NCBI RefSeq assembly: GCF_001029105.3 | Contig: NZ_CP011807.3 | Coordinates: 2,356,001 to 2,420,000 of the forward strand | Source: Pandoraea faecigallinarum | Lineage (GTDB): Bacteria; Pseudomonadota; Gammaproteobacteria; Burkholderiales; Burkholderiaceae | Direction: 5' to 3' | Length of the DNA: 64,000 nt | Shown here: one piece after another, positions 1 to 64,000 of the stretch | Layout of the letters: every line of letters starts with the position of its first letter | How positions within the stretch are numbered: the stretch's first letter is position 1 | The notes under the pieces: generated by a model | The model's database searches: none | Seen by the model: only the letters and a program-made list of their open reading frames with translations | Told to the model about the DNA's origin: nothing | Position numbers and translations under genes: made by a program

Positions 1-673
1 AGGGCATTGACATCGGATAGCGCACTTCGGACATCGCCAGATCGATGTCCGGTGCTTCCTCCGGATCACCCGAGAGCACCTTCAAGTATGCGGAGATGGC
101 GTATTCCAGCACGCGCGTCGAGACGGACAACGCCGGAATCTCCTCGGTAAACGCCTTCTCGTCGATGATCTCGTCGGCAATGTCCGGGCGGCGCTCGTCG
201 AGCTTGAGTCTGAACGTGCCGCCCGTGCCCGAAGTCTCGATTGCGCGGGCGCGCCGGTACAGCGTCAGCAGATAGGCGACGGGCGAGGTACGTGCCTCGA
301 TGGCACGGGGGCGGGCCATTGCCGCCCAGTCCTCGTCGAACAGATTGCTGTATTGCGGTCCGTGAGTGAGCGTTTCGAAGCCCGGGACGAAGTCGGGCGA
401 CTTCCGTTCGCTGCGCGTGAGTTCGCGCTCCCGGAACTGCCGGGCGACGACGATGGCCGCCGCCGCGGCGCGCTGCTGCAGCACGCGAGCCTCGTCGATA
501 TGCAGGCCCGGGTGCCGGTCGAGCAGTTGCCTTACCGACAGGCTGCCCAGCGCCACGGTGTCTGCCGCGGTTCTTGCCGCCTCGCGCGCGGCGTCGGAAT
601 GCGTCGTCGTCAGTCGCTCAAGCAGCGGGCTCGTATAGGACGCGGAGGACGCGGCTTTCGGTTGGCGCGCCAT
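1..673 (-). CDS. Tc toxin subunit A (TcA/TcdA-like), N-terminal part, cut by window edge
   Basis: About 224 N-terminal residues are visible; the frame is open to the left edge, so the gene continues outside. The segment TSPVAYLLTLYRRAR followed by LDERRPD and then LSVSTRVLEYAI matches the conserved block near the start of insecticidal TcA proteins (Photorhabdus TcdA1 has SPAAYLTELYREAR, LDTRRPDL, LSLSNELLLESI, as I recall it). This is the Salmonella virulence plasmid A (VRP1) region. The last residues, MSEVRYPMSMP, correspond to the NVREVI segment of TcdA1. TcA proteins form the pentameric translocation channel of ABC-type toxins and are normally over 2000 residues long. AGGGAG lies six bases upstream of the chosen ATG. 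The gene diverges from the catabolic operon. TcB and TcC partners, if present, would lie outside. Confidence 0.82.
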   Translation of the reverse strand, partial: MARQPKAASSASYTSPLLERLTTTHSDAAREAARTAADTVALGSLSVRQLLDRHPGLHIDEARVLQQRAAAAAIVVARQFRERELTRSERKSPDFVPGFETLTHGPQYSNLFDEDWAAMARPRAIEARTSPVAYLLTLYRRARAIETSGTGGTFRLKLDERRPDIADEIIDEKAFTEEIPALSVSTRVLEYAISAYLKVLSGDPEEAPDIDLAMSEVRYPMSMP

Positions 674-1014
674 CGGAATCTCCCTGTGATCGCCACGCTC
701 TCGGTGGCACGGTCCGACACCGAATCAGACTTGAACGGCGTAAATGCGCAGTGCCATCGTCGGCGGTTGGGCGTACGCCAACAACTGTCAACGTTGACAG
801 GTCCCTTGCCGCACCTGCGCTCGGCCTCGTGAGGTGCAACCGCTTGAGGTAAACCCTGAAGCGATTCGACTTGCGTCCTTTTTTTGAAATAACTATATTT
901 CTTTCAAATAACAGTTATTGCACTGAGATAACTGTTTAGCGAAAAATGCGTTGATCGCATTGTCGTCATCTCAATGCACGCGTGATGTCACGCGTCGATG
1001 TCCATGGAGTTCAA
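674..1014. other. Divergent intergenic region, TcA / catabolic operon
   Basis: The left two thirds is ordinary GC-rich DNA. The stretch from about 880 to 940 turns sharply AT-rich and carries operator-like inverted repeats (listed separately), so it probably holds the promoter of the crotonase operon. I see no convincing gene in it. Confidence 0.6.
889..936. promoter_or_regulatory. Operator-like inverted repeat with an extra half-site
   Basis: AACAGTTAT (910-918) and ATAACTGTT (928-936) are perfect inverted 9-bp arms separated by 9 bp. A third related half-site, ATAACTAT, lies at 889-896. The array sits in AT-rich DNA about 80 bp before the first gene of the operon, which suits binding by a dimeric regulator such as the IclR protein encoded at the operon end. 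That link is inference. Confidence 0.5.
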
Positions 1015-1815
1015 ATGAGCGAGACCGCAAAGCAAACGGAACAGGAAGTTCTCTTCACGCAGGTCGGCAAGGTTGCCGTGATTACGTTGAATCGCCCGCA
1101 GGCGCTCAACGCCTGGACCATCGCCATGCGCGAGCTGATCATCGATGCGCTCCAGCGCTTCAACGCCGACGACAACGTGGCGGCCGTCATCATGACCGGG
1201 GCCGGGCGCGCGTTCTCGGCCGGGCAGGATCTGGCCGAAGCGAAGCACTTCGACGGCGACACTGCCATCGAGTGGATCAAGGGCTGGGAGCATTACTACG
1301 ACGTGATTCGCAGCCTGAAGAAGCCGCTGGTGATGGCGCTCAACGGCACGGCTGCCGGCTCGGCGTTCCAGGTGTCGCTGCTCGGCGATATTCGCGTGGG
1401 CCATCCGGGCGTGCGCATGGGGCAGCCGGAGATCAACGCCGGTATCGCGAGTACGACCGGTCCGTGGATCATGAATCACATGCTGGGGCTGTCGCGCACG
1501 ATCGAACTCACGCTCACCGGCCGTCTGATGGATGCCGACGAGAGCCATCGCCTGGGCCTGATCCATCACCTCGTGCCGGAAGACAAGGTGTTCGAGAAAG
1601 CGCTGGAAATTGCCACTGAGCTGGCTGAAAAACCCCCGGTGGCCATGCGTCTGGACAAGCAACGCTTCCGCGAAATGACCGAAGGCACCTTCCAGGACGC
1701 CATCGAAGCCGGCATGCGCATTCAGCGCGAATCGTACGAGTCGGGCGAACCGGCGCGCATGATGGCGGCCTTCTTCGCCAAGCGTGCGGCGAAGGCCGAC
1801 GCGGCCAAGGCCTGA
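1015..1815 (+). CDS. Enoyl-CoA hydratase/isomerase (crotonase) family protein with altered active site
   Basis: The 266-residue protein has the crotonase fold signatures: an oxyanion-hole loop AFSAGQDL at residues 66-73, a second loop NGTAAGSAF at 110-118, and GQPEI at 136-140. By spacing, the first catalytic Glu of mitochondrial enoyl-CoA hydratase falls on Gln119, while the second Glu is kept as Glu139. It may therefore not be a simple hydratase; isomerase, dehydratase or hydrolase activity on a CoA thioester is possible. GTG at 982 would add 11 residues, but GGAG at 1006-1009 sits five bases before this ATG, so I prefer it. It is the first gene of an operon with an ABC importer and an acyl-CoA ligase, suggesting it acts on the imported, CoA-activated acid. 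Confidence 0.85.
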   Translation: MSETAKQTEQEVLFTQVGKVAVITLNRPQALNAWTIAMRELIIDALQRFNADDNVAAVIMTGAGRAFSAGQDLAEAKHFDGDTAIEWIKGWEHYYDVIRSLKKPLVMALNGTAAGSAFQVSLLGDIRVGHPGVRMGQPEINAGIASTTGPWIMNHMLGLSRTIELTLTGRLMDADESHRLGLIHHLVPEDKVFEKALEIATELAEKPPVAMRLDKQRFREMTEGTFQDAIEAGMRIQRESYESGEPARMMAAFFAKRAAKADAAKA

Positions 1816-1875
1816 CGCCAACGTCGCTTTCCGAAGAGATCGCTGTCCACACAAGCGAATGAAGTCCTGAAGTCC

Positions 1876-1912
1876 TGTCACGCATCGCGGCGCATTCCGG
1901 CCGTGCGTGACA
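1876..1912 (+). promoter_or_regulatory. Hairpin between crotonase and binding-protein genes
   Basis: TGTCACGCA (1876-1884) and TGCGTGACA (1904-1912) form a perfect 9-bp stem around a 19-nt GC-rich loop. There is no T-run, so it is not a classical terminator. It could be an mRNA-processing or stabilising element that sets different levels for the crotonase and the transporter, or an operator. Confidence 0.35.
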
Positions 1913-1964
1913 ACCCACACAGGACATGCGCGATGCGCGTGTCCACTGCAAAGCGGAGTTCCCC

Positions 1965-3047
1965 ATGTCCCACTCGCACGACCCGCAAAACCCGTCCCGT
2001 CGCCGGCTGCTTCAGATGGCAGGTGCTACCGCGCTCGCAGGCGCGTTGCCGCTCGCGAACCCACGCACGGCATTCGCGCAGGCGAAGCAGCTGATCGTCT
2101 CCGACCCGGGCGGCCCGTACACCGCCGCGTACCGCCGTGCGTTCTACGATCCGTTCGAGAAAGCCACGGGCATCAAGGTCGTGAGCGTGGCGCGCGATTC
2201 GCAGCCGGTGGCGCAGTTCGCCGCGATGGTGCAGACGAAAAACTTCGTGTGGGACGTGACAACGCTCACACTCTCGGCCGACATCCCGTATCTCGAATCC
2301 AAGGGCTTCCTCGAACCCATCGGCATGAAGGCGGCCGACTTCCCAGGCATCATGCCCGAGGCGGTCACGGCGGACTGGCTCGGCGTCGACGTGTATTCGA
2401 CCGTGCTCGCGTATCGCACCGACAAGTTCCAGAAGGAGGCGCCGCAAACGTGGGCCGACTTTTGGGACGTCAAACGTTTTCCCGGCCGCCGTTCGCTGCG
2501 CCGCAGCCCGCTCGACACGCTCGAGCAGGCGCTCATGGCCGACGGCGTGCCCATCGACAAGCTGTACCCGCTCGATCTCGATCGCGCCTTCAGGTCTCTC
2601 GACAAGATCAAGCCGCACATCAATCTGTGGTGGACGTCGGGCGCGCAGGCCATGCAGGCGATTCAGAGCGGTGACGTCGACATGATGTCGACATGGAACG
2701 GTCGCGCGCAGGCGGCCATCGACAACAAGGCGCCGGTGAAGATTGTCTGGAATCAGGGGCTGTACTCCATCGAAGGGTGGGGCATTCCGAAGGGCACGCC
2801 GCGCGCCGAGTTCGCTCGTCAGTTTGTGCGCTTTTGCGGCGATCCGGCGCGTCAGGCACTCATTACGCAGGATCTTGCATACGGCCCGACGAACCTCAAG
2901 GCATTCGACGGCATTCCGAAAGAGCGTGCGCCGTTGTTGCCCACGGCACCCGCCAACCTCAAGGGGATGCGTCTGCCCAGCCCGCAGTGGTGGGCGGAGA
3001 ACCGCGCCAGGGCCACCGAGCGTTTCAACGCGTGGTTGTTGTCGTAA
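1965..3047 (+). CDS. ABC transporter periplasmic binding protein (PotD-like)
   Basis: This 360-residue extracellular solute-binding protein starts with a twin-arginine-like signal, SRRRLLQ at residues 11-17, followed by a hydrophobic stretch and an AFAQA cleavage region near residue 38. The mature part resembles spermidine/putrescine- or iron-type binding proteins (VYSTVLAYRTDKF, PQTWADFWDVKRFPGRRSLR, WNQGLYSIEGWGIPKGTP). An upstream ATG at 1926 is in frame, but GGAG at 1955-1958 before ATG 1965 and the position of the signal favour this start. It captures the substrate in the periplasm for the ATPase and permease encoded next. The substrate is unknown; the neighbouring CoA ligase hints at a carboxylate rather than a polyamine. 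Confidence 0.88.
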   Translation: MSHSHDPQNPSRRRLLQMAGATALAGALPLANPRTAFAQAKQLIVSDPGGPYTAAYRRAFYDPFEKATGIKVVSVARDSQPVAQFAAMVQTKNFVWDVTTLTLSADIPYLESKGFLEPIGMKAADFPGIMPEAVTADWLGVDVYSTVLAYRTDKFQKEAPQTWADFWDVKRFPGRRSLRRSPLDTLEQALMADGVPIDKLYPLDLDRAFRSLDKIKPHINLWWTSGAQAMQAIQSGDVDMMSTWNGRAQAAIDNKAPVKIVWNQGLYSIEGWGIPKGTPRAEFARQFVRFCGDPARQALITQDLAYGPTNLKAFDGIPKERAPLLPTAPANLKGMRLPSPQWWAENRARATERFNAWLLS

Positions 3048-3077
3048 GCGTCGCGAACACCGGAGCAGTGGAGCAGG

Positions 3078-4169
3078 ATGAGCACGAACATGAGTACCAA
3101 ACTGGAAACCATCGGTCTGGCCAAGACCTATCGCGAGACCCCCGCGCTTCTGCCAACGGATCTGCGCGTTGCGGCAGGGGAATTCCTCACGTTGCTCGGG
3201 CCGTCGGGCTCAGGCAAGACCACGCTGTTGCAAATGATCTCGGGGCTGGTCGAGCCCAGCGCCGGACAGTTGCTCATCGACGGGCGAGACGCCACGCACG
3301 ATGCGCCGGGCAAGCGCGGGATCGGGATGGTGTTCCAGAGCTATGCGCTGTTTCCGCATATGACGGTCTGGGAAAACGTGGCGTATGGCCTGCGCATGCG
3401 CAAGCTGCCGCGGGCCGAACTGGCGCCGGCCGTCGACGCAGCGCTCGCCATGGTCAAGATGCAGTCCTTCGCGCAGCGTCTGCCCTCGGAGCTCTCGGGC
3501 GGTCAGCAGCAACGGATCGCGCTGGCGCGCTGCTTCGCATTCCGTCCGTCGATCATTCTGCTCGATGAGCCGCTCGGCGCACTCGACAAGAAACTGCGCG
3601 AACACATGCAGTTGGAGATCCGTCGTCTGCATCAGGAGTTGGGGGCGACGTTCATCTATGTCACACACGACCAGGACGAAGCGCTCACACTCTCCGACCG
3701 GATCTGCCTGATGAATCAGGCGCGCATCGAACAGATCGGCACGCCGGCGCAGTTGTACGACCGCCCGGCCACGCGATTTGCCGCCGATTTCCTCGGACAC
3801 TCCAACTTGCTCGACGGCATTGTCGAGCGGTTGCCGCACGGCCAGGTCGCGCTGCGCGTGGGCGCACGTCTCGTGCCCATCGGCCCGAGCCCCGACCTTC
3901 CCGCGGCCGGCTCGGCCAGTCTGCTCGTGCGTCCGGAGGCGGCGCGCCTGACGTCGCCCGAAGATGGCGCGCTCGCCGGCACCATTCGCGAAGTCGTCTT
4001 CCTTGGCTCCGATACGCGCGCCATCGTCTCGCTGGGGCAGGGCGGCAGTGCCGACGGTGCCGACAGCGCAGACTTCACCGTGCGATGCCCGCGCGATCTG
4101 ACACCGCGCGTAGGCGATCGAGTGGGATTGGCGTGGGACCACGGTCGTGCCACGCTGCTTACGCGCTAA
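3078..4169 (+). CDS. ABC transporter ATP-binding protein (PotA/FbpC-like)
   Basis: The 363-residue ATPase has Walker A GPSGSGKT at residues 41-48, a Q-loop in VFQSYALFPHMTV, signature LSGGQQQR at 139-146 and Walker B IILLDEP at 159-165. These are followed by the VTHDQDEAL switch region and a C-terminal TOBE-type domain from about residue 280. That architecture is typical of spermidine/putrescine and related importers. It powers the fused permease encoded downstream. The gap to the binding-protein gene is 30 bp, consistent with one operon. A second ATG 12 bases in is possible. Confidence 0.92.
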   Translation: MSTNMSTKLETIGLAKTYRETPALLPTDLRVAAGEFLTLLGPSGSGKTTLLQMISGLVEPSAGQLLIDGRDATHDAPGKRGIGMVFQSYALFPHMTVWENVAYGLRMRKLPRAELAPAVDAALAMVKMQSFAQRLPSELSGGQQQRIALARCFAFRPSIILLDEPLGALDKKLREHMQLEIRRLHQELGATFIYVTHDQDEALTLSDRICLMNQARIEQIGTPAQLYDRPATRFAADFLGHSNLLDGIVERLPHGQVALRVGARLVPIGPSPDLPAAGSASLLVRPEAARLTSPEDGALAGTIREVVFLGSDTRAIVSLGQGGSADGADSADFTVRCPRDLTPRVGDRVGLAWDHGRATLLTR

Positions 4170-4226
4170 GTCGTCATTCGGGCGCTCGTGCGAGTGCCCA
4201 AGTCATCTGCTTCAGGAGTATTTGCC

Positions 4227-5978
4227 ATGTGGCTTGTTCAACGCCTGCCTCAGGCGGGGCCTCGTATTGCCTGGCCAAAGCATCTAGCCCGCTGGTTGCC
4301 GGCCTTGCCCGCGTTGCTGTTCCTCGCAGTGTTCTTCATCGTGCCGGTCGTTGAGATTCTGCAAGGCGGCCTTTACGATGCGGATGGCGTGTTGTCGGTT
4401 GCGCAGTTCACGCGCATGACGCACTCTACCGTCTACATCAAGGTGCTCGGCTCGACATTCTGGATCGCGTTTCTGACCGCTGCGCTGTCCGTGCTGCTCG
4501 GCTATCCGGTCGCCTATCTGCTCGCCCGTTTGTCGGCGCGCTCGCGTGAGCGCTGGTTGTTGTGGATCGTGCTGCCGTTCTGGACGAGCTATCTGGTCAA
4601 GACGTACGCCTGGATGTTGTTGCTCTCCAAGACGGGGCTGCTCACGACCCTGGCGACGCATCTGGGGCTGATCGACAGCGCGGGCACGCTGGCCCCGTCG
4701 CTCACCGGCGTGCTGATCGGCATGGTCCATGCCATGCTGCCGCTGGCCGTCATGACGATGCTGCCGATCATGCGCGGCATCAACATGCAACTCGTGCAGG
4801 CCGCGCAAACGCTCGGCGCGGACCGTTCCACGGGGTTCTTCACCGTATTTCTCCCGCTCTCCGGCGCCGGGGCCGCCGCCGCGGGGCTGCTCGTGTTCAT
4901 CACCAGCCTGGGGTTCTTTATCGTCCCGGCGCTGCTCGGTTCGCCGCGTGAGTCGATGGTGGCGCAACTGGTCATCACGTCGGTGTTGGAGTTGTTCGAC
5001 CTGCGTTTCGCGGGGGCGCTTTCGACGGTGCTGTTGCTGTGCTCCATCGTCGTGTTCTTCGTCTACGACCGTGTGGTCGGGTTGTCGTCGCTCGCGGGCG
5101 AGGCTCCCGAGCGGCGTGCCGGATCGGGGGGGCGCATGCTGCCAGTGCTGATCGCCGTGGGACGCCTTGCCGGCAAGTTCTCCTTCTCGCACGGGCGTGA
5201 GCGCGCACAGGGCGGAGCCGGCCTGAAGGCGTACACGTGGGCGGTCGTGCTCGCGCTGGTGCTGCCGATCGCGTTCGTTGTCCCGCTTGCCTTCACCAGA
5301 CAGTCGTTCGTGTCGTTCCCGCCGGAGCTGTTCACCGTCAAGTGGTTCGTGGCGTTCCTCGAATCGAGCGTGTGGCAATCGGCCCTGTTGCGCTCGCTCG
5401 GCGTGGGTTTCGCAACGGCGTCGCTGGCGTTGGTGCTCGGCTTCGGCGCGAGTCTCGCGTTGGTGCGGCTGCCCTCGCGCTGGCGTAAGCCGCTGTTCGC
5501 CGTGTTCATTGCGCCGCTGATCGTGCCGCGCATCGTGGTGGCTGTCGGTTTGCTCTATCTGTTCGCACGCTGGGAACTGGCGGGCACCAACGCGGGGCTG
5601 GTCATCGGGCACACCGTGCTGGCGATTCCGTATGTCGTCGTCACGTTGTCGGCGAGCTTCAAGCGCTTCGACTGGCGCCTCGACGACGCCGCCAAGATGC
5701 TCGGCGCGTCGGCCTTCACCCGTGTGCGCACCGTGCTGCTGCCCCTGCTGGCCGCCAGCCTCGGCTCGGCCTTCCTGTTTGCGTTCATCGTGTCGTTCGA
5801 CGACCTGACCATCGCCATCTTCGTCTCCGGCGGCATCAACACCACGCTGCCCAAACAGATGTGGGACGACATCCAACTGGCGGTCACGCCGACGCTGGCC
5901 GCCGTGGCGACCTCGCTAGTGTTCCTGATGGCGTTCGTTGTCTGGCTGTCTTCCATCTTCAAACGCAAGAGCTACTGA
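4227..5978 (+). CDS. ABC transporter permease, two domains fused (PotB-PotC-like)
   Basis: The 583-residue inner-membrane protein contains two complete binding-protein-dependent permease domains that are usually separate proteins. Each half has its own EAA loop for contact with the ATPase: AAQTLGADRSTGFFTVFLP around residues 190-210 and AAKMLGASAFTRVRTVLLP around 487-506. Around twelve hydrophobic segments are visible, with a charged linker near residues 290-330. Start chosen at the ATG preceded by AGGAG at 4214-4218; an in-frame GTG at 4188 lacks such a site. Fused permeases are known in iron and thiamine importers, so the fusion is not unique, but it is less usual for Pot-type systems. Confidence 0.88.
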   Translation: MWLVQRLPQAGPRIAWPKHLARWLPALPALLFLAVFFIVPVVEILQGGLYDADGVLSVAQFTRMTHSTVYIKVLGSTFWIAFLTAALSVLLGYPVAYLLARLSARSRERWLLWIVLPFWTSYLVKTYAWMLLLSKTGLLTTLATHLGLIDSAGTLAPSLTGVLIGMVHAMLPLAVMTMLPIMRGINMQLVQAAQTLGADRSTGFFTVFLPLSGAGAAAAGLLVFITSLGFFIVPALLGSPRESMVAQLVITSVLELFDLRFAGALSTVLLLCSIVVFFVYDRVVGLSSLAGEAPERRAGSGGRMLPVLIAVGRLAGKFSFSHGRERAQGGAGLKAYTWAVVLALVLPIAFVVPLAFTRQSFVSFPPELFTVKWFVAFLESSVWQSALLRSLGVGFATASLALVLGFGASLALVRLPSRWRKPLFAVFIAPLIVPRIVVAVGLLYLFARWELAGTNAGLVIGHTVLAIPYVVVTLSASFKRFDWRLDDAAKMLGASAFTRVRTVLLPLLAASLGSAFLFAFIVSFDDLTIAIFVSGGINTTLPKQMWDDIQLAVTPTLAAVATSLVFLMAFVVWLSSIFKRKSY

Positions 5979-5995
5979 TACCTGCGGATTTCTGT

Positions 5996-7639
5996 ATGTC
6001 CATGTCTAACGTTGCCCGAGTTGCGCCGGTGAATGCGCAGACGACTGCTTCTTCGGAACAGGCTTCACATCCTTACACGCAATACTTCCCGCAGCGGGCC
6101 GAGGGCGACCGGCTCGATGTCGTGCCCCTGCTGATGGCGGGGCTTCACGCCGCGTCGACGAAACCCGTCGTGGTCTTCGAAGGCGAGGCAATCGACCGCG
6201 CCGGGATGGCCGCACGCGTGGGCGCCATGCAGGCGTGGCTGGCCGCCCAGGGGCTGGTGCCCGGTGACCGTGTTGCCGTCATGCTCGGCAATAGCGCGGC
6301 GCAGGTGGCGCTGATCTATGCGCTGATGCTGTCCGGACTCGTGTGGGTGCCGGTCAATACGCGGCTCAAGGGCGACGGCATTGAATATCTGCTCGGTCAT
6401 GCCAGACCGAAGCTGCTCATCGCGGAGCCGTCGTTCGACGAGGTGCTCGATGCCGGTGTTGCGCTGGCGGCGCAGCAGCCGGGGCATCACGGCCCGAGCG
6501 TCGTGCGGCGCCAGCTGTCCGAGGTCCTGACGCAGGCCGCTGCATACGCGGGGGCCCGGCCCGTGGCTGCCGACGTCACGCCGGCGTCGGTCCTGTGCAT
6601 CATCTATACGTCGGGCACGACCGGTGCGCCGAAGGGCGTGTTGTTCACGCATCGCATGATGCGCATTGCGAGCGAGGCGGCATTGCGCGTGGCGAACGCC
6701 GGCGATGGCGACCGGCTGTTTCTGTGGGAGCCGCTGTGCCATATCGGCGGTGCGCAGATGTTGCTGCTGCCGTTTCTGGCGGACCTCGAAATGCATGTCG
6801 TCGAACGCTTCTCCGCCAGCCGCTTCTGGCAGCAGTGCGAGCAGGCGCAGGCAACGCACCTGCATTACCTCGGGGGCATTCTCGACATCCTCATGCAATT
6901 GCCGCGAGATGCGCAGCCCAAAACGAATTCGCTGCGTGTCGCATGGGGCGCGGGCGTGTCGGCCAGCGCCTGGGAGGCAACGCGCGAGCGCCTGGGATGC
7001 GCGTTGCGCGAGTGCTACGGCATGACGGAATGTTCGAGCTTCGCGACCTTGAACGACGCTGACCGGCCGGGTTCCATCGGGCACGCACTGCCCTGGCTGA
7101 CGCTGGAATTGCTCGACGACGACGGCCGACGCGTGGCGGATGGAGAGCCCGGCGAAATCGTCTTGTCGAGCGATGTCGAAGGGGTCTTCCTGCCGGGCTA
7201 TCTCGACAATCCGGAGGCCACGGCCAAGGCGTTGCGCGACGGCAAACTTTACACAGGCGACAGCGCACGGCGCAGCGCCGACGGCAGTCTCGTTTTCATC
7301 GGCCGTCGCACGGACAGCATGCGGGTGCGCGGCGAGAACGTGTCGGCGTGGGAGATCGAGCGGGTGTTCGCGCGGCATCCCGCGGTGGCGGCGTGTGCGG
7401 CCATCGGCGTGGCAAGCGAGATCGGCGAGCAGGACGTCATGCTGTACGTGCAGTTCCGCGACGAAGCCGTCGACTGGCCCACGCTGTCCCGATGGGCGTC
7501 CGAGCGGCTCGCCAGCTACCAGCGGCCACGCTACTATCGCGAGACGGCACGGTTCGAGACGACACCGTCCGAACGTATCCGGAAGCACTTGTTGTCTCGC
7601 GACACGGCGGGCGCCTGGGAGTCCGGCTCGGCAAAATGA
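5996..7639 (+). CDS. AMP-dependent acyl-CoA synthetase/ligase (CaiC-like)
   Basis: This 547-residue member of the ANL adenylating family has the ATP-binding loop YTSGTTGAPKG near residues 203-213, ECYGMTECS around 340, LYTGDSA around 419, and the hinge GRRTDSMRVRGENVSAWEIE. It should activate a carboxylic acid to its CoA thioester through an acyl-adenylate. Family resemblance is to crotonobetaine/carnitine-CoA ligases. The C-terminal motif reads TPSERIRKHLLS, where many relatives have a Lys at the position of the first Arg, so the catalytic Lys placement deserves checking. It starts 17 bases after the permease gene; a second ATG six bases on is also possible. The ribosome-binding site is weak. 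Confidence 0.86.
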   Translation: MSMSNVARVAPVNAQTTASSEQASHPYTQYFPQRAEGDRLDVVPLLMAGLHAASTKPVVVFEGEAIDRAGMAARVGAMQAWLAAQGLVPGDRVAVMLGNSAAQVALIYALMLSGLVWVPVNTRLKGDGIEYLLGHARPKLLIAEPSFDEVLDAGVALAAQQPGHHGPSVVRRQLSEVLTQAAAYAGARPVAADVTPASVLCIIYTSGTTGAPKGVLFTHRMMRIASEAALRVANAGDGDRLFLWEPLCHIGGAQMLLLPFLADLEMHVVERFSASRFWQQCEQAQATHLHYLGGILDILMQLPRDAQPKTNSLRVAWGAGVSASAWEATRERLGCALRECYGMTECSSFATLNDADRPGSIGHALPWLTLELLDDDGRRVADGEPGEIVLSSDVEGVFLPGYLDNPEATAKALRDGKLYTGDSARRSADGSLVFIGRRTDSMRVRGENVSAWEIERVFARHPAVAACAAIGVASEIGEQDVMLYVQFRDEAVDWPTLSRWASERLASYQRPRYYRETARFETTPSERIRKHLLSRDTAGAWESGSAK

Positions 7640-7672
7640 GGTTGCGTGGCGGTGGCGGCGGTGGTCTTGCAC

Positions 7673-7710
7673 TTATCGCATAAAAATAGAACTTTATTTT
7701 TATGAGATAA
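7673..7710. promoter_or_regulatory. Large AT-rich palindrome upstream of iclR-type gene
   Basis: A 16-base left arm (TTATCGCATAAAAATA) and its inverted right arm are identical except for one base and enclose a 6-base loop. The stem is AT-rich and lacks the GC core and T-run of a terminator, so an operator for the IclR protein encoded just downstream is the better reading. The sequence GAGATAA in the right arm also occurs in the operon promoter region near 925. Confidence 0.6.
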
Positions 7711-7724
7711 TCCGGAAAAATCAG

Positions 7725-7768
7725 TCCGATATCCATTCGACATCCATGCGATATCCGTCCGATATCTG
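7725..7768. repeat. Four tandem 11-bp repeats, consensus TCCGATATCCR
   Basis: Units start at 7725, 7736, 7747 and 7758: TCCGATATCCA, TTCGACATCCA, TGCGATATCCG, TCCGATATCTG. Eleven bases is about one helical turn, so all copies face the same side of the DNA. The array lies between the palindrome and the GTG start of the IclR gene and looks like a cooperative binding site. Confidence 0.6.
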
Positions 7769-7787
7769 TTCAATACGCATACGAACT

Positions 7788-8654
7788 GTGGCCACCACCA
7801 AAACCCCACGCACGCGCGCCAAAGCCGGTACATCGACGCAGGCAATGCAGGCGGCGCAGGCATCGAGCGCGTCTGCGGCTTCGACCGAATCCACGCTCTA
7901 CGTCAACTCCGTCGAAAAGGCGATGAAAGTGCTGACCGCATTCGACGGCTCGAAGCGGCATCTGTCGCTCTCCGAGATCGCGTCGGCCACGGGGTTCGAC
8001 ATCAGCGCGGCGCAGCGCTTCACGTTCACGCTCTCGGCGCTGGGCTATCTGCTCAAGGATCCGCAGAGCAAGAAGTACGAACTCTCGCCGAAACTGCTCG
8101 ACTTCACGTATCACTATCTCGTCTCGAACGAGCTGGTCAGCCGCGCCGCACCGTATCTTCAGCAACTGGCGGCCGAAACCGAGGAGGCGACGAACCTGAC
8201 GGTGCGTCTCGATACCGACATCGTTTTCGTGCTGCGTATCGTGAGTCGTAGCGTGTTCAATGCGAACGTCATCGTCGGCTCGCGGCTGCCGGCGTACTGC
8301 ACGGCTCCCGGGCTGGCCATGCTCGCCACGCTCGACGATACGGAGATCGACGACATTCTCGCGCGCACCAACCTCGTCCAGTTCACGCCCGCGACCGTCT
8401 CGCAACCGCGAAAAATCAAGGAACGGCTTGCTCGCATCCGCAAGCAGGGGTACTCGCACACCGAAGACGAGTTCTTCATGGGCGACATTTCCACCGCCGC
8501 GGCGGTCGTGAATCAGGACGGCAGGGCCATCGGCGCGATCAACATTGCCGTGCCGCGCGTTCGATGGAACGCCGAGCGCGACGAGCGGCGCTTCGCCGAT
8601 CTGGTTATTCAGACCGCCGGCGCCTTGTCCGCACGGCGCCGGCAGGAGATGTGA
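7788..8654 (+). CDS. IclR-family transcriptional regulator
   Basis: The 288-residue protein has an N-terminal winged helix (LYVNSVEKAMKVLTAF, then LSLSEIASATGFDISAAQRF as recognition helix) and a C-terminal IclR effector domain (RLPAYCTAPGLAMLA, QGYSHTEDEFFMGDISTAAAVV, GAINIAVPRVRW). Such proteins bind a small ligand and control catabolic operons. I chose the GTG because the alternative ATG at 7746 lies inside the tandem repeat array; the choice is not certain, since neither has a strong ribosome-binding site. It lies 148 bp after the ligase gene on the same strand and probably controls the upstream operon and itself. Confidence 0.88.
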   Translation: MATTKTPRTRAKAGTSTQAMQAAQASSASAASTESTLYVNSVEKAMKVLTAFDGSKRHLSLSEIASATGFDISAAQRFTFTLSALGYLLKDPQSKKYELSPKLLDFTYHYLVSNELVSRAAPYLQQLAAETEEATNLTVRLDTDIVFVLRIVSRSVFNANVIVGSRLPAYCTAPGLAMLATLDDTEIDDILARTNLVQFTPATVSQPRKIKERLARIRKQGYSHTEDEFFMGDISTAAAVVNQDGRAIGAINIAVPRVRWNAERDERRFADLVIQTAGALSARRRQEM

Positions 8655-8977
8655 CGCTCGCCCGCGCAAGGCGGGTCTACGGACGCCTGGGACCGCCTTT
8701 GCGGGCGGGCCCAGGCGCCCGGCGCTGTCTCAAATCGGCGTGCTAGAATCCCGCCCCATGCGTATGGAGATACAAAACCGATGGCCGGCCGGGGCGGCCA
8801 GACGGTGCGCCACAGACGGCGCGAACGCGGGAGCCGCGTTGATCCACCTCCAGCATGACGAAGCGCTGACCGAGCCGCGAGCGTTCGGCCGGGGCCGCCC
8901 CCCGAATTTCAAACTGCGCGTTGTGCCGGGACGGCGGCGACCGTCCTCTTGCGGCGACGCGTACGGGGGACGGAGCC
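8655..8977. other. Intergenic region with hairpin after the IclR gene
   Basis: It begins with a GC-rich hairpin. The rest holds a TAGAAT hexamer near 8745 that could be a -10 element for the following cyclase. No convincing gene is visible. Confidence 0.4.
8660..8706 (+). terminator. Possible terminator hairpin after IclR gene
   Basis: The arm from 8660 (GCCCGCGCAAGGCGG) pairs, with one bulge, with CCGCCTTTGCGGGC at 8693-8706, starting six bases after the stop codon. There is no clear T-run, so termination is only suggested by position. Confidence 0.4.
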
Positions 8978-10225
8978 ATGGCTCTTGGTTTGTCGCTACC
9001 GGCGTTGGACCTGCCGACATTACAGTTCGTGACCTTCCTGTTGAGCATTGCGACAGGCATTCTGTTCATGCTCGACGCCTTGCGGCGCGACGAAGCCGAA
9101 TCTCCCAGATGGTGGAGTCTCGCTTTTCTGCTCGCCACCTTTTCCCCCGTACTCTATCTGCTCGCCGCCCGCAGCACCCGGCTTGCCGTGCTGTATCCGC
9201 TGGGCAATGCCGTCGCAACGCTCGCGTTTGCCATGGTGTGGAGCGGTGCGCGGCGTTTCTATGGCCGCGGCGTGCAATGGGTCGCCGTATTCGGTGGTCC
9301 GGCCGTGCTGCTTTGGGGGACGTGGCTGTTCGCCCGGCCGCTGGACGCATGGAGCGGCGGCGTGCTGTTCTTCTCGCTGCTCGCGTTCTATAGCCTCATG
9401 GCGGGCAAGGAGTTCTGGCAGGCCTCGGGGCTGCGGCTGCCGAGCGCCATCGTGCTGGCGGTCGTTGCGGTGTTGCACGGGTCCTTTTATACCGCCCGGG
9501 CGGTCGCACTCGTCTGGCTCGGTCCGGCCGACGCGCAGTTCCTCGCTTGGTTCGGACCGCAGGTCTCCACGACGGAAATGCTGGTGTTGATCGTCGTGGC
9601 GAGTTTCCTGATGGTGTCGCTCGGCAAGGAGCGCTCCGAGATTGCACTTCACCGCGCCGCCACCCGCGACGGACTGACACAGGCGTTCAACCGGCCGGAG
9701 TTCACCCGTCTGGCGCGTGAGCAATTGCGACGTCACGGCGCCGCGCGCACGCCGGTGGCATTGCTTTTGCTGGACCTCGATCACTTCAAGCGCATCAACG
9801 ACACCTACGGGCATCCTTTCGGCGACACGGTGCTGGTGTTGTTCGCGCGCACGGCTTCGCGGCAATTGCGCTCGGACGACATCTTCGGACGATACGGCGG
9901 CGAGGAGTTCGCGCTGTTCCTGCCGGGCGTGGGCGCCAACGAGGCGCAGGCCATTGCGGAGCGCGTGCGCGCGGCGTTCGAGCGCGCAGCGCATAGGGTG
10001 CAGGGGGAAGCCGTGGCCGCGACGGTGAGTATCGGCATCGCCTGCGATGAACGGTCGCGCGGTGAGTTGTCGTCGCTCGTGCAACGCGCGGACCGGGCGC
10101 TTTATCAGGCGAAGGCCGCCGGGCGAAATCGCTGTGTGCGCTACACGCCCGACCCGATCATGCCGGAGGCCGACCCGTACGCCGACACGCCGGCGGCGCC
10201 GTTGCGTAGCGCGGCAGGCGGGTGA
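8978..10225 (+). CDS. Membrane-bound diguanylate cyclase (GGDEF)
   Basis: The 415-residue protein has about seven hydrophobic segments in residues 1-210 and a C-terminal GGDEF domain with the active-site motif GRYGGEEF. An RSDD sequence lies exactly five residues before GGEEF and matches the RxxD product-inhibition site, so the enzyme should make c-di-GMP from two GTP with feedback control. The N-terminal membrane part is not one I can name and is presumably a sensor. GGAG is rather close to the ATG; an upstream GGGGGA may act instead. An in-frame ATG at 8921 would add 19 residues without hydrophobic character. Confidence 0.85.
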   Translation: MALGLSLPALDLPTLQFVTFLLSIATGILFMLDALRRDEAESPRWWSLAFLLATFSPVLYLLAARSTRLAVLYPLGNAVATLAFAMVWSGARRFYGRGVQWVAVFGGPAVLLWGTWLFARPLDAWSGGVLFFSLLAFYSLMAGKEFWQASGLRLPSAIVLAVVAVLHGSFYTARAVALVWLGPADAQFLAWFGPQVSTTEMLVLIVVASFLMVSLGKERSEIALHRAATRDGLTQAFNRPEFTRLAREQLRRHGAARTPVALLLLDLDHFKRINDTYGHPFGDTVLVLFARTASRQLRSDDIFGRYGGEEFALFLPGVGANEAQAIAERVRAAFERAAHRVQGEAVAATVSIGIACDERSRGELSSLVQRADRALYQAKAAGRNRCVRYTPDPIMPEADPYADTPAAPLRSAAGG

Positions 10226-10311
10226 GGGCGGCAGGGAAGGCAGCAGTGAGGGCGATGCGAGCCACTCCGTTCTGTCGCCGCCGCTCGCGTTCGGGCGTGT
10301 GCTGAGTCATC

Positions 10312-13017
10312 CTACCAACGCCAGCGAAGACCGAGTGTGGCGGACACGCTCTGCTGGCGGGTGTCGTCGAGCTGCGTGAGGTAGGCGAGCGTGGCGTACA
10401 CGCTGGCATTCTTGTTGAAGCGTCCGGCCACGCCGATGCCGAACTGCGCGGCGGTACTGTTCGCGCTCGTCACGATCGGCGTGGTGCCGCCGAAAATTGC
10501 GCGCCCATCGTTGCCGAACGTATGCAGTAAATTGAACAGCAGATACGGTCTGAGCAGACCGCGCTCGCCGTCGTCGTTGGCTTCCAGACGGGCGCCGATT
10601 CGTGCCAGCCAGCTATTGGTGCTGTCGAACGACACCGTGGAGACGGCGTCGGTCAGGTCGTTTAGCGACTGATGCTGGTAGACGATCTGCGCCTGCGGCT
10701 CCAACGTCAACGCCGGACTCAGCCGGATCGGCCAGCCGGTCTCGAGCGACGCGGAGATCGCCTTGCCGTGCGTGCTCGTGTTCATTGCGCTGATCGGCCT
10801 GGACGCGTACTGCAGGGCGGAGCCGAGCACGACGGCGTCGACGTACGCCATGTTGGGCATCACGTGTGTCCAGTACAGCCCGACGCTGTACATGTCCAGC
10901 TCCAGCGATCCGGTGTGCGTGTCCATGGCGCCGAGGGCGCTGCCTTGCGTGTCGCCATACGCGCGCGTCCATCCGGCGAGGATCCCGAGATGGTCGTTAT
11001 GTCCGCTGTCCGTGCGGCGCGACACAATGTCGTGACCGACCTGCACGCCGCCGATGTTGCCATCGAACTGGGGCGAGACGTCTCCCTTCGCGCGATACTG
11101 CTCCGTTTGCCCCCACACGCGCGCCCAACCGGCCGGCAGCCATCCGTTCTCCGCGAGCAGGCCCTGCTGGCCTTGACGCTCGTGGAATGTCCCCATCTGC
11201 GCAAACCCCGCCACCCGCGCGATTTCCGGCATGGCCGAGTAGACCGGAACCTCGACACGATAGATCGGCATCGGCGCTGAGCCTTCGGCAGCGGTCGGCG
11301 GGCTGCCCGCGGCACCCACCGGCGAGAGCACCGTACTGACGGTTGCCCCCGTGACCGGATCGACGTAGGTCACGGCTGTCGCAACGGGGACCGTCGAGCG
11401 GAGGAACCAGCTATCCGCCGAGCCCGGCGTCGTACCGCCCTTGTACAAGTAATAGGTATAAGCGCCCTGACTTACCGGTCCGCTCAGGGCGAATGCACCC
11501 GCGCTCGACGTGGCGCCGCCCACGGCGTTCACCATGGGAATGCCGTTGCCGGTCGTGAGTCCGCCCGCACCGCCCAGGTTGTTGACGGCAAGGGTCGTGC
11601 TGCCGCCGATGGCTCCACCGCTTACGGTCAGCGGCGCGACCTTCGAAGCATCGTCGCCCAGCACCGTATCGATGACCAGCCTGCCACCCTGGCCCGTGTA
11701 GTTGCCTGCCACGGTGAGCGTGCCATTGCCCGCACCGTCGCCGGGATGAACCGTGCCGGCGCTGCTCAGATTGCCGGTGAGGGTGCCGGTCCCCGCGAGC
11801 GTGGCGCCGGCCGCGACCTGCGACGTCGCCCCCCCGAGCGCGCTGTTCAGATTGAACACGCCGCTCTGGAACTGTGCCGAGGTGAAGTTGCCGCTCCCGG
11901 TCCACGTCCAGGTCTCGCCTTGCATGTTGAGCGTGCCGAAGTTGACGAAGGCATTGCCGGCGGTGCCGGTTCCTTGCAAATTGACCCGGCTCACCGCACT
12001 GGCGCCGCCATTCGCCGTGCCGATGATCTGCGAACCGGTTTGCAGCGTGAGCGTATTGGAGCGCGCGGCGGCGTTCATGGCGATGGCCGTGCCCGCGTCG
12101 CTCTCGATCAGTCCGGCGTTGGTGATGGAGATCGTGCCGTTGACCGTGCGCACCGCGAACCCCTGCCGGCTGATGATCTGGCCCCCGGTCTGGTTGACGA
12201 TCGAGGAAGTGAAGCCCGAGGCCGTATTCGACACCACGGCGTCGCTGCTGATGCCCCGTGCTTCGATGTAGCCGCTGTTGGTGAAGTTGTTGTTGTTCCC
12301 CTGCATGAAGACAGTGAACGAGCGGTTCGATGCAGTGCCGCCCGTCGTGATGAGTGTGCCGCTGTTCGTTATCGTGCTTTGGCCGCCCACCACGCTGATG
12401 GCCCGGCCGCCGCCGCCGTGGGTCGTGATGGTACCGGTATTGACGAACGTGCTGTACAACCCGAGCCCCGAGGATTGCCCCCACGCGGCCGTCATGCCGA
12501 AAGCGTTCGGACCGTTGACGGTGATGGTGCCGTTGTTGGTGAGCGAGCCGTGGTTGCCGTTGATGGCCATGCCGTCGTTTTCGTAGCCCGATGTCGTGAT
12601 GACGCCGGTCGCGGTGTTGACGAGCGTGTTGTCGTCGTGGGCGCCGAGCATGGCGGCGCCGCGTCCCGGCTGACTCTGATTTGTCCCGGTGATGCTCACG
12701 GTACCGGCGTTGGTGATGGTGCTCGACGAGTCGACGGTGATGGTGGCGACGTCGGCGCTCGTGCGCACCGAGGTGACCGCGGCCCCTGGCTGCACGTTGA
12801 CCGTCACCCCGGTGCTTCCCGCCTGTGCGGCGACGATGCCGCCGGTGCCGGTGCACGTCACTGTTGTCCCGCTGGATGGCGCGACGTTGTCGCATGCGGC
12901 CCGTGCCTGCGCCATGAAGCAAAGCGAGAGGGCGAGGAGCAGCGGTTTGAGGGGCGAAGGGCACTGCGCAAATTCCGCAGCTTCGGCAGATGCAACGGCT
13001 CGAAACGAAGTCGTCAT
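10312..13017 (-). CDS. Type V autotransporter with beta-helical passenger
   Basis: This 901-residue protein has a long charged N-region of about 23 residues and then the signal peptide hydrophobic core PLLLALSLCFMAQARA. The passenger (about 45-640) is built from repeating N-x-G-T/S-I units (TNAGTVSITGT, TNNGTITVNGP, VNTGTITTHGG, TNSGTLITTGG) typical of right-handed beta-helix autotransporters. The final 260 residues are the beta-barrel translocator, ending LGLRWRW with an aromatic C-terminus as needed for barrel insertion. AGGAG precedes the ATG. It is probably displayed on or released from the surface, as adhesin or hydrolase; no catalytic motif is evident. It stands alone in its orientation. 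Confidence 0.88.
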   Translation of the reverse strand: MTTSFRAVASAEAAEFAQCPSPLKPLLLALSLCFMAQARAACDNVAPSSGTTVTCTGTGGIVAAQAGSTGVTVNVQPGAAVTSVRTSADVATITVDSSSTITNAGTVSITGTNQSQPGRGAAMLGAHDDNTLVNTATGVITTSGYENDGMAINGNHGSLTNNGTITVNGPNAFGMTAAWGQSSGLGLYSTFVNTGTITTHGGGGRAISVVGGQSTITNSGTLITTGGTASNRSFTVFMQGNNNNFTNSGYIEARGISSDAVVSNTASGFTSSIVNQTGGQIISRQGFAVRTVNGTISITNAGLIESDAGTAIAMNAAARSNTLTLQTGSQIIGTANGGASAVSRVNLQGTGTAGNAFVNFGTLNMQGETWTWTGSGNFTSAQFQSGVFNLNSALGGATSQVAAGATLAGTGTLTGNLSSAGTVHPGDGAGNGTLTVAGNYTGQGGRLVIDTVLGDDASKVAPLTVSGGAIGGSTTLAVNNLGGAGGLTTGNGIPMVNAVGGATSSAGAFALSGPVSQGAYTYYLYKGGTTPGSADSWFLRSTVPVATAVTYVDPVTGATVSTVLSPVGAAGSPPTAAEGSAPMPIYRVEVPVYSAMPEIARVAGFAQMGTFHERQGQQGLLAENGWLPAGWARVWGQTEQYRAKGDVSPQFDGNIGGVQVGHDIVSRRTDSGHNDHLGILAGWTRAYGDTQGSALGAMDTHTGSLELDMYSVGLYWTHVMPNMAYVDAVVLGSALQYASRPISAMNTSTHGKAISASLETGWPIRLSPALTLEPQAQIVYQHQSLNDLTDAVSTVSFDSTNSWLARIGARLEANDDGERGLLRPYLLFNLLHTFGNDGRAIFGGTTPIVTSANSTAAQFGIGVAGRFNKNASVYATLAYLTQLDDTRQQSVSATLGLRWRW

Positions 13018-13173
13018 ATCGCGCTCCTGAGGGTGGCGAATGCTTTAATTCATCTGGCGTATTTCGAGTGTGTTCAAATTAGGCGGCGAATCGACTTGAT
13101 ACAAATGTCGTCGTTGTATTTTCGATAGTTGTAATAAGTTGTTACCGATATCTCGACTTTCGAGGATTTTCCG

Positions 13174-13593
13174 ATGTCATCGACGCTCCACAATTCGCTT
13201 CTATGGGTTTTCGACCCGTTCGAGCGCAATGCGACGTTTTTTCGCAAGCGGATGTTCGGCTCGGAGGCGGCGTATGTGAACGGTCGGCAATGCCTTGCGG
13301 TGATCGATCGCGATGCGCCGTGGGACGGCTTGCTGGTGTGCACGTCGCACGAACATCACGCGTCGCTCGTCGAGCAGATGCCGGCATTGCGCCCGCATCC
13401 CGTGCTCGGCAAATGGCTTTACATTCCGCAATCGGAAATCGAGTTCGAGGCCGTTGCCGCGCGAGTGGCGTCGTTGGTGCTCGCCGGCGATCCGCGGATT
13501 GGCATCGAACCCAAACCGCGGGAACCCCGCAAATCGCGCAAGACGGGGCAAGGCCGTGCAATGCCGCGCAGGCGCGCGGGCGAAAACGTTTGA
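13174..13593 (+). CDS. Small conserved hypothetical protein, possibly TfoX-N/YjbR-like
   Basis: I do not recognise this 139-residue protein with certainty. FFRKRMFGSEAAYVNGRQCLAVID followed by WDGLLVCTS and a later WLYIP resembles the small alpha/beta fold seen in TfoX N-terminal and MmcQ/YjbR-like proteins, but the match is by eye only. The C-terminal 30 residues are Arg/Lys/Pro rich and may be disordered or bind nucleic acid. GAGGA seven bases before the ATG supports the start. It converges on the MFS gene with only 16 bp between stops and is divergent from the autotransporter. Confidence 0.6.
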   Translation: MSSTLHNSLLWVFDPFERNATFFRKRMFGSEAAYVNGRQCLAVIDRDAPWDGLLVCTSHEHHASLVEQMPALRPHPVLGKWLYIPQSEIEFEAVAARVASLVLAGDPRIGIEPKPREPRKSRKTGQGRAMPRRRAGENV

Positions 13594-13609
13594 ATGCCCT
13601 TCGGCGGCT

Positions 13610-15157
13610 TCAGTCCGCGGCGATGTGCATCATCTCGTCCGCTTCGTCGTGCTTACCCGGTGTTTTCTTTTTCATGCGGATGAACAGCAGCAGCGGCATG
13701 ACGGCAATCGTGAGGAAGAGCATCAGCCGGAAGTCGTCCAGATACGCGATCATCGCAGCCTGCCGCGTTACTTCGGCATTCAGGGCCGCCATGGCCGCCG
13801 TGCCGTACATCTGCACGTAACTCTCGATGCCCTGCGTGAATGGCGTGATTCGCTCGGAGAGCACCGCGTGATTGACCTGTGTGTTCTGTGTGAGAAGCGT
13901 CTGCACGACCGAAATGCCGATGCTGCTGCCGATATTGCGCGACAGGCTGTAAATCGCGGCGCCATCGGCACGGAATTGCCCCGGCAGGGTAGCGAAGGTG
14001 ACTGTGGTCAGCGGCACGAACACGAAGCCCAGCCCGAAGCCCTGAATCACACCCGGCCAGACGATGTCCGACGGACTCAGCGTAAGCGAGTAGCCCGCCA
14101 TCAGGTACAGGGAGTAGGCCGTCAGCGCGAATCCGAAGCCCAGCAGATACCGCACGTCGACCTTGCCCACGAGGCGTCCGACGACCAGCATGGCAGCCAT
14201 CGTCCCGGCGCCCGAAGGCGCGGTCACCAGGCCGGTGAGAATGGCGGGATACCCGAACAGGCTTTGCAGCATGGGCGGGAGCAGCGCGCGCGTGGCATAG
14301 AGAATGATGCCGACCACGAAGATGTAAATGACGCCCGTGTTGAAGTTCCGGTCGCGCAACAGGGCCCGATTGAAGAAAGAATGCTCGCCCGCTGTCCACG
14401 TGTGAACGACGAAGTACGCGAAACATACGATGGCGCCGAGCATCTCCACCCAGATTTCCGTGGAACTGAGCCAGTCCTGTTGTTCGCCCCGGTCGAGCAA
14501 AAGCTGCAGCAGGCCGATGGCAAGCCCGAGCGTGACGAAGCCTAACGCATCGAACTTCCCCGCCTTTTGCTCCTGCGGCTCTTTCAGATAGGCCGCGATG
14601 CCGAGAAAGGCGATCAGGCCGATGGGCAGGTTGATGTAGAACACCCAGCGCCAGTTGTAGCTATCGGTGAGCCAGCCGCCGAGCGACGGTCCGAGAATCG
14701 GCCCCACCATCACGCCCATCCCGAACACGGCCATGGCCGAGCCGTGCCTGCTCGGCGGGTTGATGTCGAGCATGGTCGCTTGCGACAGCGGAACGAGGGC
14801 GGCACCGCATATGCCCTGAAACAGCCGTGCTGCCACGATTTCGGTGAGCGAGTGCGCCATGCCGCACAGCGCAGAGGCGATGGTGAAGCCCGCGACCGAC
14901 CACAGGAAGACGCGGCGCCGTCCGAAGCGCGCGCAAAGTGTGCCGGTGAGCGGCGTGGCGATGGCCGCAGCCACGATATAGGACGTCAGCACCCAGGTAA
15001 TCGAGTCCTGCGACGCGGACAGGCTGCCCTGCATGTGCGGCAGTGCGACGTTGGCGATGGTGCTGTCGAGTGTCTGCAACACCGTCGCGAGCATGACGGA
15101 GATGCTCACGAGCGCCCGATGTTGGCCGGGGTCGTCAGCTTTAGCGGGGGATGCCAC
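13610..15157 (-). CDS. DHA2-family drug:H+ antiporter (EmrB/QacA type)
   Basis: The 515-residue protein has about 14 hydrophobic helices and the family hallmarks: LDSTIANVALPHMQGSL in helix 1 (motif D1), ARFGRRR in the first cytoplasmic loop (motif A) and GPILGPSLGGWLTDSYNWRWVFYINLP in helix 5 (motif C and after). It should export drugs or toxic organics with the proton gradient. It begins with GTG preceded by AGAGGA. A MarR regulator lies 120 bp upstream on the same strand, the classic EmrR-EmrB layout, but no EmrA adaptor is adjacent. Confidence 0.9.
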   Translation of the reverse strand: MASPAKADDPGQHRALVSISVMLATVLQTLDSTIANVALPHMQGSLSASQDSITWVLTSYIVAAAIATPLTGTLCARFGRRRVFLWSVAGFTIASALCGMAHSLTEIVAARLFQGICGAALVPLSQATMLDINPPSRHGSAMAVFGMGVMVGPILGPSLGGWLTDSYNWRWVFYINLPIGLIAFLGIAAYLKEPQEQKAGKFDALGFVTLGLAIGLLQLLLDRGEQQDWLSSTEIWVEMLGAIVCFAYFVVHTWTAGEHSFFNRALLRDRNFNTGVIYIFVVGIILYATRALLPPMLQSLFGYPAILTGLVTAPSGAGTMAAMLVVGRLVGKVDVRYLLGFGFALTAYSLYLMAGYSLTLSPSDIVWPGVIQGFGLGFVFVPLTTVTFATLPGQFRADGAAIYSLSRNIGSSIGISVVQTLLTQNTQVNHAVLSERITPFTQGIESYVQMYGTAAMAALNAEVTRQAAMIAYLDDFRLMLFLTIAVMPLLLFIRMKKKTPGKHDEADEMMHIAAD

Positions 15158-15276
15158 GGTATTTCCTCTGGTAGATCGTCGTGCCCGACGTTGTCAGGCG
15201 GTGCGATGGCGTAACGCCTCGCCCGCACTTGTGTTCTGTTGATACGTTCGATCCGTTCGTTTCCTGCCGATTGTCG

Positions 15277-15777
15277 TTATTCCGGTTCGGTCTCCTGGGC
15301 GACGTCGCCCTCGGGCTTCGCGCAAGGGGGACTTTCGGCTTCGGCGCGGGTCAGATTCGTCAGCACCTTGCCGAGCAGACGCGAGAGTTCGGCACGCTCG
15401 GCCGGTGTCAGGTCGGCCAACGCTTCGCGCTCGGTCGCGTTCGCGAAGGCCACGATGGTGTCGATCTTGGCCTCGGACGCCTGCGTGAGATAGAGCAGAT
15501 GGGCGCGTTTGTCGTGCGGGTCGCGCTCGCGCGTCACCAGCCCCTTTTCGCGCAGACGGTCGAGCAAGCGCACGAGCGCCATCGGCGTGAGCTCCATGCG
15601 CTCGGCAAGCTCGGCCTGTGTCTGTACGCCGTAGCGGTGCAGCATCACCAGCACGCGGCATTGCGCGCGTGTCAGATCGAAGTTGCCCCGGGCACGCCGG
15701 TCGAAGAGCCGCGAATGAACGCGGGCAACATCGTGGACCAGCGTGCCGAACCGGGATGACCAGTCGATTTTCGGCAT
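15277..15777 (-). CDS. MarR-family transcriptional regulator
   Basis: This 166-residue protein carries the MarR winged helix: LTRAQCRVLVMLHRYGVQTQAELAERMELTPMALVRLLDRL, then wing residues VTRERDPHDKRAHLLYLT. The length and the DxRxK-type wing (DPHDKR) fit the family. It probably represses itself and the downstream MFS pump, releasing DNA when a phenolic or lipophilic ligand binds. The tail after residue 145 is acidic and probably disordered. A palindrome, TAAACAGGTTTA, lies about 75 bp upstream. Confidence 0.9.
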   Translation of the reverse strand: MPKIDWSSRFGTLVHDVARVHSRLFDRRARGNFDLTRAQCRVLVMLHRYGVQTQAELAERMELTPMALVRLLDRLREKGLVTRERDPHDKRAHLLYLTQASEAKIDTIVAFANATEREALADLTPAERAELSRLLGKVLTNLTRAEAESPPCAKPEGDVAQETEPE

Positions 15778-16181
15778 GGCGTCGTTATGGCGTCGTTATG
15801 GCGGCCCGGGCACGACACGTCGTCATGCCGCGTTGACCGGCGATATTAGTAAACAGGTTTATCATTTTGCCAGAGTCAATCTTCGGACGGCAACTGTCGC
15901 AAATACGTGACAGCGGACCGCGGGAGGCGGACGACGAAAGGGCATTTCAGGCCGTTTCCGGGGGGCGCGCGGCGCCGGATGGGGCGCCACGCGGGTTCCG
16001 GGGAGGTTGGCACGACGAACGGACGGGGTGCGGGGCGGTACCCGGCATACTGTGAAAAACCTAACGAAAATAAGCACTTGACACTTCGCCCCGGCGGATC
16101 AAGAAAGGAATTGTGCGATGCACAGGCGGGAGCGCCCGTGTACGGCACCAGCCCTTTCATTGACCTTAAGGAGTGTCAATC
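15778..16181. other. Divergent intergenic region, MarR / acyltransferase
   Basis: The left end is AT-rich and holds a palindrome. The right end carries TTGACA at 16078-16083 without a good -10 at the usual distance. AAGGAG at 16168-16173 serves the acyltransferase. The open frames here have no coding character. Confidence 0.5.
15850..15861. promoter_or_regulatory. Candidate MarR operator
   Basis: TAAAC-AG-GTTTA is a perfect inverted repeat in AT-rich DNA upstream of the marR-pump operon, a size and place typical of MarR sites. No binding evidence is available from sequence alone. Confidence 0.45.
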
Positions 16182-17081
16182 ATGTTTGACCTTGCACAAG
16201 CTTCGGACGTCCTCTCGATCACCTACGCCGACAGGCCGGCCGGTAACCTTCGCGCGGCGGCATCACCCGCTGCGGCCCGTGCGCCGGTCGCCGGTTTGCC
16301 GGATACCGCGGCGTTGCGCGAAGAACGTCTGCCTTTCGTCGTCACGATTGCAACCGACGAATCGTCGTTGCGCGACGCCGTCGCCATGCGTCAGGCCGCT
16401 TACGGGCGACACCTGCCCGAGCTTGCCGCCACACTGGGCGAGCCGGAAATCAGCGACCGCGAGCCGGGCGCCATCGTGCTCGTGGCGCGCGCGCGTCTGG
16501 ACGGCGCCGTGCTCGGCACGATGCGTATTCAGACCAATCGCTTTCAGGCATTGCACCTGGAGGACTCCGCGCCGTTGCCGGAGTGGCTCGGCAGCGCCGC
16601 GCTTGCCGAAGCGACGCGTCTTGGCGTTGTCGCGGGACCCGTGGGCCGTGTCGTCAAGACGGCGCTTTTCAAGGCGTTCTATCAGTACTGCCTGCTTTCG
16701 GGCATCGACTGGATGGTGATCACCGCGCGCCCGCCGCTGCATCGACAGTACGAGGCGCTCATGTTTATCGACGTATTCCCGCTGCAGGATCTGATTCCGA
16801 TGGCGCATGTGGGCGGCATCGGGCACCGGGTACTGGCCCTTGACGTGGCGCAGGCACGCACGCGCTGGCAAACGGCGGGGCATCCGTTGTTTGCCTACAT
16901 GTGCCTGACACACCACCCCGATCTGCGCCTCGGAATGCCGGGTGAGCGCGAAGGCGGGGACGGTGGCCGCGACGCCGCGCCGGAGCCGGTCGAAGCCAAT
17001 GTTGGCGCGCATTTGCGGGATTTATCTTTTGGTGCCGACGAGGTACGATGCGTAGCAGCAGGCTACAGCCTGGCGGTGTAA
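16182..17081 (+). CDS. FeeM-like N-acyl amino acid synthase (GNAT/AHL-synthase fold)
   Basis: The 299-residue protein has LRDAVAMRQAAYGRHLPE, a GTMRIQTN strand, EATRLGVV, an ALFKAFYQYCLLSGIDWMVITARPPLHRQYEALMF helix-strand block and DVFPLQDL. This order matches the catalytic core of FeeM-type enzymes, which join an acyl chain from acyl-ACP to an amino acid and share the fold of acyl-homoserine-lactone synthases. Residues 1-45 and the last 50 are poorly conserved. AAGGAG lies eight bases before this ATG, so it is preferred over GTG 16173. It is followed, 220 bp on, by a 7TM c-di-GMP protein, which suggests a role in signalling or envelope lipids. Other acyltransferases of the same fold cannot be excluded. 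Confidence 0.72.
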   Translation: MFDLAQASDVLSITYADRPAGNLRAAASPAAARAPVAGLPDTAALREERLPFVVTIATDESSLRDAVAMRQAAYGRHLPELAATLGEPEISDREPGAIVLVARARLDGAVLGTMRIQTNRFQALHLEDSAPLPEWLGSAALAEATRLGVVAGPVGRVVKTALFKAFYQYCLLSGIDWMVITARPPLHRQYEALMFIDVFPLQDLIPMAHVGGIGHRVLALDVAQARTRWQTAGHPLFAYMCLTHHPDLRLGMPGEREGGDGGRDAAPEPVEANVGAHLRDLSFGADEVRCVAAGYSLAV

Positions 17082-17301
17082 TGCCGTTATGCGAATTAAC
17101 GTTATCCCGTCGCATGTCATTCGGGTTTTCGACAGCGACGGCGCTAACGGGGAGTACGGGCGAGAGACACCTGACCGTGCCGGCCGCAACACCGGCCGCA
17201 CGGGACAGGGCCGGCCCGGCCGGCAAGGCGAGCAGCCGCAGCGCGAACCTTGTCCGGGATTGCACACGGGGGCGACCAACGGATAAGGGCACAAGAGTCA
17301 T

Positions 17302-20300
17302 ATGGCGGGGGAACCCGGTAACGAGCGTGACGATCACGGCCGCAATACGAACGATTTCTCCGATGAGTTGAGCGAACTCACCGGCGCGCGTCGCCGTTGG
17401 CGCATCACAGCGAGACTCGACGAGCTTTTTCGAAGCATTTCCCTGTATGCCGTGCCCGCGGCGATCATGTTGCTCTCGGGCATCGTGCTGCTGTTTCAGG
17501 AAAGCCAGTACGCCGTGCGCGGTGCGACGCCGCTCAGTTTTCAGGCGCAAGGCGATTTACCCGCGACGTTCAGCCCGCCCATGGCGAAGGGCGCACTCGA
17601 GCGTGCGCCGTCTGTCCAGCAATTCAGCACTCATCTCTCCGAAGCGCCGGTGTGGTTCCGGGTCACGGTGCCGCCGGTCGGCGCTCAGGAACGCACCGTC
17701 ATCGAGTTTCCTTCGCGCCACGCGAAGACGCTGGCCTGTTGGCGAAGCCCGGACAGCCCGGCGATCGGTCGTGCGGATCGCAGCGGCGTAACGGGGGCCG
17801 TGCGCATGTCGAAGGCCGGCTTCATGATCGATCTCGGCCATCTCGTCGAACCCGTGACGCTGCTTTGTCAGGCGACGTTCTCCGGCCCGGCGCATCTCTC
17901 GCTCGTGGCCTGGCCCGCGCCCGAGCTGCGCATTTCCGAGAAGGAATTTCACCGCAGCAACGGGTTGCTCGAAGGCGGCCTGTTGACGCTGTCGGCTTTC
18001 GTGCTGGTCACTGCCATCATCAACAAGGAATGGCTGTATGTGCTGTTCGCCGCGTGGCTGATCGGCAATCTGCGTCTCGCGGCGAACTCGATGGGGGCCG
18101 ATACGCAATGGCTCGAACGGGCCATTCCGATGGACTGGGACGCCCTGGTGCGCAAGGCGACCTTCGCGGTCTATTACGTGCTGACGTACTCGCTGTTCAC
18201 ACAGTTGTTCAAGAAAGAGCTGCGCCTGATCGGGTTGCGGTGGATGGTGATGGTGCTGCAATGGGCCGGCGTCGTGCTGTGCTGCGCCGCCATTGCGTTG
18301 CCGTACGCTCACTTCATTCCCGTGCTTTGGGCCGTGGCGGCGCTGGGCATCGTGTTCGTACTGGTGTTGCTCGCGCGCATTCTGGTGCTGACGCGCTCGC
18401 GCGTGGCGGTCTGGTACAGCGCGTCGCTTGCCATCGTTCTGTTCGCCACGTTTTCCGAAGTGATTGCGGCCGCCTTCAACGCCCGCGCCTTGTCCTCGGC
18501 GCTCAATAGCGTGACGGCGGCGCTGTTCTCGAGCCTGATGGCCGCACTCGCCATCGCCGAGCAGATGCGCATGGAGCACAAGGGCAAGCTCGAAGCCCAG
18601 ACCGAACTGCGCAATGCCTACGATGTCACGCCCGTGGGGCTGTTCACCCTGAACGATCAGGGCGTGTTCGTGCGGGGGAACGCCGCGCTGCACACCATGC
18701 TCGGCATTCCCCTGGGCATTCCCAATACGCAGGGCCGCACGTACCGCTGGGACCAGTACTTCGGGCAGAGCACGTGGCGCATGTTGCTCGACGTCGCCCA
18801 GCACAGTGACGAATCCGAACTCGAAATCCTCTCGCTGCCGCGCGACGACGGCCGGGTCAGCCGCTATCTGGTCAAGGCGATCTTCTCCGACGGCCGTATC
18901 GAAGGCTCCTTGCAGGACATCACGGAACGTGCGCGCACGATGGAGCAATTGCGCTATCTCGCGGAGAACGATCCGCTGACCGGGGTTTCGAACCGGCGCG
19001 GGATCGAGAAGTCGCTCGGCGAGGCCATCCGGACGCTATCGGAGACGCGCCCCGCGGCGCTCGCCTATCTGGATCTGGACCGCTTCAAGCTCGTCAACGA
19101 TCTGTTCGGGCATGCCGCGGGCGACGAAGTGCTGCGTCAGGCGTGCGACCGCATGCGCGCCCGGTTGTCGGCGGAGCAGAGCGTCGGGCGCACCGGTGGC
19201 GACGAATTCATCGTGGTGTTTCGCGATGCGACCATCAAGGAGGCAGCGGCCGTGGCGCGCCGCCTGGTCGACGCCATTGCCGGCGAGCCGTATCAGATCG
19301 GCGATCGCGCGTTCCAGGTGCGTGCGTCGGCCGGGGTCATCGAACTCACGACGGACATGCGCGTGCCCGACGCGATTTCCTCGGCCGACCGCGCCTGCCG
19401 CGAAGCCAAGAAGAGCCGGCGCGAGCTGGTCGTCTACGAGCGCGGGGCGGCGGCATTTCGCGAGCGTCTGGCCGAACTGCGTCTGATCGATGCGCTCGAC
19501 GCCGGCCTCGCGCCCAACACGCTGTTCCTCGAAATGCAGCCGATCATGGAGATGGCTGCGCCGGGCGATTCGCTGAACTTCGAAGTGCTGCTGCGCATGC
19601 GCGATTCCGACGGCAACATCGTGCCCGCGTCGCGCATCATCAGCGCGGCCGAAGAGAACGGCACCATCGGTATGATCGACAAATGGGTGCTCACGAACAC
19701 CTTGACATGGATCGACGCACATCGCGACCAACTCGAGAAGACGCGTTTCGTTTGCGTGAACCTGTCGGGTGCGTCGCTCAACGACGAGCATTTCGTGCGG
19801 GACATCTTCGCCACGCTCGCCGCGCACGAGCGCGCTGTCGGATTGTTGTGCATCGAGATCACGGAAACGGTGGCGCTGCACGATCTGGACAACACGCGGC
19901 GCTTCGTGGATCGCATCCATCAACTGGGCGGGCGCATCGCGCTCGACGACTTCGGCGCGGGGTTCAGTTCGTTTTCCTATCTCAAGGATCTTGCAGTCGA
20001 CGCGATCAAGATCGATGGCGCGTTCGTCAAGAGCATGGCGGCCCATCCGGCCAATCTCGCTATTGTCGAGGCTATCGTGGCGCTGGCGAAAAATCTTGGC
20101 ATCCGGAGTGTGGCGGAGTGGGTGGAAGATGCCGCGACGCTCGAAGCGCTCTCCGAGCTTGGCGTCGACTATGTGCAGGGCTTTCTCATTGCACGCCCGC
20201 AAACGCCGGAAGCCATTCTCGCGGCTGACTCGGCAGCGAGTTTCGTACGCGATCCGCAACTTAGCGCGTTGCTCGTCGAGTTGGAAGCGTCCTTTTATCC

Positions 20301-20331
20301 GCGCGCGAGCGGCAGCACGGCGTTGCACTGA
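17302..20331 (+). CDS. 7TM receptor with PAS, GGDEF and EAL domains
   Basis: In this 1009-residue protein, one helix at about 49-65 leads to a periplasmic domain of about 150 residues. Some seven helices at 222-425 follow, a layout like 7TMR-DISM receptors. A PAS domain spans about 435-545, GGDEF about 550-715 (TGGDEF at 631-636) and EAL about 725-985. The EAL signature reads EVLLR at 761 and DDFGAG is present at 882-887, so hydrolysis of c-di-GMP is plausible; GGDEF is also intact but no RxxD inhibition site precedes it. It probably tunes c-di-GMP in response to an external ligand. The upstream neighbour encodes a lipid-signal-type acyltransferase. Confidence 0.88.
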   Translation: MAGEPGNERDDHGRNTNDFSDELSELTGARRRWRITARLDELFRSISLYAVPAAIMLLSGIVLLFQESQYAVRGATPLSFQAQGDLPATFSPPMAKGALERAPSVQQFSTHLSEAPVWFRVTVPPVGAQERTVIEFPSRHAKTLACWRSPDSPAIGRADRSGVTGAVRMSKAGFMIDLGHLVEPVTLLCQATFSGPAHLSLVAWPAPELRISEKEFHRSNGLLEGGLLTLSAFVLVTAIINKEWLYVLFAAWLIGNLRLAANSMGADTQWLERAIPMDWDALVRKATFAVYYVLTYSLFTQLFKKELRLIGLRWMVMVLQWAGVVLCCAAIALPYAHFIPVLWAVAALGIVFVLVLLARILVLTRSRVAVWYSASLAIVLFATFSEVIAAAFNARALSSALNSVTAALFSSLMAALAIAEQMRMEHKGKLEAQTELRNAYDVTPVGLFTLNDQGVFVRGNAALHTMLGIPLGIPNTQGRTYRWDQYFGQSTWRMLLDVAQHSDESELEILSLPRDDGRVSRYLVKAIFSDGRIEGSLQDITERARTMEQLRYLAENDPLTGVSNRRGIEKSLGEAIRTLSETRPAALAYLDLDRFKLVNDLFGHAAGDEVLRQACDRMRARLSAEQSVGRTGGDEFIVVFRDATIKEAAAVARRLVDAIAGEPYQIGDRAFQVRASAGVIELTTDMRVPDAISSADRACREAKKSRRELVVYERGAAAFRERLAELRLIDALDAGLAPNTLFLEMQPIMEMAAPGDSLNFEVLLRMRDSDGNIVPASRIISAAEENGTIGMIDKWVLTNTLTWIDAHRDQLEKTRFVCVNLSGASLNDEHFVRDIFATLAAHERAVGLLCIEITETVALHDLDNTRRFVDRIHQLGGRIALDDFGAGFSSFSYLKDLAVDAIKIDGAFVKSMAAHPANLAIVEAIVALAKNLGIRSVAEWVEDAATLEALSELGVDYVQGFLIARPQTPEAILAADSAASFVRDPQLSALLVELEASFYPRASGSTALH

Positions 20332-20816
20332 TCGCCTCCGTTGCTCGCGGCCGTTTGCGAGGTACGCGAATGGCCGTGAGCGTTGCGCCGCGCGACGCAT
20401 CAATCGCGGTTCGCGTTCAGCATTGTCTGTATTTCACGCAATGCTCTATTTCCGGGCGGATCTCCTGACACCGCCTGTTTTCCCATGCGTCACGGCCCGG
20501 AACCCGCATGAATAGCGGATTCCGGTGTCAAGCATCGCCTTCGTGGACTGCACGTGAAGGTAACTCAGCGTAAGATTTCCAACTGGAATAAATCTTGTCC
20601 CGCGCAAAGTCCGGATGGCAGAATTTGCGCATCGACGTGATGGAGCAACGTCTCCATGCGTCCGTGAGTCGTTCCGCCTGCTAGGGGGCAACGCGGCACA
20701 TCATCGCTCACGGAAGCCTGGCATCGGACCGGCACGCGACTCGTAACGGGGTTAGGACCGCTCGTCCAAAAGACGACAGCGGCGCAACCAGAACACACCT
20801 AACCAAAACAACGACA
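20332..20816. other. Long leader region upstream of LPS gene with inverted repeats
   Basis: No convincing gene is seen. AAGATTT (20572-20578) and AAATCTT (20590-20596) flank an inner TTCC-AACT-GGAA hairpin. A second small hairpin, ATGGAG/CTCCAT, lies at 20640-20657. The gene that follows has no clear ribosome-binding site, so structured leader RNA or a misplaced start are both possible. Confidence 0.4.
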
Positions 20817-21839
20817 ATGCTTTCGACAATCCTCAAACTCGTCTACCGTCACAGCCACGCGGCGAAGTGGCGGCACAACGAACGTTTGTGGCCGCACGCG
20901 CGTATCGAGCGCGATGCGATGGGGGCCATCGAACGATTCACCTGGCGCGGCCGTCACGTGCCGCTCGCGCGCCGCGCCGAGCTGCAACGTCTGCGACGCC
21001 TGCCTTGCCATATCATCGCCAGCGGACCGTCGGTCGCCGAGATCGACTACGAAGCGCTGCCGATGCATCACGTCATGGGCGTGAACGGTGCCATCGCGCT
21101 CAGCGCCCATGCGCCCGTCAAGTTCGACTACTACTGCATTCTCGACGCCGGTTTCGTGCGTCAGCGCCCGGATCTGGCGCGTCGGATCGTGGCGCGCGAT
21201 CTCGTGCTGTTCGTCACGCCGGTCGTGCTGGCGCGTTTGCTGGACATGTTCCCGGTGTCGGCGCTCGGGTGCCGCTTCTATCTCGTCGACGATATTTACA
21301 AACGTGGATTCGAAGCCGCACGCACGACCCGGATGCTGCGCGACGACGCGCAGATATCGGCCAGCGCCTCGTTTCTTGGCGACGACAGCGAGATCGGTTT
21401 CAGCTTCGATATCGACAACGGCTTCTTCCACGGCGGCACCGTGGCGTACTTCGCGTTGCAGGTTGCGACCTGGCTTGGGTTCACCGAGATGTACATGCAC
21501 GGACTCGATTTGCGCGATGCGTCGCACACGCCGCGCTTCTACGAGACGATGCAAACCCGCGCACCCACCCGGCTGGATGCCGAGTTCGCCAATCTGATCG
21601 AGCCGTCATTCCGGCATGCCTCGCAAGTCTTGCGCCTGCGTGGCGTGCGTGTCGAAAACCTGTCGCCTGCGAGTGCGCTGGGCGAGGACATCTTCGGGAA
21701 GGTCGACTGGCGTTCGCTGCGCCGCCGGAATCTGAGTCTGGTCATGCCGGACGAGGCATTGCCGGTCGCGGCCGTGGGCAGTGTGGCAGTCGATGCCATG
21801 CCCACGTTGCGCCCCACCGGAACGCACGGGCACGCATAA
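20817..21839 (+). CDS. Putative LPS core glycosyltransferase (WaaZ/Kdo-III-transferase-like)
   Basis: The 340-residue soluble protein has the loop HIIASGPSVAEID near residues 65-77, then VNGAIALS, FDYYCILDAGFV, a HGGTVAYFALQVATWLGFTEMYMHGLDL block and a conserved RFYE. An N-terminal GPS loop plus a late Gly-rich strand with an acidic Asp is shared by DUF115-like and WaaZ-type sugar or Kdo transferases acting on lipopolysaccharide core. I make the LPS assignment from resemblance only. It is monocistronic, with a 485-bp leader and no evident Shine-Dalgarno, so the start is uncertain; Met35 is a possible alternative. Confidence 0.5.
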   Translation: MLSTILKLVYRHSHAAKWRHNERLWPHARIERDAMGAIERFTWRGRHVPLARRAELQRLRRLPCHIIASGPSVAEIDYEALPMHHVMGVNGAIALSAHAPVKFDYYCILDAGFVRQRPDLARRIVARDLVLFVTPVVLARLLDMFPVSALGCRFYLVDDIYKRGFEAARTTRMLRDDAQISASASFLGDDSEIGFSFDIDNGFFHGGTVAYFALQVATWLGFTEMYMHGLDLRDASHTPRFYETMQTRAPTRLDAEFANLIEPSFRHASQVLRLRGVRVENLSPASALGEDIFGKVDWRSLRRRNLSLVMPDEALPVAAVGSVAVDAMPTLRPTGTHGHA

Positions 21840-21958
21840 CCACGCATAACCATTGCCTGCGGTACGCCAGCCGCGCAAAAGTGCGTGCAGTAGGGCGGCC
21901 CTGGAGTGACCTACCTGCTACAATCGCTCTCCGGGTTTTCCTGATGCAATGAGCGATT

Positions 21959-24900
21959 ATGGGGTTTGGCTGGTTCGGACTGTCGACGTTTTGGTTGCTG
22001 GCGTTGTGCTGGCCTGGCGTACGGGGTCTGCTTGGCGGTGAGATAAGAATCTTCGGCCCCGGCACGCTCCGTGTGCTGCTTGGCGTTCCGCTCACCATGG
22101 TGTCGAGCGCCACGTTGGCCGCGCTCACGGGCGGGGACAGCACTACGGCCGGCGGCAGTGTCGGTCAGACCCTTTCGCACGGCCTGCACGTCGCGCTGGG
22201 CGGCACGCTCGCAATGGGCGTCACCGGCTTCATTCTCCTTTTTTCCCTTCCGCTAGTCTTTGGCACCACGTGGTGGGGCATGTTCTCGCGCGGCACAGCC
22301 CCCGGCAAGGAGGACGATGCGCCGTCGTTCGGGCCGCGCGAGTCGCGCGAGTCGCATTTCCACGGCGGCATTCACGAACCGGTGCGCGGGCTGTCGCAGA
22401 TGTCGTTCGACACAGCCGAACGAAGTGAGCGCGGTGAACGGGGCGGCTACCTACCGACGCTTGGTCAGGGGCACCACAACGTGGGCAGCCTGGCGGAAGC
22501 GCCGGTGCCCCGTCGTCGCGGACTGGCCGCGCAGCCACGCTGGAAGTTAACCGACGAAGAGCGTGCGCGACTTGACGCGATGCAGCCGCCGCCATTGTCT
22601 GCCCGTGGGGGGCGCCGCGCCGAGCCGTCGTTCGGCAGCACGGGCACGCGTGCGGTCCTGCCTCGCCACGCCTACGGCGCCGGGGCGGCGCGGGGCGAGG
22701 CGCTACGGATGACCGAATTCGTGCGCGCGGAACCGGGACTGCCGCCGCGAGCGCCGAGAGTGCCGCCGACGGCATCGCCATCCGCGACCTCTTCGACATC
22801 GTCCCCGATGGCGTCCGCCGCGACAACCCGGCTGGCGACACCCCGGCCGATGGCGTCGGCATCGGGCGTTTCGCCGTCGGCGCTATCGAGTGCCTCCGGC
22901 GTGGCGGCTTCGTCGCCGGACGCGCTGCATTCGACGTCCATTCCGGGGACTACGGGATACCGGCGTCCAGTCGGCACGGCTCCGGCGCACTTGCGCGGTA
23001 CCGTTGTGCATAGCCCGTTTCGCAAGCCCCAGTTGGGTTTGGAGGACGTGCCGCCGCGAGGCGCGCCGCCGATGGCGGCGCGTCCGCAAACGTCCTCAAG
23101 CCAGACGACGCTTTCGCGCTCCGATGCGTCGATGACGCCGTCAGCCCCTACGGCGAATCCGCCGTTCGCGTCGCCTTCTGCGTCGCCTTCTGTGTCACGA
23201 CCCGCGGCAGGCTCCGTCATGCGAGGCGCCGCGTCGTGGTCGGCGGGGGACGTTGCGACACCGCTGTCGTCCGACATCTCCGAATTTTCCCCCGTCGGCT
23301 GGTCCGTCAACGACGTGGAGACTCCGTCTGCGGAACCCGTACCCGAAGGTCCGACGCCGGAGATGCGCGCGCAACAGGAAGCGGCGCGCGCGGCGGAACA
23401 GGCCCGCGTCGAGGCAATGGCCGCACTGCGCAACGAAGCAGAGGCTTTGCTTCGCGATCTGCGACAGTGGAGTCGTGCCGACGCAGGGGAGGGCGCTGAC
23501 GTGGCGTCGGCGGAGCCGCCGGCTGGCGAGACCGAGCGTCCGATGCCGGTCGGGAACGATATAGGGAAGGAAGCAGGGAAGGAAGCAGGGAAGGAGTCGG
23601 GGACGGAAGCCGATGTCGCGGCGAGCGGTCCTGAGGAAGTTCCCTCGCTCGACGCTGCGTCGCCGATAGCGCCGGGCGCATCGGCAGCACCGCTTGCGGC
23701 GTCGGAAGTACTCAATCTTCCACCGACGGTTTTGCTGCCGAAGGCGGCGGTGACGCCGTCCGGGGCGTCGATGTCGACGCCGCCGCGTGCGTTCGTTTTC
23801 GCCGATGTGCTCGCGAGCGTCGAAGCTTACGACGCGTCGCCCGTCGAGCCCGACGCCGACGTGAAGGCCGACGTGAAGGCCGACGCACCGGCCACGGCTT
23901 CCGCCCCGGCCCCGATGCAGGCATTGGCGGCGGCGGTTGCGGAGGCGTCGTTCGAGGCCGCCGACGAACCGCCGCCGTTCGATGCTTCGGAAGCCTCCGA
24001 AGCCTCCAAGGCCTTGGAGACCTCGGACACCTCCGTCATCGATGACGACATCGAACCGTCGTCAAAACCGCATTACGTATTGCGTGCGGATGGCACCTGG
24101 GCGCGGGCCGACGAGATACTGCCGACGTCCGGGCCCATCGAGACGCCGGGCCTGCCCACAACGCCGGTGTCGGCCGCTGCGCCCGCTGCTGCAACGGTGC
24201 CTGCGATTCCGTCGTTCACCGCGGCTTCGGCTTCGGCCACTGCCCCAACCGCATCCTTCGGGGAACCCCCGGCGCCAGCCCCGGCAAGTTTTTCGCCCGA
24301 TACGCCGTACGAACTGCCGCCGCCGCGCGTGGCCGTCGACTACGATTTGCCCGCGCTGGATTTGTTGTCGCCGGCGATGTCGCAGGACATCGCCAACGTC
24401 GTCTCCGACGAAGCGCTCGCCGCCGTGAGTCAACTGATCGAGCAGCGTCTGGCCGAGTTCAAGGTGCCGGTAACGGTCGTCGGCGCATCGGCGGGTCCTG
24501 TGATCACGCGCTTCGAAGTCGAGCCGGCCGTCGGGGTACGCGGTGCGCAGGTCGTCGGTCTGATGAAGGATCTGGCGCGCGCGTTGGGCGTGACGTCGAT
24601 TCGCGTCGTCGAGACGATTCCCGGCAAGACCTGCATGGGGCTCGAACTGCCGAACGCGCAGCGCCAGATGATTCGTCTGTCCGAGATTCTCACGGCACCG
24701 GTATTCGATTCGCATCGTTCGCGTCTTGCGCTGGCGATGGGCAAGGACATTACCGGCGAGCCGGTCGTGGCCGATCTGGCACGTGCCCCGCACCTGCTGG
24801 TTGCCGGTACGACCGGTTCCGGCAAGTCGGTTGCCGTCAACGCCATGATCCTGTCGTTGCTGTACAAGGCGACGCCGGACGACGTGCGTCTCATCATGAT

Positions 24901-25819
24901 CGACCCGAAGATGCTGGAGCTATCGGTCTACGGCGGTATTCCGCATTTGCTCGCGCCGGTTGTCACCGATATGAAGCAAGCCGCGCATGCCCTGAACTGG
25001 TGCGTGGGCGAGATGGAAAAGCGCTATCGCCTGATGTCTGCGCTCGGCGTACGTAATCTGGCCGGCTACAACGAGAAAATCGATGCGGCGCGTGCCGCTG
25101 GCGACAAGGTAAGCAACCCATTCTCGCTCACGCCGGACGCCCCGGAACCGCTGGATCGCCTGCCGTTCATCGTGGTCGTCATCGACGAACTGGCCGATCT
25201 GATGATGGTCGCAGGCAAGAAGATCGAGGAATTGATCGCACGCCTGGCGCAAAAGGCGCGCGCGGCCGGTATTCACCTGATTCTGGCAACGCAGCGGCCG
25301 TCGGTGGACGTCATTACGGGACTCATCAAGGCGAACATTCCGACGCGCGTCGCTTTCCAGGTATCGTCCAAGATCGATTCGCGCACGATTCTCGACCAGA
25401 TGGGCGCGGAGTCGCTGCTCGGGCAGGGCGACATGCTGTTCCTGCCGCCGGGCACCGGGTATCCGCAACGGGTCCACGGCGCGTTCGTGGCGGACGACGA
25501 GGTGCATCGTGTCGTTGAGCATTGGCAGCAGTATGGCGAGCCGGATTACGACGAATCCATCCTCGCGGGCGACCCGGCGGATGCCGCTGCGGCGGATCTG
25601 TTCGGCGATGCGGCCGGGGACGCCGAAGCCGATCCGTTGTACGACGAGGCTGCCGCGTTCGTGCTGAATTCGCGACGCGCGTCGATTTCCGCCGTGCAAC
25701 GGCAATTGCGCATCGGTTACAACCGTGCGGCACGCCTCATCGAGCAAATGGAGGCCGCGGGACTCGTCACACCGATGGGACGAAACGGCACCCGCGAAGT
25801 CGTCGCGCCGGGCGAGTAA
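21959..25819 (+). CDS. ftsK: FtsK/SpoIIIE-family DNA translocase with very long linker
   Basis: In this 1286-residue protein, three hydrophobic segments lie within residues 5-113. Residues about 115-790 are a low-complexity Ala/Pro/Ser/Glu linker. The motor follows, with the alpha/beta region ([32 protein letters not shown]), Walker A GTTGSGKS near 950 and Walker [12 protein letters not shown] near 1070, then DRLPFIV and [20 protein letters not shown]. The last 65 residues are the gamma winged helix ([28 protein letters not shown]) that reads KOPS sites. It pumps the chromosome terminus across the septum and activates XerCD. It has fewer membrane helices than E. coli FtsK, and Burkholderiaceae often carry a shorter paralogue too. 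Confidence 0.9.
23564..23599 (+). repeat. 12-bp tandem repeat in ftsK linker
   Basis: GGGAAGGAAGCA is repeated twice and followed by a third partial copy, giving [12 protein letters not shown]. As the unit is a multiple of three, copy changes would keep the frame. Confidence 0.7.
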
Positions 25820-26248
25820 CCGTCCCTGTTGTGCGCCCCGCCCGCGGACGAATAATCGCCTTCGCTTACAACTCCCTTACGACCCGTCACCCGAGTCGAA
25901 CTCTTTGGCACTCCGTGCTGTTCTCCGGACACGCGCCGTACATGGGCGCGTGCCGCCAAACCGCCTGAAAACCCGCATCGAATGGTGCTAACGGGGCGCA
26001 AACCCGCGTCCCCGTAGGGGTATTCCCGCCTTTGCGGGCGAAACTCAGCGATCACATAATCGGCGCGCTAGGTTGGTCGTTCGACGCGTGCTTGACGGTA
26101 TCGCCCCGATACGAATTACAAGGACCGGGGCGGTGTGAAGGGGAGGCAAGAACCCGTGATTCGCGCGTCCACGGCAGGGCCTGCGACACCAAGGAAATCG
26201 CAGCAAAAAAGCGTCATATCGAAACGCATCGCACCGAAGGAGACCCTT
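25820..26248. other. Intergenic region between ftsK and the Liv operon
   Basis: Holds two small GC hairpins, ACGGGG/CCCCGT (25991-25996 with 26010-26015) and CCCGC/GCGGG (26025-26038), neither followed by a T-run. The promoter of the Liv operon is probably here, but I cannot pick a clear -35/-10 pair. AAGGAG at 26237-26242 belongs to the next gene. Confidence 0.4.
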
Positions 26249-27475
26249 ATGCAATTCCGATTCAAGCTTATGGCCGGCGCTGTCGCGTTCGCCCTGTCCG
26301 CCTCGATGGCCGTCGCTGCCGATCCGATCAAGATCGGCGTGTCGGGGCCGTTCACCGGCGGCTCGTCGTCGATGGGCGTGTCCATGCGTGACGGCGTGCG
26401 TCTGGCCGCTGCGGAGATCAACAAGTCGGGCGGCGTGCTGGGACGTCAGATCGTGCTGGTCGAGCGCGACGAGGAAGCCAAGAACGAGCGCGGCGTGCAG
26501 GTCGCACAGGAACTGATCAACAAGGAAAAGGTGGTTGCAACCGTCGGTTACATCAATACCGGTGTGGCACTTGCTTCGCAGCGTTTCTATCAGGATGCCA
26601 AAATTCCGGTGTTCAACAACGTGGCGACGGGCACGGTCATTACCGAGCAGTTCAAGCCGCCTCAGTACCCGGACAACTACGTGTTCCGCAACTCGGCCAA
26701 GGACAGCATTCAGGCGCCGATGATCGTGGAAGAAGCCATCACGCGCCGCGGTTTCAAGAAGCCCGCAATTCTTGCCGACTCGACCAACTACGGCCAGCTC
26801 GGGCGTGAGGATCTGGAAAAGGCGCTCAAAGCCAAGGGCATTACGCCCGTGGCGGTCGAGAAGTTCAACATCAAGGACGTCGACATGACGGCCCAGTTGC
26901 TCAAGGCCAAGCAGGCCGGCGCCGACGTGATCCTGACGTACGGCATCGGTCCGGAGCTTGCCCAGATCGCCAACGGCATGGGCAAGCTCGGCTGGAAGCT
27001 GCCGATCGTGGGCAGCTGGACGCTTGCGATGGCGAACTACATCGACAACTCGGGAGCGAACGGCGAAGGCGCGCGCATGCCGCAGACGTTCATTCAGGAA
27101 CCGAACACGCCCAAGCGCAAGGCATTCATCGACGGCTACCTTGCCATGTTCAAGCCGAAGAACAACCGCATCGACTCGGCGGTTTCGGCAGCGCAAGGCT
27201 ACGACTCGATCTACCTGCTGGCCGCAGCCATCAAGCAGGCAGGCAGCACCGAAGGCCCGAAGGTGCGCGCAGCCCTGGAAGACCTGAAGACGCCGGTCGA
27301 AGGTGTGGTCACGACCTACGATCATCCGTTCACGCATGACGACCACGATGCCATCACGGCGAACATTCCGGTGTTCGGCGAAGTCAAGGGCGGCCGTGTT
27401 GTGTACGCCTACGACGCCGACCTGAAGGCAGGCAGCAAGGTTCGCGAGAAGGCCGCTTCGACGGCTTCGAAGTAA
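26249..27475 (+). CDS. livK: Branched-chain amino acid ABC transporter binding protein
   Basis: The 408-residue Peripla_BP_6 protein begins with signal peptide MQFRFKLMAGAVAFALSASMAVAA, cleaved near residue 24. IKIGVSGPFTGGSSSMGVSMRDGVRLAAAEINKSGGVLGR is the standard start of Liv-type receptors. AAGGAG precedes the ATG by six bases; a longer frame from 26135 lacks signal-peptide logic. It binds an amino acid or related carboxylate in the periplasm and delivers it to the LivH/LivM-G/LivF complex encoded downstream. The true ligand cannot be told from sequence; Liv paralogues transport amides, urea and aromatic acids too. Confidence 0.9.
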   Translation: MQFRFKLMAGAVAFALSASMAVAADPIKIGVSGPFTGGSSSMGVSMRDGVRLAAAEINKSGGVLGRQIVLVERDEEAKNERGVQVAQELINKEKVVATVGYINTGVALASQRFYQDAKIPVFNNVATGTVITEQFKPPQYPDNYVFRNSAKDSIQAPMIVEEAITRRGFKKPAILADSTNYGQLGREDLEKALKAKGITPVAVEKFNIKDVDMTAQLLKAKQAGADVILTYGIGPELAQIANGMGKLGWKLPIVGSWTLAMANYIDNSGANGEGARMPQTFIQEPNTPKRKAFIDGYLAMFKPKNNRIDSAVSAAQGYDSIYLLAAAIKQAGSTEGPKVRAALEDLKTPVEGVVTTYDHPFTHDDHDAITANIPVFGEVKGGRVVYAYDADLKAGSKVREKAASTASK

Positions 27476-27753
27476 GCCCCGTCGCCTCCCGGCGCTGCGT
27501 CGCGCAGGTCGCTTCATCGCCTGTTGCGCAGCTCGCTTCGTAGGCCACATTGCAGCCATGACGGATGAACGACGGCGCGCATCGCCTTCGCCCCGGTGTC
27601 CCGCCCGCGGGGCGCGAGGGCGAGGCACGCGCGCTGTCTTCTCCCCATCGTTGCTCACTGCCGTCCTATGGACCCGGCGTGTGGCACATGCATCGAATGC
27701 CCGCCGAGCATTGCTCGCCGGCTCGTAAGCTCGCATCCGCGAGAGAGGAACGC

Positions 27754-28632
27754 ATGACCATCCTGATTCAACTCGTCTACAGCGGTATCGCGCTGGGGAT
27801 GATCTACGCCGTGATCGCCTTCGGTTACCAACTGACGTTTGCGACATCCGGCACCCTGAACTTTGGGCAGGGCGAGGCGCTCATGCTCGGCGCCTTGGTC
27901 GGCCTGACCCTGGTCGACACCCTGGGCCTCAATTACTGGCTGATGATTCCCATCGTCTGTCTGTTCGGCCTCGTGCAGGGCGCGTTCGTCGAGCGTATCG
28001 GCGTGAAACCCGCGTTACGCATCAAGTCGGAGTTCGGCTGGATCATGTCCACCATTGCGCTGGGCATCATCTTCAAGAACGTCGCGGAAAACCTGTGGGG
28101 CCGCGACGATCTCAAATTCCCGTCGCCGCTGCCCGAGTCGCCCATCAAACTGATGGGGGCGAATGTGCTGCCGATGGAACTGCTCGTCGTCGTGGGCGCG
28201 CTGCTCATGATGGCGGCCGTGGAGTTCTTCAACCGTCGCTCGATCTACGGCAAGGCCGTGGTGGCGACGGCGAACGACCGCGACGCCGCGGGACTCATGG
28301 GCATCAACACCAGCCTGGTGATCACGTTCTCGTACGCGCTGTCGTCGATGGCCGCGGCGTTCGCCGGCGTGCTCGTCGCACCGCTCACGCTGACCGGCGC
28401 CACGATGGGCGCGGTGCTTGGACTGAAAGCCTTCGCGGTGGCGATCATCGGCGGCCTGTCCAGCGGCATGGGCGTGCTCGTGGGCGGCGTGATCCTCGGT
28501 GTGGCGGAGACCACCACCGCGTTCTACATTTCGACCGGCTACAAAGACGTGCCGGGTCTCGTGCTGCTGCTGCTCGTGCTGGCCGTGAAGCCGGCAGGCC
28601 TGTTCGGCAAGACCGCCATCAAGAAGGTGTAA
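27754..28632 (+). CDS. livH: Branched-chain amino acid ABC transporter permease LivH
   Basis: This 292-residue inner-membrane protein has about eight hydrophobic helices and the LivH start ILIQLVYSGIALGMIYAVIAFGYQLTF, followed by LNFGQGEALMLGALVG and the GLKAFAVAIIGGLSSGMGVLVGG cytoplasmic loop that contacts the ATPase. The ATG follows a GAGAGAGGA site. It lies 278 bp after the binding-protein gene, a larger gap than within the rest of the operon, so a second promoter or processing site between them is possible. Confidence 0.93.
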   Translation: MTILIQLVYSGIALGMIYAVIAFGYQLTFATSGTLNFGQGEALMLGALVGLTLVDTLGLNYWLMIPIVCLFGLVQGAFVERIGVKPALRIKSEFGWIMSTIALGIIFKNVAENLWGRDDLKFPSPLPESPIKLMGANVLPMELLVVVGALLMMAAVEFFNRRSIYGKAVVATANDRDAAGLMGINTSLVITFSYALSSMAAAFAGVLVAPLTLTGATMGAVLGLKAFAVAIIGGLSSGMGVLVGGVILGVAETTTAFYISTGYKDVPGLVLLLLVLAVKPAGLFGKTAIKKV

Positions 28633-28634
28633 CC

Positions 28635-30623
28635 ATGACCGCACAGACCTCCACCGCACGCGGGGCCGGCGATCTCGGCGGCATGCGCGTGACGACCAAA
28701 CTTGCCGCCGTCCTCGGCATCGTCGCGCTGTTCGGCTTCCCGCTGGCCGTCGGCAATCCGTATTACATCCACATGATCGAGACGATCATGATCTACGCGA
28801 TTCTGCTCTTCGGACTGGACATCGTCGTGGGTTACACGGGGCAGGTGTCGCTCGGCCACGCCGGGCTGTTCGGCATCGGCGCCTATGTGGCGGGCGTGTT
28901 CTTCGCCAAATTCGGTTTCACGCTCTGGCTGGCGCTGCCGGCGGCGATTCTCGTCACGGCGGCATTCGGCGCGGTGCTGGCGTTGCCGGCCCTGCGCGTG
29001 ATCGGCCCGTACCTGGCGATGGTGACGCTGGCGTTCGGCACCATCATCCAGATTCTCATCAACGAGATGGACTTCCTGACATCCGGGCCGATGGGCATCA
29101 AGCTCACGAAGCCGGTGATCGGCGGGCATCCCATCGATGAAGTCGAGTACTACTGGATCGTGGCCGTACTGCTCTTGCTGAGCATGCTCGTCGCCCACCG
29201 TATCCTGAAGTCGCACCTCGGCCGTGCATTCGAGGCGCTGCGCGATTCTCCGGTGGCGTCGGACTGTATGGGCGTATCGGTGTACCGCTACAAGGTGTAC
29301 GCGTTCGTCATCAGTGCCGGGTTCGCCGGTCTGGCCGGTAGTCTCTACGCATACTCGGAGCAGTACATTTCGCCGAACACGTACAACTTCGAGCTCACGA
29401 TCCTGTTCCTGCTGGCCGTCATCATGGGCGGGCGAAAGACGCGCAGCGGCTCGCTGCTGGGCGCGGCGATCATCGTGCTGTTGCCGCAGTTGCTCGACGA
29501 CATCAACGTCTTCCGTGTCGTGGCGTCGCTCATCGCCGCCGTCACGACGATTGCGGCGGCGATCGCCGTCGCGCGTGCACGGACCACGCTGGCGAAGGCG
29601 GCGGTGCCGGTCGCCGGTACGATCGCGCTGGCTGGTGTGACATGGTGGCGCGAGAGCATTACGGACTGGCGTCTGACGATCTTCGGTCTGATGATCCTGT
29701 TTGTCGTGTACTACCTGCCGGACGGCATCATCGGCTTCCTGCGCTCGCGCATTCTGCATCGCCGCCGTACGCTGACCGTCTCGGCCACGCAAGTGGACGA
29801 GTCGGCCGCGGGCGACGGCGACCCGGTGCTCGCCGCCGCGGCCAACGGGCCGGACGAGCTGCTCAAGGTGCGCCAGTTGCTCATGCAATTCGACGGGCTC
29901 AAGGCGCTCAATCAGGTGGACCTGACGGTCAGGCGCGGCACGATTCACGGCCTCATCGGCCCGAACGGCTCGGGCAAGAGCACGATGATGAACGTGCTCA
30001 CAGGCATCTACGTGCCGACGGCGGGCAGCATCGAGTTCGCTGGCGAATCGCTGGCCGGACGCACGTCCTCCGATATCGCGCTCTCGGGCGTGGCGCGCAC
30101 CTTCCAGAACGTGCAGCTCTTCGGTGAGATGACGGCGCTCGAAAACGTGCTGGTCGGTCTGCACCACACGTTCAATTCGACGCTCCTGGATGTCTCGCTG
30201 CGCTTGCCGCGATACAAGCGCGAGGAAGACGGCGCCCGTGCCCGCGCGATGCGTCTGCTGGAGTTCGTGGGGCTGGCGTCGCTGGCCGACGAGGAAGCCC
30301 GCAATTTGCCGTACGGCAAGCAGCGGCTGCTCGAAATCGCCCGTGCGCTGGCACTCGATCCGCGTCTGCTGTTGCTCGACGAACCGGCTGCCGGCCTGAC
30401 CGCGCCCGACATTCGCGAGTTGCTCGCCATCATCCGCAAGATTCGCGACCACGGCATCACGGTGATTCTGATCGAGCACCACATGGACGTGGTGATGAGC
30501 ACTTGTCAGACGGTCTCGGTGCTGGACTTCGGCCAGAAGATCGCCGAAGGCCTGCCGGCACAGATTCAGGCCGACGAAAAGGTGATCGAAGCGTATCTGG
30601 GTGGCGCAACGACCACACACTGA
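28635..30623 (+). CDS. LivM-LivG fusion: permease plus ATPase in one protein
   Basis: In this 662-residue protein, residues about 20-375 are a LivM permease (PYYIHMIETIMIYAILLFGLDIVVGYTGQVSLGHAGLFGIGAY, then ALRDSPVASDCMGVSVYRYKV). Residues about 400-655 are a LivG ATPase with Walker A GPNGSGKS, a NLPYGKQRLLEIARAL signature in place of LSGGQ, and Walker B LLLLDEPAAGL. An Ala-rich linker joins them. Such fusions occur in proteobacteria and ensure equal amounts of both parts. The gene starts two bases after livH stops. The second ATPase of the complex is encoded next. Confidence 0.92.
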   Translation: MTAQTSTARGAGDLGGMRVTTKLAAVLGIVALFGFPLAVGNPYYIHMIETIMIYAILLFGLDIVVGYTGQVSLGHAGLFGIGAYVAGVFFAKFGFTLWLALPAAILVTAAFGAVLALPALRVIGPYLAMVTLAFGTIIQILINEMDFLTSGPMGIKLTKPVIGGHPIDEVEYYWIVAVLLLLSMLVAHRILKSHLGRAFEALRDSPVASDCMGVSVYRYKVYAFVISAGFAGLAGSLYAYSEQYISPNTYNFELTILFLLAVIMGGRKTRSGSLLGAAIIVLLPQLLDDINVFRVVASLIAAVTTIAAAIAVARARTTLAKAAVPVAGTIALAGVTWWRESITDWRLTIFGLMILFVVYYLPDGIIGFLRSRILHRRRTLTVSATQVDESAAGDGDPVLAAAANGPDELLKVRQLLMQFDGLKALNQVDLTVRRGTIHGLIGPNGSGKSTMMNVLTGIYVPTAGSIEFAGESLAGRTSSDIALSGVARTFQNVQLFGEMTALENVLVGLHHTFNSTLLDVSLRLPRYKREEDGARARAMRLLEFVGLASLADEEARNLPYGKQRLLEIARALALDPRLLLLDEPAAGLTAPDIRELLAIIRKIRDHGITVILIEHHMDVVMSTCQTVSVLDFGQKIAEGLPAQIQADEKVIEAYLGGATTTH

Positions 30624-30640
30624 CAGACACAGGAACCGCT

Positions 30641-31363
30641 ATGCTTTCCATTCGTAATCTGCGAGCCGGTTACGGCAAGGTGCAGGTGTTGCACGGCATC
30701 GATATCGATGTGCCGGGCGGTCAGGTCGTAACGCTCATCGGGTCGAACGGTGCAGGCAAGACGACTACCATGCGTGCCGTGTCCGGCATGATCAAACCGT
30801 CGTCGGGTGAAATCACGCTCGGCGAGAAGCGTATCGACGGACTCGACTCGCATCGCATCGCGAAGCTGGGATTGGCGCATTCGCCGGAAGGCCGCCGGGT
30901 GTTCGCCACGATGTCGGTGACGGACAACCTGCGCCTCGGTGCGTTTGCACGTCTGACGGGCAGCCGTCCGCGTGGCGACGTGGCGGCCGATCTGGAGCGC
31001 GCGATGGACTTGTTCCCGCGTCTGAAGGAACGGCGCAACCAGTTGGCGGGCACGCTCTCGGGCGGCGAGCAGCAAATGCTGGCGATGGCCCGCGCGGTCA
31101 TGCTGCGCCCTGACATCGTGTTGCTCGACGAACCGTCGATGGGGCTGGCGCCGATTCTGGTCGACGAGGTCTTTCGCATCATCGGCAATCTGAAGGCCGA
31201 AGGCGTGACGATGCTGCTCGTGGAGCAATTCGCGGCCGCTGCGCTGGCCGTGGCCGATTATGGCTACGTGCTGGAGAACGGCAGCATTTCCGTGCATGGT
31301 CCGGCGCAGAGTCTGCGCAACGACGACAAGGTGCGCGCCGCCTATCTGGGCGGCGGTCACTGA
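30641..31363 (+). CDS. livF: Branched-chain amino acid ABC transporter ATPase LivF
   Basis: The 240-residue ATPase has Walker A GSNGAGKT, a SPEGRRVFATMSVTDNL Q-loop region typical of LivF, signature LSGGEQQMLAMARAV and Walker B IVLLDEPSMGLAPILV. It pairs with the ATPase half of the upstream fusion to drive import. AGGAA lies about ten bases before the ATG; the gap to the previous stop is 17 bp. It is the last gene of the operon, with a hairpin 33 bases after the stop. Confidence 0.94.
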   Translation: MLSIRNLRAGYGKVQVLHGIDIDVPGGQVVTLIGSNGAGKTTTMRAVSGMIKPSSGEITLGEKRIDGLDSHRIAKLGLAHSPEGRRVFATMSVTDNLRLGAFARLTGSRPRGDVAADLERAMDLFPRLKERRNQLAGTLSGGEQQMLAMARAVMLRPDIVLLDEPSMGLAPILVDEVFRIIGNLKAEGVTMLLVEQFAAAALAVADYGYVLENGSISVHGPAQSLRNDDKVRAAYLGGGH

Positions 31364-31395
31364 GCTCCGGCCTGACGTTTGCGTCGAGCCGCACG

Positions 31396-31423
31396 CAAAG
31401 GGCAGCCGGTCGGCTGCCCTTTG
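31396..31423. terminator. Bidirectional terminator hairpin
   Basis: CAAAGGGCAGCC and GGCTGCCCTTTG form a perfect 12-bp stem around GGTC. It lies between the convergent Liv operon and nitronate monooxygenase genes; the short A/T ends of the stem give a weak T-run in both directions. Confidence 0.75.
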
Positions 31424-31441
31424 TGACTGGCAAGGCGGAGA

Positions 31442-32560
31442 CTACCGCCCTGCATCGATGGCGCTTGCGATGGCATCGCGCGTTTCCCGGGTGAGGACTT
31501 CGACGAGCGTCGCGGCGGGAAGGGCGCGCGCGAGCGGTGCCGCCTGACCGGCCCATTGCGCCGCATAGCCGCTCTCCTTGTGCGCCTTCGCGGCGGCATT
31601 GAGCAGCTTGCCGGCATCGTACGTGATCGGATAGTCGGGGATGGCGGGGCGGCCGGGCGCTTGCTCCAACGCCCAGAAGCGATTCGCCAGTCCGCGCGCC
31701 GGACGCCCGGAGATCGCACGAATCAGTGCCGTGCGCGGTGTCTGGCCGCTCGTCAGCGTTTCGCGATAGGCGGTGTCGGCGGCGGACTCGGGGCACGCGA
31801 TGAATGCGGTTCCCATTTGCGCAGCCTGTGCACCCAGCGCGAGCACGGCGGCCACGCCTGCGCCGTCCATGATGCCGCCCGTTGCGATGACCGGCAGCGA
31901 GGTGCGCGCGACCAGTCGCCGGACCAGCGCAAAGGTGCCGAGTTGTTCGTCTTCGCTGGGTTGACGGTCGCCTTCGTCGTTGAAGCGTCCGCGATGGCCC
32001 CCGGCTTCCCAGCCCTGCGCAACGATGGCGTCGATGCCTGCGGCTTCGATGGCGCTGGCTTCGGCTTCGTTCGTGGCGGAGGCGAAAAGAACGATGCCCG
32101 CCGCCTTGAGCGCGTCGATCCATGCTTGTCGCGGCAACCCGAAATGGAAGCTTACGACGGCCGGGCGCTCCTCCAGAAACATCTCGTACATGGCCTCGTC
32201 TTCGACGAAGCTCAGATAGATTTCCCGCAGCGCGGCGGGCGGTGTTGCGCCGTAACGGGCGAACGTCGGCGCAAGGTAGTCGAGCCACGCGGCTTCACGC
32301 GCGGCATCGGCTCGGGCGGGGGCATGCGCGAAGACGTTGACGTTAAAAGGCCGCCCGGTCAGCCTGCGCGCCTGCCGGATGACCTCGCGTGCGGCGGTGG
32401 CGTCCATGTTGCCGACAGCCAGCGAGCCGAGCCCGCCGGCGTTGGATACCGCCGCCGCAAGCGCCGGTGTCGACGCCACGGCCATGGGAGCCTGAATGAT
32501 CGGCGTCGACATGCCGAGACGTTGGGTAATGCGGGACGGCCGAGGCGGCGTGGCGCTCAT
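31442..32560 (-). CDS. Nitronate monooxygenase, copy 1 (downstream)
   Basis: The 372-residue FMN-dependent TIM-barrel enzyme has [30 protein letters not shown] (FMN-phosphate and substrate end), [24 protein letters not shown] with the conserved catalytic-site His, and [29 protein letters not shown]. The family oxidises alkyl nitronates such as propionate-3-nitronate and protects against nitro toxins. It lies 12 bp after a closely related copy on the same strand, so the two form an operon by tandem duplication. Confidence 0.9.
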
Positions 32561-32572
32561 GAAAGACCCCGT

Positions 32573-33706
32573 TCAGAAAGCGATTGCCAGATCGCGCAAG
32601 GCGTCGAGCGTCTCGTGCAATTCCGCACGCAGCACGCCGACGAGTTCCGCCGCCGGCATTGCGCGTGCGAGCGGTGCGGCCTGCCCGGCCCATTGCGCGG
32701 CGTAGTCGCTGTTGCCCTTGGCCTTGGCGGCGGCGTTGATGGCCTTGCCCGCGTCGTAAGTGACGGGATAGGCGGGCAGGTCGGGGCGCCCGGCGGCCTG
32801 TTCAAGCGCGTAGAGCCGGTTGACGAAACCGCGTGCGGGGCGACCCGAGATGGCGCGGATCAGCGCGGTGCGCGGTGGGTTCGGGCCAGTAAGGCGCTCG
32901 CGATACGCAGCATCCGCCGACGACTCCGGACAAGCGACGAATGCGGTACCGAGTTGTGCGGCCTGGGCGCCGAGCGCGAGTGCGGCGGCAATGCCCGCGC
33001 CGTCCATGATGCCACCGGCGGCAATCACCGGCACCGAGGTGTGCGTGACGATCAGACGCACGAGCGCGAGCGTGCCGAGTTGCTCGTCCTCCGTGGGCAC
33101 ACGGTCGCCGAGATCTTCGAAGCGTCCGCGATGGCCGCCAGCCTCGTAACCTTGCGCCACGATGGCATCGACCCCCGCGGCTTGCACGGCCTTCGCTTCG
33201 GCGAGATTCGTGGCCGTGGCAAACAACGTGATGCCCGCGGCGTGCAGTGCATCGATCTTTTCCTGCGACGGCAATCCGAAATGGAAGCTTACGACGGCCG
33301 GACGTTCTTCGAGCAGCATTGCGTACATCGCGTCGTCGGCGACGAAGCTCGTGTAGATCTCGCTGAGGGTCGCGGGCGGTGTGGCATCGAAGCGGGCGAA
33401 TTCGGGGGCCAGATAGGCAAGCCATGCGGCGTCGCGCGATGCATCGAGTCTGGCGGGCGCGTGGCAAAAAACGTTCGCGTTGAACGGTTTGCGCGTGAGG
33501 GCGCGCGTGTCGTGAATCGCCTTGCGCGCGGCGTCTGCATTGACCGCCGCCACGCCGATCGAGCCGAGCCCGCCTGCGTTGGAGACGGCAGCGGCAAGCG
33601 CCGGTGTGGACGTACCGGCCATCGGGGCCTGAATGATGGGAGTTTGCAATCCCAGTCGTTCGATCAGCGCGCGGTTGCGGGATTGGGCGGCGTTGGAGCT
33701 AGGCAT
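32573..33706 (-). CDS. Nitronate monooxygenase, copy 2 (upstream)
   Basis: This 377-residue close paralogue of the next gene shares the same motifs: [56 protein letters not shown] and [21 protein letters not shown]. Differences cluster in residues 40-110 and at the C-terminus, so substrate range may differ between copies. An in-frame GTG 12 bases upstream is possible; the ATG chosen reads MPSSNAAQ. It is the first gene of the pair; about 190 bp of intergenic DNA, with AT-rich patches near 33790-33815, separates it from the recombinase gene. Confidence 0.9.
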
Positions 33707-33897
33707 GACGATCTGCACCTAAGAGTGTTCAATGGGGGGAACAGCGGCAGTCACAGCAGGCAGTATGTCCACTATGGCATACGCCCGGCGCGACAAAAGA
33801 TACCACTTAAATGCATCTTTATGCCATCCGCCCGCGAAAGTGTCAGGGGTATTACGTCAGGTTTGCCGGATTCTTGTATTGCGCCTGGCCGCATCGT

Positions 33898-35043
33898 TTA
33901 TGTCGACGAGTCCTCCGGGCCCATCAGATCGGCGGCGCGCGAGCGCTGCATGTCGGCGCGACGGAAGTACCCGATGACCGTGGCCACACTGGTATGACCC
34001 GTCATCGTCATGGTCTCGGCAAGTGGAACTTGCTGGAGGGCTGCTTCGGTGACGAAGCCTGCGCGCAGTGAATGCGCGGAGAAGTTGCCTTCCAGACCGG
34101 CCAACGCGCATCGCTCGCGCACGATGTCGCGCACCGACGCCTCCGACAGCGCTTCACCGACGTGTCCGCCTCGCCTGACACGACGAAAGATCGGCCCTGT
34201 CTCGATACCGGAGGCGGCCAGCCAGTCGGTCAGCGCGGCTGCGGCGGCGCCCGTGACCGGCTTCTGGTTCCCGGGTAGATCCGCACCCTGCTGGTTCGTT
34301 TTCGACCACGCGAGCGTATAGATGTAATCGGCCGGGCCATTGCGCCGGACATTCTCGCAGGTCGCCCGCACGACTTCGGAGCGCCGGCGGCCGCCGCTCG
34401 CCCATGCGAACAGCAGCAGCGCCCGGTCGCGTTTGCCGCGTAGCGAGTCGTCGCAGGTGGCCAGCAGCGCGCGCAGCCGCTCGCGCGTGAGGGCATCTTT
34501 CTTCGCCGGGCCAACGCCACGCTTCGCGTAGGCGCGACGCGTCCTGGCAAGCAATTCGCGAACGGCAGGGTCCGCGCACGGATTGGGGAGGTCGCGCGAC
34601 GTATGCAGTTTGGCGATGACGCTGATCCGATGGAGCAGGGTTGCCAATGCGGGCGGCCCGAGGCGAGTTTTCAGGCCTTGGGCGACGAGCGCGGCGTCAA
34701 GCGTATCGGGCATCTGCGTCCTCAGGCCGTGCTTACCCCGGCGCTGTGCGTGATCGACGACGAACTGCACGATCACCGCGGGTGGCACGGGTACGACCAG
34801 CGCTTCGCCATAACGCAGACGGTACCAGCCCATCCAGTAACGCATGGCGGACCGGTAGCTTTGACGCGTATTGGCCGAATCTCCTTCGCGGGCGAGGGCT
34901 TGTACCGCCTCGCGCGCCTGCGCGTCGAGCGTGGCCGGATTCAGCAGAACCGGCAGATCGGCGCGAGACGACATTTCGGCGGCGGCATCGGTATCCGATT
35001 TACGCGAAGGTCCGCCGCCAGGCGTGATTTTTCTATGAAACAT
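33898..35043 (-). CDS. Tyrosine site-specific recombinase (solitary integrase)
   Basis: In this 381-residue protein, an N-terminal SAM-like core-binding domain (about 35-170: SANTRQSYRSAMRYWMGWY) precedes a catalytic domain with all expected residues: Arg220 in GGRRRSEV, Lys248 in WSKTN, His324 and Arg327 in HSLR, His350 in TGHTS and the nucleophile Tyr359. It should cut and rejoin DNA. There are no phage genes, tRNA or visible att repeats nearby, so it is not an obvious prophage integrase. The ATG lies inside a CATATG palindrome and has no Shine-Dalgarno, hinting at leaderless or tightly controlled expression, or a start further in (Met24). It is divergent from a KfrA-like gene. Confidence 0.85.
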   Translation of the reverse strand: MFHRKITPGGGPSRKSDTDAAAEMSSRADLPVLLNPATLDAQAREAVQALAREGDSANTRQSYRSAMRYWMGWYRLRYGEALVVPVPPAVIVQFVVDHAQRRGKHGLRTQMPDTLDAALVAQGLKTRLGPPALATLLHRISVIAKLHTSRDLPNPCADPAVRELLARTRRAYAKRGVGPAKKDALTRERLRALLATCDDSLRGKRDRALLLFAWASGGRRRSEVVRATCENVRRNGPADYIYTLAWSKTNQQGADLPGNQKPVTGAAAAALTDWLAASGIETGPIFRRVRRGGHVGEALSEASVRDIVRERCALAGLEGNFSAHSLRAGFVTEAALQQVPLAETMTMTGHTSVATVIGYFRRADMQRSRAADLMGPEDSST

Positions 35044-35056
35044 ATGATTTCATATG
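35041..35056. promoter_or_regulatory. Double CATATG palindrome at recombinase start
   Basis: CATATG-ATTT-CATATG is both a direct and an inverted repeat. The first copy contains the reverse complement of the recombinase start codon, so a bound protein would block its expression. Confidence 0.5.
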
Positions 35057-35085
35057 TAAAATGTAAAAAATAGGACGCACGATAC

Positions 35086-35124
35086 AAATAACTCTCGATA
35101 ATCTTCCGTTATCGTGGGTTATTT
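35086..35124. promoter_or_regulatory. Nested 39-bp inverted repeat before kfrA-like gene
   Basis: Outer arms AAATAAC/GTTATTT and inner arms CGATAA/TTATCG are all perfect and symmetric about a 7-base centre. It ends 33 bp before the kfrA-like ATG in the divergent promoter region. Plasmid KfrA proteins repress their own promoter through long inverted repeats, so this is a good operator candidate. Confidence 0.65.
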
Positions 35125-35157
35125 GGCAATGCCGCCCACTTGAAGGAGTGCTTCGCG

Positions 35158-36186
35158 ATGACGTCTCAAACCCCGAAATCTGCCGCGCCTGCGCCGTCGC
35201 CACGCCAGGGCGGCCGGGGCATTTCCGAGCATGACGTCTGGACGGCGGCGGACACGCTGCTGATGGCCGGGCAACGTCCGACCATCGAGCGCATTCGCCA
35301 GCAATTGGGCCGGGGCTCGCCCAACACCGTCAGTCCTTATCTGGATGCATGGTTCGCGGGTCTGGGCGCCCGTTTGAAGGGCGTGGGCGATGGCATTGCC
35401 GGTGTGCCCGAGGGTGTCGACATGCCGGTGCCGGTAGCGCATGCGGCGATGAACTTGTGGACGCTGGCGCTGGAAGAAGGGCGCGCCGCGCTTGCGGAAG
35501 AAGCAGCGGCGAAACGGGCGGTGCTCGACGCGCGTGCGTCCGAGTTGGCGGCAGATCGCGAGGCGTTGGAGCAGGCGCGTGCCGTGCTTAACGAGCGGGT
35601 CACCGCGGCAGAGACGGCAGCGTCGGATGCGCGCCAGGCGAGAGACGAAGCCCAGGCGCAGGCGCGACGCGCAGAAGCGTTGCTGATCGACGCACAAGCC
35701 GATGCCGTCGCGTCGCGTCAGGCGCTTTTCGCGGCGCGCGATGCCGCGCAGGCGTTGCAGGACGAGCATGCGTCACATCGCGCGAGTTGGGACGCCGAGC
35801 GGGCTCGGCTCGTCGAGCGCGCCGACGCCAACGAGCGGCGTCTGATGCTGGAACTCGACACCGCGCGCGAATCGATCAAGGCGTTGCAGCAGGAGCGCAA
35901 ACAGACGCAGCGGCAGGTGCAGGAGGCGGAGACGGCCATCGCGACACTGACCGAAGCGCAGCACGAACTGCGCTCGGCCAAGGCATTGCAGGATGCCGTC
36001 ATCGCGCGGCTGCGCGAACAGGTCCGTACGCAAGAAGCGTTGGCGGCAACCTATCAGTCGATGCTGGCGGCGCCGCCGGCATTGGCGGCGGCTACCGGAC
36101 GGGGCCTGGCGCCGGGGGCAAAGCGGCGGGTTAGCGGGGCGGTCACGCCGTCGGCGTCGGCGTTAAGGCGATCGCGCCGGGCGTAA
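35158..36186 (+). CDS. KfrA-like DNA-binding coiled-coil protein
   Basis: In this 342-residue protein, residues 20-70 (ISEHDVWTAADTLLMAGQRPTIERIRQQLGRGSPNTVSPYLDAWF) match the KfrA N-terminal helix-turn-helix domain. Residues about 105-300 are a long Ala/Glu/Arg heptad coiled coil, and the last 40 are basic. KfrA of IncP plasmids is an autoregulated, filament-forming factor for plasmid stability; chromosomal relatives are little studied. AAGGAG at 35142-35147 supports this start over TTG 35140. It is divergent from the solitary recombinase; the pair may work together, with this protein binding the palindromes between them. No plasmid replication or partition genes are nearby. Confidence 0.78.
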   Translation: MTSQTPKSAAPAPSPRQGGRGISEHDVWTAADTLLMAGQRPTIERIRQQLGRGSPNTVSPYLDAWFAGLGARLKGVGDGIAGVPEGVDMPVPVAHAAMNLWTLALEEGRAALAEEAAAKRAVLDARASELAADREALEQARAVLNERVTAAETAASDARQARDEAQAQARRAEALLIDAQADAVASRQALFAARDAAQALQDEHASHRASWDAERARLVERADANERRLMLELDTARESIKALQQERKQTQRQVQEAETAIATLTEAQHELRSAKALQDAVIARLREQVRTQEALAATYQSMLAAPPALAAATGRGLAPGAKRRVSGAVTPSASALRRSRRA

Positions 36187-36262
36187 GGGCCTCTCCATGC
36201 TCGTGCGATGTTCGGACTACGCATGGGCGGCATCGCAAGTCCTGCCGTCAGGCATCCGGCCC

Positions 36263-37867
36263 TCACTTGCGCAACGGTTGCGTTTGGGCCATCGACCGCA
36301 TGCCCGAGGCCCATCCACCACCCAGCGCGCGGAACGTCGCGACAGCGGCCCGGGCATTGTCGGCCTGAGCGCGGGCGTCGGCGTCACGCACCGTCAGCAA
36401 TTGACGGTCGGCGTCGAGAACTTCGTACAAACTGACGGTGCCGCCGGTGTAGGCCTCCTGCGCGCTGTCGCGTGCCCGTGTCTGGGCGTCGACAGCGCTT
36501 GCGAGATCCTTGCGCTGTTGCTCCAGCTCGACGAGCGTCACGATGGCGTTCTCCACATCTTCCGTTGCGTGCAGAATCGACAGCCGGTACTCGGCGAGCG
36601 CCTGCGCGTTGGCGCCCCGGGCTTGTGCAACCTCGGCATCGATGCGTCCGAAATCGAACAGACGCCAGCGCAGACCCAACGCGGCGAGCGGCTGGAATGT
36701 GGCCGCACTCGGCACGCGCCCACCGGCAAGCGTATCGAAGCCGAGCACGCCCGAGAGCGACAACTTCGGATAGTACTCGGCAAGCGATGCGCCGATGCGT
36801 TCGTTCGACGCGGCGAGCTTGCGCTCCGCGGCAATGACGTCCGGACGGCGTCGCAGCAAATCGGCGGGGGCGCTCGCATCGCCGATGGCGGGAATCGTCA
36901 GCGGCCGGGCGTTCAGAGCGTCGTCCTGTGCGGCCACGCGCATGCGACGCGCGTAAGTGCCCGGCGCAGCGCCCATCAGCACATCGAGCCGGTTGAGTTG
37001 CGTCTCCCGTTCGATGCGCAACGGCGGCAGAGTCGTACGCGCCTGGGCCAGCAACGCTTCGGATTGCGCCAGCTCGCGCGCCGTGGCCAGGCCGTCGTTC
37101 AGGCGTAGGCGCACGATTTCCATCAGCCGCGTATCCGTGTCGATCTGATCCTGCGCAATGATCAGGCGCCGTTGCGCGGCCCGCACCCGGAAATACGCAT
37201 CGGCCGCCTCGGCCACGATACTCACGCGAACGCCGTCGCGCTGCGCCTGCGCCGCCTGTTCGAGCGCGCTGGCCGCTTGCGCCGTGCGTTGCAGCCCGCC
37301 GAAAAGGTCCAGTTCCCAACTCGCCCCCGCACCGATGTCGTAGATCGTCATGTTGCGGTTGTAGCCGGGGATATTGCGCGCCACGACACCCAATGGGCCG
37401 TCCAGCGACTGATGTTCACGCGTGACGTTGGCGTCGAGCGACAACGACGGCAGCCGTTGCGCGCCGGCGGCTTGCGCCCGCGCCCGTGCCTGTGCCACCC
37501 GGGCCATTGCGGCCTGCACATCCAGATTCTGTGCCAGTGCCTGTTCGACGATGCCCGTCAGCACGGGGTCGTGAAAGCTTGTCCACCACGTATCCAGCGT
37601 GGTGGTGTCGCCGGGCGTCTCGTGGTCGGCGTCGTGCCGCGATAACGACGCGCTGCCTGCGAAGTGTGTGGGCAGATCCGACGCGGGGGCAACGTATTCG
37701 GGCCCGACAGCACACGCCGAGAGGGCGCCGACGGACAGCGCCAGCCAGACATGGCGCAGGATGGGGAGGGTCGTGCGACCGGATGACGGCGCGATCGACG
37801 AGAGCGACGGGGGTGACGGGGGTGACGGGGGTGACGGGGGTGACGGGGGCAACGAGGCGGTATTCAT
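36263..37867 (-). CDS. Outer-membrane efflux lipoprotein (NodT/OprM family)
   Basis: The 534-residue TolC-like factor starts with an unusual Pro/Ser repeat (PPSPPSPPS...) and then a lipoprotein signal with lipobox LSAC at about residue 52. VGPEYVAPA follows the Cys as in the NodT family. Two outer-membrane efflux repeats follow (ASWELDLFGGLQRTAQAASA; LRRRPDVIAAERKLAASNERIGASLAEYYPKLSLSG). It forms the outer-membrane channel for the EmrA/EmrB-type pump encoded divergently 122 bp away. The repeat in the n-region is odd; the true start may be internal, but no other Met lies before the signal. Confidence 0.88.
   Translation of the reverse strand: MNTASLPPSPPSPPSPPSPPSLSSIAPSSGRTTLPILRHVWLALSVGALSACAVGPEYVAPASDLPTHFAGSASLSRHDADHETPGDTTTLDTWWTSFHDPVLTGIVEQALAQNLDVQAAMARVAQARARAQAAGAQRLPSLSLDANVTREHQSLDGPLGVVARNIPGYNRNMTIYDIGAGASWELDLFGGLQRTAQAASALEQAAQAQRDGVRVSIVAEAADAYFRVRAAQRRLIIAQDQIDTDTRLMEIVRLRLNDGLATARELAQSEALLAQARTTLPPLRIERETQLNRLDVLMGAAPGTYARRMRVAAQDDALNARPLTIPAIGDASAPADLLRRRPDVIAAERKLAASNERIGASLAEYYPKLSLSGVLGFDTLAGGRVPSAATFQPLAALGLRWRLFDFGRIDAEVAQARGANAQALAEYRLSILHATEDVENAIVTLVELEQQRKDLASAVDAQTRARDSAQEAYTGGTVSLYEVLDADRQLLTVRDADARAQADNARAAVATFRALGGGWASGMRSMAQTQPLRK
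37806..37850 (-). repeat. Five 9-bp tandem repeats in signal n-region
   Basis: Four copies of GACGGGGGT plus one GACGGGGGC (top strand) encode the PPS repeat just after the start of the outer-membrane lipoprotein. The unit is in frame, so slippage would change length without frameshift. Confidence 0.8.
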
Positions 37868-37896
37868 GGGGTTTAATGAGTTACTTGCAGGATGAT

Positions 37897-37906
37897 AGTT
37901 GCAACT
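37897..37906. promoter_or_regulatory. AGTTGCAACT palindrome in divergent efflux promoter
   Basis: A perfect 10-bp palindrome between the outer-membrane factor and emrA-like genes. The related GAAGTTGCTTC occurs at 40845-40855, upstream of the HxlR regulator gene, so both may be bound by that regulator. This is inference. Confidence 0.4.
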
Positions 37907-37988
37907 CTATACTCACTTCCATCATGAAAGCAACCATCGGTTGCGTGCCCCCTGTTATTTCCCTCCCAGAGCGAAGAAGGATCGACCC

Positions 37989-39125
37989 ATGACTTCCCCG
38001 AGCACTCCCGTCCACCACGCCAGCCAGCCGGGCGGCCCGCCTCGCAACCCCGCGTTCGCACGCCGCTTTGCGGTGCGCGGCGCGTTCGTCGTCGCTGCGA
38101 TTGCGGCGCTTGGTTATGGAGCGTACTGGTGGACGACGGCGCGTTATCTGGAGACGACGGACGACGCCTACGTGGGCGGCGACGTGACGGTGCTCGGCCC
38201 CAAAGTGTCCGGATACGTCGCGCAGGTGCTCGTGACGGACAACCAGACGGTGCGGGCCGGCGACGTGCTCGTGCGGCTGGACGATCGCGATTACCGGGCG
38301 GCGCTCGCGAAGGCGGAGGGCGCGGTCGCGGCGCAGCAAGCGTTGCTGGCCAATCTCGACGCGACAGCCAGATTGCAGGCCGCCGTGATCGCGCAGGCGC
38401 GCGCAAGCGTGGTCGCCGCCACGGCGGATGTCCGCCGTGCGCATGACGATCAGGTGCGTTATCAGGACCTGGTCGCCAAATCGGCGGTGTCGGTACAAAG
38501 TGCGCAGAAGGCGGATGCCGACTACAAACAGCTAGTGGCGAATCGCGAGCGGGCCGAGGCGGGAGCGGTGGCGGCCGAGCGGCAGTTGGACGTCATCGCG
38601 ACGCAAAAGCAGCAAGCGCAAGCGGCGTGGGCACAGGCGGTGGCTGAGCGCGACATCGCCAAACTCAACGTCGAATACACCGTGCTGCGTGCGCCGGTGG
38701 ATGGCACGGTGGGCAATCGTCGAGCGCGCGCCGGGGCGTACGCACCGGCGGGAACGCAACTGCTGGCGATCGTTCCCGCGCATGGCTTGTGGGTCGATGC
38801 GAATTTCAAGGAAGGGCAGGTCGCGCATCTGCGCCCGGGAATGCCGGTAAGAATCGAGGCCGACGTGTTACCCGGGCGTGTGTTCCACGGCCGTGTCGCG
38901 AGTCTGGCGCCGGCCACCGGCGCCCAGTTCAGTGTGCTGCCACCCGAAAATGCGACGGGCAATTTCACCAAAATCGTTCAGCGCGTGCCGGTGCGCGTAC
39001 AGCTCGACGACGACGACGGCCGTCTGGGGACGCTGCGTCCGGGGTTGTCGGTGACGGCCGAAGTGGACTCGCGCGAACGCAATGGGGAGATCGGCGGCAA
39101 CGGTGACAAGGTGGCGGCAAGATGA
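37989..39125 (+). CDS. Membrane fusion protein of efflux pump (EmrA/HlyD family)
   Basis: In this 378-residue protein, one N-terminal helix (AFVVAAIAALGYGAYWW, about 33-49) is followed by TTDDAYVGGDVTVLGPKVSGYVAQVLVTDNQTVRAGDVLVRLDDRDY, the canonical EmrA lipoyl half-motif. An alpha-hairpin coiled coil (about 90-210), the second lipoyl half (LNVEYTVLRAPVDGTVGN) and a beta-barrel with GLWVDANFKEGQVAHLRPGMPV complete it. It bridges the inner-membrane pump and the outer-membrane channel. AAGGA precedes the ATG. It overlaps the next gene by four bases (ATGA), which implies translational coupling. Confidence 0.92.
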   Translation: MTSPSTPVHHASQPGGPPRNPAFARRFAVRGAFVVAAIAALGYGAYWWTTARYLETTDDAYVGGDVTVLGPKVSGYVAQVLVTDNQTVRAGDVLVRLDDRDYRAALAKAEGAVAAQQALLANLDATARLQAAVIAQARASVVAATADVRRAHDDQVRYQDLVAKSAVSVQSAQKADADYKQLVANRERAEAGAVAAERQLDVIATQKQQAQAAWAQAVAERDIAKLNVEYTVLRAPVDGTVGNRRARAGAYAPAGTQLLAIVPAHGLWVDANFKEGQVAHLRPGMPVRIEADVLPGRVFHGRVASLAPATGAQFSVLPPENATGNFTKIVQRVPVRVQLDDDDGRLGTLRPGLSVTAEVDSRERNGEIGGNGDKVAAR

Positions 39126-40816
39126 GCGCCGCACATGCCGGGGCGGCGCTGCCGGTGCCCGTTGGCGGGACCAACGATGCTCCCGGCCAGCCGGGCGGGA
39201 CTCACTCCGCCAACGACGAACCGCCCAAAACGATGCCGCCGCCCGCGGGCGGCGGGTTCTCTGCGCAATCGATGTCCATGCCGGCCAGGATCATCGCGTT
39301 CGGTACGATGGTCGTGGGAATGTTCATCGCGCTGCTCGATATCCAGATCGTTTCGGCGTCGCTGCGCGACATCGGCGGCGGACTCTCTGCGGGGGCAGAC
39401 GAGACGGCCTGGGTGCAGACGAGTTACCTGATCGCCGAAATCATCGTCATTCCGCTGTCGGGCTGGCTCTCGCGCGTGATGTCGACGCGCTGGATCTTCG
39501 CGGTGTCGGCCGCCGGGTTCACCGTGGCGAGCCTGTTGTGCGGCGCGGCATGGAACATCCAGAGCATGATCGCGTTCCGTGCGTTACAGGGATTTCTGGG
39601 CGGATCGATGATTCCGCTGGTATTCACGACGGCGTTCGCCTTTTTCAGCGGGCCTCAACGGGTAGTGGCGGCCGCCGTGATCGGCGGGCTGTCGTCGCTG
39701 GCGCCGACGCTCGGTCCGACCATCGGCGGCTGGATTACCGACAACTACTCGTGGCACTGGCTGTTTTTCATCAACATCGTGCCGGGTATCTTCGTGACGG
39801 TGACGGTGCCGCTGCTGGTGCGCATCGACCGTCCGGACGTTTCGTTGCTGCGCGGTGCGGACTATCTCGGCATGGCGCTCATGGCGATAAGCCTTGGCTG
39901 TCTCGAATACACGCTGGAAGAGGGGCCGCGCTGGGACTGGTTCGGCGACGCCACGATTCGCACGACGGCCTGGCTCGCGGCGCTGTGCGGCGTGGCGTTC
40001 GTCTGGCGCAGTTTGGTGTACGCGCAGCCGATCGTGGATTTACGCGCGCTCAGGCAGCGCAATTTTGCGCTCGGGTGCTTCTTTTCCTTCGCCACCGGGA
40101 TCGGCATTTTCGCCACGATCTACCTCACACCGTTATTTCTCGGGCGGGTGCGCGGTTTCTCCGCGTTCGAGATCGGCATGGCCGTGTTCTCGACGGGCAT
40201 CTTCCAGTTGCTGTCGATCCCCCTTTACACGATGCTCGCGAATCGCGTCGATTTGCGGATATTGATGATGGCGGGAATTGGCGGATTCGGGCTGTCGATG
40301 TGGCAATTCGCACCGATCACTCACGACTGGGGCACGGCGCAACTATTGCTGCCGCAAGCATTGCGCGGCGCGGCACAACAGTTTGCGGTGGCGCCCATCG
40401 TCACGCTGACGTTGGGCAGTCTTGCGCCGGCGCGATTGCGTCTGGCGTCCGGGCTGTTCAACCTGATGCGAAATCTGGGCGGTGCGATCGGCATCGCGGT
40501 CTGCACGACCGTCCTCAACGACCGCACGAACCTGCATTTTTTCCGGCTCGCGGAGACGATGGGCGCCGGGAATCCGGCGGTCGGCCAATGGCTGGCAGGC
40601 GTTGGGGTGCGCATGAGCGCCGCGGGGCTCGACGCCGTGGACGCGCAGACGGCGGCAGTACGCCAGCTGTGGCTGTTGACGCTGCGAGAAGCGCAGACGA
40701 TCACGTTCGGCGACATCTTTGCGGGACTGGGCGTGATCTTCCTCTTCGTCACGCTCATGGTGCCGTTGATGCAAAAGGTTGCACCGCCGAAAGCGCCCAG
40801 TGCGGACGCCCATTGA
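39122..40816 (+). CDS. DHA2-family multidrug efflux permease (EmrB-like)
   Basis: The 564-residue protein has about 14 helices. After a 55-residue Pro/Gly-rich cytoplasmic N-terminus come motif D1 LLDIQIVSASLRDIGGGLS, AWVQTSYLIAEIIVIPLSGWLSRVMSTR (motif A region) and motif C LGPTIGGWITDNYSWHWLFFINIVPG. It expels drugs or organic toxins with protons through the EmrA-like adaptor and the NodT-type channel encoded next door. The long N-terminal extension is unusual compared with E. coli EmrB. Confidence 0.92.
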   Translation: MSAAHAGAALPVPVGGTNDAPGQPGGTHSANDEPPKTMPPPAGGGFSAQSMSMPARIIAFGTMVVGMFIALLDIQIVSASLRDIGGGLSAGADETAWVQTSYLIAEIIVIPLSGWLSRVMSTRWIFAVSAAGFTVASLLCGAAWNIQSMIAFRALQGFLGGSMIPLVFTTAFAFFSGPQRVVAAAVIGGLSSLAPTLGPTIGGWITDNYSWHWLFFINIVPGIFVTVTVPLLVRIDRPDVSLLRGADYLGMALMAISLGCLEYTLEEGPRWDWFGDATIRTTAWLAALCGVAFVWRSLVYAQPIVDLRALRQRNFALGCFFSFATGIGIFATIYLTPLFLGRVRGFSAFEIGMAVFSTGIFQLLSIPLYTMLANRVDLRILMMAGIGGFGLSMWQFAPITHDWGTAQLLLPQALRGAAQQFAVAPIVTLTLGSLAPARLRLASGLFNLMRNLGGAIGIAVCTTVLNDRTNLHFFRLAETMGAGNPAVGQWLAGVGVRMSAAGLDAVDAQTAAVRQLWLLTLREAQTITFGDIFAGLGVIFLFVTLMVPLMQKVAPPKAPSADAH

Positions 40817-41051
40817 CGGCGTTGGCAGCAGAATTCACTTTAAAGAAGTTGCTTCATATTTGTCGGTCAAGTCGATGATTTATAATGGTTTCAAGATTGC
40901 CGTGCACTGCGAAACCGGGATGCCGGCCGATCACCGCAATGCGCGACAGCTCCGGCCGGCTTGCTCGCCGATGTCTTCGCCCTTATTCTCACTTGCATGG
41001 TAATAGCCAGGGCCCCGGCGCTCCGGCGCCCACCGAACGCGAGGAATCCGT

Positions 41052-41603
41052 ATGCATCGAAAGACATTCCGTGATATGCAATGCCCCATCGCCCGCAGCC
41101 TTGAGCGCGTGGGCGAATGGTGGAGCATTCTGATCTTGCGTGAGGCCAGCTATGGCACGACACGCTTCGACGATTTTCAGCGCCGTCTCGATATTGCGCC
41201 GAACATGCTGACCCGACGACTGAGCGCGCTGGTGGAAGAAGGCTTGCTCGCGCGGCGTCAGTACTGCGACCGCCCGCCACGCTTTGAATATGTGCTCACC
41301 GATGCGGGACGAGACTTCCGGCCGGTGCTGTGGGCGTTGCTGGCGTGGGGCAACCGGCATTTCGCGCCGGAGGGCATTGCGGCCCAACTGATCGATCGCG
41401 AGACGGGACAAGTCGTCGAGCCGGTGGTCGTCGACGCGGTGACGGGCGTACGTCTTGACCCGACGCGTCACGTGCCGGGCGCGGGGCCCATGGCAAGCGA
41501 GAGCATGCGGGCGCGACTGGCGCGTGCGGCGGAGTTCGCCTCCGGGCAGTCGGCGGGTCCCGCTGAGGCGAGCGCCGAAAAAGTGGAAGACGTTTCTGAA
41601 TAA
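41052..41603 (+). CDS. HxlR-family transcriptional regulator
   Basis: The 183-residue protein has the HxlR winged helix: CPIARSLERVGEWWSILILREASYGTTRFDDFQRRLDIAPNMLTRRLSALVEEGLLARRQY, with the conserved N-terminal Cys of the family (Cys11) that in some members senses reactive electrophiles. The last 65 residues extend beyond the usual 110-130 length and are poorly conserved. It lies 235 bp downstream of the efflux permease on the same strand and is the natural candidate to control the pump. Confidence 0.88.
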   Translation: MHRKTFRDMQCPIARSLERVGEWWSILILREASYGTTRFDDFQRRLDIAPNMLTRRLSALVEEGLLARRQYCDRPPRFEYVLTDAGRDFRPVLWALLAWGNRHFAPEGIAAQLIDRETGQVVEPVVVDAVTGVRLDPTRHVPGAGPMASESMRARLARAAEFASGQSAGPAEASAEKVEDVSE

Positions 41604-41659
41604 ACGCCGCCAGACCGTTGACTGCACTGGCTTTTCGGAAAGCTGCCGCGGGCGATGGA

Positions 41660-43789
41660 TTAGGCCATTGCCGGTGCGCCGGGTATGCCGGGCAGCGAAG
41701 CGAGCAGCCGGGCGAATGCGTCGCTCGTGAGCGGTTTGCCGAGCAGGAAGCCTTGTAACTCGTCGCAATCGAGGGTTCTGAGCGCTTCGCGTTGCGACGC
41801 CGTTTCGACACCTTCGGCCACAACGTCCATGTCGAGCGAGTGCGCCAGTGCGATGATGGCCGAGACCACGGCGCTGCCTTCGCGCCCGCAGGTATCCAGA
41901 CCGTTCGTGAAGAAGCGATCCATCTTCAGCTGCTTCACGCGAAAGCGCTGCAGGTAAGCCAGACTCGAATAACCGGTGCCGAAGTCGTCGATGGCGACCT
42001 CGAAGCCATGGTCCTGAAATGCGCGGATGACGTCGACGGTGTGCTGCGCGTCGGACATCGCCACCGTCTCGGTAATTTCGAACATCAGGCGCGAACAGGC
42101 GATTCCGGCGTTTCGAACGATCTCCACAATATTCTCGACGAGCAGCGACTGCGCCATCTGGCGAGGCGACAGGTTGATCGCGACCTTCACCGGCGGCAGT
42201 CCTGCCGCATCCCATTCCTTGATGTGACGGCAGGTCTCGCGAACGACCCAGTAGCCGATCTGCACGATCTGCCCGGTGCGCTCGGCCACCGGAATGAAGT
42301 CGGCCGGCTGCAACTCGCCGAACGTCGGGTGCGTCAGACGCAGCAGCGCTTCGGCGCCGGCCAGCGCTTCGGTATCGCCTCGATATTTGGGCTGGAAGTG
42401 CAGCGAAAAATACTGCTCGTTCTCGGCGTCGTGCAAGGCCTGCTGGATCTCCCAGGTGCGCTGCGCGGCGGCGTTCATGCGCGGCTCGAAATAGCGGAAA
42501 ATGCCGCGCCCGGCGCACTTGGCCTCGTACATGGCGGTGTCGGCGTGCTTGAGCAGCAGGTCGATGCTGTCGCCGTCGTCCGGGAACAACGCCACACCGA
42601 TACTCGGCATCACGTGCAACGACTGATTGCCGACCTTCAGGCCGTCGCGCATGTCGTCGAGCAGCCGTTGCGCCACGCGGCCCGCGACTTCGGGCGAGGA
42701 CAACGATCCGAGCAGCACCACGAATTCGTCGCCGCCCAGGCGGGCCACCACGTCGTCACCGTTCACGTTCTTGCGCAAGCGCTTGGCAAAGGCGCGCAGC
42801 ACGTCGTCCCCCACGTTGTGGCCGAGCGAATCGTTGATCGTTTTGAAACCGTCCAGATCCATGAACAGCACCGCGAAACGACGCTGATCGCGGCGCGAGT
42901 TGATCAGCATGCGCGCCGCGGCGTCGTGCAGCGCACGGCGATTGGGCAGATCGGTCAGCGCATCGTAGGTCGCCATGCGCGCGATCTGGGTGTTGAGTTG
43001 CAACACGGAGGTGGCGAGGAAGCTGGTTCGGGCGTCGAGCCGCGAGACAAGCAGGGTGGTGACCAGAATCAGGAACGTGAAGAGGCTGACGGTCGTGACC
43101 AGCCACGACGAACTCACCCCATTGGCCGCCCCGCACACGGCGCCCGCGGCGAAGCTCGCCGCGGACATCCCCGTGTAGTGCATTGCCGTGATGGCAAGCC
43201 CCATGACGCAGGCGGCGCCCACGCGCTTGGCCATGACATAGCGCAGGCTGCCGTCGCGCAGGGTCCTCGCAATCCAGAGCGCGGCTGTGGCGGCGGCAAT
43301 CGCTATGAGGATCGACGCAATGAAGAGCGCCGGATCGTAGCGGATGGCCGGGTCCATTTTCATGGCGGCCATGCCCGAGTAGTGCATGGCGGCGATGCCC
43401 AGGCCGAGGGTAATGCCCGCGCCGGCCAGACGCCACCGTGTGAAACGTTCGCTCGCCACGAGCCACAGCGCCGCCCACGAGATAGCGATGGCGATGCCGA
43501 GCGAGGCCGCTGTAATGGCCGGGTCGTAGCCGAGCGGGATGGTTTTCGCGGCCAGCGGCGTCAACGATGGCGACAGCGATGGCGGCAGCGAGAGGGCGAG
43601 CATGCCGATGAAGTGCATCGACCAGATGCCGATGCCCATGGCGGTCGCGCCCACGGCGAGCCACGCGTGACGCATGCCGCGGTGGGTCAGGAGATAGATG
43701 CGACCTGAAAGATCGAGCGCCGTAAACGACGCCAGCACTGCAACTGCAAGCGATAGCGCAACGAGCCAACCACTGTACGAACTGGACAT
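41660..43789 (-). CDS. MHYT-GGDEF-EAL c-di-GMP enzyme
   Basis: In this 709-residue protein, the N-terminal membrane domain carries three MHYT-type repeats (MHFIGM, MHYSGM, MHYTGM), proposed to hold copper and sense O2, CO or NO. A GGDEF domain follows, with RLGGDEFVVLL near residue 350, then EAL with GAEALLR near 480, ETVAM and DDFGTGYSSLAYL. Both catalytic signatures look complete, so the protein could make or break c-di-GMP, depending on the signal. It ends close to the hxlR gene (56 bp, convergent). No Shine-Dalgarno is obvious. Confidence 0.93.
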   Translation of the reverse strand: MSSSYSGWLVALSLAVAVLASFTALDLSGRIYLLTHRGMRHAWLAVGATAMGIGIWSMHFIGMLALSLPPSLSPSLTPLAAKTIPLGYDPAITAASLGIAIAISWAALWLVASERFTRWRLAGAGITLGLGIAAMHYSGMAAMKMDPAIRYDPALFIASILIAIAAATAALWIARTLRDGSLRYVMAKRVGAACVMGLAITAMHYTGMSAASFAAGAVCGAANGVSSSWLVTTVSLFTFLILVTTLLVSRLDARTSFLATSVLQLNTQIARMATYDALTDLPNRRALHDAAARMLINSRRDQRRFAVLFMDLDGFKTINDSLGHNVGDDVLRAFAKRLRKNVNGDDVVARLGGDEFVVLLGSLSSPEVAGRVAQRLLDDMRDGLKVGNQSLHVMPSIGVALFPDDGDSIDLLLKHADTAMYEAKCAGRGIFRYFEPRMNAAAQRTWEIQQALHDAENEQYFSLHFQPKYRGDTEALAGAEALLRLTHPTFGELQPADFIPVAERTGQIVQIGYWVVRETCRHIKEWDAAGLPPVKVAINLSPRQMAQSLLVENIVEIVRNAGIACSRLMFEITETVAMSDAQHTVDVIRAFQDHGFEVAIDDFGTGYSSLAYLQRFRVKQLKMDRFFTNGLDTCGREGSAVVSAIIALAHSLDMDVVAEGVETASQREALRTLDCDELQGFLLGKPLTSDAFARLLASLPGIPGAPAMA

Positions 43790-44204
43790 ATGAAAACCAA
43801 CCGAAAAGTCCCGCTTAACTGGTTATCGGCACGTTGGGCCAATAGTTGAGGATGGCGGTGGAATATTTCCAGGCGCCTTGGCAGCGGCAAATCTCCGCGA
43901 CGCGCCGTATCGACGGGTATCGATCCGTGTCGGCGCTCGACAGTGCCGATGCCATGGTGAATACTCCATCCGTACCCGCCCCGGTGCGACGTTTTTGCGG
44001 TAACGGCATGCGTCGGTGCTTGCGCAACGACGCTGTCGTGCAACGTGCCGGATGGCAACCCGTCGGGGCTACGCAACCGGGCATGGTCCAAGGACACGAT
44101 CAGGGGGCGAAAAATACGGCAGCCCTAGATTTTGCCTGATTTCTGTAGGAATTCCTCTTACTGAGTGCAATCTTCGTGGTCGACTTGCCCGCAGGAGCCG
44201 TGAT
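43790..44204. other. Intergenic region between MHYT protein and DUF2252
   Basis: Apart from a possible 46-codon gene on the minus strand (listed), I see no feature. Longer open frames on both strands lack family resemblance. AGGAG at 44193-44197 belongs to the DUF2252 gene. Confidence 0.4.
43815..43955 (-). CDS. Possible small protein, 46 residues
   Basis: A short frame (MASALSSADTDRYPSIRRVA... ending YWPNVPITS) has GGAG eight bases before its ATG and third positions rich in G/C, like the neighbouring genes. It includes a CRC motif and several aromatics. No function is suggested. It lies immediately upstream of the MHYT gene on the same strand (25 bp between), so it might be its co-transcribed leader peptide or partner. 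Confidence 0.35.
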   Translation of the reverse strand: MASALSSADTDRYPSIRRVAEICRCQGAWKYSTAILNYWPNVPITS

Positions 44205-45641
44205 ATGCGCATTCACATGGGGCTGTTGCAAGTGCCGGCGGTGCCGTTCGAAGCGCGCGTCGTCGCCGGGCGCCGGCTGCGCGAGAAGACGCCGCGCAGC
44301 AGCCATTCGCACCTCGGCAACACCGACCGGGACATCGTGGAACTCCTGCGCACGAGCAGCGAGGGGCGCGTGGCGGCGCTGGTTCCGCTACGTTATGGGC
44401 GCATGCTGGCGTCGCCGTTCGCGTTTTACCGGGGGAGCGCCATCGTGCAGGCGCACGATCTGGCGGGCACACCGCGCTCCGGATTCACAATGCAGATCTG
44501 CGGCGACTGCCATCTGGCGAATTTCGGCGGTTTCGCGACACCCGAGCGTGCGCTGATCTTCGATCTGAACGATTTCGACGAAACGGCGCCGGGGCCGTGG
44601 GAGTGGGATCTGAAGCGACTGTGTGCCAGTCTGGTCCTGGCGGCGCGGCAATTCGGTTTCGGCGACCCGCTGGGCGTCGAGATGGTGCGTGCCGCGGTCG
44701 ATACGTACGCGCGGCGTCTGAACGAATACGCCCATATGCCGACCATCGAACTGTGGCATGAGCAGATTACCTTCGAGCGCATGCTGGAGATGGCGGGGAC
44801 CGAGCGTGTGCGCGAGGGGGTCAAGCGTGGCATTGCCCGTGCCGCCGGCCGCACGCACGAGAATGTGCTGCCGAAGTTCGCCCAGCGGGTCGGCGATCAC
44901 TGGCAGATTCGGGATACCCCGCCCACTGTGTTCCATGTCCATGGTGCGACGACGCTTTTCGGCCCGGACGACGATTGGCTAGGTCTTGGCGACTGGCGCT
45001 CGCTGTTCGCACCCGTCTACAAGAGCTACACCGATTCACTGCCGCCGGACCGGGCGCGCATGCTTGAGAGCTATACACAGCAGGACCTGGCGTTCAAGGT
45101 GGTGGGGGTGGGCAGCGTGGGTACGCGGTGTCTGGTGCTGCTCATGATGGACACGCACGATCAGCCGCTTTTCCTTCAGTTCAAGGAAGCGTCGAAGTCG
45201 GTTGTCTCGCGCTTCTTCAAGCATGTGACGCCGAGGCACGACGGGCGTCGCGTCGTGGAAGGCCAGCGTTTGATGCAAGCGGCGTCCGATGCCTTTCTCG
45301 GCTGGGGCTCGGGACCGTTCGGTCGCGCGATCTACGGACGCCAACTGCGCGATATGAAAATATCGGCGCAGTTCGAACTGTTTCGTGCAGACGGATTTCG
45401 CGAGTACGCGAGCCTGTGCGGTTGGGTGCTCGCCCGGGCGCACGCCAAGGCCGGTGGCTGCGCGGCCGAATTGGTCGGGTACGTGGGCAAGGGCATTCGC
45501 CTTGGCGAAGCGCTGACCCGTTACTCGACCGATTATGCCGACCAGGTGGAGCGCGACTACGAAGTGTTTCGCAAGGCATGCCGCGACGGCCGCCTCGAAG
45601 CGCGCACGGACACCGATATGGCTGCCGACTTCATGGCCTGA
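44205..45641 (+). CDS. DUF2252 family protein
   Basis: This 478-residue protein contains the DUF2252 blocks MLASPFAFYRGSA, QICGDCHLANFGGF, IFDLNDFDETAPGPWEWDLKRL and VVGVGSVGTRC, then REYASLCGWVLARAHAKAG. The GDxHxxN-then-Asp arrangement resembles the catalytic loop and metal-binding Asp of aminoglycoside/choline-kinase-like enzymes, so a small-molecule kinase fold is plausible, but the biochemical role is unknown. AGGAG lies seven bases before the ATG. It is followed after a single base by the dCache-GGDEF gene, so the two are almost certainly co-translated. Confidence 0.88.
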   Translation: MRIHMGLLQVPAVPFEARVVAGRRLREKTPRSSHSHLGNTDRDIVELLRTSSEGRVAALVPLRYGRMLASPFAFYRGSAIVQAHDLAGTPRSGFTMQICGDCHLANFGGFATPERALIFDLNDFDETAPGPWEWDLKRLCASLVLAARQFGFGDPLGVEMVRAAVDTYARRLNEYAHMPTIELWHEQITFERMLEMAGTERVREGVKRGIARAAGRTHENVLPKFAQRVGDHWQIRDTPPTVFHVHGATTLFGPDDDWLGLGDWRSLFAPVYKSYTDSLPPDRARMLESYTQQDLAFKVVGVGSVGTRCLVLLMMDTHDQPLFLQFKEASKSVVSRFFKHVTPRHDGRRVVEGQRLMQAASDAFLGWGSGPFGRAIYGRQLRDMKISAQFELFRADGFREYASLCGWVLARAHAKAGGCAAELVGYVGKGIRLGEALTRYSTDYADQVERDYEVFRKACRDGRLEARTDTDMAADFMA

Positions 45642-45642
45642 C

Positions 45643-47217
45643 ATGCCGAGGCACCGATTGAAGGCGCTGAAGGCGCGTATTGCGACGGCCGCCATTGCCG
45701 TGAGTACGGCGGTGCGATGGGTATCGCGCACGCCGACGCTCATCGTATGGAGCGGCGTGGGAATCTCCGTGCTGGTCATGGGGGTTGCCGTAGCGTTGCT
45801 CTATGAGGGCCGGCTACTGGTGCTCGCGCGCGCTTCGGACAATCAACGCAACATCGCCGAAGTGATGGAGCGCGACCTCGAACTCAACTTTCGCGTCTAC
45901 GAGGCCTCGCTCGACGCGGTCGTGAAACTGCTCGCGCGCCCGGATGTCGAAGCGCTCACCCCGGCGCTGCGGCGGGAGCTTATTTTCGAGCGGGCAGGGG
46001 CGTCGCGCTATATTGGGTCGCTGGTGGTGCTCGATCCTCAGGGCAATATCGTCATTGATGCCGAGAGCGAAATGCCGCGCCCCTTCAATTTTTCGGATCG
46101 CGACTATTTCACGGTGCATCGCGACGACGCGCAGGCCGGGCTGTTCGTGAGCGGCTTCCTGCATTCCCGGTTGCGGGGCAACGCGCCGACGATGGTACTC
46201 AGCCGGCGCATTACGCGTGCTGACGGCTCCTTCGGCGGCGTGGTGTCGCTCGCGGTCGATACCGAATATTTCCGGCAATTGTTCGATCACATCGAGGTCG
46301 GACGCGACGGGGTGATCCTGCTGTTGGGCAAGGACGGCGCAATTCTCATGCGCAAGCCATACGACGAGACCGTGATTGGTGCCACGATGGCGCAGACTGG
46401 CCGTTACGAAGCACTGCCGCCCGGGCGGGACGACCACCGCATCTACCCGATTCGCTTTCTTGGCCGCGACAGCCTGATGTCGCGCCGGTTCCTGAGCAAC
46501 GTGCCGCTCACACTGATCGTCGTGACGTCGAGCGAAGAAACGCTGGCGCCCTGGCACAAGCGGGTAATCGAGTTCGGCGGCCTGTTCCTGTTGCTCAACA
46601 TCGGGTTCGTCGCCACGTCGATGTTGCTCGCCGCACAATTGCGGCGGCGCTTGCGGGCCGAGCGGGAATTGAGTCTGCTGGCCCGGACCGACGGCCTGAC
46701 AGGTCTGTCGAACCGCCGCTCGCTCGACAAGATTCTGGCCGGCGAATGGCGGCGCATGCGTCGCGCGGGGCATCCGATGGCGGTGGCATTCATCGATATC
46801 GACTGGTTCAAGCGTTACAACGACACGCATGGTCATCAGGCGGGCGATGCGGCCCTGGCCGCGGTGGCGAGCGCCATCGGGACGGCGCTGCAACGGCCGT
46901 CCGATGCCGCCGGGCGGTACGGCGGAGAGGAATTCATCGCCGTGCTGCCCGATACCGACACGATGGGTGCGCAGCGGGTGGCCGAAGGAATTCGGCTTGC
47001 CGTCGATCGTCTGAACCTCGCCCATGCATCGAGCGATTTCGGTCATGTGACGGTGAGCGTCGGCGTGGCGTGCCGCAAGCCCGCCGCCGGGGAGTCGGTC
47101 GATGTCCTCGTCAAGGCGGCCGACGATGCGCTGTATCGCGCAAAGGCTACCGGCCGCAATCGGGTCATCGTCGCGCCGGACGGCAACGTGCCGTCGGCAG
47201 CCAGCACGGCCACCTGA
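45643..47217 (+). CDS. dCache-sensor diguanylate cyclase
   Basis: In this 524-residue protein, a helix at about 30-52 and another at about 307-330 enclose a periplasmic double-Cache domain (GSLVVLDPQGNIVIDAESEMPRPFNFSDRDYF; VSLAVDTEYFRQLF). The C-terminal GGDEF domain has GRYGGEEF near 425-432, and RPSD five residues before GGEEF is an RxxD inhibitory site. It should produce c-di-GMP in response to a small periplasmic ligand such as an amino or organic acid. The ATG overlaps the end of the DUF2252 gene region (TGACATG), indicating coupling with that gene. Confidence 0.9.
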   Translation: MPRHRLKALKARIATAAIAVSTAVRWVSRTPTLIVWSGVGISVLVMGVAVALLYEGRLLVLARASDNQRNIAEVMERDLELNFRVYEASLDAVVKLLARPDVEALTPALRRELIFERAGASRYIGSLVVLDPQGNIVIDAESEMPRPFNFSDRDYFTVHRDDAQAGLFVSGFLHSRLRGNAPTMVLSRRITRADGSFGGVVSLAVDTEYFRQLFDHIEVGRDGVILLLGKDGAILMRKPYDETVIGATMAQTGRYEALPPGRDDHRIYPIRFLGRDSLMSRRFLSNVPLTLIVVTSSEETLAPWHKRVIEFGGLFLLLNIGFVATSMLLAAQLRRRLRAERELSLLARTDGLTGLSNRRSLDKILAGEWRRMRRAGHPMAVAFIDIDWFKRYNDTHGHQAGDAALAAVASAIGTALQRPSDAAGRYGGEEFIAVLPDTDTMGAQRVAEGIRLAVDRLNLAHASSDFGHVTVSVGVACRKPAAGESVDVLVKAADDALYRAKATGRNRVIVAPDGNVPSAASTAT

Positions 47218-47582
47218 ATTTCGTCCGGCCGGATTCCCGTCTCGCCATCCCGAATGTAGGAATCGTCTGGTGGAGGGCTCGCGAAGGGCGCTGGTCCCCG
47301 CTTGGCTCCCCCGCATGCGCTTCGCTTTTCATCGCGTCCTGTCATCTTTGTGCTGCTTTCTTCCTTCCTGCATTACTTCAATACACGCCTGCAAATCTTT
47401 GATCGATTAGAAAATTTTGTCCGTTGAATGTGGGTTTCACCGGCGGCGCCGGGTCTTGACAGCGTCCGCCTACACGTCTTTCAGATTCCGCCGATTCGCC
47501 GGACGGGACCGGCTCTCTACAATCGATTTCAACAAGTCACGTGCAAGTCGCAACAGCACGGACCGAAGCCAAGGAGTCTGTC
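47218..47582. other. Intergenic region before the stress-gene run
   Basis: TACAAT at 47518-47523 is a plausible -10 element about 60 bp before the BON-protein ATG; no matching consensus -35 is seen, which might mean an activator or alternative sigma factor. TTGACA lies near 47456. No gene is evident. Confidence 0.4.
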
Positions 47583-48395
47583 ATGGCGAAACGCATTCCT
47601 CCGTCGCCGCAGCCGCGCCAGATGCGCGAGATGGCCGACGATGAAAAGCACCGCGAATCGGAACAACGGAAAGACCCCGAGCAGCACGCATTGACGCACG
47701 AAGACGGCGACGCCGAGACGAGCGGTGCACCGCCGGACAACGCCCCCGAGGCGCTGTCGCACGAGACGAAACAGTCCAGGGAGCGTAACGCGCAATCGGC
47801 GCATGCGCATGAGCAGCGCGATCCGAAGTGGCTGGGCGCGTCGGCGCCCAAGCGCGTCGGCAACGAAAAAGGACGTAAGCACTCGACAGATGGTGCGGGC
47901 GGTCACGGTTATGCGCCTGCGATCGCCCACGGCGAGGAGAGCGGCTATGGACCTGCGGATGCTGCGCCGGGCGCGCATCCCAGGTTTGGGCGGCAAAGTG
48001 CGTACGGGCCGCACGACGATTACGCGGGGACCGGGCGCGAAGCCTCAGGTACCGCCGCAGCGAAAGCGCCGGTGAAGAGTCCGTCGCAGGCGAGGCGCGT
48101 GCAATGGCCGGAAGGTACCGTGGGCGCGCCGTCGACATCCGACGCCGAGGTGCACGACGCCATCCGAAGGACGCTCGCCGACGCGATCGATATCGATGTT
48201 TCTCACGTCGAGGTGAGCGTAACTTCCGGCGAGGTACTGCTCACCGGGTATGTGCCGGAACGCTGGATGCAGCACGTGGTGCAAACGGAAGTGGCGAAGG
48301 TCGCGGGCGTTCGAGGTATCGACAATCAGTTGCACGAACGCCGTGTGAAGGCCATGAGCCGCCCGGGCGAAAGTCAGGAAGGACACAAGATTTGA
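47583..48395 (+). CDS. BON-domain protein with long disordered N-terminus
   Basis: In this 270-residue protein, residues 1-170 are highly polar and low-complexity (Glu, His, Ser, Gly, Arg), and residues about 180-255 form one BON domain (VHDAIRRTLADAIDIDVSHVEVSVTSGEVLLTGYVPERWMQHVVQTEVAKVAGVRGIDNQL). BON domains bind phospholipid or other envelope parts. No signal peptide is visible, so it may be cytoplasmic. AAGGAG precedes the ATG by seven bases. It is the first of several small envelope/stress genes on this strand. Confidence 0.8.
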   Translation: MAKRIPPSPQPRQMREMADDEKHRESEQRKDPEQHALTHEDGDAETSGAPPDNAPEALSHETKQSRERNAQSAHAHEQRDPKWLGASAPKRVGNEKGRKHSTDGAGGHGYAPAIAHGEESGYGPADAAPGAHPRFGRQSAYGPHDDYAGTGREASGTAAAKAPVKSPSQARRVQWPEGTVGAPSTSDAEVHDAIRRTLADAIDIDVSHVEVSVTSGEVLLTGYVPERWMQHVVQTEVAKVAGVRGIDNQLHERRVKAMSRPGESQEGHKI

Positions 48396-48623
48396 GGTTG
48401 TTCTGCCACCGGCGGGGCACCAGAGACATGTCGGCATCGGCGATGCGATGAAGCACCGAGGGCGCCGGCCGCAAGGCAAGAGGCAAGACCGGGCATCTCC
48501 GGGCGAGGGGATGTATCACCTAAGACTCGGTCGTCGCATGGGCGCCGCACGTTGTATGTGCAGGAGGTGACGCCCCAGGGCAGCAATGCCGGCGATGTGA
48601 CGGCCAATTTCGGGAGGTCAACA

Positions 48624-48986
48624 ATGAAGCAAGCCAATCTGCTCAAAATCGTCATGGCGGGCGCGCTCGCCACCACCGGTATCGCGGCGCATGCGCTCGA
48701 TCAGGGCGGAATCATCAAGATCGCCGATAACGCGAGCGCCAGCAGCGTGATGAGCGATACCGGTCGCAAGATCGACGACTCGGCGCTGACCGCCAAGGTC
48801 AAGGCCGAACTGCTCGCGAAAAAGGATGTGCCGTCGACCAAGGTTCACGTGAAGACGACGCGCGGCGTCGTGCATCTGACGGGCTCGGTCCCCCAGGCGG
48901 CACAGAAGACACTCATCGAGGATACGGTCAAGGGCGTGGACGGTGTGGTCGACGTCAAGAACGACCTCAAGGTCTCGGGCCAGTAA
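48624..48986 (+). CDS. Periplasmic BON-domain protein (OsmY-like)
   Basis: In this 120-residue protein, signal peptide MKQANLLKIVMAGALATTGIAAHA is followed by one BON domain (IDDSALTAKVKAELLAKKDVPSTKVHVKTTRGVVHLTGSVPQAAQKTLIEDTVKGVDGVVDVKNDL). It resembles a single-domain version of OsmY, a periplasmic, osmotically induced protein with two BON domains. GGGAGG lies six to eight bases before the ATG. About 230 bp of upstream DNA could hold its own promoter. Confidence 0.87.
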   Translation: MKQANLLKIVMAGALATTGIAAHALDQGGIIKIADNASASSVMSDTGRKIDDSALTAKVKAELLAKKDVPSTKVHVKTTRGVVHLTGSVPQAAQKTLIEDTVKGVDGVVDVKNDLKVSGQ

Positions 48987-49180
48987 GCGTCGGCCGAACG
49001 CCTGATTCAGATTTTTGCAGGACACGTCGTTGCCTCGCCGGATTGCGCCCCGCGCCAGACTGGCGGTGCAACGACGCGCACGAGACCGCACTCTCGCCAT
49101 GTCGGTAGCGCGATTGCACGGAGTCCCGCGGGATTCCGGCGACCCGTGGCCCGATGCCACCAGCGAAGGAGGAAGGAATC

Positions 49181-49621
49181 ATGACCATGCAAACCGGCCG
49201 GGGCCAGACGCCCCAGACAGGACAATCGGGCGCGCGCATCGTCGGCGCGTCGAACAAGTTGCCCGACGGACCGGGCCCGTCGGTGATGGCCGCCGACTCG
49301 CTCGATGCGGAAGACGTTGTGAATCCCGCAGGCGAAAGCCTCGGTAAGGTCAAGCACATCATGCTCGACGTGCAGCGCGGCACTGTGGCGTACGCCGTAT
49401 TGTCGTTCGGTGGCTTTCTCGGAATGGGCGACAAGCTGTTCGCGATTCCGTGGCACGCCCTGCAACTCGACGTGGAGAACAAACGCTTCATTCTGGACAT
49501 CGACAAGGAGGCGCTTAAAAAGGCGCCAGGCTTCGACAAGGATCACTGGCCGAGTATGGCCGACATGCATTGGGCCGAGCAGGTGCATACGTATTACACC
49601 GTCGATCCGTATTGGCACTGA
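49181..49621 (+). CDS. PRC-barrel domain protein
   Basis: In this 146-residue protein, residues about 36-105 form a PRC-barrel (ADSLDAEDVVNPAGESLGKVKHIMLDVQRGTVAYAVLSFGGFLGMGDKLFAIPWHAL). Such small barrels occur in RNA processing, photosynthetic reaction centres and, in betaproteobacteria, in stress-induced cytoplasmic proteins. The C-terminus is rich in His/Trp/Tyr (HWPSMADMHWAEQVHTYYTVDPYWH), a possible metal site. GGAGGAAGG precedes the ATG. Confidence 0.87.
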   Translation: MTMQTGRGQTPQTGQSGARIVGASNKLPDGPGPSVMAADSLDAEDVVNPAGESLGKVKHIMLDVQRGTVAYAVLSFGGFLGMGDKLFAIPWHALQLDVENKRFILDIDKEALKKAPGFDKDHWPSMADMHWAEQVHTYYTVDPYWH

Positions 49622-49643
49622 GCCTGGCGAGGTCTTGCTCATC

Positions 49644-49883
49644 ATGCCGAGCCAAATCGAAATCCGCCGGCTAACGCAGGTCCCGTACCTGTATGCCCAC
49701 TTGCCCGAGCCTTTCGAGCCGGGCAAGCCGCCCGGGACGCCGCCGCCGAAGACGCCTCCGGATGAGGACGAACCGACACCGGAGCCACCGCCCGACCGGC
49801 CGCTGGATCCGCCCGTGGAGGAGCCGCCGACGCGGCCACCCGGCAAATATGTCGCGCTCGCGCGTCGCGGTCCGCAGGTGTGA
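49644..49883 (+). CDS. Proline-rich small protein of unknown function
   Basis: In this 79-residue protein, after a conserved-looking start (MPSQIEIRRLTQVPYLYAHLPEPFEPG) about 35 residues are almost only Pro, Glu, Asp, Thr and Arg, and the end is PGKYVALARRGPQV. Codon third positions are strongly G/C, as in neighbouring genes. It begins 22 bases after the PRC-barrel gene with only a weak GAGG site, so it may be translationally coupled. I recognise no family. Confidence 0.5.
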   Translation: MPSQIEIRRLTQVPYLYAHLPEPFEPGKPPGTPPPKTPPDEDEPTPEPPPDRPLDPPVEEPPTRPPGKYVALARRGPQV

Positions 49884-49935
49884 CGGGGGCAGGGACAAAT
49901 GCTGCTGAACGCCGGATCGGCAAGGGAGGAAAGTC

Positions 49936-50091
49936 ATGCTTGGCACCATCCTGTTGATTGTTCTTGTGTTGTTGTTGATCGGCGCGTTGCCTGCGTGGCC
50001 GCACAGCCGCGAATGGGGTTACTACCCATCCGGAGGCATCGGGCTGGTCGTCTTGATTGTGGTGTTGCTTGTGGTCATGGGACACATCTGA
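49936..50091 (+). CDS. DUF3309 small membrane protein
   Basis: The 51-residue protein reads MLGTILLIVLVLLLIGALPAWPHSREWGYYPSGGIGLVV..., the typical DUF3309 pattern of two hydrophobic helices separated by a PxWPHSxxWGYxPSGG turn. It sits in the inner membrane; the function is unknown. GGGAGGAAAG precedes the ATG. It is the fifth gene in the run of small stress/envelope genes and is shorter than most automatic cut-offs. Confidence 0.85.
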   Translation: MLGTILLIVLVLLLIGALPAWPHSREWGYYPSGGIGLVVLIVVLLVVMGHI

Positions 50092-50144
50092 GCGTGCTCC
50101 CCCGTCCGTGACCCGTGAGCGGCACTGCAAGAGGAGGACCCATC

Positions 50145-50384
50145 ATGCCGTATCGTCAGACCCGCGATTTGCCGGCGAGTGTGAGAGATCATTTGCCGGC
50201 CCACGCTCAGGAGATCTACCTCAAGGCGTTCAATTCCGCCTGGGACGAGTACAAGGATCCGGGCGAGCGGCGCGGCCACGAGTCGCGCGAGGAAACCGCG
50301 CACAAAGTGGCATGGACCGCTGTGAAGCATACGTATGAGAAGGATGACAAGTCCGGTCAGTGGCATTCAAAGAAGCATCACTGA
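50145..50384 (+). CDS. chaB: ChaB family protein
   Basis: This 79-residue protein has the ChaB pattern: DLPASVRDHLPAHAQEIYLKAFNSAWDEYKDP near the start and HKVAWTAVKHTYEKDDKSGQWH at the end. E. coli ChaB lies beside the ChaA cation antiporter and was named a putative regulator of it; stand-alone copies are frequent in stress clusters. GAGGAGG precedes the ATG by about eight bases. It ends about 95 bp before a strong terminator. Confidence 0.9.
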   Translation: MPYRQTRDLPASVRDHLPAHAQEIYLKAFNSAWDEYKDPGERRGHESREETAHKVAWTAVKHTYEKDDKSGQWHSKKHH

Positions 50385-50801
50385 TTTGATAGTTCCGGGG
50401 AGCGACGTGCGCGTCACTGCCTGCCGACCCCCAATACGATTGCATCCGGTTCCCGCAACCGGAGCGCAACCGTAGCTTGCCGGCCCACCCACTGGGCCGG
50501 TTTTTTTTTACCGCACGGGCGTGTGCGTGACGTCGACACCAGGACATGATGAATATTGCAGTGCGAGGAAACGTTTGTGGAATCTGGGCAAATTGCGCGT
50601 AATTGTGAGAGTTCAAGGATGTTGCATCGCGGCATTGAATCGGCAACGATTGCGGCGCTGGCGTAAAATCGGCGTCTTTGAATGAGGCGCGTGTGCCGTA
50701 TCGGCCTCGATGCCACGATTTTCCGCTGCTTTCGTCGGCGCCGCTGGCGGCGAGCCATGCCGGCGCTGTGCCAGCCGTCACGACCGATTCCCGGATTCTC
50801 A
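50385..50801. other. Intergenic region after chaB
   Basis: The first part holds the chaB terminator. The second part holds TAAAAT at 50663-50668, a possible -10 for the MFS gene, and no gene I can support. Confidence 0.4.
50480..50509 (+). terminator. Rho-independent terminator closing the stress-gene run
   Basis: CCGGCCCA (50480-50487) and TGGGCCGG (50493-50500) form a perfect 8-bp stem with a 5-base loop, followed directly by nine T residues. Confidence 0.92.
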
Positions 50802-52016
50802 ATGAGTGCCCCCCAAATTCTTACTGCCGAGGCGTCCGAAGCGCTGCCGCCATCGTCCATCCCCGTCTGGCTGTCGTTCGTGGCGCTCGCCATGGGCGGC
50901 TTCGGTATCGGCACGGGAGAATTCGTCATCATGGGCTTGCTGCCCGATGTCGCCAAAGGTCTGGACATCACCATTCCGCAAGCCGGTCACGCGATCAGCA
51001 CCTATGCACTGGGTGTCGTGATCGGTGCACCGCTGCTCGCCGTGCTGGGCGTGCGGCTGCCGCGCCGCGCGTTTCTGATCGCCCTGATGGCGATGTTTGC
51101 CGCCGGCAACTTCGCGAGCGCCCTGGCACCGGGCTACCTTCCGCTGATCGCGCTGCGTTTTCTGACCGGCCTGCCGCACGGTACTTACTTTGGCGTGGCG
51201 GCGCTCGTCGGCGCTTCGCTCGTGCCGCCTCATCGCCGTGTGCATGCGGTCGGGCAGGTGATGCTGGGGTTGACGCTCGCCACGCTTTTCGGCGTGCCGC
51301 TCGCCGCGGGGCTCGGACAGTGGCTCGGCTGGCGTGCCGCGTTCGTGCTCGTGGGGGCCATCGGCACATTGACGGCGTTTCTCGTCTGGCGCTGGGTGCC
51401 GGACGCCCCTGCGCCGCAGGGAGCCAGTCCGCTGCGCGAACTCGGGGCGCTGCGCAATTCGCAGGTATGGCTCACGCTCGGCATCGGCGCAATCGGCTTT
51501 GGCGGCATGTTCGCTGTGTTCAGCTACATCAAACCGACGCTCATGCGGGTCGGGGGCGTTCCGGAAACCTGGGTACCGTTCTATCTGGCGCTGTTCGGCG
51601 TGGGGATGGTCGGCGGCACGGTTATCGGGCCGCGTCTGGTGGCTGCCGCATCGCTCATGCGCGCCATCGGTGGCACGCTGATCTGGTCGGCGTTGCTTCT
51701 CGTCGCGTTCACGTTCACATCGGCCAACCCGTGGCTGGCCGGCGTCAACGTGTTGGCCATCGGCACGATCATCATCATTGGGCCGGCCTTGCAGATTCGT
51801 CTCATGGACGTGGCGGGCGAGGCACAGACGCTTGCGGCGGCGCTCAACCATTCGGCGTTCAATATGGCCAACGCCGCCGGTGCGTGGCTCGGCGGCGCGG
51901 CCATTACGGCGGGTTACGGCTGGACGTCGACCGGTTGGGTCGGCGCCGTGCTCTCGTGCGCGGGCATGCTCATGTTCCTCTGGGCGAGGCGCGATGCACG
52001 CCGGAAGGCCCGGTAA
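50802..52016 (+). CDS. DHA1-family MFS exporter (AraJ/YdhP-like)
   Basis: The 404-residue protein has about 12 helices. LSFVALAMGGFGIGTGEFVIMGLLPDVAKGLDITIPQAGHAIS is the signature start of the sugar/arabinose-efflux branch of DHA1, and RLPRRAF is the loop 2-3 motif A relative. It probably exports small toxic compounds or sugars. The start is chosen by the family's usual N-terminus; the ribosome-binding site is weak and an in-frame extension to 50682 is Arg-rich and unlikely. Its 3' end overlaps the convergent MATE gene by about 100 bases. Confidence 0.87.
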   Translation: MSAPQILTAEASEALPPSSIPVWLSFVALAMGGFGIGTGEFVIMGLLPDVAKGLDITIPQAGHAISTYALGVVIGAPLLAVLGVRLPRRAFLIALMAMFAAGNFASALAPGYLPLIALRFLTGLPHGTYFGVAALVGASLVPPHRRVHAVGQVMLGLTLATLFGVPLAAGLGQWLGWRAAFVLVGAIGTLTAFLVWRWVPDAPAPQGASPLRELGALRNSQVWLTLGIGAIGFGGMFAVFSYIKPTLMRVGGVPETWVPFYLALFGVGMVGGTVIGPRLVAAASLMRAIGGTLIWSALLLVAFTFTSANPWLAGVNVLAIGTIIIIGPALQIRLMDVAGEAQTLAAALNHSAFNMANAAGAWLGGAAITAGYGWTSTGWVGAVLSCAGMLMFLWARRDARRKAR

Positions 52017-53344
52017 GCCATGCCCTGCATCGCCAGCATGGCGATGAACGCGAGCGGGTACGCCCACCAGATGCCGGTGAGTCCGGCGATCCGCTCGAAC
52101 AGCCATGCGGCGGGCACTTCGATGCCCAGTAACCCGATCACGCCGAGCAACGTCGGCACCCACACCCGGCGGCTTGCCCGCATCGCGCCGGTCATGATGG
52201 CCGTCGCCCCCATCACCATCACACTCCAGGCCACGATGTAGAGCAGCGGCGTTGCCAGCGCCAGCACGCCGGGATCGGTTAGAAATCCGCGCAGAATCGT
52301 CGGGGCCGTCAGATAGATCGCGACGACCAGACTGCCGGTCAGCCCCAGATGACACAGCATGCCGGTACGCACGATGGCGCCGACACGCTCGCCGCGACCC
52401 GCACCGATGGCGTGAGCGCACAGAATCGATGCCGTGATACCCAACGTCATGACCGGCAGCTGCAACCAGCTCATCACCTGAGTGACAGCCCCGTATGCCG
52501 CCGTGGCGTTGGCTCCGTGGCGGTTGACCATGCTTAACAGCGCCATTTCGGCAATTGCCATCGTCAGCATCTGAATCGCGGTCGGCACGCCGATGTGCAG
52601 AATGCCGCGTGCCAGTTCACGGTTCCAGCGCAGGGCGAGCCACAGATCGCGGCCAGGGGCGAGCGGGTGGCCGGTGCGTCGCCAGTACAAGGCCATCCAG
52701 AGCAGGGCGACGGTGAACGCGAGCAGGGTCGAAGCCACCGCGCTCGCCACGCCGAGTGGCGGGAACGGTCCCCAACCGAAGATGAACGCGGGGGTGAGGC
52801 CCAGCGAAAGCAGTGTGGCAACGAGCAGCGTGAGGAGGGGCGAGACGGCATCCCCGGTGCCCCGGCTCATCGAGGTCGTGAGCCACAGCAGGAACACGAT
52901 GGGCATGCCGACGAGCATCCCGCGGGCGTAGAGCGTTGCCGCCTCGAACACACGGTCGGGAGTGCCGAAGGCGCGCATGAGCGGTGTGGCGAACCAGCCG
53001 CCCAACACGCTGACGATCACGCCCGCACCGAACGTCATGACGAGCGCCGTGCCGGCGATGTTGCGTACGCGAGGTAGGTCCCTGGCGCCCCAGGCCTGAC
53101 CGATCATCACCGTCGCACCGGCCGACAAGCCGATCACGATTGCCAGCAGAAAGAAGAAGACGGGGAAGAATGCGGAGACGGCGGCAATCGCGTCGGTGCC
53201 GATCAAATGGCCGAGATAGATGCCGTCGACCGTGCCGGCAATCGATTGGAGCGCGTTGGTCAGCATCATCGGCACGGCGATCAGAAGCCACGTTCTCCAG
53301 AGCGGCCTGGGCGGCTGAGGGGGTGGCAAGGTAGCTTGCGTCAT
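51914..53344 (-). CDS. MATE family efflux transporter
   Basis: In this 476-residue protein, the family start PLWRTWLLIAVPMMLTNALQSIAGTVDGIYLGHLIGTDAIAAVSAFFPVFFFLLA is followed by about 12 helices, including GAGVIVSVLG and GRGERVGAIVRTG. It exchanges cations for Na+ or H+. An in-frame ATG ten codons upstream (53374) is possible. The C-terminal 35 residues are polar and lie within the overlap with the convergent MFS gene, so the tail may be a recent extension. Confidence 0.88.
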   Translation of the reverse strand: MTQATLPPPQPPRPLWRTWLLIAVPMMLTNALQSIAGTVDGIYLGHLIGTDAIAAVSAFFPVFFFLLAIVIGLSAGATVMIGQAWGARDLPRVRNIAGTALVMTFGAGVIVSVLGGWFATPLMRAFGTPDRVFEAATLYARGMLVGMPIVFLLWLTTSMSRGTGDAVSPLLTLLVATLLSLGLTPAFIFGWGPFPPLGVASAVASTLLAFTVALLWMALYWRRTGHPLAPGRDLWLALRWNRELARGILHIGVPTAIQMLTMAIAEMALLSMVNRHGANATAAYGAVTQVMSWLQLPVMTLGITASILCAHAIGAGRGERVGAIVRTGMLCHLGLTGSLVVAIYLTAPTILRGFLTDPGVLALATPLLYIVAWSVMVMGATAIMTGAMRASRRVWVPTLLGVIGLLGIEVPAAWLFERIAGLTGIWWAYPLAFIAMLAMQGMAYRAFRRASRLAQRNMSMPAHESTAPTQPVDVQP

Positions 53345-53499
53345 GGTGTGTTTTCTCAGGGAAATCCGAAGCATCGGAAGAGTGCAAAAGCGACAGGCAA
53401 AGCGAGTCCGGTCCGGGGCGGCGGTCCGCCCGGAGCGTCGGAAAAGTCAGAAAAATCGGGTGTCAGGGGGACGGTTTTCCCCCCGGATGCCGTTGCGCC

Positions 53500-54153
53500 T
53501 TATGGAGTGGTGCCGGTCAGGTCGTCCGTGGCCGTGAGTCGCATCAGATGGGTACGCACGTCTTCCGGCCATTCGGCGATACGCAACTTCAGCGCGTCGA
53601 GGTCGTGGGCAAAGAGTGCCCGGGAGGCCTCTTCGAATTGCGGCAGGTCACCGGCCATCGTCGACATAAAGCTGTACGCCCGCTCTTGAGCGCGTCGCTG
53701 CAAATCGCGCTCGGCATTATTGCGGCGGGCTTCGTCGATCAGTTTGCGAAGCGCGACCGATGCGCCGCCACGCTGCTCGGCGAGCCAGTCCCAATGACGC
53801 GGCAGCAGGGTCACTTCCCGGGCGACGACGCCGAGTTTGGGACGCCCACGGCCTTTGGGCGCATCGCCGGAAAGGCCATCGTGCCTGTCGGCCCCTTCGG
53901 CCCCTTCGGCCTCTTTGGCCCCTTCCGCCAAGACGGCTGCGGGCTCCGGATACCGTGCCCGAATGTCGGCCGCAGTGCCGCGCACGTCCACATCGCGCGT
54001 GTCGCCCGTCAGGTTGTCGAAGATGAGGACCGACGCACTCGGGTCGGCAAGCATGGCCTGTTGGAAGGCGATGGCGGCGTCGGCAAGGGAGCCGGCCGCG
54101 ATGCGGCGCTTGTCGCGAAAGACGGTATAGCCGAGTGACGAAGGGACGGACAC
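53500..54153 (-). CDS. DUF2239 family protein
   Basis: This 217-residue protein fits DUF2239: a domain in residues 8-65 (YTVFRDKRRIAAGSLADAAIAFQQAMLADPSASVLIFDNLTGDTRDVDVRG) and a C-terminal helical part (GRGRPKLGVVAREVTLLPRHWDWLAEQRGGASVALRKLIDEARR) that looks like a ribbon-helix-helix-type DNA-binding segment. The Ala/Glu linker between them (EGAKEAEGAEGA) is repetitive. Function is unknown; DNA binding is inference. Operator-like repeats lie just upstream. Confidence 0.8.
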   Translation of the reverse strand: MSVPSSLGYTVFRDKRRIAAGSLADAAIAFQQAMLADPSASVLIFDNLTGDTRDVDVRGTAADIRARYPEPAAVLAEGAKEAEGAEGADRHDGLSGDAPKGRGRPKLGVVAREVTLLPRHWDWLAEQRGGASVALRKLIDEARRNNAERDLQRRAQERAYSFMSTMAGDLPQFEEASRALFAHDLDALKLRIAEWPEDVRTHLMRLTATDDLTGTTP

Positions 54154-54194
54154 AGTGGGACTCCGGTAACGATAACGTGATGTCGATACCGGCG

Positions 54195-54234
54195 AATATT
54201 ACCCGGGTGTTATCGGGATTGCAATATTACCCGG
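54195..54234. promoter_or_regulatory. AATATTACCCGG direct repeats upstream of DUF2239 gene
   Basis: Identical 12-bp copies at 54195-54206 and 54223-54234, 28 bp apart, followed by the related inverted CCGGATAATATT at 54232-54243. They lie 42-90 bp before the start codon and could be bound by the encoded protein itself. Confidence 0.5.
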
Positions 54235-54272
54235 ATAATATTTTCGGGCGCATGGAGCCGTGAGGGGTGCGC

Positions 54273-55568
54273 TCAGGCCGTCAATGCCACGCCGCCATTC
54301 AACCGTTCGAAAACGGTGTCCCGGACGGCGCGCGGTGCATCGTCGAGCAAGGCGGGCCACGCGGCCTGCGCGTCTTTGACCGTTTCGCGCGCGATCGTCA
54401 TCAACCGTCCGACCCGCAACAGGCCGGCGCCCTTGAGGAGCGCTTCAAGGGCGTTCCAGTCGAAGGCACGCAGCGTTTTGTCGATGGCGCGGTTCACGCC
54501 GTAGTGCGACGGCGGCACGTCGTGAAAAAATGCGGCCACGCATACCGGGTCATAGACCGGCGCCAGTTGAGGTGTCTGCGCATCGGGATAGGTCAGCGCC
54601 CAGTTCTTGAGATGGGCATCGGTGTTGCCGAGCAGGATAAAAGCCACCAGCCGCCGCAGGAATTCACGCACGTCCCTCACTGGCCGTGCGGACAACTGGT
54701 CGAGCACGCGCAGCATTGTCGTGTAGTCGATGTCCAGACCACGCCCGTACTTGCTGCGTGGCGGGTATTGCAGCACCTGGGCGAACTCCTCCATGTGCAC
54801 GCGCCGCCCGTCCGGCAGACGGTCGAAGCGGGGCACGGCAAGAATGTGATCGAACGGCACCTGCTCGGGCAAATCGGCGTCACGGCGCGAGATGATCTCG
54901 GCCTTGGCGCAATCGAGTTCGAGCGCTTCGCACAGCCGATACCCGGTGAATTCGTTTTCGACGAGATCGGGGTGGCGCGTCGTCGGCAGCTTGAGAATGA
55001 TCGAGCCTGCGCGTCCCTGACGCTTCACGATGTAGCGACGCCCGTCGCGAATCGCCGAGAATTTCGTCACCACGCCCGGCAGCGAGGCGGCATCTTCGAC
55101 GGGCGTGTCGACAAAGCCCGGTTCCACCATCTCCAGCCCCAGTGCCGTATGCCAGCGATGGACGACATCCGGCACACCTTCGCGCGCGGGCACGGGTTCG
55201 ACTTCGAGCGCGCCCATCAGGTCGTGACCGGCGGCGGCAAGCAGTTCGAACTCGTCATCGGGACTACAGTGTCGCTCGGCGGCGAGCCGTTCGCGGTTGT
55301 GGCCTTCGGGCAGCAGGTTTTCGAAGTACACCGGCCCGCGGCCGTCGGTGCGCACGAGGCGGACGTCTTGCGGCGAGGCGAGAATTTCGCGTGTCGCCGT
55401 TTCGTTGGCGCCGCGATACGCAAGCGAAAGCACCGGACGCCGGGCGTCGGCGATGTAGTCCTCGTCGAACGACATGCGAAGGATGTCGCCGTACTGCGAG
55501 AGATAGCCGATGGCGCGCCGGGTGCCGTCGGGCAGGTGCAGATAGGCGCGCAGGTATTTGATGTTCAT
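54273..55568 (-). CDS. hipA: HipA-family serine/threonine kinase toxin
   Basis: In this 431-residue protein, a HipA N-terminal domain (about 1-110, ending VYFENLLPEGHNRERLAAE) precedes the kinase domain. That domain has KRQGRAGSIILKLP (ATP-binding Lys), VPRFDRLPDGRRVHMEEFAQVLQYPPRSKYG, catalytic loop LLGNTDAHLKNWAL near residues 315-328 (Asp and Asn in place) and metal-site YDPV. HipA toxins phosphorylate aminoacyl-tRNA synthetases and cause dormancy. The gene lies 92 bp after the HTH antitoxin gene on the same strand, consistent with a hipBA operon. Catalytic residues look intact. Confidence 0.9.
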   Translation of the reverse strand: MNIKYLRAYLHLPDGTRRAIGYLSQYGDILRMSFDEDYIADARRPVLSLAYRGANETATREILASPQDVRLVRTDGRGPVYFENLLPEGHNRERLAAERHCSPDDEFELLAAAGHDLMGALEVEPVPAREGVPDVVHRWHTALGLEMVEPGFVDTPVEDAASLPGVVTKFSAIRDGRRYIVKRQGRAGSIILKLPTTRHPDLVENEFTGYRLCEALELDCAKAEIISRRDADLPEQVPFDHILAVPRFDRLPDGRRVHMEEFAQVLQYPPRSKYGRGLDIDYTTMLRVLDQLSARPVRDVREFLRRLVAFILLGNTDAHLKNWALTYPDAQTPQLAPVYDPVCVAAFFHDVPPSHYGVNRAIDKTLRAFDWNALEALLKGAGLLRVGRLMTIARETVKDAQAAWPALLDDAPRAVRDTVFERLNGGVALTA

Positions 55569-55660
55569 GGCTCGGGACGGTCGAGATAATCGTAGGACGA
55601 GAGCGATCGATGCGCTCGGAAGGCTCCGAATGACGGTGATGAGCGCAGGACGCAGCCGGA

Positions 55661-55957
55661 TCAGCCGCCGAGCGTTTCGACGATGGAGGGCGGTGCGGAA
55701 ACACCACTCGGCTGCGCGAGATACTTGCCTCCGGAGCGGAGAAAGGCTTCCACCTCCTGTCGAAGTCCGGCAGGCACCAGCATGGGTTCGAGGCCGAGGG
55801 CGCGCGCCGACTCCAGCACGGTCGACACGCGAGGATCGAGCGCGCCGGACTCCATTTTCTGCACGGTCATACGCGACAGTCCGGCACGCTCTGCGAGTTC
55901 GGCCTGCGTCAGGCCGGCGTCCTTGCGTGCTGCGATCAATGGTTCCATCAAGCTCAT
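55661..55957 (-). CDS. hipB: HipB-like XRE-family antitoxin
   Basis: In this 98-residue protein, a Cro/CI helix-turn-helix occupies residues 5-60 (LIAARKDAGLTQAELAERAGLSRMTVQKMESGALDPRVSTVLESARALGLE), with a C-terminal tail of about 35 residues that may contact HipA. I choose the ATG after operator-like DNA; a longer frame from 55999 would place its start inside the first palindrome, and Met 55948 is also possible. It should bind HipA and repress the operon through the palindromes upstream. Confidence 0.87.
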   Translation of the reverse strand: MSLMEPLIAARKDAGLTQAELAERAGLSRMTVQKMESGALDPRVSTVLESARALGLEPMLVPAGLRQEVEAFLRSGGKYLAQPSGVSAPPSIVETLGG

Positions 55958-55982
55958 GGCAATGTGCTTCTTATGAGAAATG

Positions 55983-56072
55983 ATGCTTAATCTTAGCATT
56001 TTCTCGGCATATTGCCATATAAAAGCTAATATAAATTAGCTTTTATAGAAAAAAGCCAATAATCATTAGCTT
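55983..56072. promoter_or_regulatory. Three HipB operator-like palindromes
   Basis: The central one is perfect: ATAAAAGCTAAT (56019-56030), four bases, ATTAGCTTTTAT (56035-56046). Weaker versions are ATGCTTAA/TTAGCAT at 55983-55999 and AAGCCAAT/ATTAGCTT at 56053-56072. They share the half-site ATTAGC and are spaced about 35 bp. The last one touches the arfB stop codon. Multiple spaced operators are typical of hipBA promoters. Confidence 0.7.
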
Positions 56073-56488
56073 CATTCGTCGCGACTGGCCCGCACTTTGC
56101 CGCGCGACGCCTTCACGCGTGAGCGGACTTGTTTGGCGTCGCGTCGCCGCACCTGACTGGCGAGCGTCGGGCGTGTGGGGACCCGGCGCCGCGGAACGAC
56201 GGCAGCGGCGTCGACGAGGGTTTGCAGCCGCGCGAGCGCGTCGGCGCGATTGAGTTCCTGCGAGCGATGCTGCTGCGCTTTGATGACGATGACGCCGTCC
56301 TGCGTGATACGGCTGTCGAGCCGGGCGAGCAAACGGGCCTTGACCTCGTCGGGCAATGACGAGCGCATCACGTCGAAACGCAGGTGGATGGCGCTGGAGA
56401 CTTTATTGACGTTTTGACCGCCGGCGCCCTGGGCGCGCATGGCCGTCAATTCGACATCTTCGGGAGCGATGAGAATGCGTCGGTTCAT
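56072..56488 (-). CDS. arfB: Ribosome-rescue peptidyl-tRNA hydrolase ArfB (YaeJ)
   Basis: In this 138-residue protein, the release-factor-like domain has AQGAGGQNVNKVSSAIHLRFD with the catalytic GGQ at residues 23-25. The C-terminal 40 residues are basic (RVPTRPTLASQVRRRDAKQVRSRVKASRGKVR), the tail that enters the empty mRNA channel of stalled ribosomes. It frees ribosomes on mRNAs lacking a stop codon. Length and tail match the family. It is upstream of hipB on the same strand, but the palindromes and promoter between them suggest separate control. Confidence 0.95.
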   Translation of the reverse strand: MNRRILIAPEDVELTAMRAQGAGGQNVNKVSSAIHLRFDVMRSSLPDEVKARLLARLDSRITQDGVIVIKAQQHRSQELNRADALARLQTLVDAAAVVPRRRVPTRPTLASQVRRRDAKQVRSRVKASRGKVRASRDE

Positions 56489-56637
56489 GGCGCAAGCATA
56501 ACGTTCTCGCTGCGCCGTCTACAAGCGCGGGTCATGGCGTAGCCGTCGCATCGACGCAAGAAAACCGGCGCCGAATCGTGGGTCGCGGGGAAGACCGGGA
56601 GGCGGCGCCGGTGGAGACTCGCGAGAAGGCCACGCCG

Positions 56638-57363
56638 TCAGTGGGGCGCTGCAACCACGACGAAATTGACCGTAGTGCCGGAGTAGACCGGTTGATACCA
56701 CGTCGACCCGCAATGCTGATAGGCGACGTTATTCACCACCGTGCTCACGCAACTGGGCGGGAGCGCTGCGACCGTCGAGCCGATGATCGCCGCCGATACC
56801 CCGATGGTGACTGCCGCGGCCACCGGGTCATACCAGCCGCCGCCCCAGTATGGTGGCGGCGGGGGCGGAGGTGGATGCGGTCCCGGTCCAGGTCCCGGCC
56901 CAGGTCCAGGTCCAGGTCCAGGTCCAGGTCCCGGTCCCGGTCCAGGCGGATGAGGACCGGGCTCCGGTGAGGGACCGGGTCCCGGACCGGGATGCGGCCC
57001 CGGTCCGGGTTGAGGGCCAGGCCCCGGCGGTTGACCGCCTGCATGGGCGCCACCCGAGGGGCCACCCGTCGCACCACCGGCATTGGCGTGTATCGGCGCA
57101 CCACCCCGGGTCGCTCCGCTGAGATTGCCCTGATGCGGCGAGCCGCCGCCCTGGAATCCACCACCTCCGTGGAATCCACCCCCGCCGCCACCATGCAGGC
57201 TGGTGCGGGCACCGCCACGGAAGCCGAACCCGTAGCTCGCCGTCGAGGTAAGAACGAGAACGGCGGCGGCAGCCAGGCAGGTGGCGCGCGCGACGGCGCG
57301 AATGCCTGGTTTGCGCGATTTCACGAAGGCTGGCACCGCTGAAGTCGGGACCGATCGCATCAT
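56638..57363 (-). CDS. Secreted Gly/Pro-repeat protein
   Basis: In this 241-residue protein, a signal-like segment (ATCLAAAAVLVLTSTASYG) leads to a Gly/His-rich stretch with GGGGGFHGGGGFQGGG, then PGPGPGPG repeats over about 60 residues, and a globular C-terminus (YWGGGWYDPVAAAVTIGVSAAIIGSTVAALPPSCVSTVVNNVAYQHCGSTWYQPVYSGTTVNFVVV) with two Cys that could pair. The ATG overlaps the stop of the upstream DUF2092 gene (ATGA), so the two are translated together. It is probably an exported or surface protein. The same C-terminal pattern (YQHCGSTWYQP) occurs in other small periplasmic proteins of proteobacteria, as far as I recall; function unknown. Confidence 0.75.
   Translation of the reverse strand: MMRSVPTSAVPAFVKSRKPGIRAVARATCLAAAAVLVLTSTASYGFGFRGGARTSLHGGGGGGFHGGGGFQGGGSPHQGNLSGATRGGAPIHANAGGATGGPSGGAHAGGQPPGPGPQPGPGPHPGPGPGPSPEPGPHPPGPGPGPGPGPGPGPGPGPGPGPHPPPPPPPPYWGGGWYDPVAAAVTIGVSAAIIGSTVAALPPSCVSTVVNNVAYQHCGSTWYQPVYSGTTVNFVVVAAPH
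56885..56944 (-). repeat. Ten 6-bp tandem repeats encoding Pro-Gly
   Basis: The top strand has GGTCCA/GGTCCC units in a row, encoding the PG repeat on the minus strand. Copy number can change in steps of two residues without frameshift. Confidence 0.8.
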
Positions 57364-58214
57364 TTCCGGCCTCCCGTAGCTGGCGTGTCTTCCATGGCGG
57401 CAAACGGCGGACGCATCTCGATGCGTTGCGCGCCGGCCGGCACCCGATACGTGAATGTGCCGGCAGGGAACGCCCGATTCACGTCCCACCGGTAATTCAC
57501 CGAATGGCGCGGGCGCGAGGGTTGCGACGTATCCGTAATCACGAATCGACACGGCAGCGGCCGGGAACCTGCGCTGATCCACAACTCCCAATCGAGGCCG
57601 GGCTGCTGGTACGCGTAGTGATTGCACCATTCGCCGCCCACGCGGTCGAGTCCGATAAACAGGGCAGAGCGCAATTGCGCTGCGTCGTCGGGATCCATCC
57701 CCCAATAGAAGAGATCCGCCAGCGGCATGCCGACCTGATACTTCTGATCGATATCGCGAATCAGGGCGTCGATAGTCGGCGGGGCGCCGACCCGGCTGTA
57801 ATAGCGCTTGCCCTGCGAGTGTTCGTAAAGCGTAAAGGTTTTCCCGTCATAGACAAAGCCGCGATTACGCGCCTGACCGGTAACGGCGGCACGAACTTTA
57901 TCGGGGCGTTGAACGGATAACTCGGTGTGGTGCAGGAAACCGACATTCTGTCCGGTACTTAGCACGGCATCGGTCACCGTATCGGCATCGACGTGAAAGC
58001 GCTTTAACGATCGCAAATAGCGACTCATCTTCGCGAGCGCATCGACCGCGCCTTGCTGCATTTCCGGCATGCCCTGAACCGGCGGCGAGCTTTCCGCCTG
58101 CGGCGCCTGGGACATCGCAGGCGTGGCCGAGAGCAGGGTGCCCGCGAGAACCATCAGCGCGAGCGCGCGTGGGGGATGGCTTCGGGGAGTGCGTCGAGAA
58201 TACGGGAAAGGCAC
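57360..58214 (-). CDS. DUF2092 family periplasmic protein
   Basis: In this 284-residue protein, signal peptide (PRALALMVLAGTLLSATPAMSQ) is followed by the DUF2092 pattern: ALAKMSRYLRSLKRFHVDADTVTDAVLSTGQNVGFLHHTELSVQRPDKVRA, FVYDGKTFTLYEHSQGKRYYSRV, GVPLADLFYWG-type segment and DWELWIS. The fold is likely related to the LolA/LolB lipoprotein carriers, which suggests binding of a lipid or lipoprotein, but no role is established. It starts with GTG after GAGG. Its stop overlaps the ATG of the Gly/Pro-repeat protein, which may be its partner or cargo. Confidence 0.85.
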   Translation of the reverse strand: MPFPYSRRTPRSHPPRALALMVLAGTLLSATPAMSQAPQAESSPPVQGMPEMQQGAVDALAKMSRYLRSLKRFHVDADTVTDAVLSTGQNVGFLHHTELSVQRPDKVRAAVTGQARNRGFVYDGKTFTLYEHSQGKRYYSRVGAPPTIDALIRDIDQKYQVGMPLADLFYWGMDPDDAAQLRSALFIGLDRVGGEWCNHYAYQQPGLDWELWISAGSRPLPCRFVITDTSQPSRPRHSVNYRWDVNRAFPAGTFTYRVPAGAQRIEMRPPFAAMEDTPATGGRK

Positions 58215-58724
58215 TGTGTGACCTCATTCGAATGGTGGAATTGAACGGGACGACAGGAATGCCAACGCGGCACCGGCAAGTGTGCGTGAAACCAGAGTAG
58301 TGATTCGGATTGCAAACTGTCAAGGGAGAAAACCAACATCCTAACGGATTAAGAATTACTTGAACTGCGCGGATATTTTTGTAACAGGATGTGACATTTT
58401 TGCGAAGAAAAGAGGATTTGTTGCTACTGGATTTGATGAGAATCGTTGATCTGCATCAAGACACGATAGCTATTTGACCATTGCACTAGGGAATGGCGGG
58501 CGATGTATGGAAATTGGGCGGTAATTTTAATTACCGGAATGGATTTCGATATCTGGTATGCAATCCAGAATCAACTTGCGGCTTTGAATTATTTTGTTAC
58601 TATCCGTTGGAAACATACGGGTAACTACGAAGTCCTCAACCGCCCGGTGTTTTAGTTCGGATAATTAACTAATTGCGATCCCGGTCCCGGGGTATCGCAT
58701 TCATCGATAACAAAAGGACTCACC
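58215..58724. other. AT-rich intergenic region
   Basis: From about 58300 to 58680 the DNA is strikingly AT-rich for this genome. A 50-codon frame (58503-58655, plus strand) is open, but its codon use is unlike the neighbours, so I do not call it a gene. The region separates two divergent transcription units and may hold both promoters or a nucleoid-protein (H-NS-like) binding tract. Confidence 0.5.
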
Positions 58725-59345
58725 ATGAAGCTCACGAATGCCATGATCTTGGCCGGTTTGTTGTCGTTGGGAACGGTGGTGCATGCGCAAGATACGACTC
58801 GTCCGGCACCGATCGTCGCCGGCGGCGTTGTCGAATACCGCACGACCCTGCTGGGTGTGGATGTGAAGAATCGCAGCATCAAGGTGGCAGACGAGCACGG
58901 CAAGCCGGTGACGTTCCTCGTCGGCCCGGACGTGCGGAACTTCGAACAACTGCGCAAGGGCGACAGGGTCATCGTGGCGTACGAGCGTTCGGTGGCCATT
59001 TCCGTTGCGCCGGGCGACGGGATCCGCAGCCGGGTTCTGACCGAAGGCGCCGACCGCGCGGTGCCGGGCGAGAAGCCCGCGGCTGATGCCGCCCGTAACC
59101 TGAAGGTGGTGGCGACGGTGCAGCGCATCGACCGCAAGGCCAATGTTGTCACGCTGCGCGGCCCGCAACGCACGGTGGACGTCAATGTCGAGGATCCGAA
59201 GCTGCTCGAAGGCGTGAAGGTGGGCGATTCCGTTACCGTGAATTACACCGAGGCAATCGCCATTGCCGTAACGCCGGATCCGTCGGCCAAGGGGAAAGCG
59301 AAGACGTGGGTGCCGCCGGTTCCGGCCTCGGCCCCGAAGCCCTGA
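58725..59345 (+). CDS. Periplasmic hypothetical protein with two beta-rich repeats
   Basis: In this 206-residue protein, signal peptide MKLTNAMILAGLLSLGTVVHA precedes two similar segments. VEYRTTLLGVDVKNRSIKVADEHGKPVTFLVGPDVRNFEQLRKGDRVIVAYERSVAISV and VVATVQRIDRKANVVTLRGPQRTVDVNVEDPKLLEGVKVGDSVTVNYTEAIAIAV look like an internal duplication of an OB- or SH3-type barrel. The tail is Pro-rich. The pattern recalls small copper/metal-binding or DUF5666-type periplasmic proteins, but I cannot name it. AAAAGGA precedes the ATG. Confidence 0.75.
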   Translation: MKLTNAMILAGLLSLGTVVHAQDTTRPAPIVAGGVVEYRTTLLGVDVKNRSIKVADEHGKPVTFLVGPDVRNFEQLRKGDRVIVAYERSVAISVAPGDGIRSRVLTEGADRAVPGEKPAADAARNLKVVATVQRIDRKANVVTLRGPQRTVDVNVEDPKLLEGVKVGDSVTVNYTEAIAIAVTPDPSAKGKAKTWVPPVPASAPKP

Positions 59346-59464
59346 GGTTTTGCCTGACGGTTTCGGCGCCTTTGCCGCAGCCGTCTTGATACTCGTGTCG
59401 CCGACGGACCACGATGGCCGCCGGCGCACGGGCCCCCTGATACGGCAAGCACCCGGAGGTCGCC

Positions 59465-60046
59465 ATGGCACGGTCCGCCTTGAAGTTCGACAATGCAACC
59501 TATGCTGCCTTGCTCGGCGCCGCACGCGATGCGGACACAGCACACCCTCATGACAACCCCGCCTTCCTCGACGCGTTTCTGGCGCACGCATGGAAAGCCG
59601 CACACCGGATTTACGGCGCACAGACCTATCTGAGGTTCATGGCACAGGCGGGCGTGGCGCGCCGTCCCAGCGCCGGTACGGTCCAAAAGGCCATCGTCCG
59701 CGCGCGCGCCATATACGAAACGCCGGTGATGCCGAGCTTCGGCGCACTCCCGAGCGCGGGCGGGGGCGTGTGGGCGCAGCAACTTGAGCAGAATCTGGCG
59801 CGTGCCATGACGATGCTCGACGCCATGCCAGAGAGCCACAACGCGGTGGGCAACGGTGTGACCGACGTGGCCGATGCGATGCGGCGCGTACAGCATCTCG
59901 AGCGTGAAAACCTGGAATTACGTGCGCGGCTCGCGCAGATGACGGTGGCTGCGGCCTACGCCCGCGAGGCGTTGGGCGAGACGTTGACGGTCTTCGCGCC
60001 GCACGCCGTGCAGCAGGCGGGCAGCCTGGGGCGTCACGGCGTCTGA
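59465..60046 (+). CDS. Hypothetical cytoplasmic protein, helical
   Basis: I do not recognise this 193-residue protein. It has an N-terminal helical part (LKFDNATYAALLGAARDADTAHPHDNPAFLDAFLAHAWKAAHRIYGAQTYLRFMAQAG), a middle repeat of RARAIYETPVMPS, and a short coiled coil near the end (MRRVQHLERENLELRARLAQMTVAAAYAREAL). GGAGG lies six bases before the ATG (59465). Its 3' end overlaps the convergent sensor-kinase gene by 13 bases. Coiled coil plus helical domain could suit a DNA- or partner-binding protein; that is guesswork. Confidence 0.65.
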   Translation: MARSALKFDNATYAALLGAARDADTAHPHDNPAFLDAFLAHAWKAAHRIYGAQTYLRFMAQAGVARRPSAGTVQKAIVRARAIYETPVMPSFGALPSAGGGVWAQQLEQNLARAMTMLDAMPESHNAVGNGVTDVADAMRRVQHLERENLELRARLAQMTVAAAYAREALGETLTVFAPHAVQQAGSLGRHGV

Positions 60047-61557
60047 CGTGCCAGTGTTGGCGGGGACGGTGCGCTCGCGTCGTCCCCCTGCGACCCTGTA
60101 GGGGCACTGCCGCCGCGCTCGCCGGGATACGCTGCGGGAAGACTCCCGGCGGTGTTCGCCGGCGTGCCGGATTCGCGCCCGGTCGAAAGGGAAAAGCCGA
60201 ACGTATTGAAGCCGTGCGCGCTACGTGCCCACACAGCGCCGCCGTGCATTTCCGCAATTGCCTTGACGATGGCCAGCCCGAGTCCGTGATTCTCGCGGCT
60301 ATTGGTGCGCGAGGCTTCCGCACGATAAAAGCGGTCGAACAGATGGGCGAGCACGTCCGGCGGAATCTGTGCGCCCGGATTGACGACTTCGATGTGTACC
60401 CATCGCATGTCGTCCGGCCCCAGCGCCTTGGGGGTGATATGCACGTCGATGCTGGCGCCCGCTGCGCAATGCTCGATGGCATTCATCACGAGGTTGGCCA
60501 GCGCGCGACCGAACAGTGCCTTGTTCACCGCGGCGAACGCGCTGCCATGCAGGCGCGCCGTGACCTGCGCCTCTTCCAGTGGAATTTCCAGAAACTCCAG
60601 CGTATGCGCGGCTTCGCTGGCGAGCGACACCGCCGTGAGTCCCGTGGCGCGCTCGCCCTGATCGGCGCGCGAGAGGAACAGCATGTCGTTGATGATCGTG
60701 CGCATGCGCCCGAGTTCTTCGAGATTCGATTGCAGCAGCGTGCGCAATTCCTCGACCGGCCGCTCGCGGGTGAGTGCCACTTCCGTCTGCCCGATCAGGA
60801 TCGTGACCGGTGTGCGCAATTCGTGGGCCACGTCGGCATTGAACGACTCCAGACGCTCGTAGGCACCGTCGAGCCGCGCGAGCGCGCCGTTGAACGAATG
60901 GGCGAGATCGTCGAGTTCGACCGGCAGCGAGCGGGTGACGAGACGCTGCGAGCGATTGTCGGGACGGATCTCCGACGCTTCGCGCGTGAGCCGCCGCAGC
61001 GGTGACAGACCGAGGCGAGTCACGGAAAAGCTGAGCAGCAGTACGCCCAGTGCGCCGAGTCCCGAAAGTGCCGCAAGGCTCAGGCCGAATGCCCGCAGTG
61101 TCTGCTCGTTAGGGGCGTAGCTGGCGGCAACTTGCAGCGCAACGGCCGGCCGCGTGCCGTAGGGGGGGAGGATTTCGCGGGTGGTCAGCATGTCGTCGCC
61201 GCCATTGTCGGGGCGCAGGCGCACATACCCGTTGGACAGGCGCTTGACGAACATGCCGCTCACCGGCGTACCGAAGGTATACCTCGGGTCGTCGCTCGTG
61301 ACGGCGTAGGTCGTGGTGCCGTCGCGCGGCGTCATGTCGCTGAGCTTCTCGCGCACGATCTGCCACTTCTCGGGCGTGCCGCCGTGATAGACGATGATGT
61401 GGGCGATCTGCGCCCGGTCGTCGAGCGACTCGCGCAGGTGCCGCTCCAATTGCACCCGCAGGACCAGATACAGCGCCGCGCCCACGAGAGCGAACACCGA
61501 CAGCGCCACGAAGGCGAACATGGCGGCAAGGCGGCGGGAGATCGAGTGTTTCATCAT
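60034..61557 (-). CDS. Sensor histidine kinase (CusS/IrlS-like)
   Basis: In this 507-residue protein, helices at about 12-33 and 158-180 enclose a periplasmic sensor of about 120 residues. HAMP follows (about 180-235), then the phosphoacceptor ADVAHELRTP with His245, and the ATPase with NLVMNAIEHC, FDRFYRAEASRTNSRENHGLGLAIVKAIAEMHGG. The layout is that of heavy-metal sensors. The last 50 residues are a Pro/Gly/Ser tail not typical of the family, running into the convergent gene. It starts 52 bp after the response-regulator gene and should phosphorylate it. The second of two adjacent ATGs may be the real start. Confidence 0.9.
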   Translation of the reverse strand: MMKHSISRRLAAMFAFVALSVFALVGAALYLVLRVQLERHLRESLDDRAQIAHIIVYHGGTPEKWQIVREKLSDMTPRDGTTTYAVTSDDPRYTFGTPVSGMFVKRLSNGYVRLRPDNGGDDMLTTREILPPYGTRPAVALQVAASYAPNEQTLRAFGLSLAALSGLGALGVLLLSFSVTRLGLSPLRRLTREASEIRPDNRSQRLVTRSLPVELDDLAHSFNGALARLDGAYERLESFNADVAHELRTPVTILIGQTEVALTRERPVEELRTLLQSNLEELGRMRTIINDMLFLSRADQGERATGLTAVSLASEAAHTLEFLEIPLEEAQVTARLHGSAFAAVNKALFGRALANLVMNAIEHCAAGASIDVHITPKALGPDDMRWVHIEVVNPGAQIPPDVLAHLFDRFYRAEASRTNSRENHGLGLAIVKAIAEMHGGAVWARSAHGFNTFGFSLSTGRESGTPANTAGSLPAAYPGERGGSAPTGSQGDDASAPSPPTLARQTP

Positions 61558-61609
61558 GGGGAGCGCGGAAATGGCATCGGCGAAGGTCCGGGCGAGCGCA
61601 GCGCGACGC

Positions 61610-62284
61610 CTACGCTTCGCGTACCTCCAGCACGTAACCCATGCCGCGCACGGTATGCAGCAGCTTGGTGGTAAATGGTCCGTCGAGCTTCGCGCGCAGC
61701 CGTTTGATGGCGGTTTCCACCACATTTGTGTGGCTGTCGAAATTGACGTCCCACACGAGTTCGGTGATGGCCGTCTTCGACAGAATGTCGCCCTGACGGC
61801 GCGCAAGCACCGACAGCAACTGGAATTCCTTGGCAGTCAGATCAAGGCGATGGCCATCGCGCGTGGCGCGGCGGCCGATCAGATCGACGAACAGGTCGCC
61901 GACCGAAATCAGCGTCGATTCCTGCACGCGTGTGCGGCGCGCGAGCGCATGGAGGCGCTCGACCAGTTCGATGAACGAGAACGGCTTCGTGAGATAGTCG
62001 TCGGCGCCTTCGCGCAGGCCGCGCACGCGATCGTTCACATGGTCGCGGGCTGTGAGCATGATGACCGGCGTCGACTTGCGCTCGCGCAACGAGGCGAGTA
62101 CCGCGAACCCGTCGCGCCGGGGCAGCATGACATCGAGCACGATCACGTCGTAGTCGAACTCCAGCGCCAGATGTGTGCCTTCCTCGCCATCGAGCGCCAC
62201 ATCGACCACCCAGCCTTGCTCGGTCAGGCCCGAGCGCAGATAGTCCACCACCTTCTGTTCGTCTTCAACGATCAGTACTTTCAT
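61610..62284 (-). CDS. OmpR-family response regulator (CusR/IrlR-like)
   Basis: In this 224-residue protein, the receiver domain has acidic pocket EDE, phosphoacceptor Asp51 (VIVLDVMLPRRDG) and Lys100 (LTKPF). The winged-helix domain has LDLTAKEFQLLSVLARRQGDILSKTAITELVWDVNFDSHTNVVETAIKRLRAKLD, as in copper/heavy-metal regulators. It lies nine bases after the outer-membrane efflux gene, so it is expressed with the pump it presumably controls, giving positive feedback. Confidence 0.94.
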   Translation of the reverse strand: MKVLIVEDEQKVVDYLRSGLTEQGWVVDVALDGEEGTHLALEFDYDVIVLDVMLPRRDGFAVLASLRERKSTPVIMLTARDHVNDRVRGLREGADDYLTKPFSFIELVERLHALARRTRVQESTLISVGDLFVDLIGRRATRDGHRLDLTAKEFQLLSVLARRQGDILSKTAITELVWDVNFDSHTNVVETAIKRLRAKLDGPFTTKLLHTVRGMGYVLEVREA

Positions 62285-62293
62285 GTCGTCACC

Positions 62294-63805
62294 TCATCTT
62301 TGCGCATTATACGAGTCAGAGGATGTTGCCGCGGGAGCGGCGGCGCCCGACGCGGCGGGCGTCTCCGAGGGCTGCCACCCGCCGCCCAGCGCCTTGACCA
62401 GCGCCACGCACAGCACAAGTTGCTGGGCGCGGATCTGCACGTCCTGACGCTCGCTCGTCAGGGCTGCCTGCTGCGCCGTGATCACGCTCAGATACGCCGT
62501 GAGGCCGCCCGAATAGCGGTCGTTCGCGAGACTCAGCAGCCGTTGTGCGTCGCGCACTGCCGCGCGCGATTCCCGCGCGGCGGCGTCGAGCACGGACAGA
62601 CCGGTCACGCCGTCCTGCACCTGCTGGAACGCCGTGAGCACGGTCTGGCGGTAGTTCGCCTCGACGCCGCGATACCCGGCTGCGGCGGAGTCGACGTTGG
62701 CCTGCCGCCTGCCGCCGTCGAAGATGACCTGCGAGGCGGCGGTGCCCAGCGTCCACAACAGACTCGGCGCCGAGAGCAGATTGGCGAACTCGGTGCTTTG
62801 CCAGCCAATGCCCGGGGTGAGGGTCAGGCTGGGAAAGAAAGCCGCCTTGGCGACGCCGATTTGCGCGTTCGCTGCGGCCATGTTGCGCTCGGCCGAGGCG
62901 ACGTCGGGGCGTCGTTGCAGGAGGTCGCTCGGCACGCCCAGCGGAATTGACGGCAGGGTCGCGGGCAATGGGCCTTCGGCCACCGAGAATGTCGGTGCGG
63001 GCACGCCAACGAGCACGGCGATGGCGTGTTCGTACTGGTCGCGTTGCTGACGCAGCAGCCGTGCCTGTACGCGGGTGGTGTCGAGTTGCGATTGCTGCTG
63101 GAGCACGTCCAGCCCGGATACGGCACCCAGATCGTGCTGCGCGCTCACGTAGTCGAGCGCTTTTTGCTGCAAGACGACGGACTGGTCGAGAACCTTGATC
63201 TCGGCGTCCACCGCGCGCAACTGAAAATAGGCGGTAGCGAGTTGCGTCGTGAGGACCAGACGGGCGTTCGCCAGATCGTCGCGCGCCTGTTCGGCAGACG
63301 CCTGCGCGCCTTCCACCTGACGGCGGATGCGTCCGAACAGGTCGGTGTCGTAACTCACGCCAAGGCCCAACTGCACGTTGTTTTGCACCGTCGACATGCT
63401 GCTCGTCGAATAGCTCGTGACCGGCCGGTTCGCCGAGATGCGCTGCCGTGCCAGACCGAAGGAGGCATCGACTTCCGGCAGGCGTTGCGCCCCGATGCCG
63501 GAGAGCGTGGCCTGTGCCTGATCGTAATGGGCGACGGCCGCCGCCAGCGTCTGATTCCCGGCGAGTGCCTGCGTCTCGAGCGCGTCGAGCGCTGGCTCGT
63601 CGAACGCCTTCCACCAGTCGGGCTGCAACGCGGCGTGCGAGGGCTGCGCGAGCTTCCAGAAACCGTCCGTCTTCCAGCCGGGCGGCGCAGCGACCTCGGG
63701 GCGATGGTAGTCCGGCCCGAGCGTGCACGCGCCGAGCAACATGCCGAGCGCCGCGACGGCAAGCCGCGACGCGCCGCGCCGGGTGCCGCGCACCGTCGCG
63801 CTCAC
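62294..63805 (-). CDS. RND efflux outer-membrane lipoprotein (NodT/OprM family)
   Basis: In this 503-residue protein, the lipoprotein signal (RLAVAALGMLLGAC, lipobox LGAC near residue 27) is followed by TLGPDYHRPEVAAP, then the two efflux repeats (SYDTDLFGRIRRQVEGAQASAEQARDDLANARL; LLQRRPDVASAERNMAAANAQIGVAKAAFFPSLTLTP). It forms the outer-membrane duct of a tripartite pump. ATGA overlap with the adaptor gene at its 5' end and nine bases to the regulator at its 3' end show a single operon. The RND pump gene should lie beyond the right edge. Confidence 0.92.
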   Translation of the reverse strand: MSATVRGTRRGASRLAVAALGMLLGACTLGPDYHRPEVAAPPGWKTDGFWKLAQPSHAALQPDWWKAFDEPALDALETQALAGNQTLAAAVAHYDQAQATLSGIGAQRLPEVDASFGLARQRISANRPVTSYSTSSMSTVQNNVQLGLGVSYDTDLFGRIRRQVEGAQASAEQARDDLANARLVLTTQLATAYFQLRAVDAEIKVLDQSVVLQQKALDYVSAQHDLGAVSGLDVLQQQSQLDTTRVQARLLRQQRDQYEHAIAVLVGVPAPTFSVAEGPLPATLPSIPLGVPSDLLQRRPDVASAERNMAAANAQIGVAKAAFFPSLTLTPGIGWQSTEFANLLSAPSLLWTLGTAASQVIFDGGRRQANVDSAAAGYRGVEANYRQTVLTAFQQVQDGVTGLSVLDAAARESRAAVRDAQRLLSLANDRYSGGLTAYLSVITAQQAALTSERQDVQIRAQQLVLCVALVKALGGGWQPSETPAASGAAAPAATSSDSYNAQR

Positions 63806-64000
63806 GATTTGGCTCCTTGTGGTTTGCCCTCGGCGCCGCCGGTCTTTGCGCCCGGCGCGGCCTTGACTTGCAGCGTTTTGGCCTGCACGTGGTCGCCGTC
63901 GTCGATGGAGTCGCTCGGGTTGACGATCACGCGGTCGCTTGCCGATACCCCGTCGGCCAGTTCCAGCGACTGGCCGAGGTCCTTCGCGATCACGATCTTG
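63802..64000 (-). CDS. RND efflux periplasmic adaptor, C-terminal part, cut by window edge
   Basis: The last 65 residues are visible: KIVIAKDLGQSLELADGVSASDRVIVNPSDSIDDGDHVQAK followed by a Lys/Ala/Gly tail. The pattern DLGxSxEIxxGLxxxDxVVxNPxDxxxDGxxV is the usual end of HlyD/AcrA-type adaptors for RND pumps. The rest of the gene lies outside the window. Its stop overlaps the start of the outer-membrane factor gene by four bases. Confidence 0.85.
   Translation of the reverse strand, partial: KIVIAKDLGQSLELADGVSASDRVIVNPSDSIDDGDHVQAKTLQVKAAPGAKTGGAEGKPQGAKS

Follow-up and report, generated by a model that had tools for sequence, protein, structure and literature searches.

The window, that is, the whole 64,000-nucleotide stretch of DNA that was analysed, carries on its forward strand a gene for a putative lipid synthase followed by a gene for a membrane receptor, and the original prediction of a FeeM-like synthase followed by a 7TM-PAS-GGDEF-EAL receptor with a periplasmic sensor was confirmed as an observation. 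The features of the pair and of its divergent neighbours are as follows.

13610-15157, minus strand: EmrB-type MFS exporter, divergent, a local neighbour outside the conserved core
15277-15777, minus strand: MarR regulator, divergent, also a local neighbour outside the conserved core
16168..16173, plus strand: Shine-Dalgarno-like AAGGAG, 8 nt 5' of the ATG at 16182 (sequence inspection)
16182..17081, plus strand: FeeM-like N-acyltransferase (putative N-acyl amino acid synthase), 299 aa
16326..16940, plus strand: GNAT/FeeM core, residues 49-253 (structure model and structure comparison)
16608..16619, plus strand: E143-A-T-R146 motif, probable counterpart of FeeM Glu95 (range alignment and conservation)
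17082..17301, plus strand: spacer of 220 nt between the synthase and receptor genes
17302..20331, plus strand: membrane receptor of 1009 aa, arranged as TM, periplasmic beta-sandwich, 7TM, PAS, GGDEF and EAL
17497..17916, plus strand: periplasmic sensor domain, residues 66-205, RetS-like jelly roll (structure model)
17917..18618, plus strand: seven-helix membrane domain, residues 206-439, PF07695 7TMR-DISM_7TM (Pfam and model)
18607..18921, plus strand: PAS-like region, about residues 436-540 (PAS_8, 17.3 bits against a cut-off of 21.8)
18964..19422, plus strand: GGDEF domain, motif intact in 79/79 full copies
19492..20199, plus strand: EAL domain, EVL in the window copy (Pfam and residue conservation)

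An alternative start of the synthase, the GTG at 16173, is less likely than the ATG at 16182. No terminator-like site was found on the plus strand of the spacer, a promoter scan near the pair returned no sigma-70-like site, and terminator-like sites (5, against a mean of 4.7 in shuffles) showed no excess. Similarly, a search around the genes for RNA elements, c-di-GMP riboswitches included, gave a single Rfam match up to E 1, which lies far under its gathering score. The surroundings of the pair also hold a WaaZ-like transferase in addition to the EmrB exporter.

The synthase is assigned to the FeeM family by remote sequence similarity and by fold. With PF21926 (FeeM) the window copy scores 26.5 bits, 0.5 bit short of the curated cut-off of 27, and a PF21926 search at E<=0.001 gave no match in its own genome; within the synthase alignment A1, 19 of the 20 members match PF21926 at E<=0.01 (best 1.4e-8), FeeM is the sole Pfam family found among them at that threshold, and PF21926.3 is annotated in the database for many Pandoraea relatives. 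At E<=1 the window synthase matches no Pfam family besides FeeM, and the Pfam search detected neither a PilZ nor a cNMP domain in it. Among the 1000 chains ranked highest by Foldseek, FeeM is placed first, with the next solved structure 3.3 Z units behind; model confidence is mostly low in the first 48 and the last 46 residues. An identity as an AHL synthase of the LuxI family was rejected, as PF00765 gave no match at E<=1 and FeeM is clearly the better fold match. An RpfF-type synthase, which has a crotonase fold, was likewise set aside for an enzyme of FeeM/GNAT fold with FeeM as its only Pfam match. Among solved structures, a single-sequence search with the synthase found no relatives and its profile gave one chance match, while a distant FeeM protein matches an AHL synthase at 1.6e-4, yet not 2G0B.

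The E143-A-T-R146 motif falls near FeeM position 94-96, a placement estimated from matched ranges (49-234 to 2-185) and not from residue pairing. Its glutamate is kept in 79/80 loci and its arginine in 80/80, and both are invariant in the 99 sequences of alignment A2; E143 is thus the probable equivalent of FeeM Glu95. The probable reaction of the enzyme is the acylation of an amino acid with fatty acids. It is somewhat unlikely, whichever gene acts on the other, that the product is instead an N-acyl amine, an ester or an acylated peptide or protein. For such a product speak the remoteness of the FeeM similarity and a profile comparison with distant feeM sequences that was not significant (a weak test, one of its nine rows being a wrong-frame ORF), and a substrate cannot be read off a fold; against it stands the clear lead of FeeM among the solved structures.

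In the receptor, the structure model has a DISMED2-type periplasmic fold followed by seven helices. The nearest solved fold of the sensor domain is that of RetS, whereas a profile search for solved relatives gave two chance matches and nothing else; cysteines C146 and C189 and the triad S138-R139-H140 are invariant. PF07695 scores 28.4 bits with a 440-residue piece of the window copy and 26.1 with the whole protein, against a cut-off of 29, but is matched by 56/56 family members at E<=0.1 (best 6.2e-10), and PF07695.18 is annotated in the database for many receptor relatives. The window GGDEF domain lacks an RxxD inhibitory site, and none is conserved across the family. The EAL positions E-N-E-E-D-D-K-E-Q, taken here as the catalytic residue set, are conserved in all 79 full copies (one locus, L082, was excluded because its receptor is cut at a contig end). 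The receptor is therefore a GGDEF-EAL protein with both catalytic motifs intact, predicted from its sequence to be bifunctional.

The distribution of the two genes was followed at two levels, with thresholds of E<=1e-3 for the synthase and E<=1e-20 for the N-terminal part of the receptor. Across 299 genomes of the family, the synthase was found in 81, the receptor part in 81 and both in 79; across 349 genomes of the order, both occur in the same 17. No more than 4-7 candidates were scored in each genome, and copies can be missed. The genes are adjacent, on the same strand and with the receptor downstream in 79/79 genomes of the family search and 16/17 of the order search, the seventeenth (G503) having each gene at a contig end, so that the linkage in other species, which the original prediction had set as one of its three tests, was borne out. 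Fisher values of 2e-67 and 3e-29 for co-occurrence overstate the independence of the observations, because the genomes are related. As exceptions, two genomes hold the synthase only and two the receptor only, one of the latter (G044) in full length; moreover, G015 carries an unpaired second synthase and G108 an unpaired second receptor. Across five families of the order the two genes are retained side by side or are both missing; in a search beyond the order, profile A1 matched the own genome alone among 321 of the class.

In the best 80 of 313 relatives, which were retained as loci of named genomes, both genes are present in 80/80, in the order of the window in 77/80 with a gap of 3-409 nt, and on the same strand in 78/80. 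The next most shared neighbour family reaches 17/80 loci and the EmrB-type exporter family 16/80; no third conserved gene was seen in the 80 loci, some of which are truncated where a contig stops. A radical SAM gene lies between synthase and receptor in one locus only (L062). Since the pair stays together while the surrounding genes change, it probably works as one unit, and the two genes are almost certainly functionally coupled.

At distant feeM loci, an EAL or GGDEF-EAL gene adjoins feeM in 21/30 cases. In 11 of 20 wider regions such a gene encodes a membrane protein with a different N-terminus, upstream of feeM in 10 of the 11; the association thus recurs with a different receptor. The FeeM labels of the wider regions fell on antisense or short ORFs in L152, L154, L158 and L164. 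No GGDEF/EAL match was found within 1.5 kb in 9/30 loci, one of which (L135/L162) has a gene that starts there with its GGDEF/EAL part cut off. It is quite improbable that both genes merely serve a common process, such as attachment or envelope remodelling, from one operon and with no mutual action. Operon-like order and spacing require no ligand relation, and the WaaZ-like transferase and the EmrB exporter lie near the pair, but a plain operon would be unlikely to persist or vanish jointly across five families while neighbours vary, or to turn up again elsewhere, in other families, with another type of receptor.

That the two-gene module couples lipid synthesis to c-di-GMP, with the product of the synthase sensed by the receptor, is given an even chance. 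In such a system the synthase would take an acyl chain from acyl-ACP or acyl-CoA and link it to an amino acid or related amine, and the amphiphile would exit the cytoplasm or remain in the membrane. The receptor could perceive it through the periplasmic domain or the 7TM bundle and pass the information on by way of PAS to the GGDEF/EAL output; as a result, the amount of lipid made by the cell or its neighbours would set c-di-GMP and hence attachment or motility. The sequence does not tell in which direction the ligand would shift c-di-GMP. Sensing of the product is favoured by the co-occurrence, the adjacency, the recurrence at distant feeM loci, a synthase without PilZ or cNMP domains and divergence on the sensor side. 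In 61 non-Pandoraea loci, synthase divergence follows that of the periplasmic domain (partial r 0.53, bootstrap 0.39-0.65) above that of the 7TM (0.29), PAS (0.08), GGDEF (0.14) and EAL (-0.02) parts; in 79 loci including Pandoraea the signal is weaker (periplasmic 0.40, then PAS 0.29, then 7TM 0.14). These correlations were computed without the truncated receptor of L082, and recombination could yield an identical ranking, as the periplasmic part is nearest the synthase in most loci. This confounded signal, the RetS-type fold, for which carbohydrate sensing is predicted, the unpaired exceptions and the distant feeM loci lacking a GGDEF/EAL match count against sensing of the product. Of the make-and-sense system originally proposed, the strongly conserved two-gene unit stands, and the sensing of the lipid by the receptor remains inferred.

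The direction of control could also be reversed, which appears somewhat unlikely: the receptor would respond to another cue (e.g., a glycan or the state of the envelope), the synthase would be controlled by the receptor's c-di-GMP or by direct contact of the RpfR-RpfF kind, and the acyl amino acid would be the output, serving as surfactant, antibiotic or lipid of the envelope. Passages of PMC4897644 describe NasP as activated by cAMP, and regulation is proposed there for the PilZ domain of Nas343/Nas354. Similarly, in passages of PMC6361424 the FI domain of RpfR binds and inhibits RpfF, and the 7TMR-DISMED2 domains, whose fold the sensor shares, are predicted carbohydrate sensors in passages of PMC8846402. 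At one distant locus (L166), FeeM is itself fused to a cNMP-binding domain. The window synthase, however, carries no PilZ or cNMP domain, and FeeM is the sole Pfam family in A1, so that a separate effector would be needed for the reversed direction; the closer tie of synthase divergence to the sensor half than to the output half also argues against it, subject to the same linkage confound.

For sensing of the product, RpfF/RpfR may serve as a precedent of make-and-sense logic by analogy. In this system (BDSF; Burkholderia, Cronobacter), as described in passages of PMC6361424 and PMC8846402, neighbouring genes encode a fatty-signal synthase and a PAS-GGDEF-EAL receptor, and the product is read out as c-di-GMP. 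RpfF yields a free fatty acid from acyl-ACP, whereas the window synthase has a FeeM/GNAT fold; RpfR has the architecture FI-PAS-GGDEF-EAL, in contrast to the periplasmic jelly roll and 7TM domain found here; and rpfF and rpfR are convergent, whereas the pair described here is almost always co-directional. Known FeeM/NAS enzymes, including NasP and Nas343/Nas354, differ from the window synthase, which has no fused PilZ or cNMP domain, is remote in sequence and has a separate GGDEF-EAL receptor encoded beside it. TrzA/TrzS of mycobacteria and Rhodococcus resemble the pair by gene neighbourhood, with an amino acid N-acyltransferase beside genes for c-di-GMP turnover, as stated for M. tuberculosis, an adjacency that the authors, in passages of PMC12856293, regard as consistent with a signalling role; the TrzA product is cyclised and desaturated by TrzS, and no TrzS-like gene was seen at the window pair. 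The receptor shares its 7TM domain and periplasmic fold with RetS and the 7TMR-DISM proteins, but RetS is a hybrid sensor kinase, whereas the protein described here has PAS-GGDEF-EAL as its output and a gene that is linked to that of a lipid synthase.

Knowledge of FeeM-type enzymes goes back two decades and comes mostly from environmental DNA that had been cloned. Among the literature matches listed (titles, abstract starts and passages, with few subscription journals), none reports the pairing of a FeeM-type synthase with a GGDEF/EAL receptor, which agrees with the original remark that no system of exactly this kind had been described; that remark is qualified by RpfF/RpfR, itself a synthase/PAS-GGDEF-EAL pair (passages of PMC6361424), and by the mycobacterial trzAS adjacency noted in passages of PMC12856293. 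A 2022 review of c-di-GMP stimuli lists BDSF with RpfR and states, in the passages concerned (PMC8846402), that, although these networks are predicted to sense lipids, the sensor domain for them is still to be found. Perhaps the pair makes and senses a lipid signal of a new kind. It may tentatively be seen as part of a separate family beside AHL and DSF, in which FeeM N-acyl amino acids (or their esters) would be produced and then detected by membrane GGDEF-EAL receptors from linked genes, of one type in Burkholderiales and another in Bradyrhizobium plus a further family outside the class, turning membrane or neighbour lipid into c-di-GMP. With a pairing this close to perfect in many bacteria, cultured ones among them, the roles of FeeM lipids and the sensing of lipids through c-di-GMP become open to direct genetic testing, and a candidate ligand is gained for one group of 7TMR-DISM c-di-GMP receptors.

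The synthase, a putative FeeM-like N-acyltransferase gene, and the receptor, a periplasmic sensor-7TM-PAS-GGDEF-EAL membrane protein gene, lie in a 5.73-Mb genome exactly where the original prediction had placed them, and the closest relatives of both come from Pandoraea.

8921-10225: GGDEF gene, adjoining the autotransporter-like gene
10312-13017, - strand: large autotransporter-like protein, recognized by eye from the sequence
16182-17081, + strand: synthase, 299 residues; FeeM is its sole Pfam match, 0.5 bit under cut-off
17302-20331, same strand as the synthase and 220 nt after it: receptor, 1009 residues; 7TMR-DISM and PAS each under cut-off, GGDEF and EAL strong
20817-21839, after the pair: WaaZ-like Kdo transferase (TIGR04437, 71 bits, under the cut-off of 200)

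The genome holds 28 GGDEF matches, of which four fall in the window (9659-10132, 18964-19422, 42506-42973 and 46684-47163), compared with about 0.3 expected if they were evenly spread.

The synthase/receptor pair is real and conserved. In a family survey of 299 genomes, for which receptor residues 30-540 served as the query, synthase and receptor were each present in 81 genomes and in 8 of 25 genera; the linkage that the original prediction proposed as a check held across this sample, with both genes in 79 genomes and, in all 79, the receptor downstream on the same strand with at most 1 kb between the matched parts. The synthase occurs without the receptor in G185 and G281, and the receptor without the synthase in G227 and in G044, where it is full length. 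Only broken or split pieces are left in G185, G281 and G227, whose genomes are small or fragmented (in G281 a GGDEF-EAL piece still adjoins the synthase pieces), and such pieces also occur in G179, G215, G271 and G296, all counted among the genomes with both; decay therefore seems to affect both members of the pair jointly. Unpaired extra copies are a second synthase in G015 and a second receptor in G108. Within the window's genus, neither gene is found in G192, of usual genome size, or in the reduced G010, and the divergent genomes G048, G072 and G228 combine a divergent synthase (57-58%) with a divergent receptor (43%), as if the pair had been exchanged as a single unit.

Similarly, in an order survey of 349 genomes (G000 and G009 shared with the family survey), the same 17 genomes, from 10 of 147 genera and five families, carry both genes, which are adjacent in 16; in the exception, G503, each lies at a contig end. 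A class survey by synthase profile matched only the window's own genome among 321. Among named genomes, the best 80 of 313 relatives span Pandoraea, Caballeronia, Paraburkholderia, Collimonas, Pigmentiphaga, Achromobacter, Rhodoferax, Rhodocyclaceae and others; the receptor is present at all 80 loci, directly 3' of the synthase at 77 (gap 3-409 nt) and tail-to-tail at two from Extensimonas (L055 and L057), and no further gene family is common to more than 17. At the remaining locus, from Burkholderiaceae, the two are separated by a gene (L062:9883-11457) that, judged by eye from its sequence, is probably of the radical SAM type and may encode a tailoring enzyme.

The association of feeM with GGDEF-EAL genes recurs outside the window's class, with another receptor. 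An EAL or GGDEF-EAL gene lies within the 1.5-kb flanks of 21 of the 30 best PF21926 (FeeM) loci of a phylum search, all in families f250 (Bradyrhizobium, going by relatives' names) and f253; because six genomes looked at hold 5-27 EAL matches each, chance is estimated to place one so near only one or two genes per hundred, but the 21 loci come from related genomes. Eleven of 20 wider regions contain a GGDEF-EAL partner of 770-802 residues with 3-6 hydrophobic N-terminal segments, located 5' of feeM in ten, with PAS in all seven scanned and no match to the window receptor's sensor. The nine loci with no such gene within the flank belong to f8, f49, f240, f241, f242, f252 and f257; at the f252 locus the flank end had cut one, and there (L162:5031-8667) overlaps of a few bases link feeM, a small PEMT/ICMT-like methyltransferase gene (under cut-offs) and a PAS-GGDEF-EAL gene, an arrangement that would be compatible with synthesis of an N-acyl amino acid methyl ester alongside a c-di-GMP enzyme. 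Another distant locus, L166:4196-6036, fuses FeeM to a cNMP-binding domain, as in NasP, and adjoins a leucine carboxyl methyltransferase-like gene. The M. tuberculosis N-acyl-tryptophan locus trzAS also adjoins c-di-GMP genes, which its authors call consistent with signalling (PMC12856293).

That the receptor senses the synthase product is, in our judgement, an even prospect, favoured by the RpfF/RpfR precedent, by a synthase without a nucleotide-binding domain, by the recurrence of feeM beside a different receptor, and by synthase divergence that mirrors the receptor's periplasmic and 7TM regions more closely than its output domains. Partial correlations for the periplasmic, 7TM, PAS, GGDEF and EAL parts were 0.53, 0.29, 0.08, 0.14 and -0.02 across 61 non-Pandoraea loci (with the periplasmic value highest in every one of 500 bootstraps), 0.40, 0.14, 0.29, 0.06 and 0.05 across all 79, and 0.37, 0.29, 0.16, -0.04 and 0.09 across 32 thinned loci, so that the periplasmic part ranks first throughout and the second rank varies, a ranking confounded by distance along the DNA. 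In the periplasmic domain, residues 138-140 (SRH) and cysteines 146 and 189 are invariant and may represent a ligand site and a disulphide. Against product sensing stand the carbohydrate-type fold of the sensor and the FeeM relatives NasP, Nas343/Nas354 and L166, which are or may be regulated by their own cyclic nucleotide domains; the reverse arrangement, in which the receptor side controls the synthase, is judged the less likely of the two.

Among the matches listed in the literature searched, no prior description of the pair was found. Like RpfF/RpfR, it joins a synthase to a c-di-GMP receptor, here with another synthase fold and another sensor, and it is open to experimental test.
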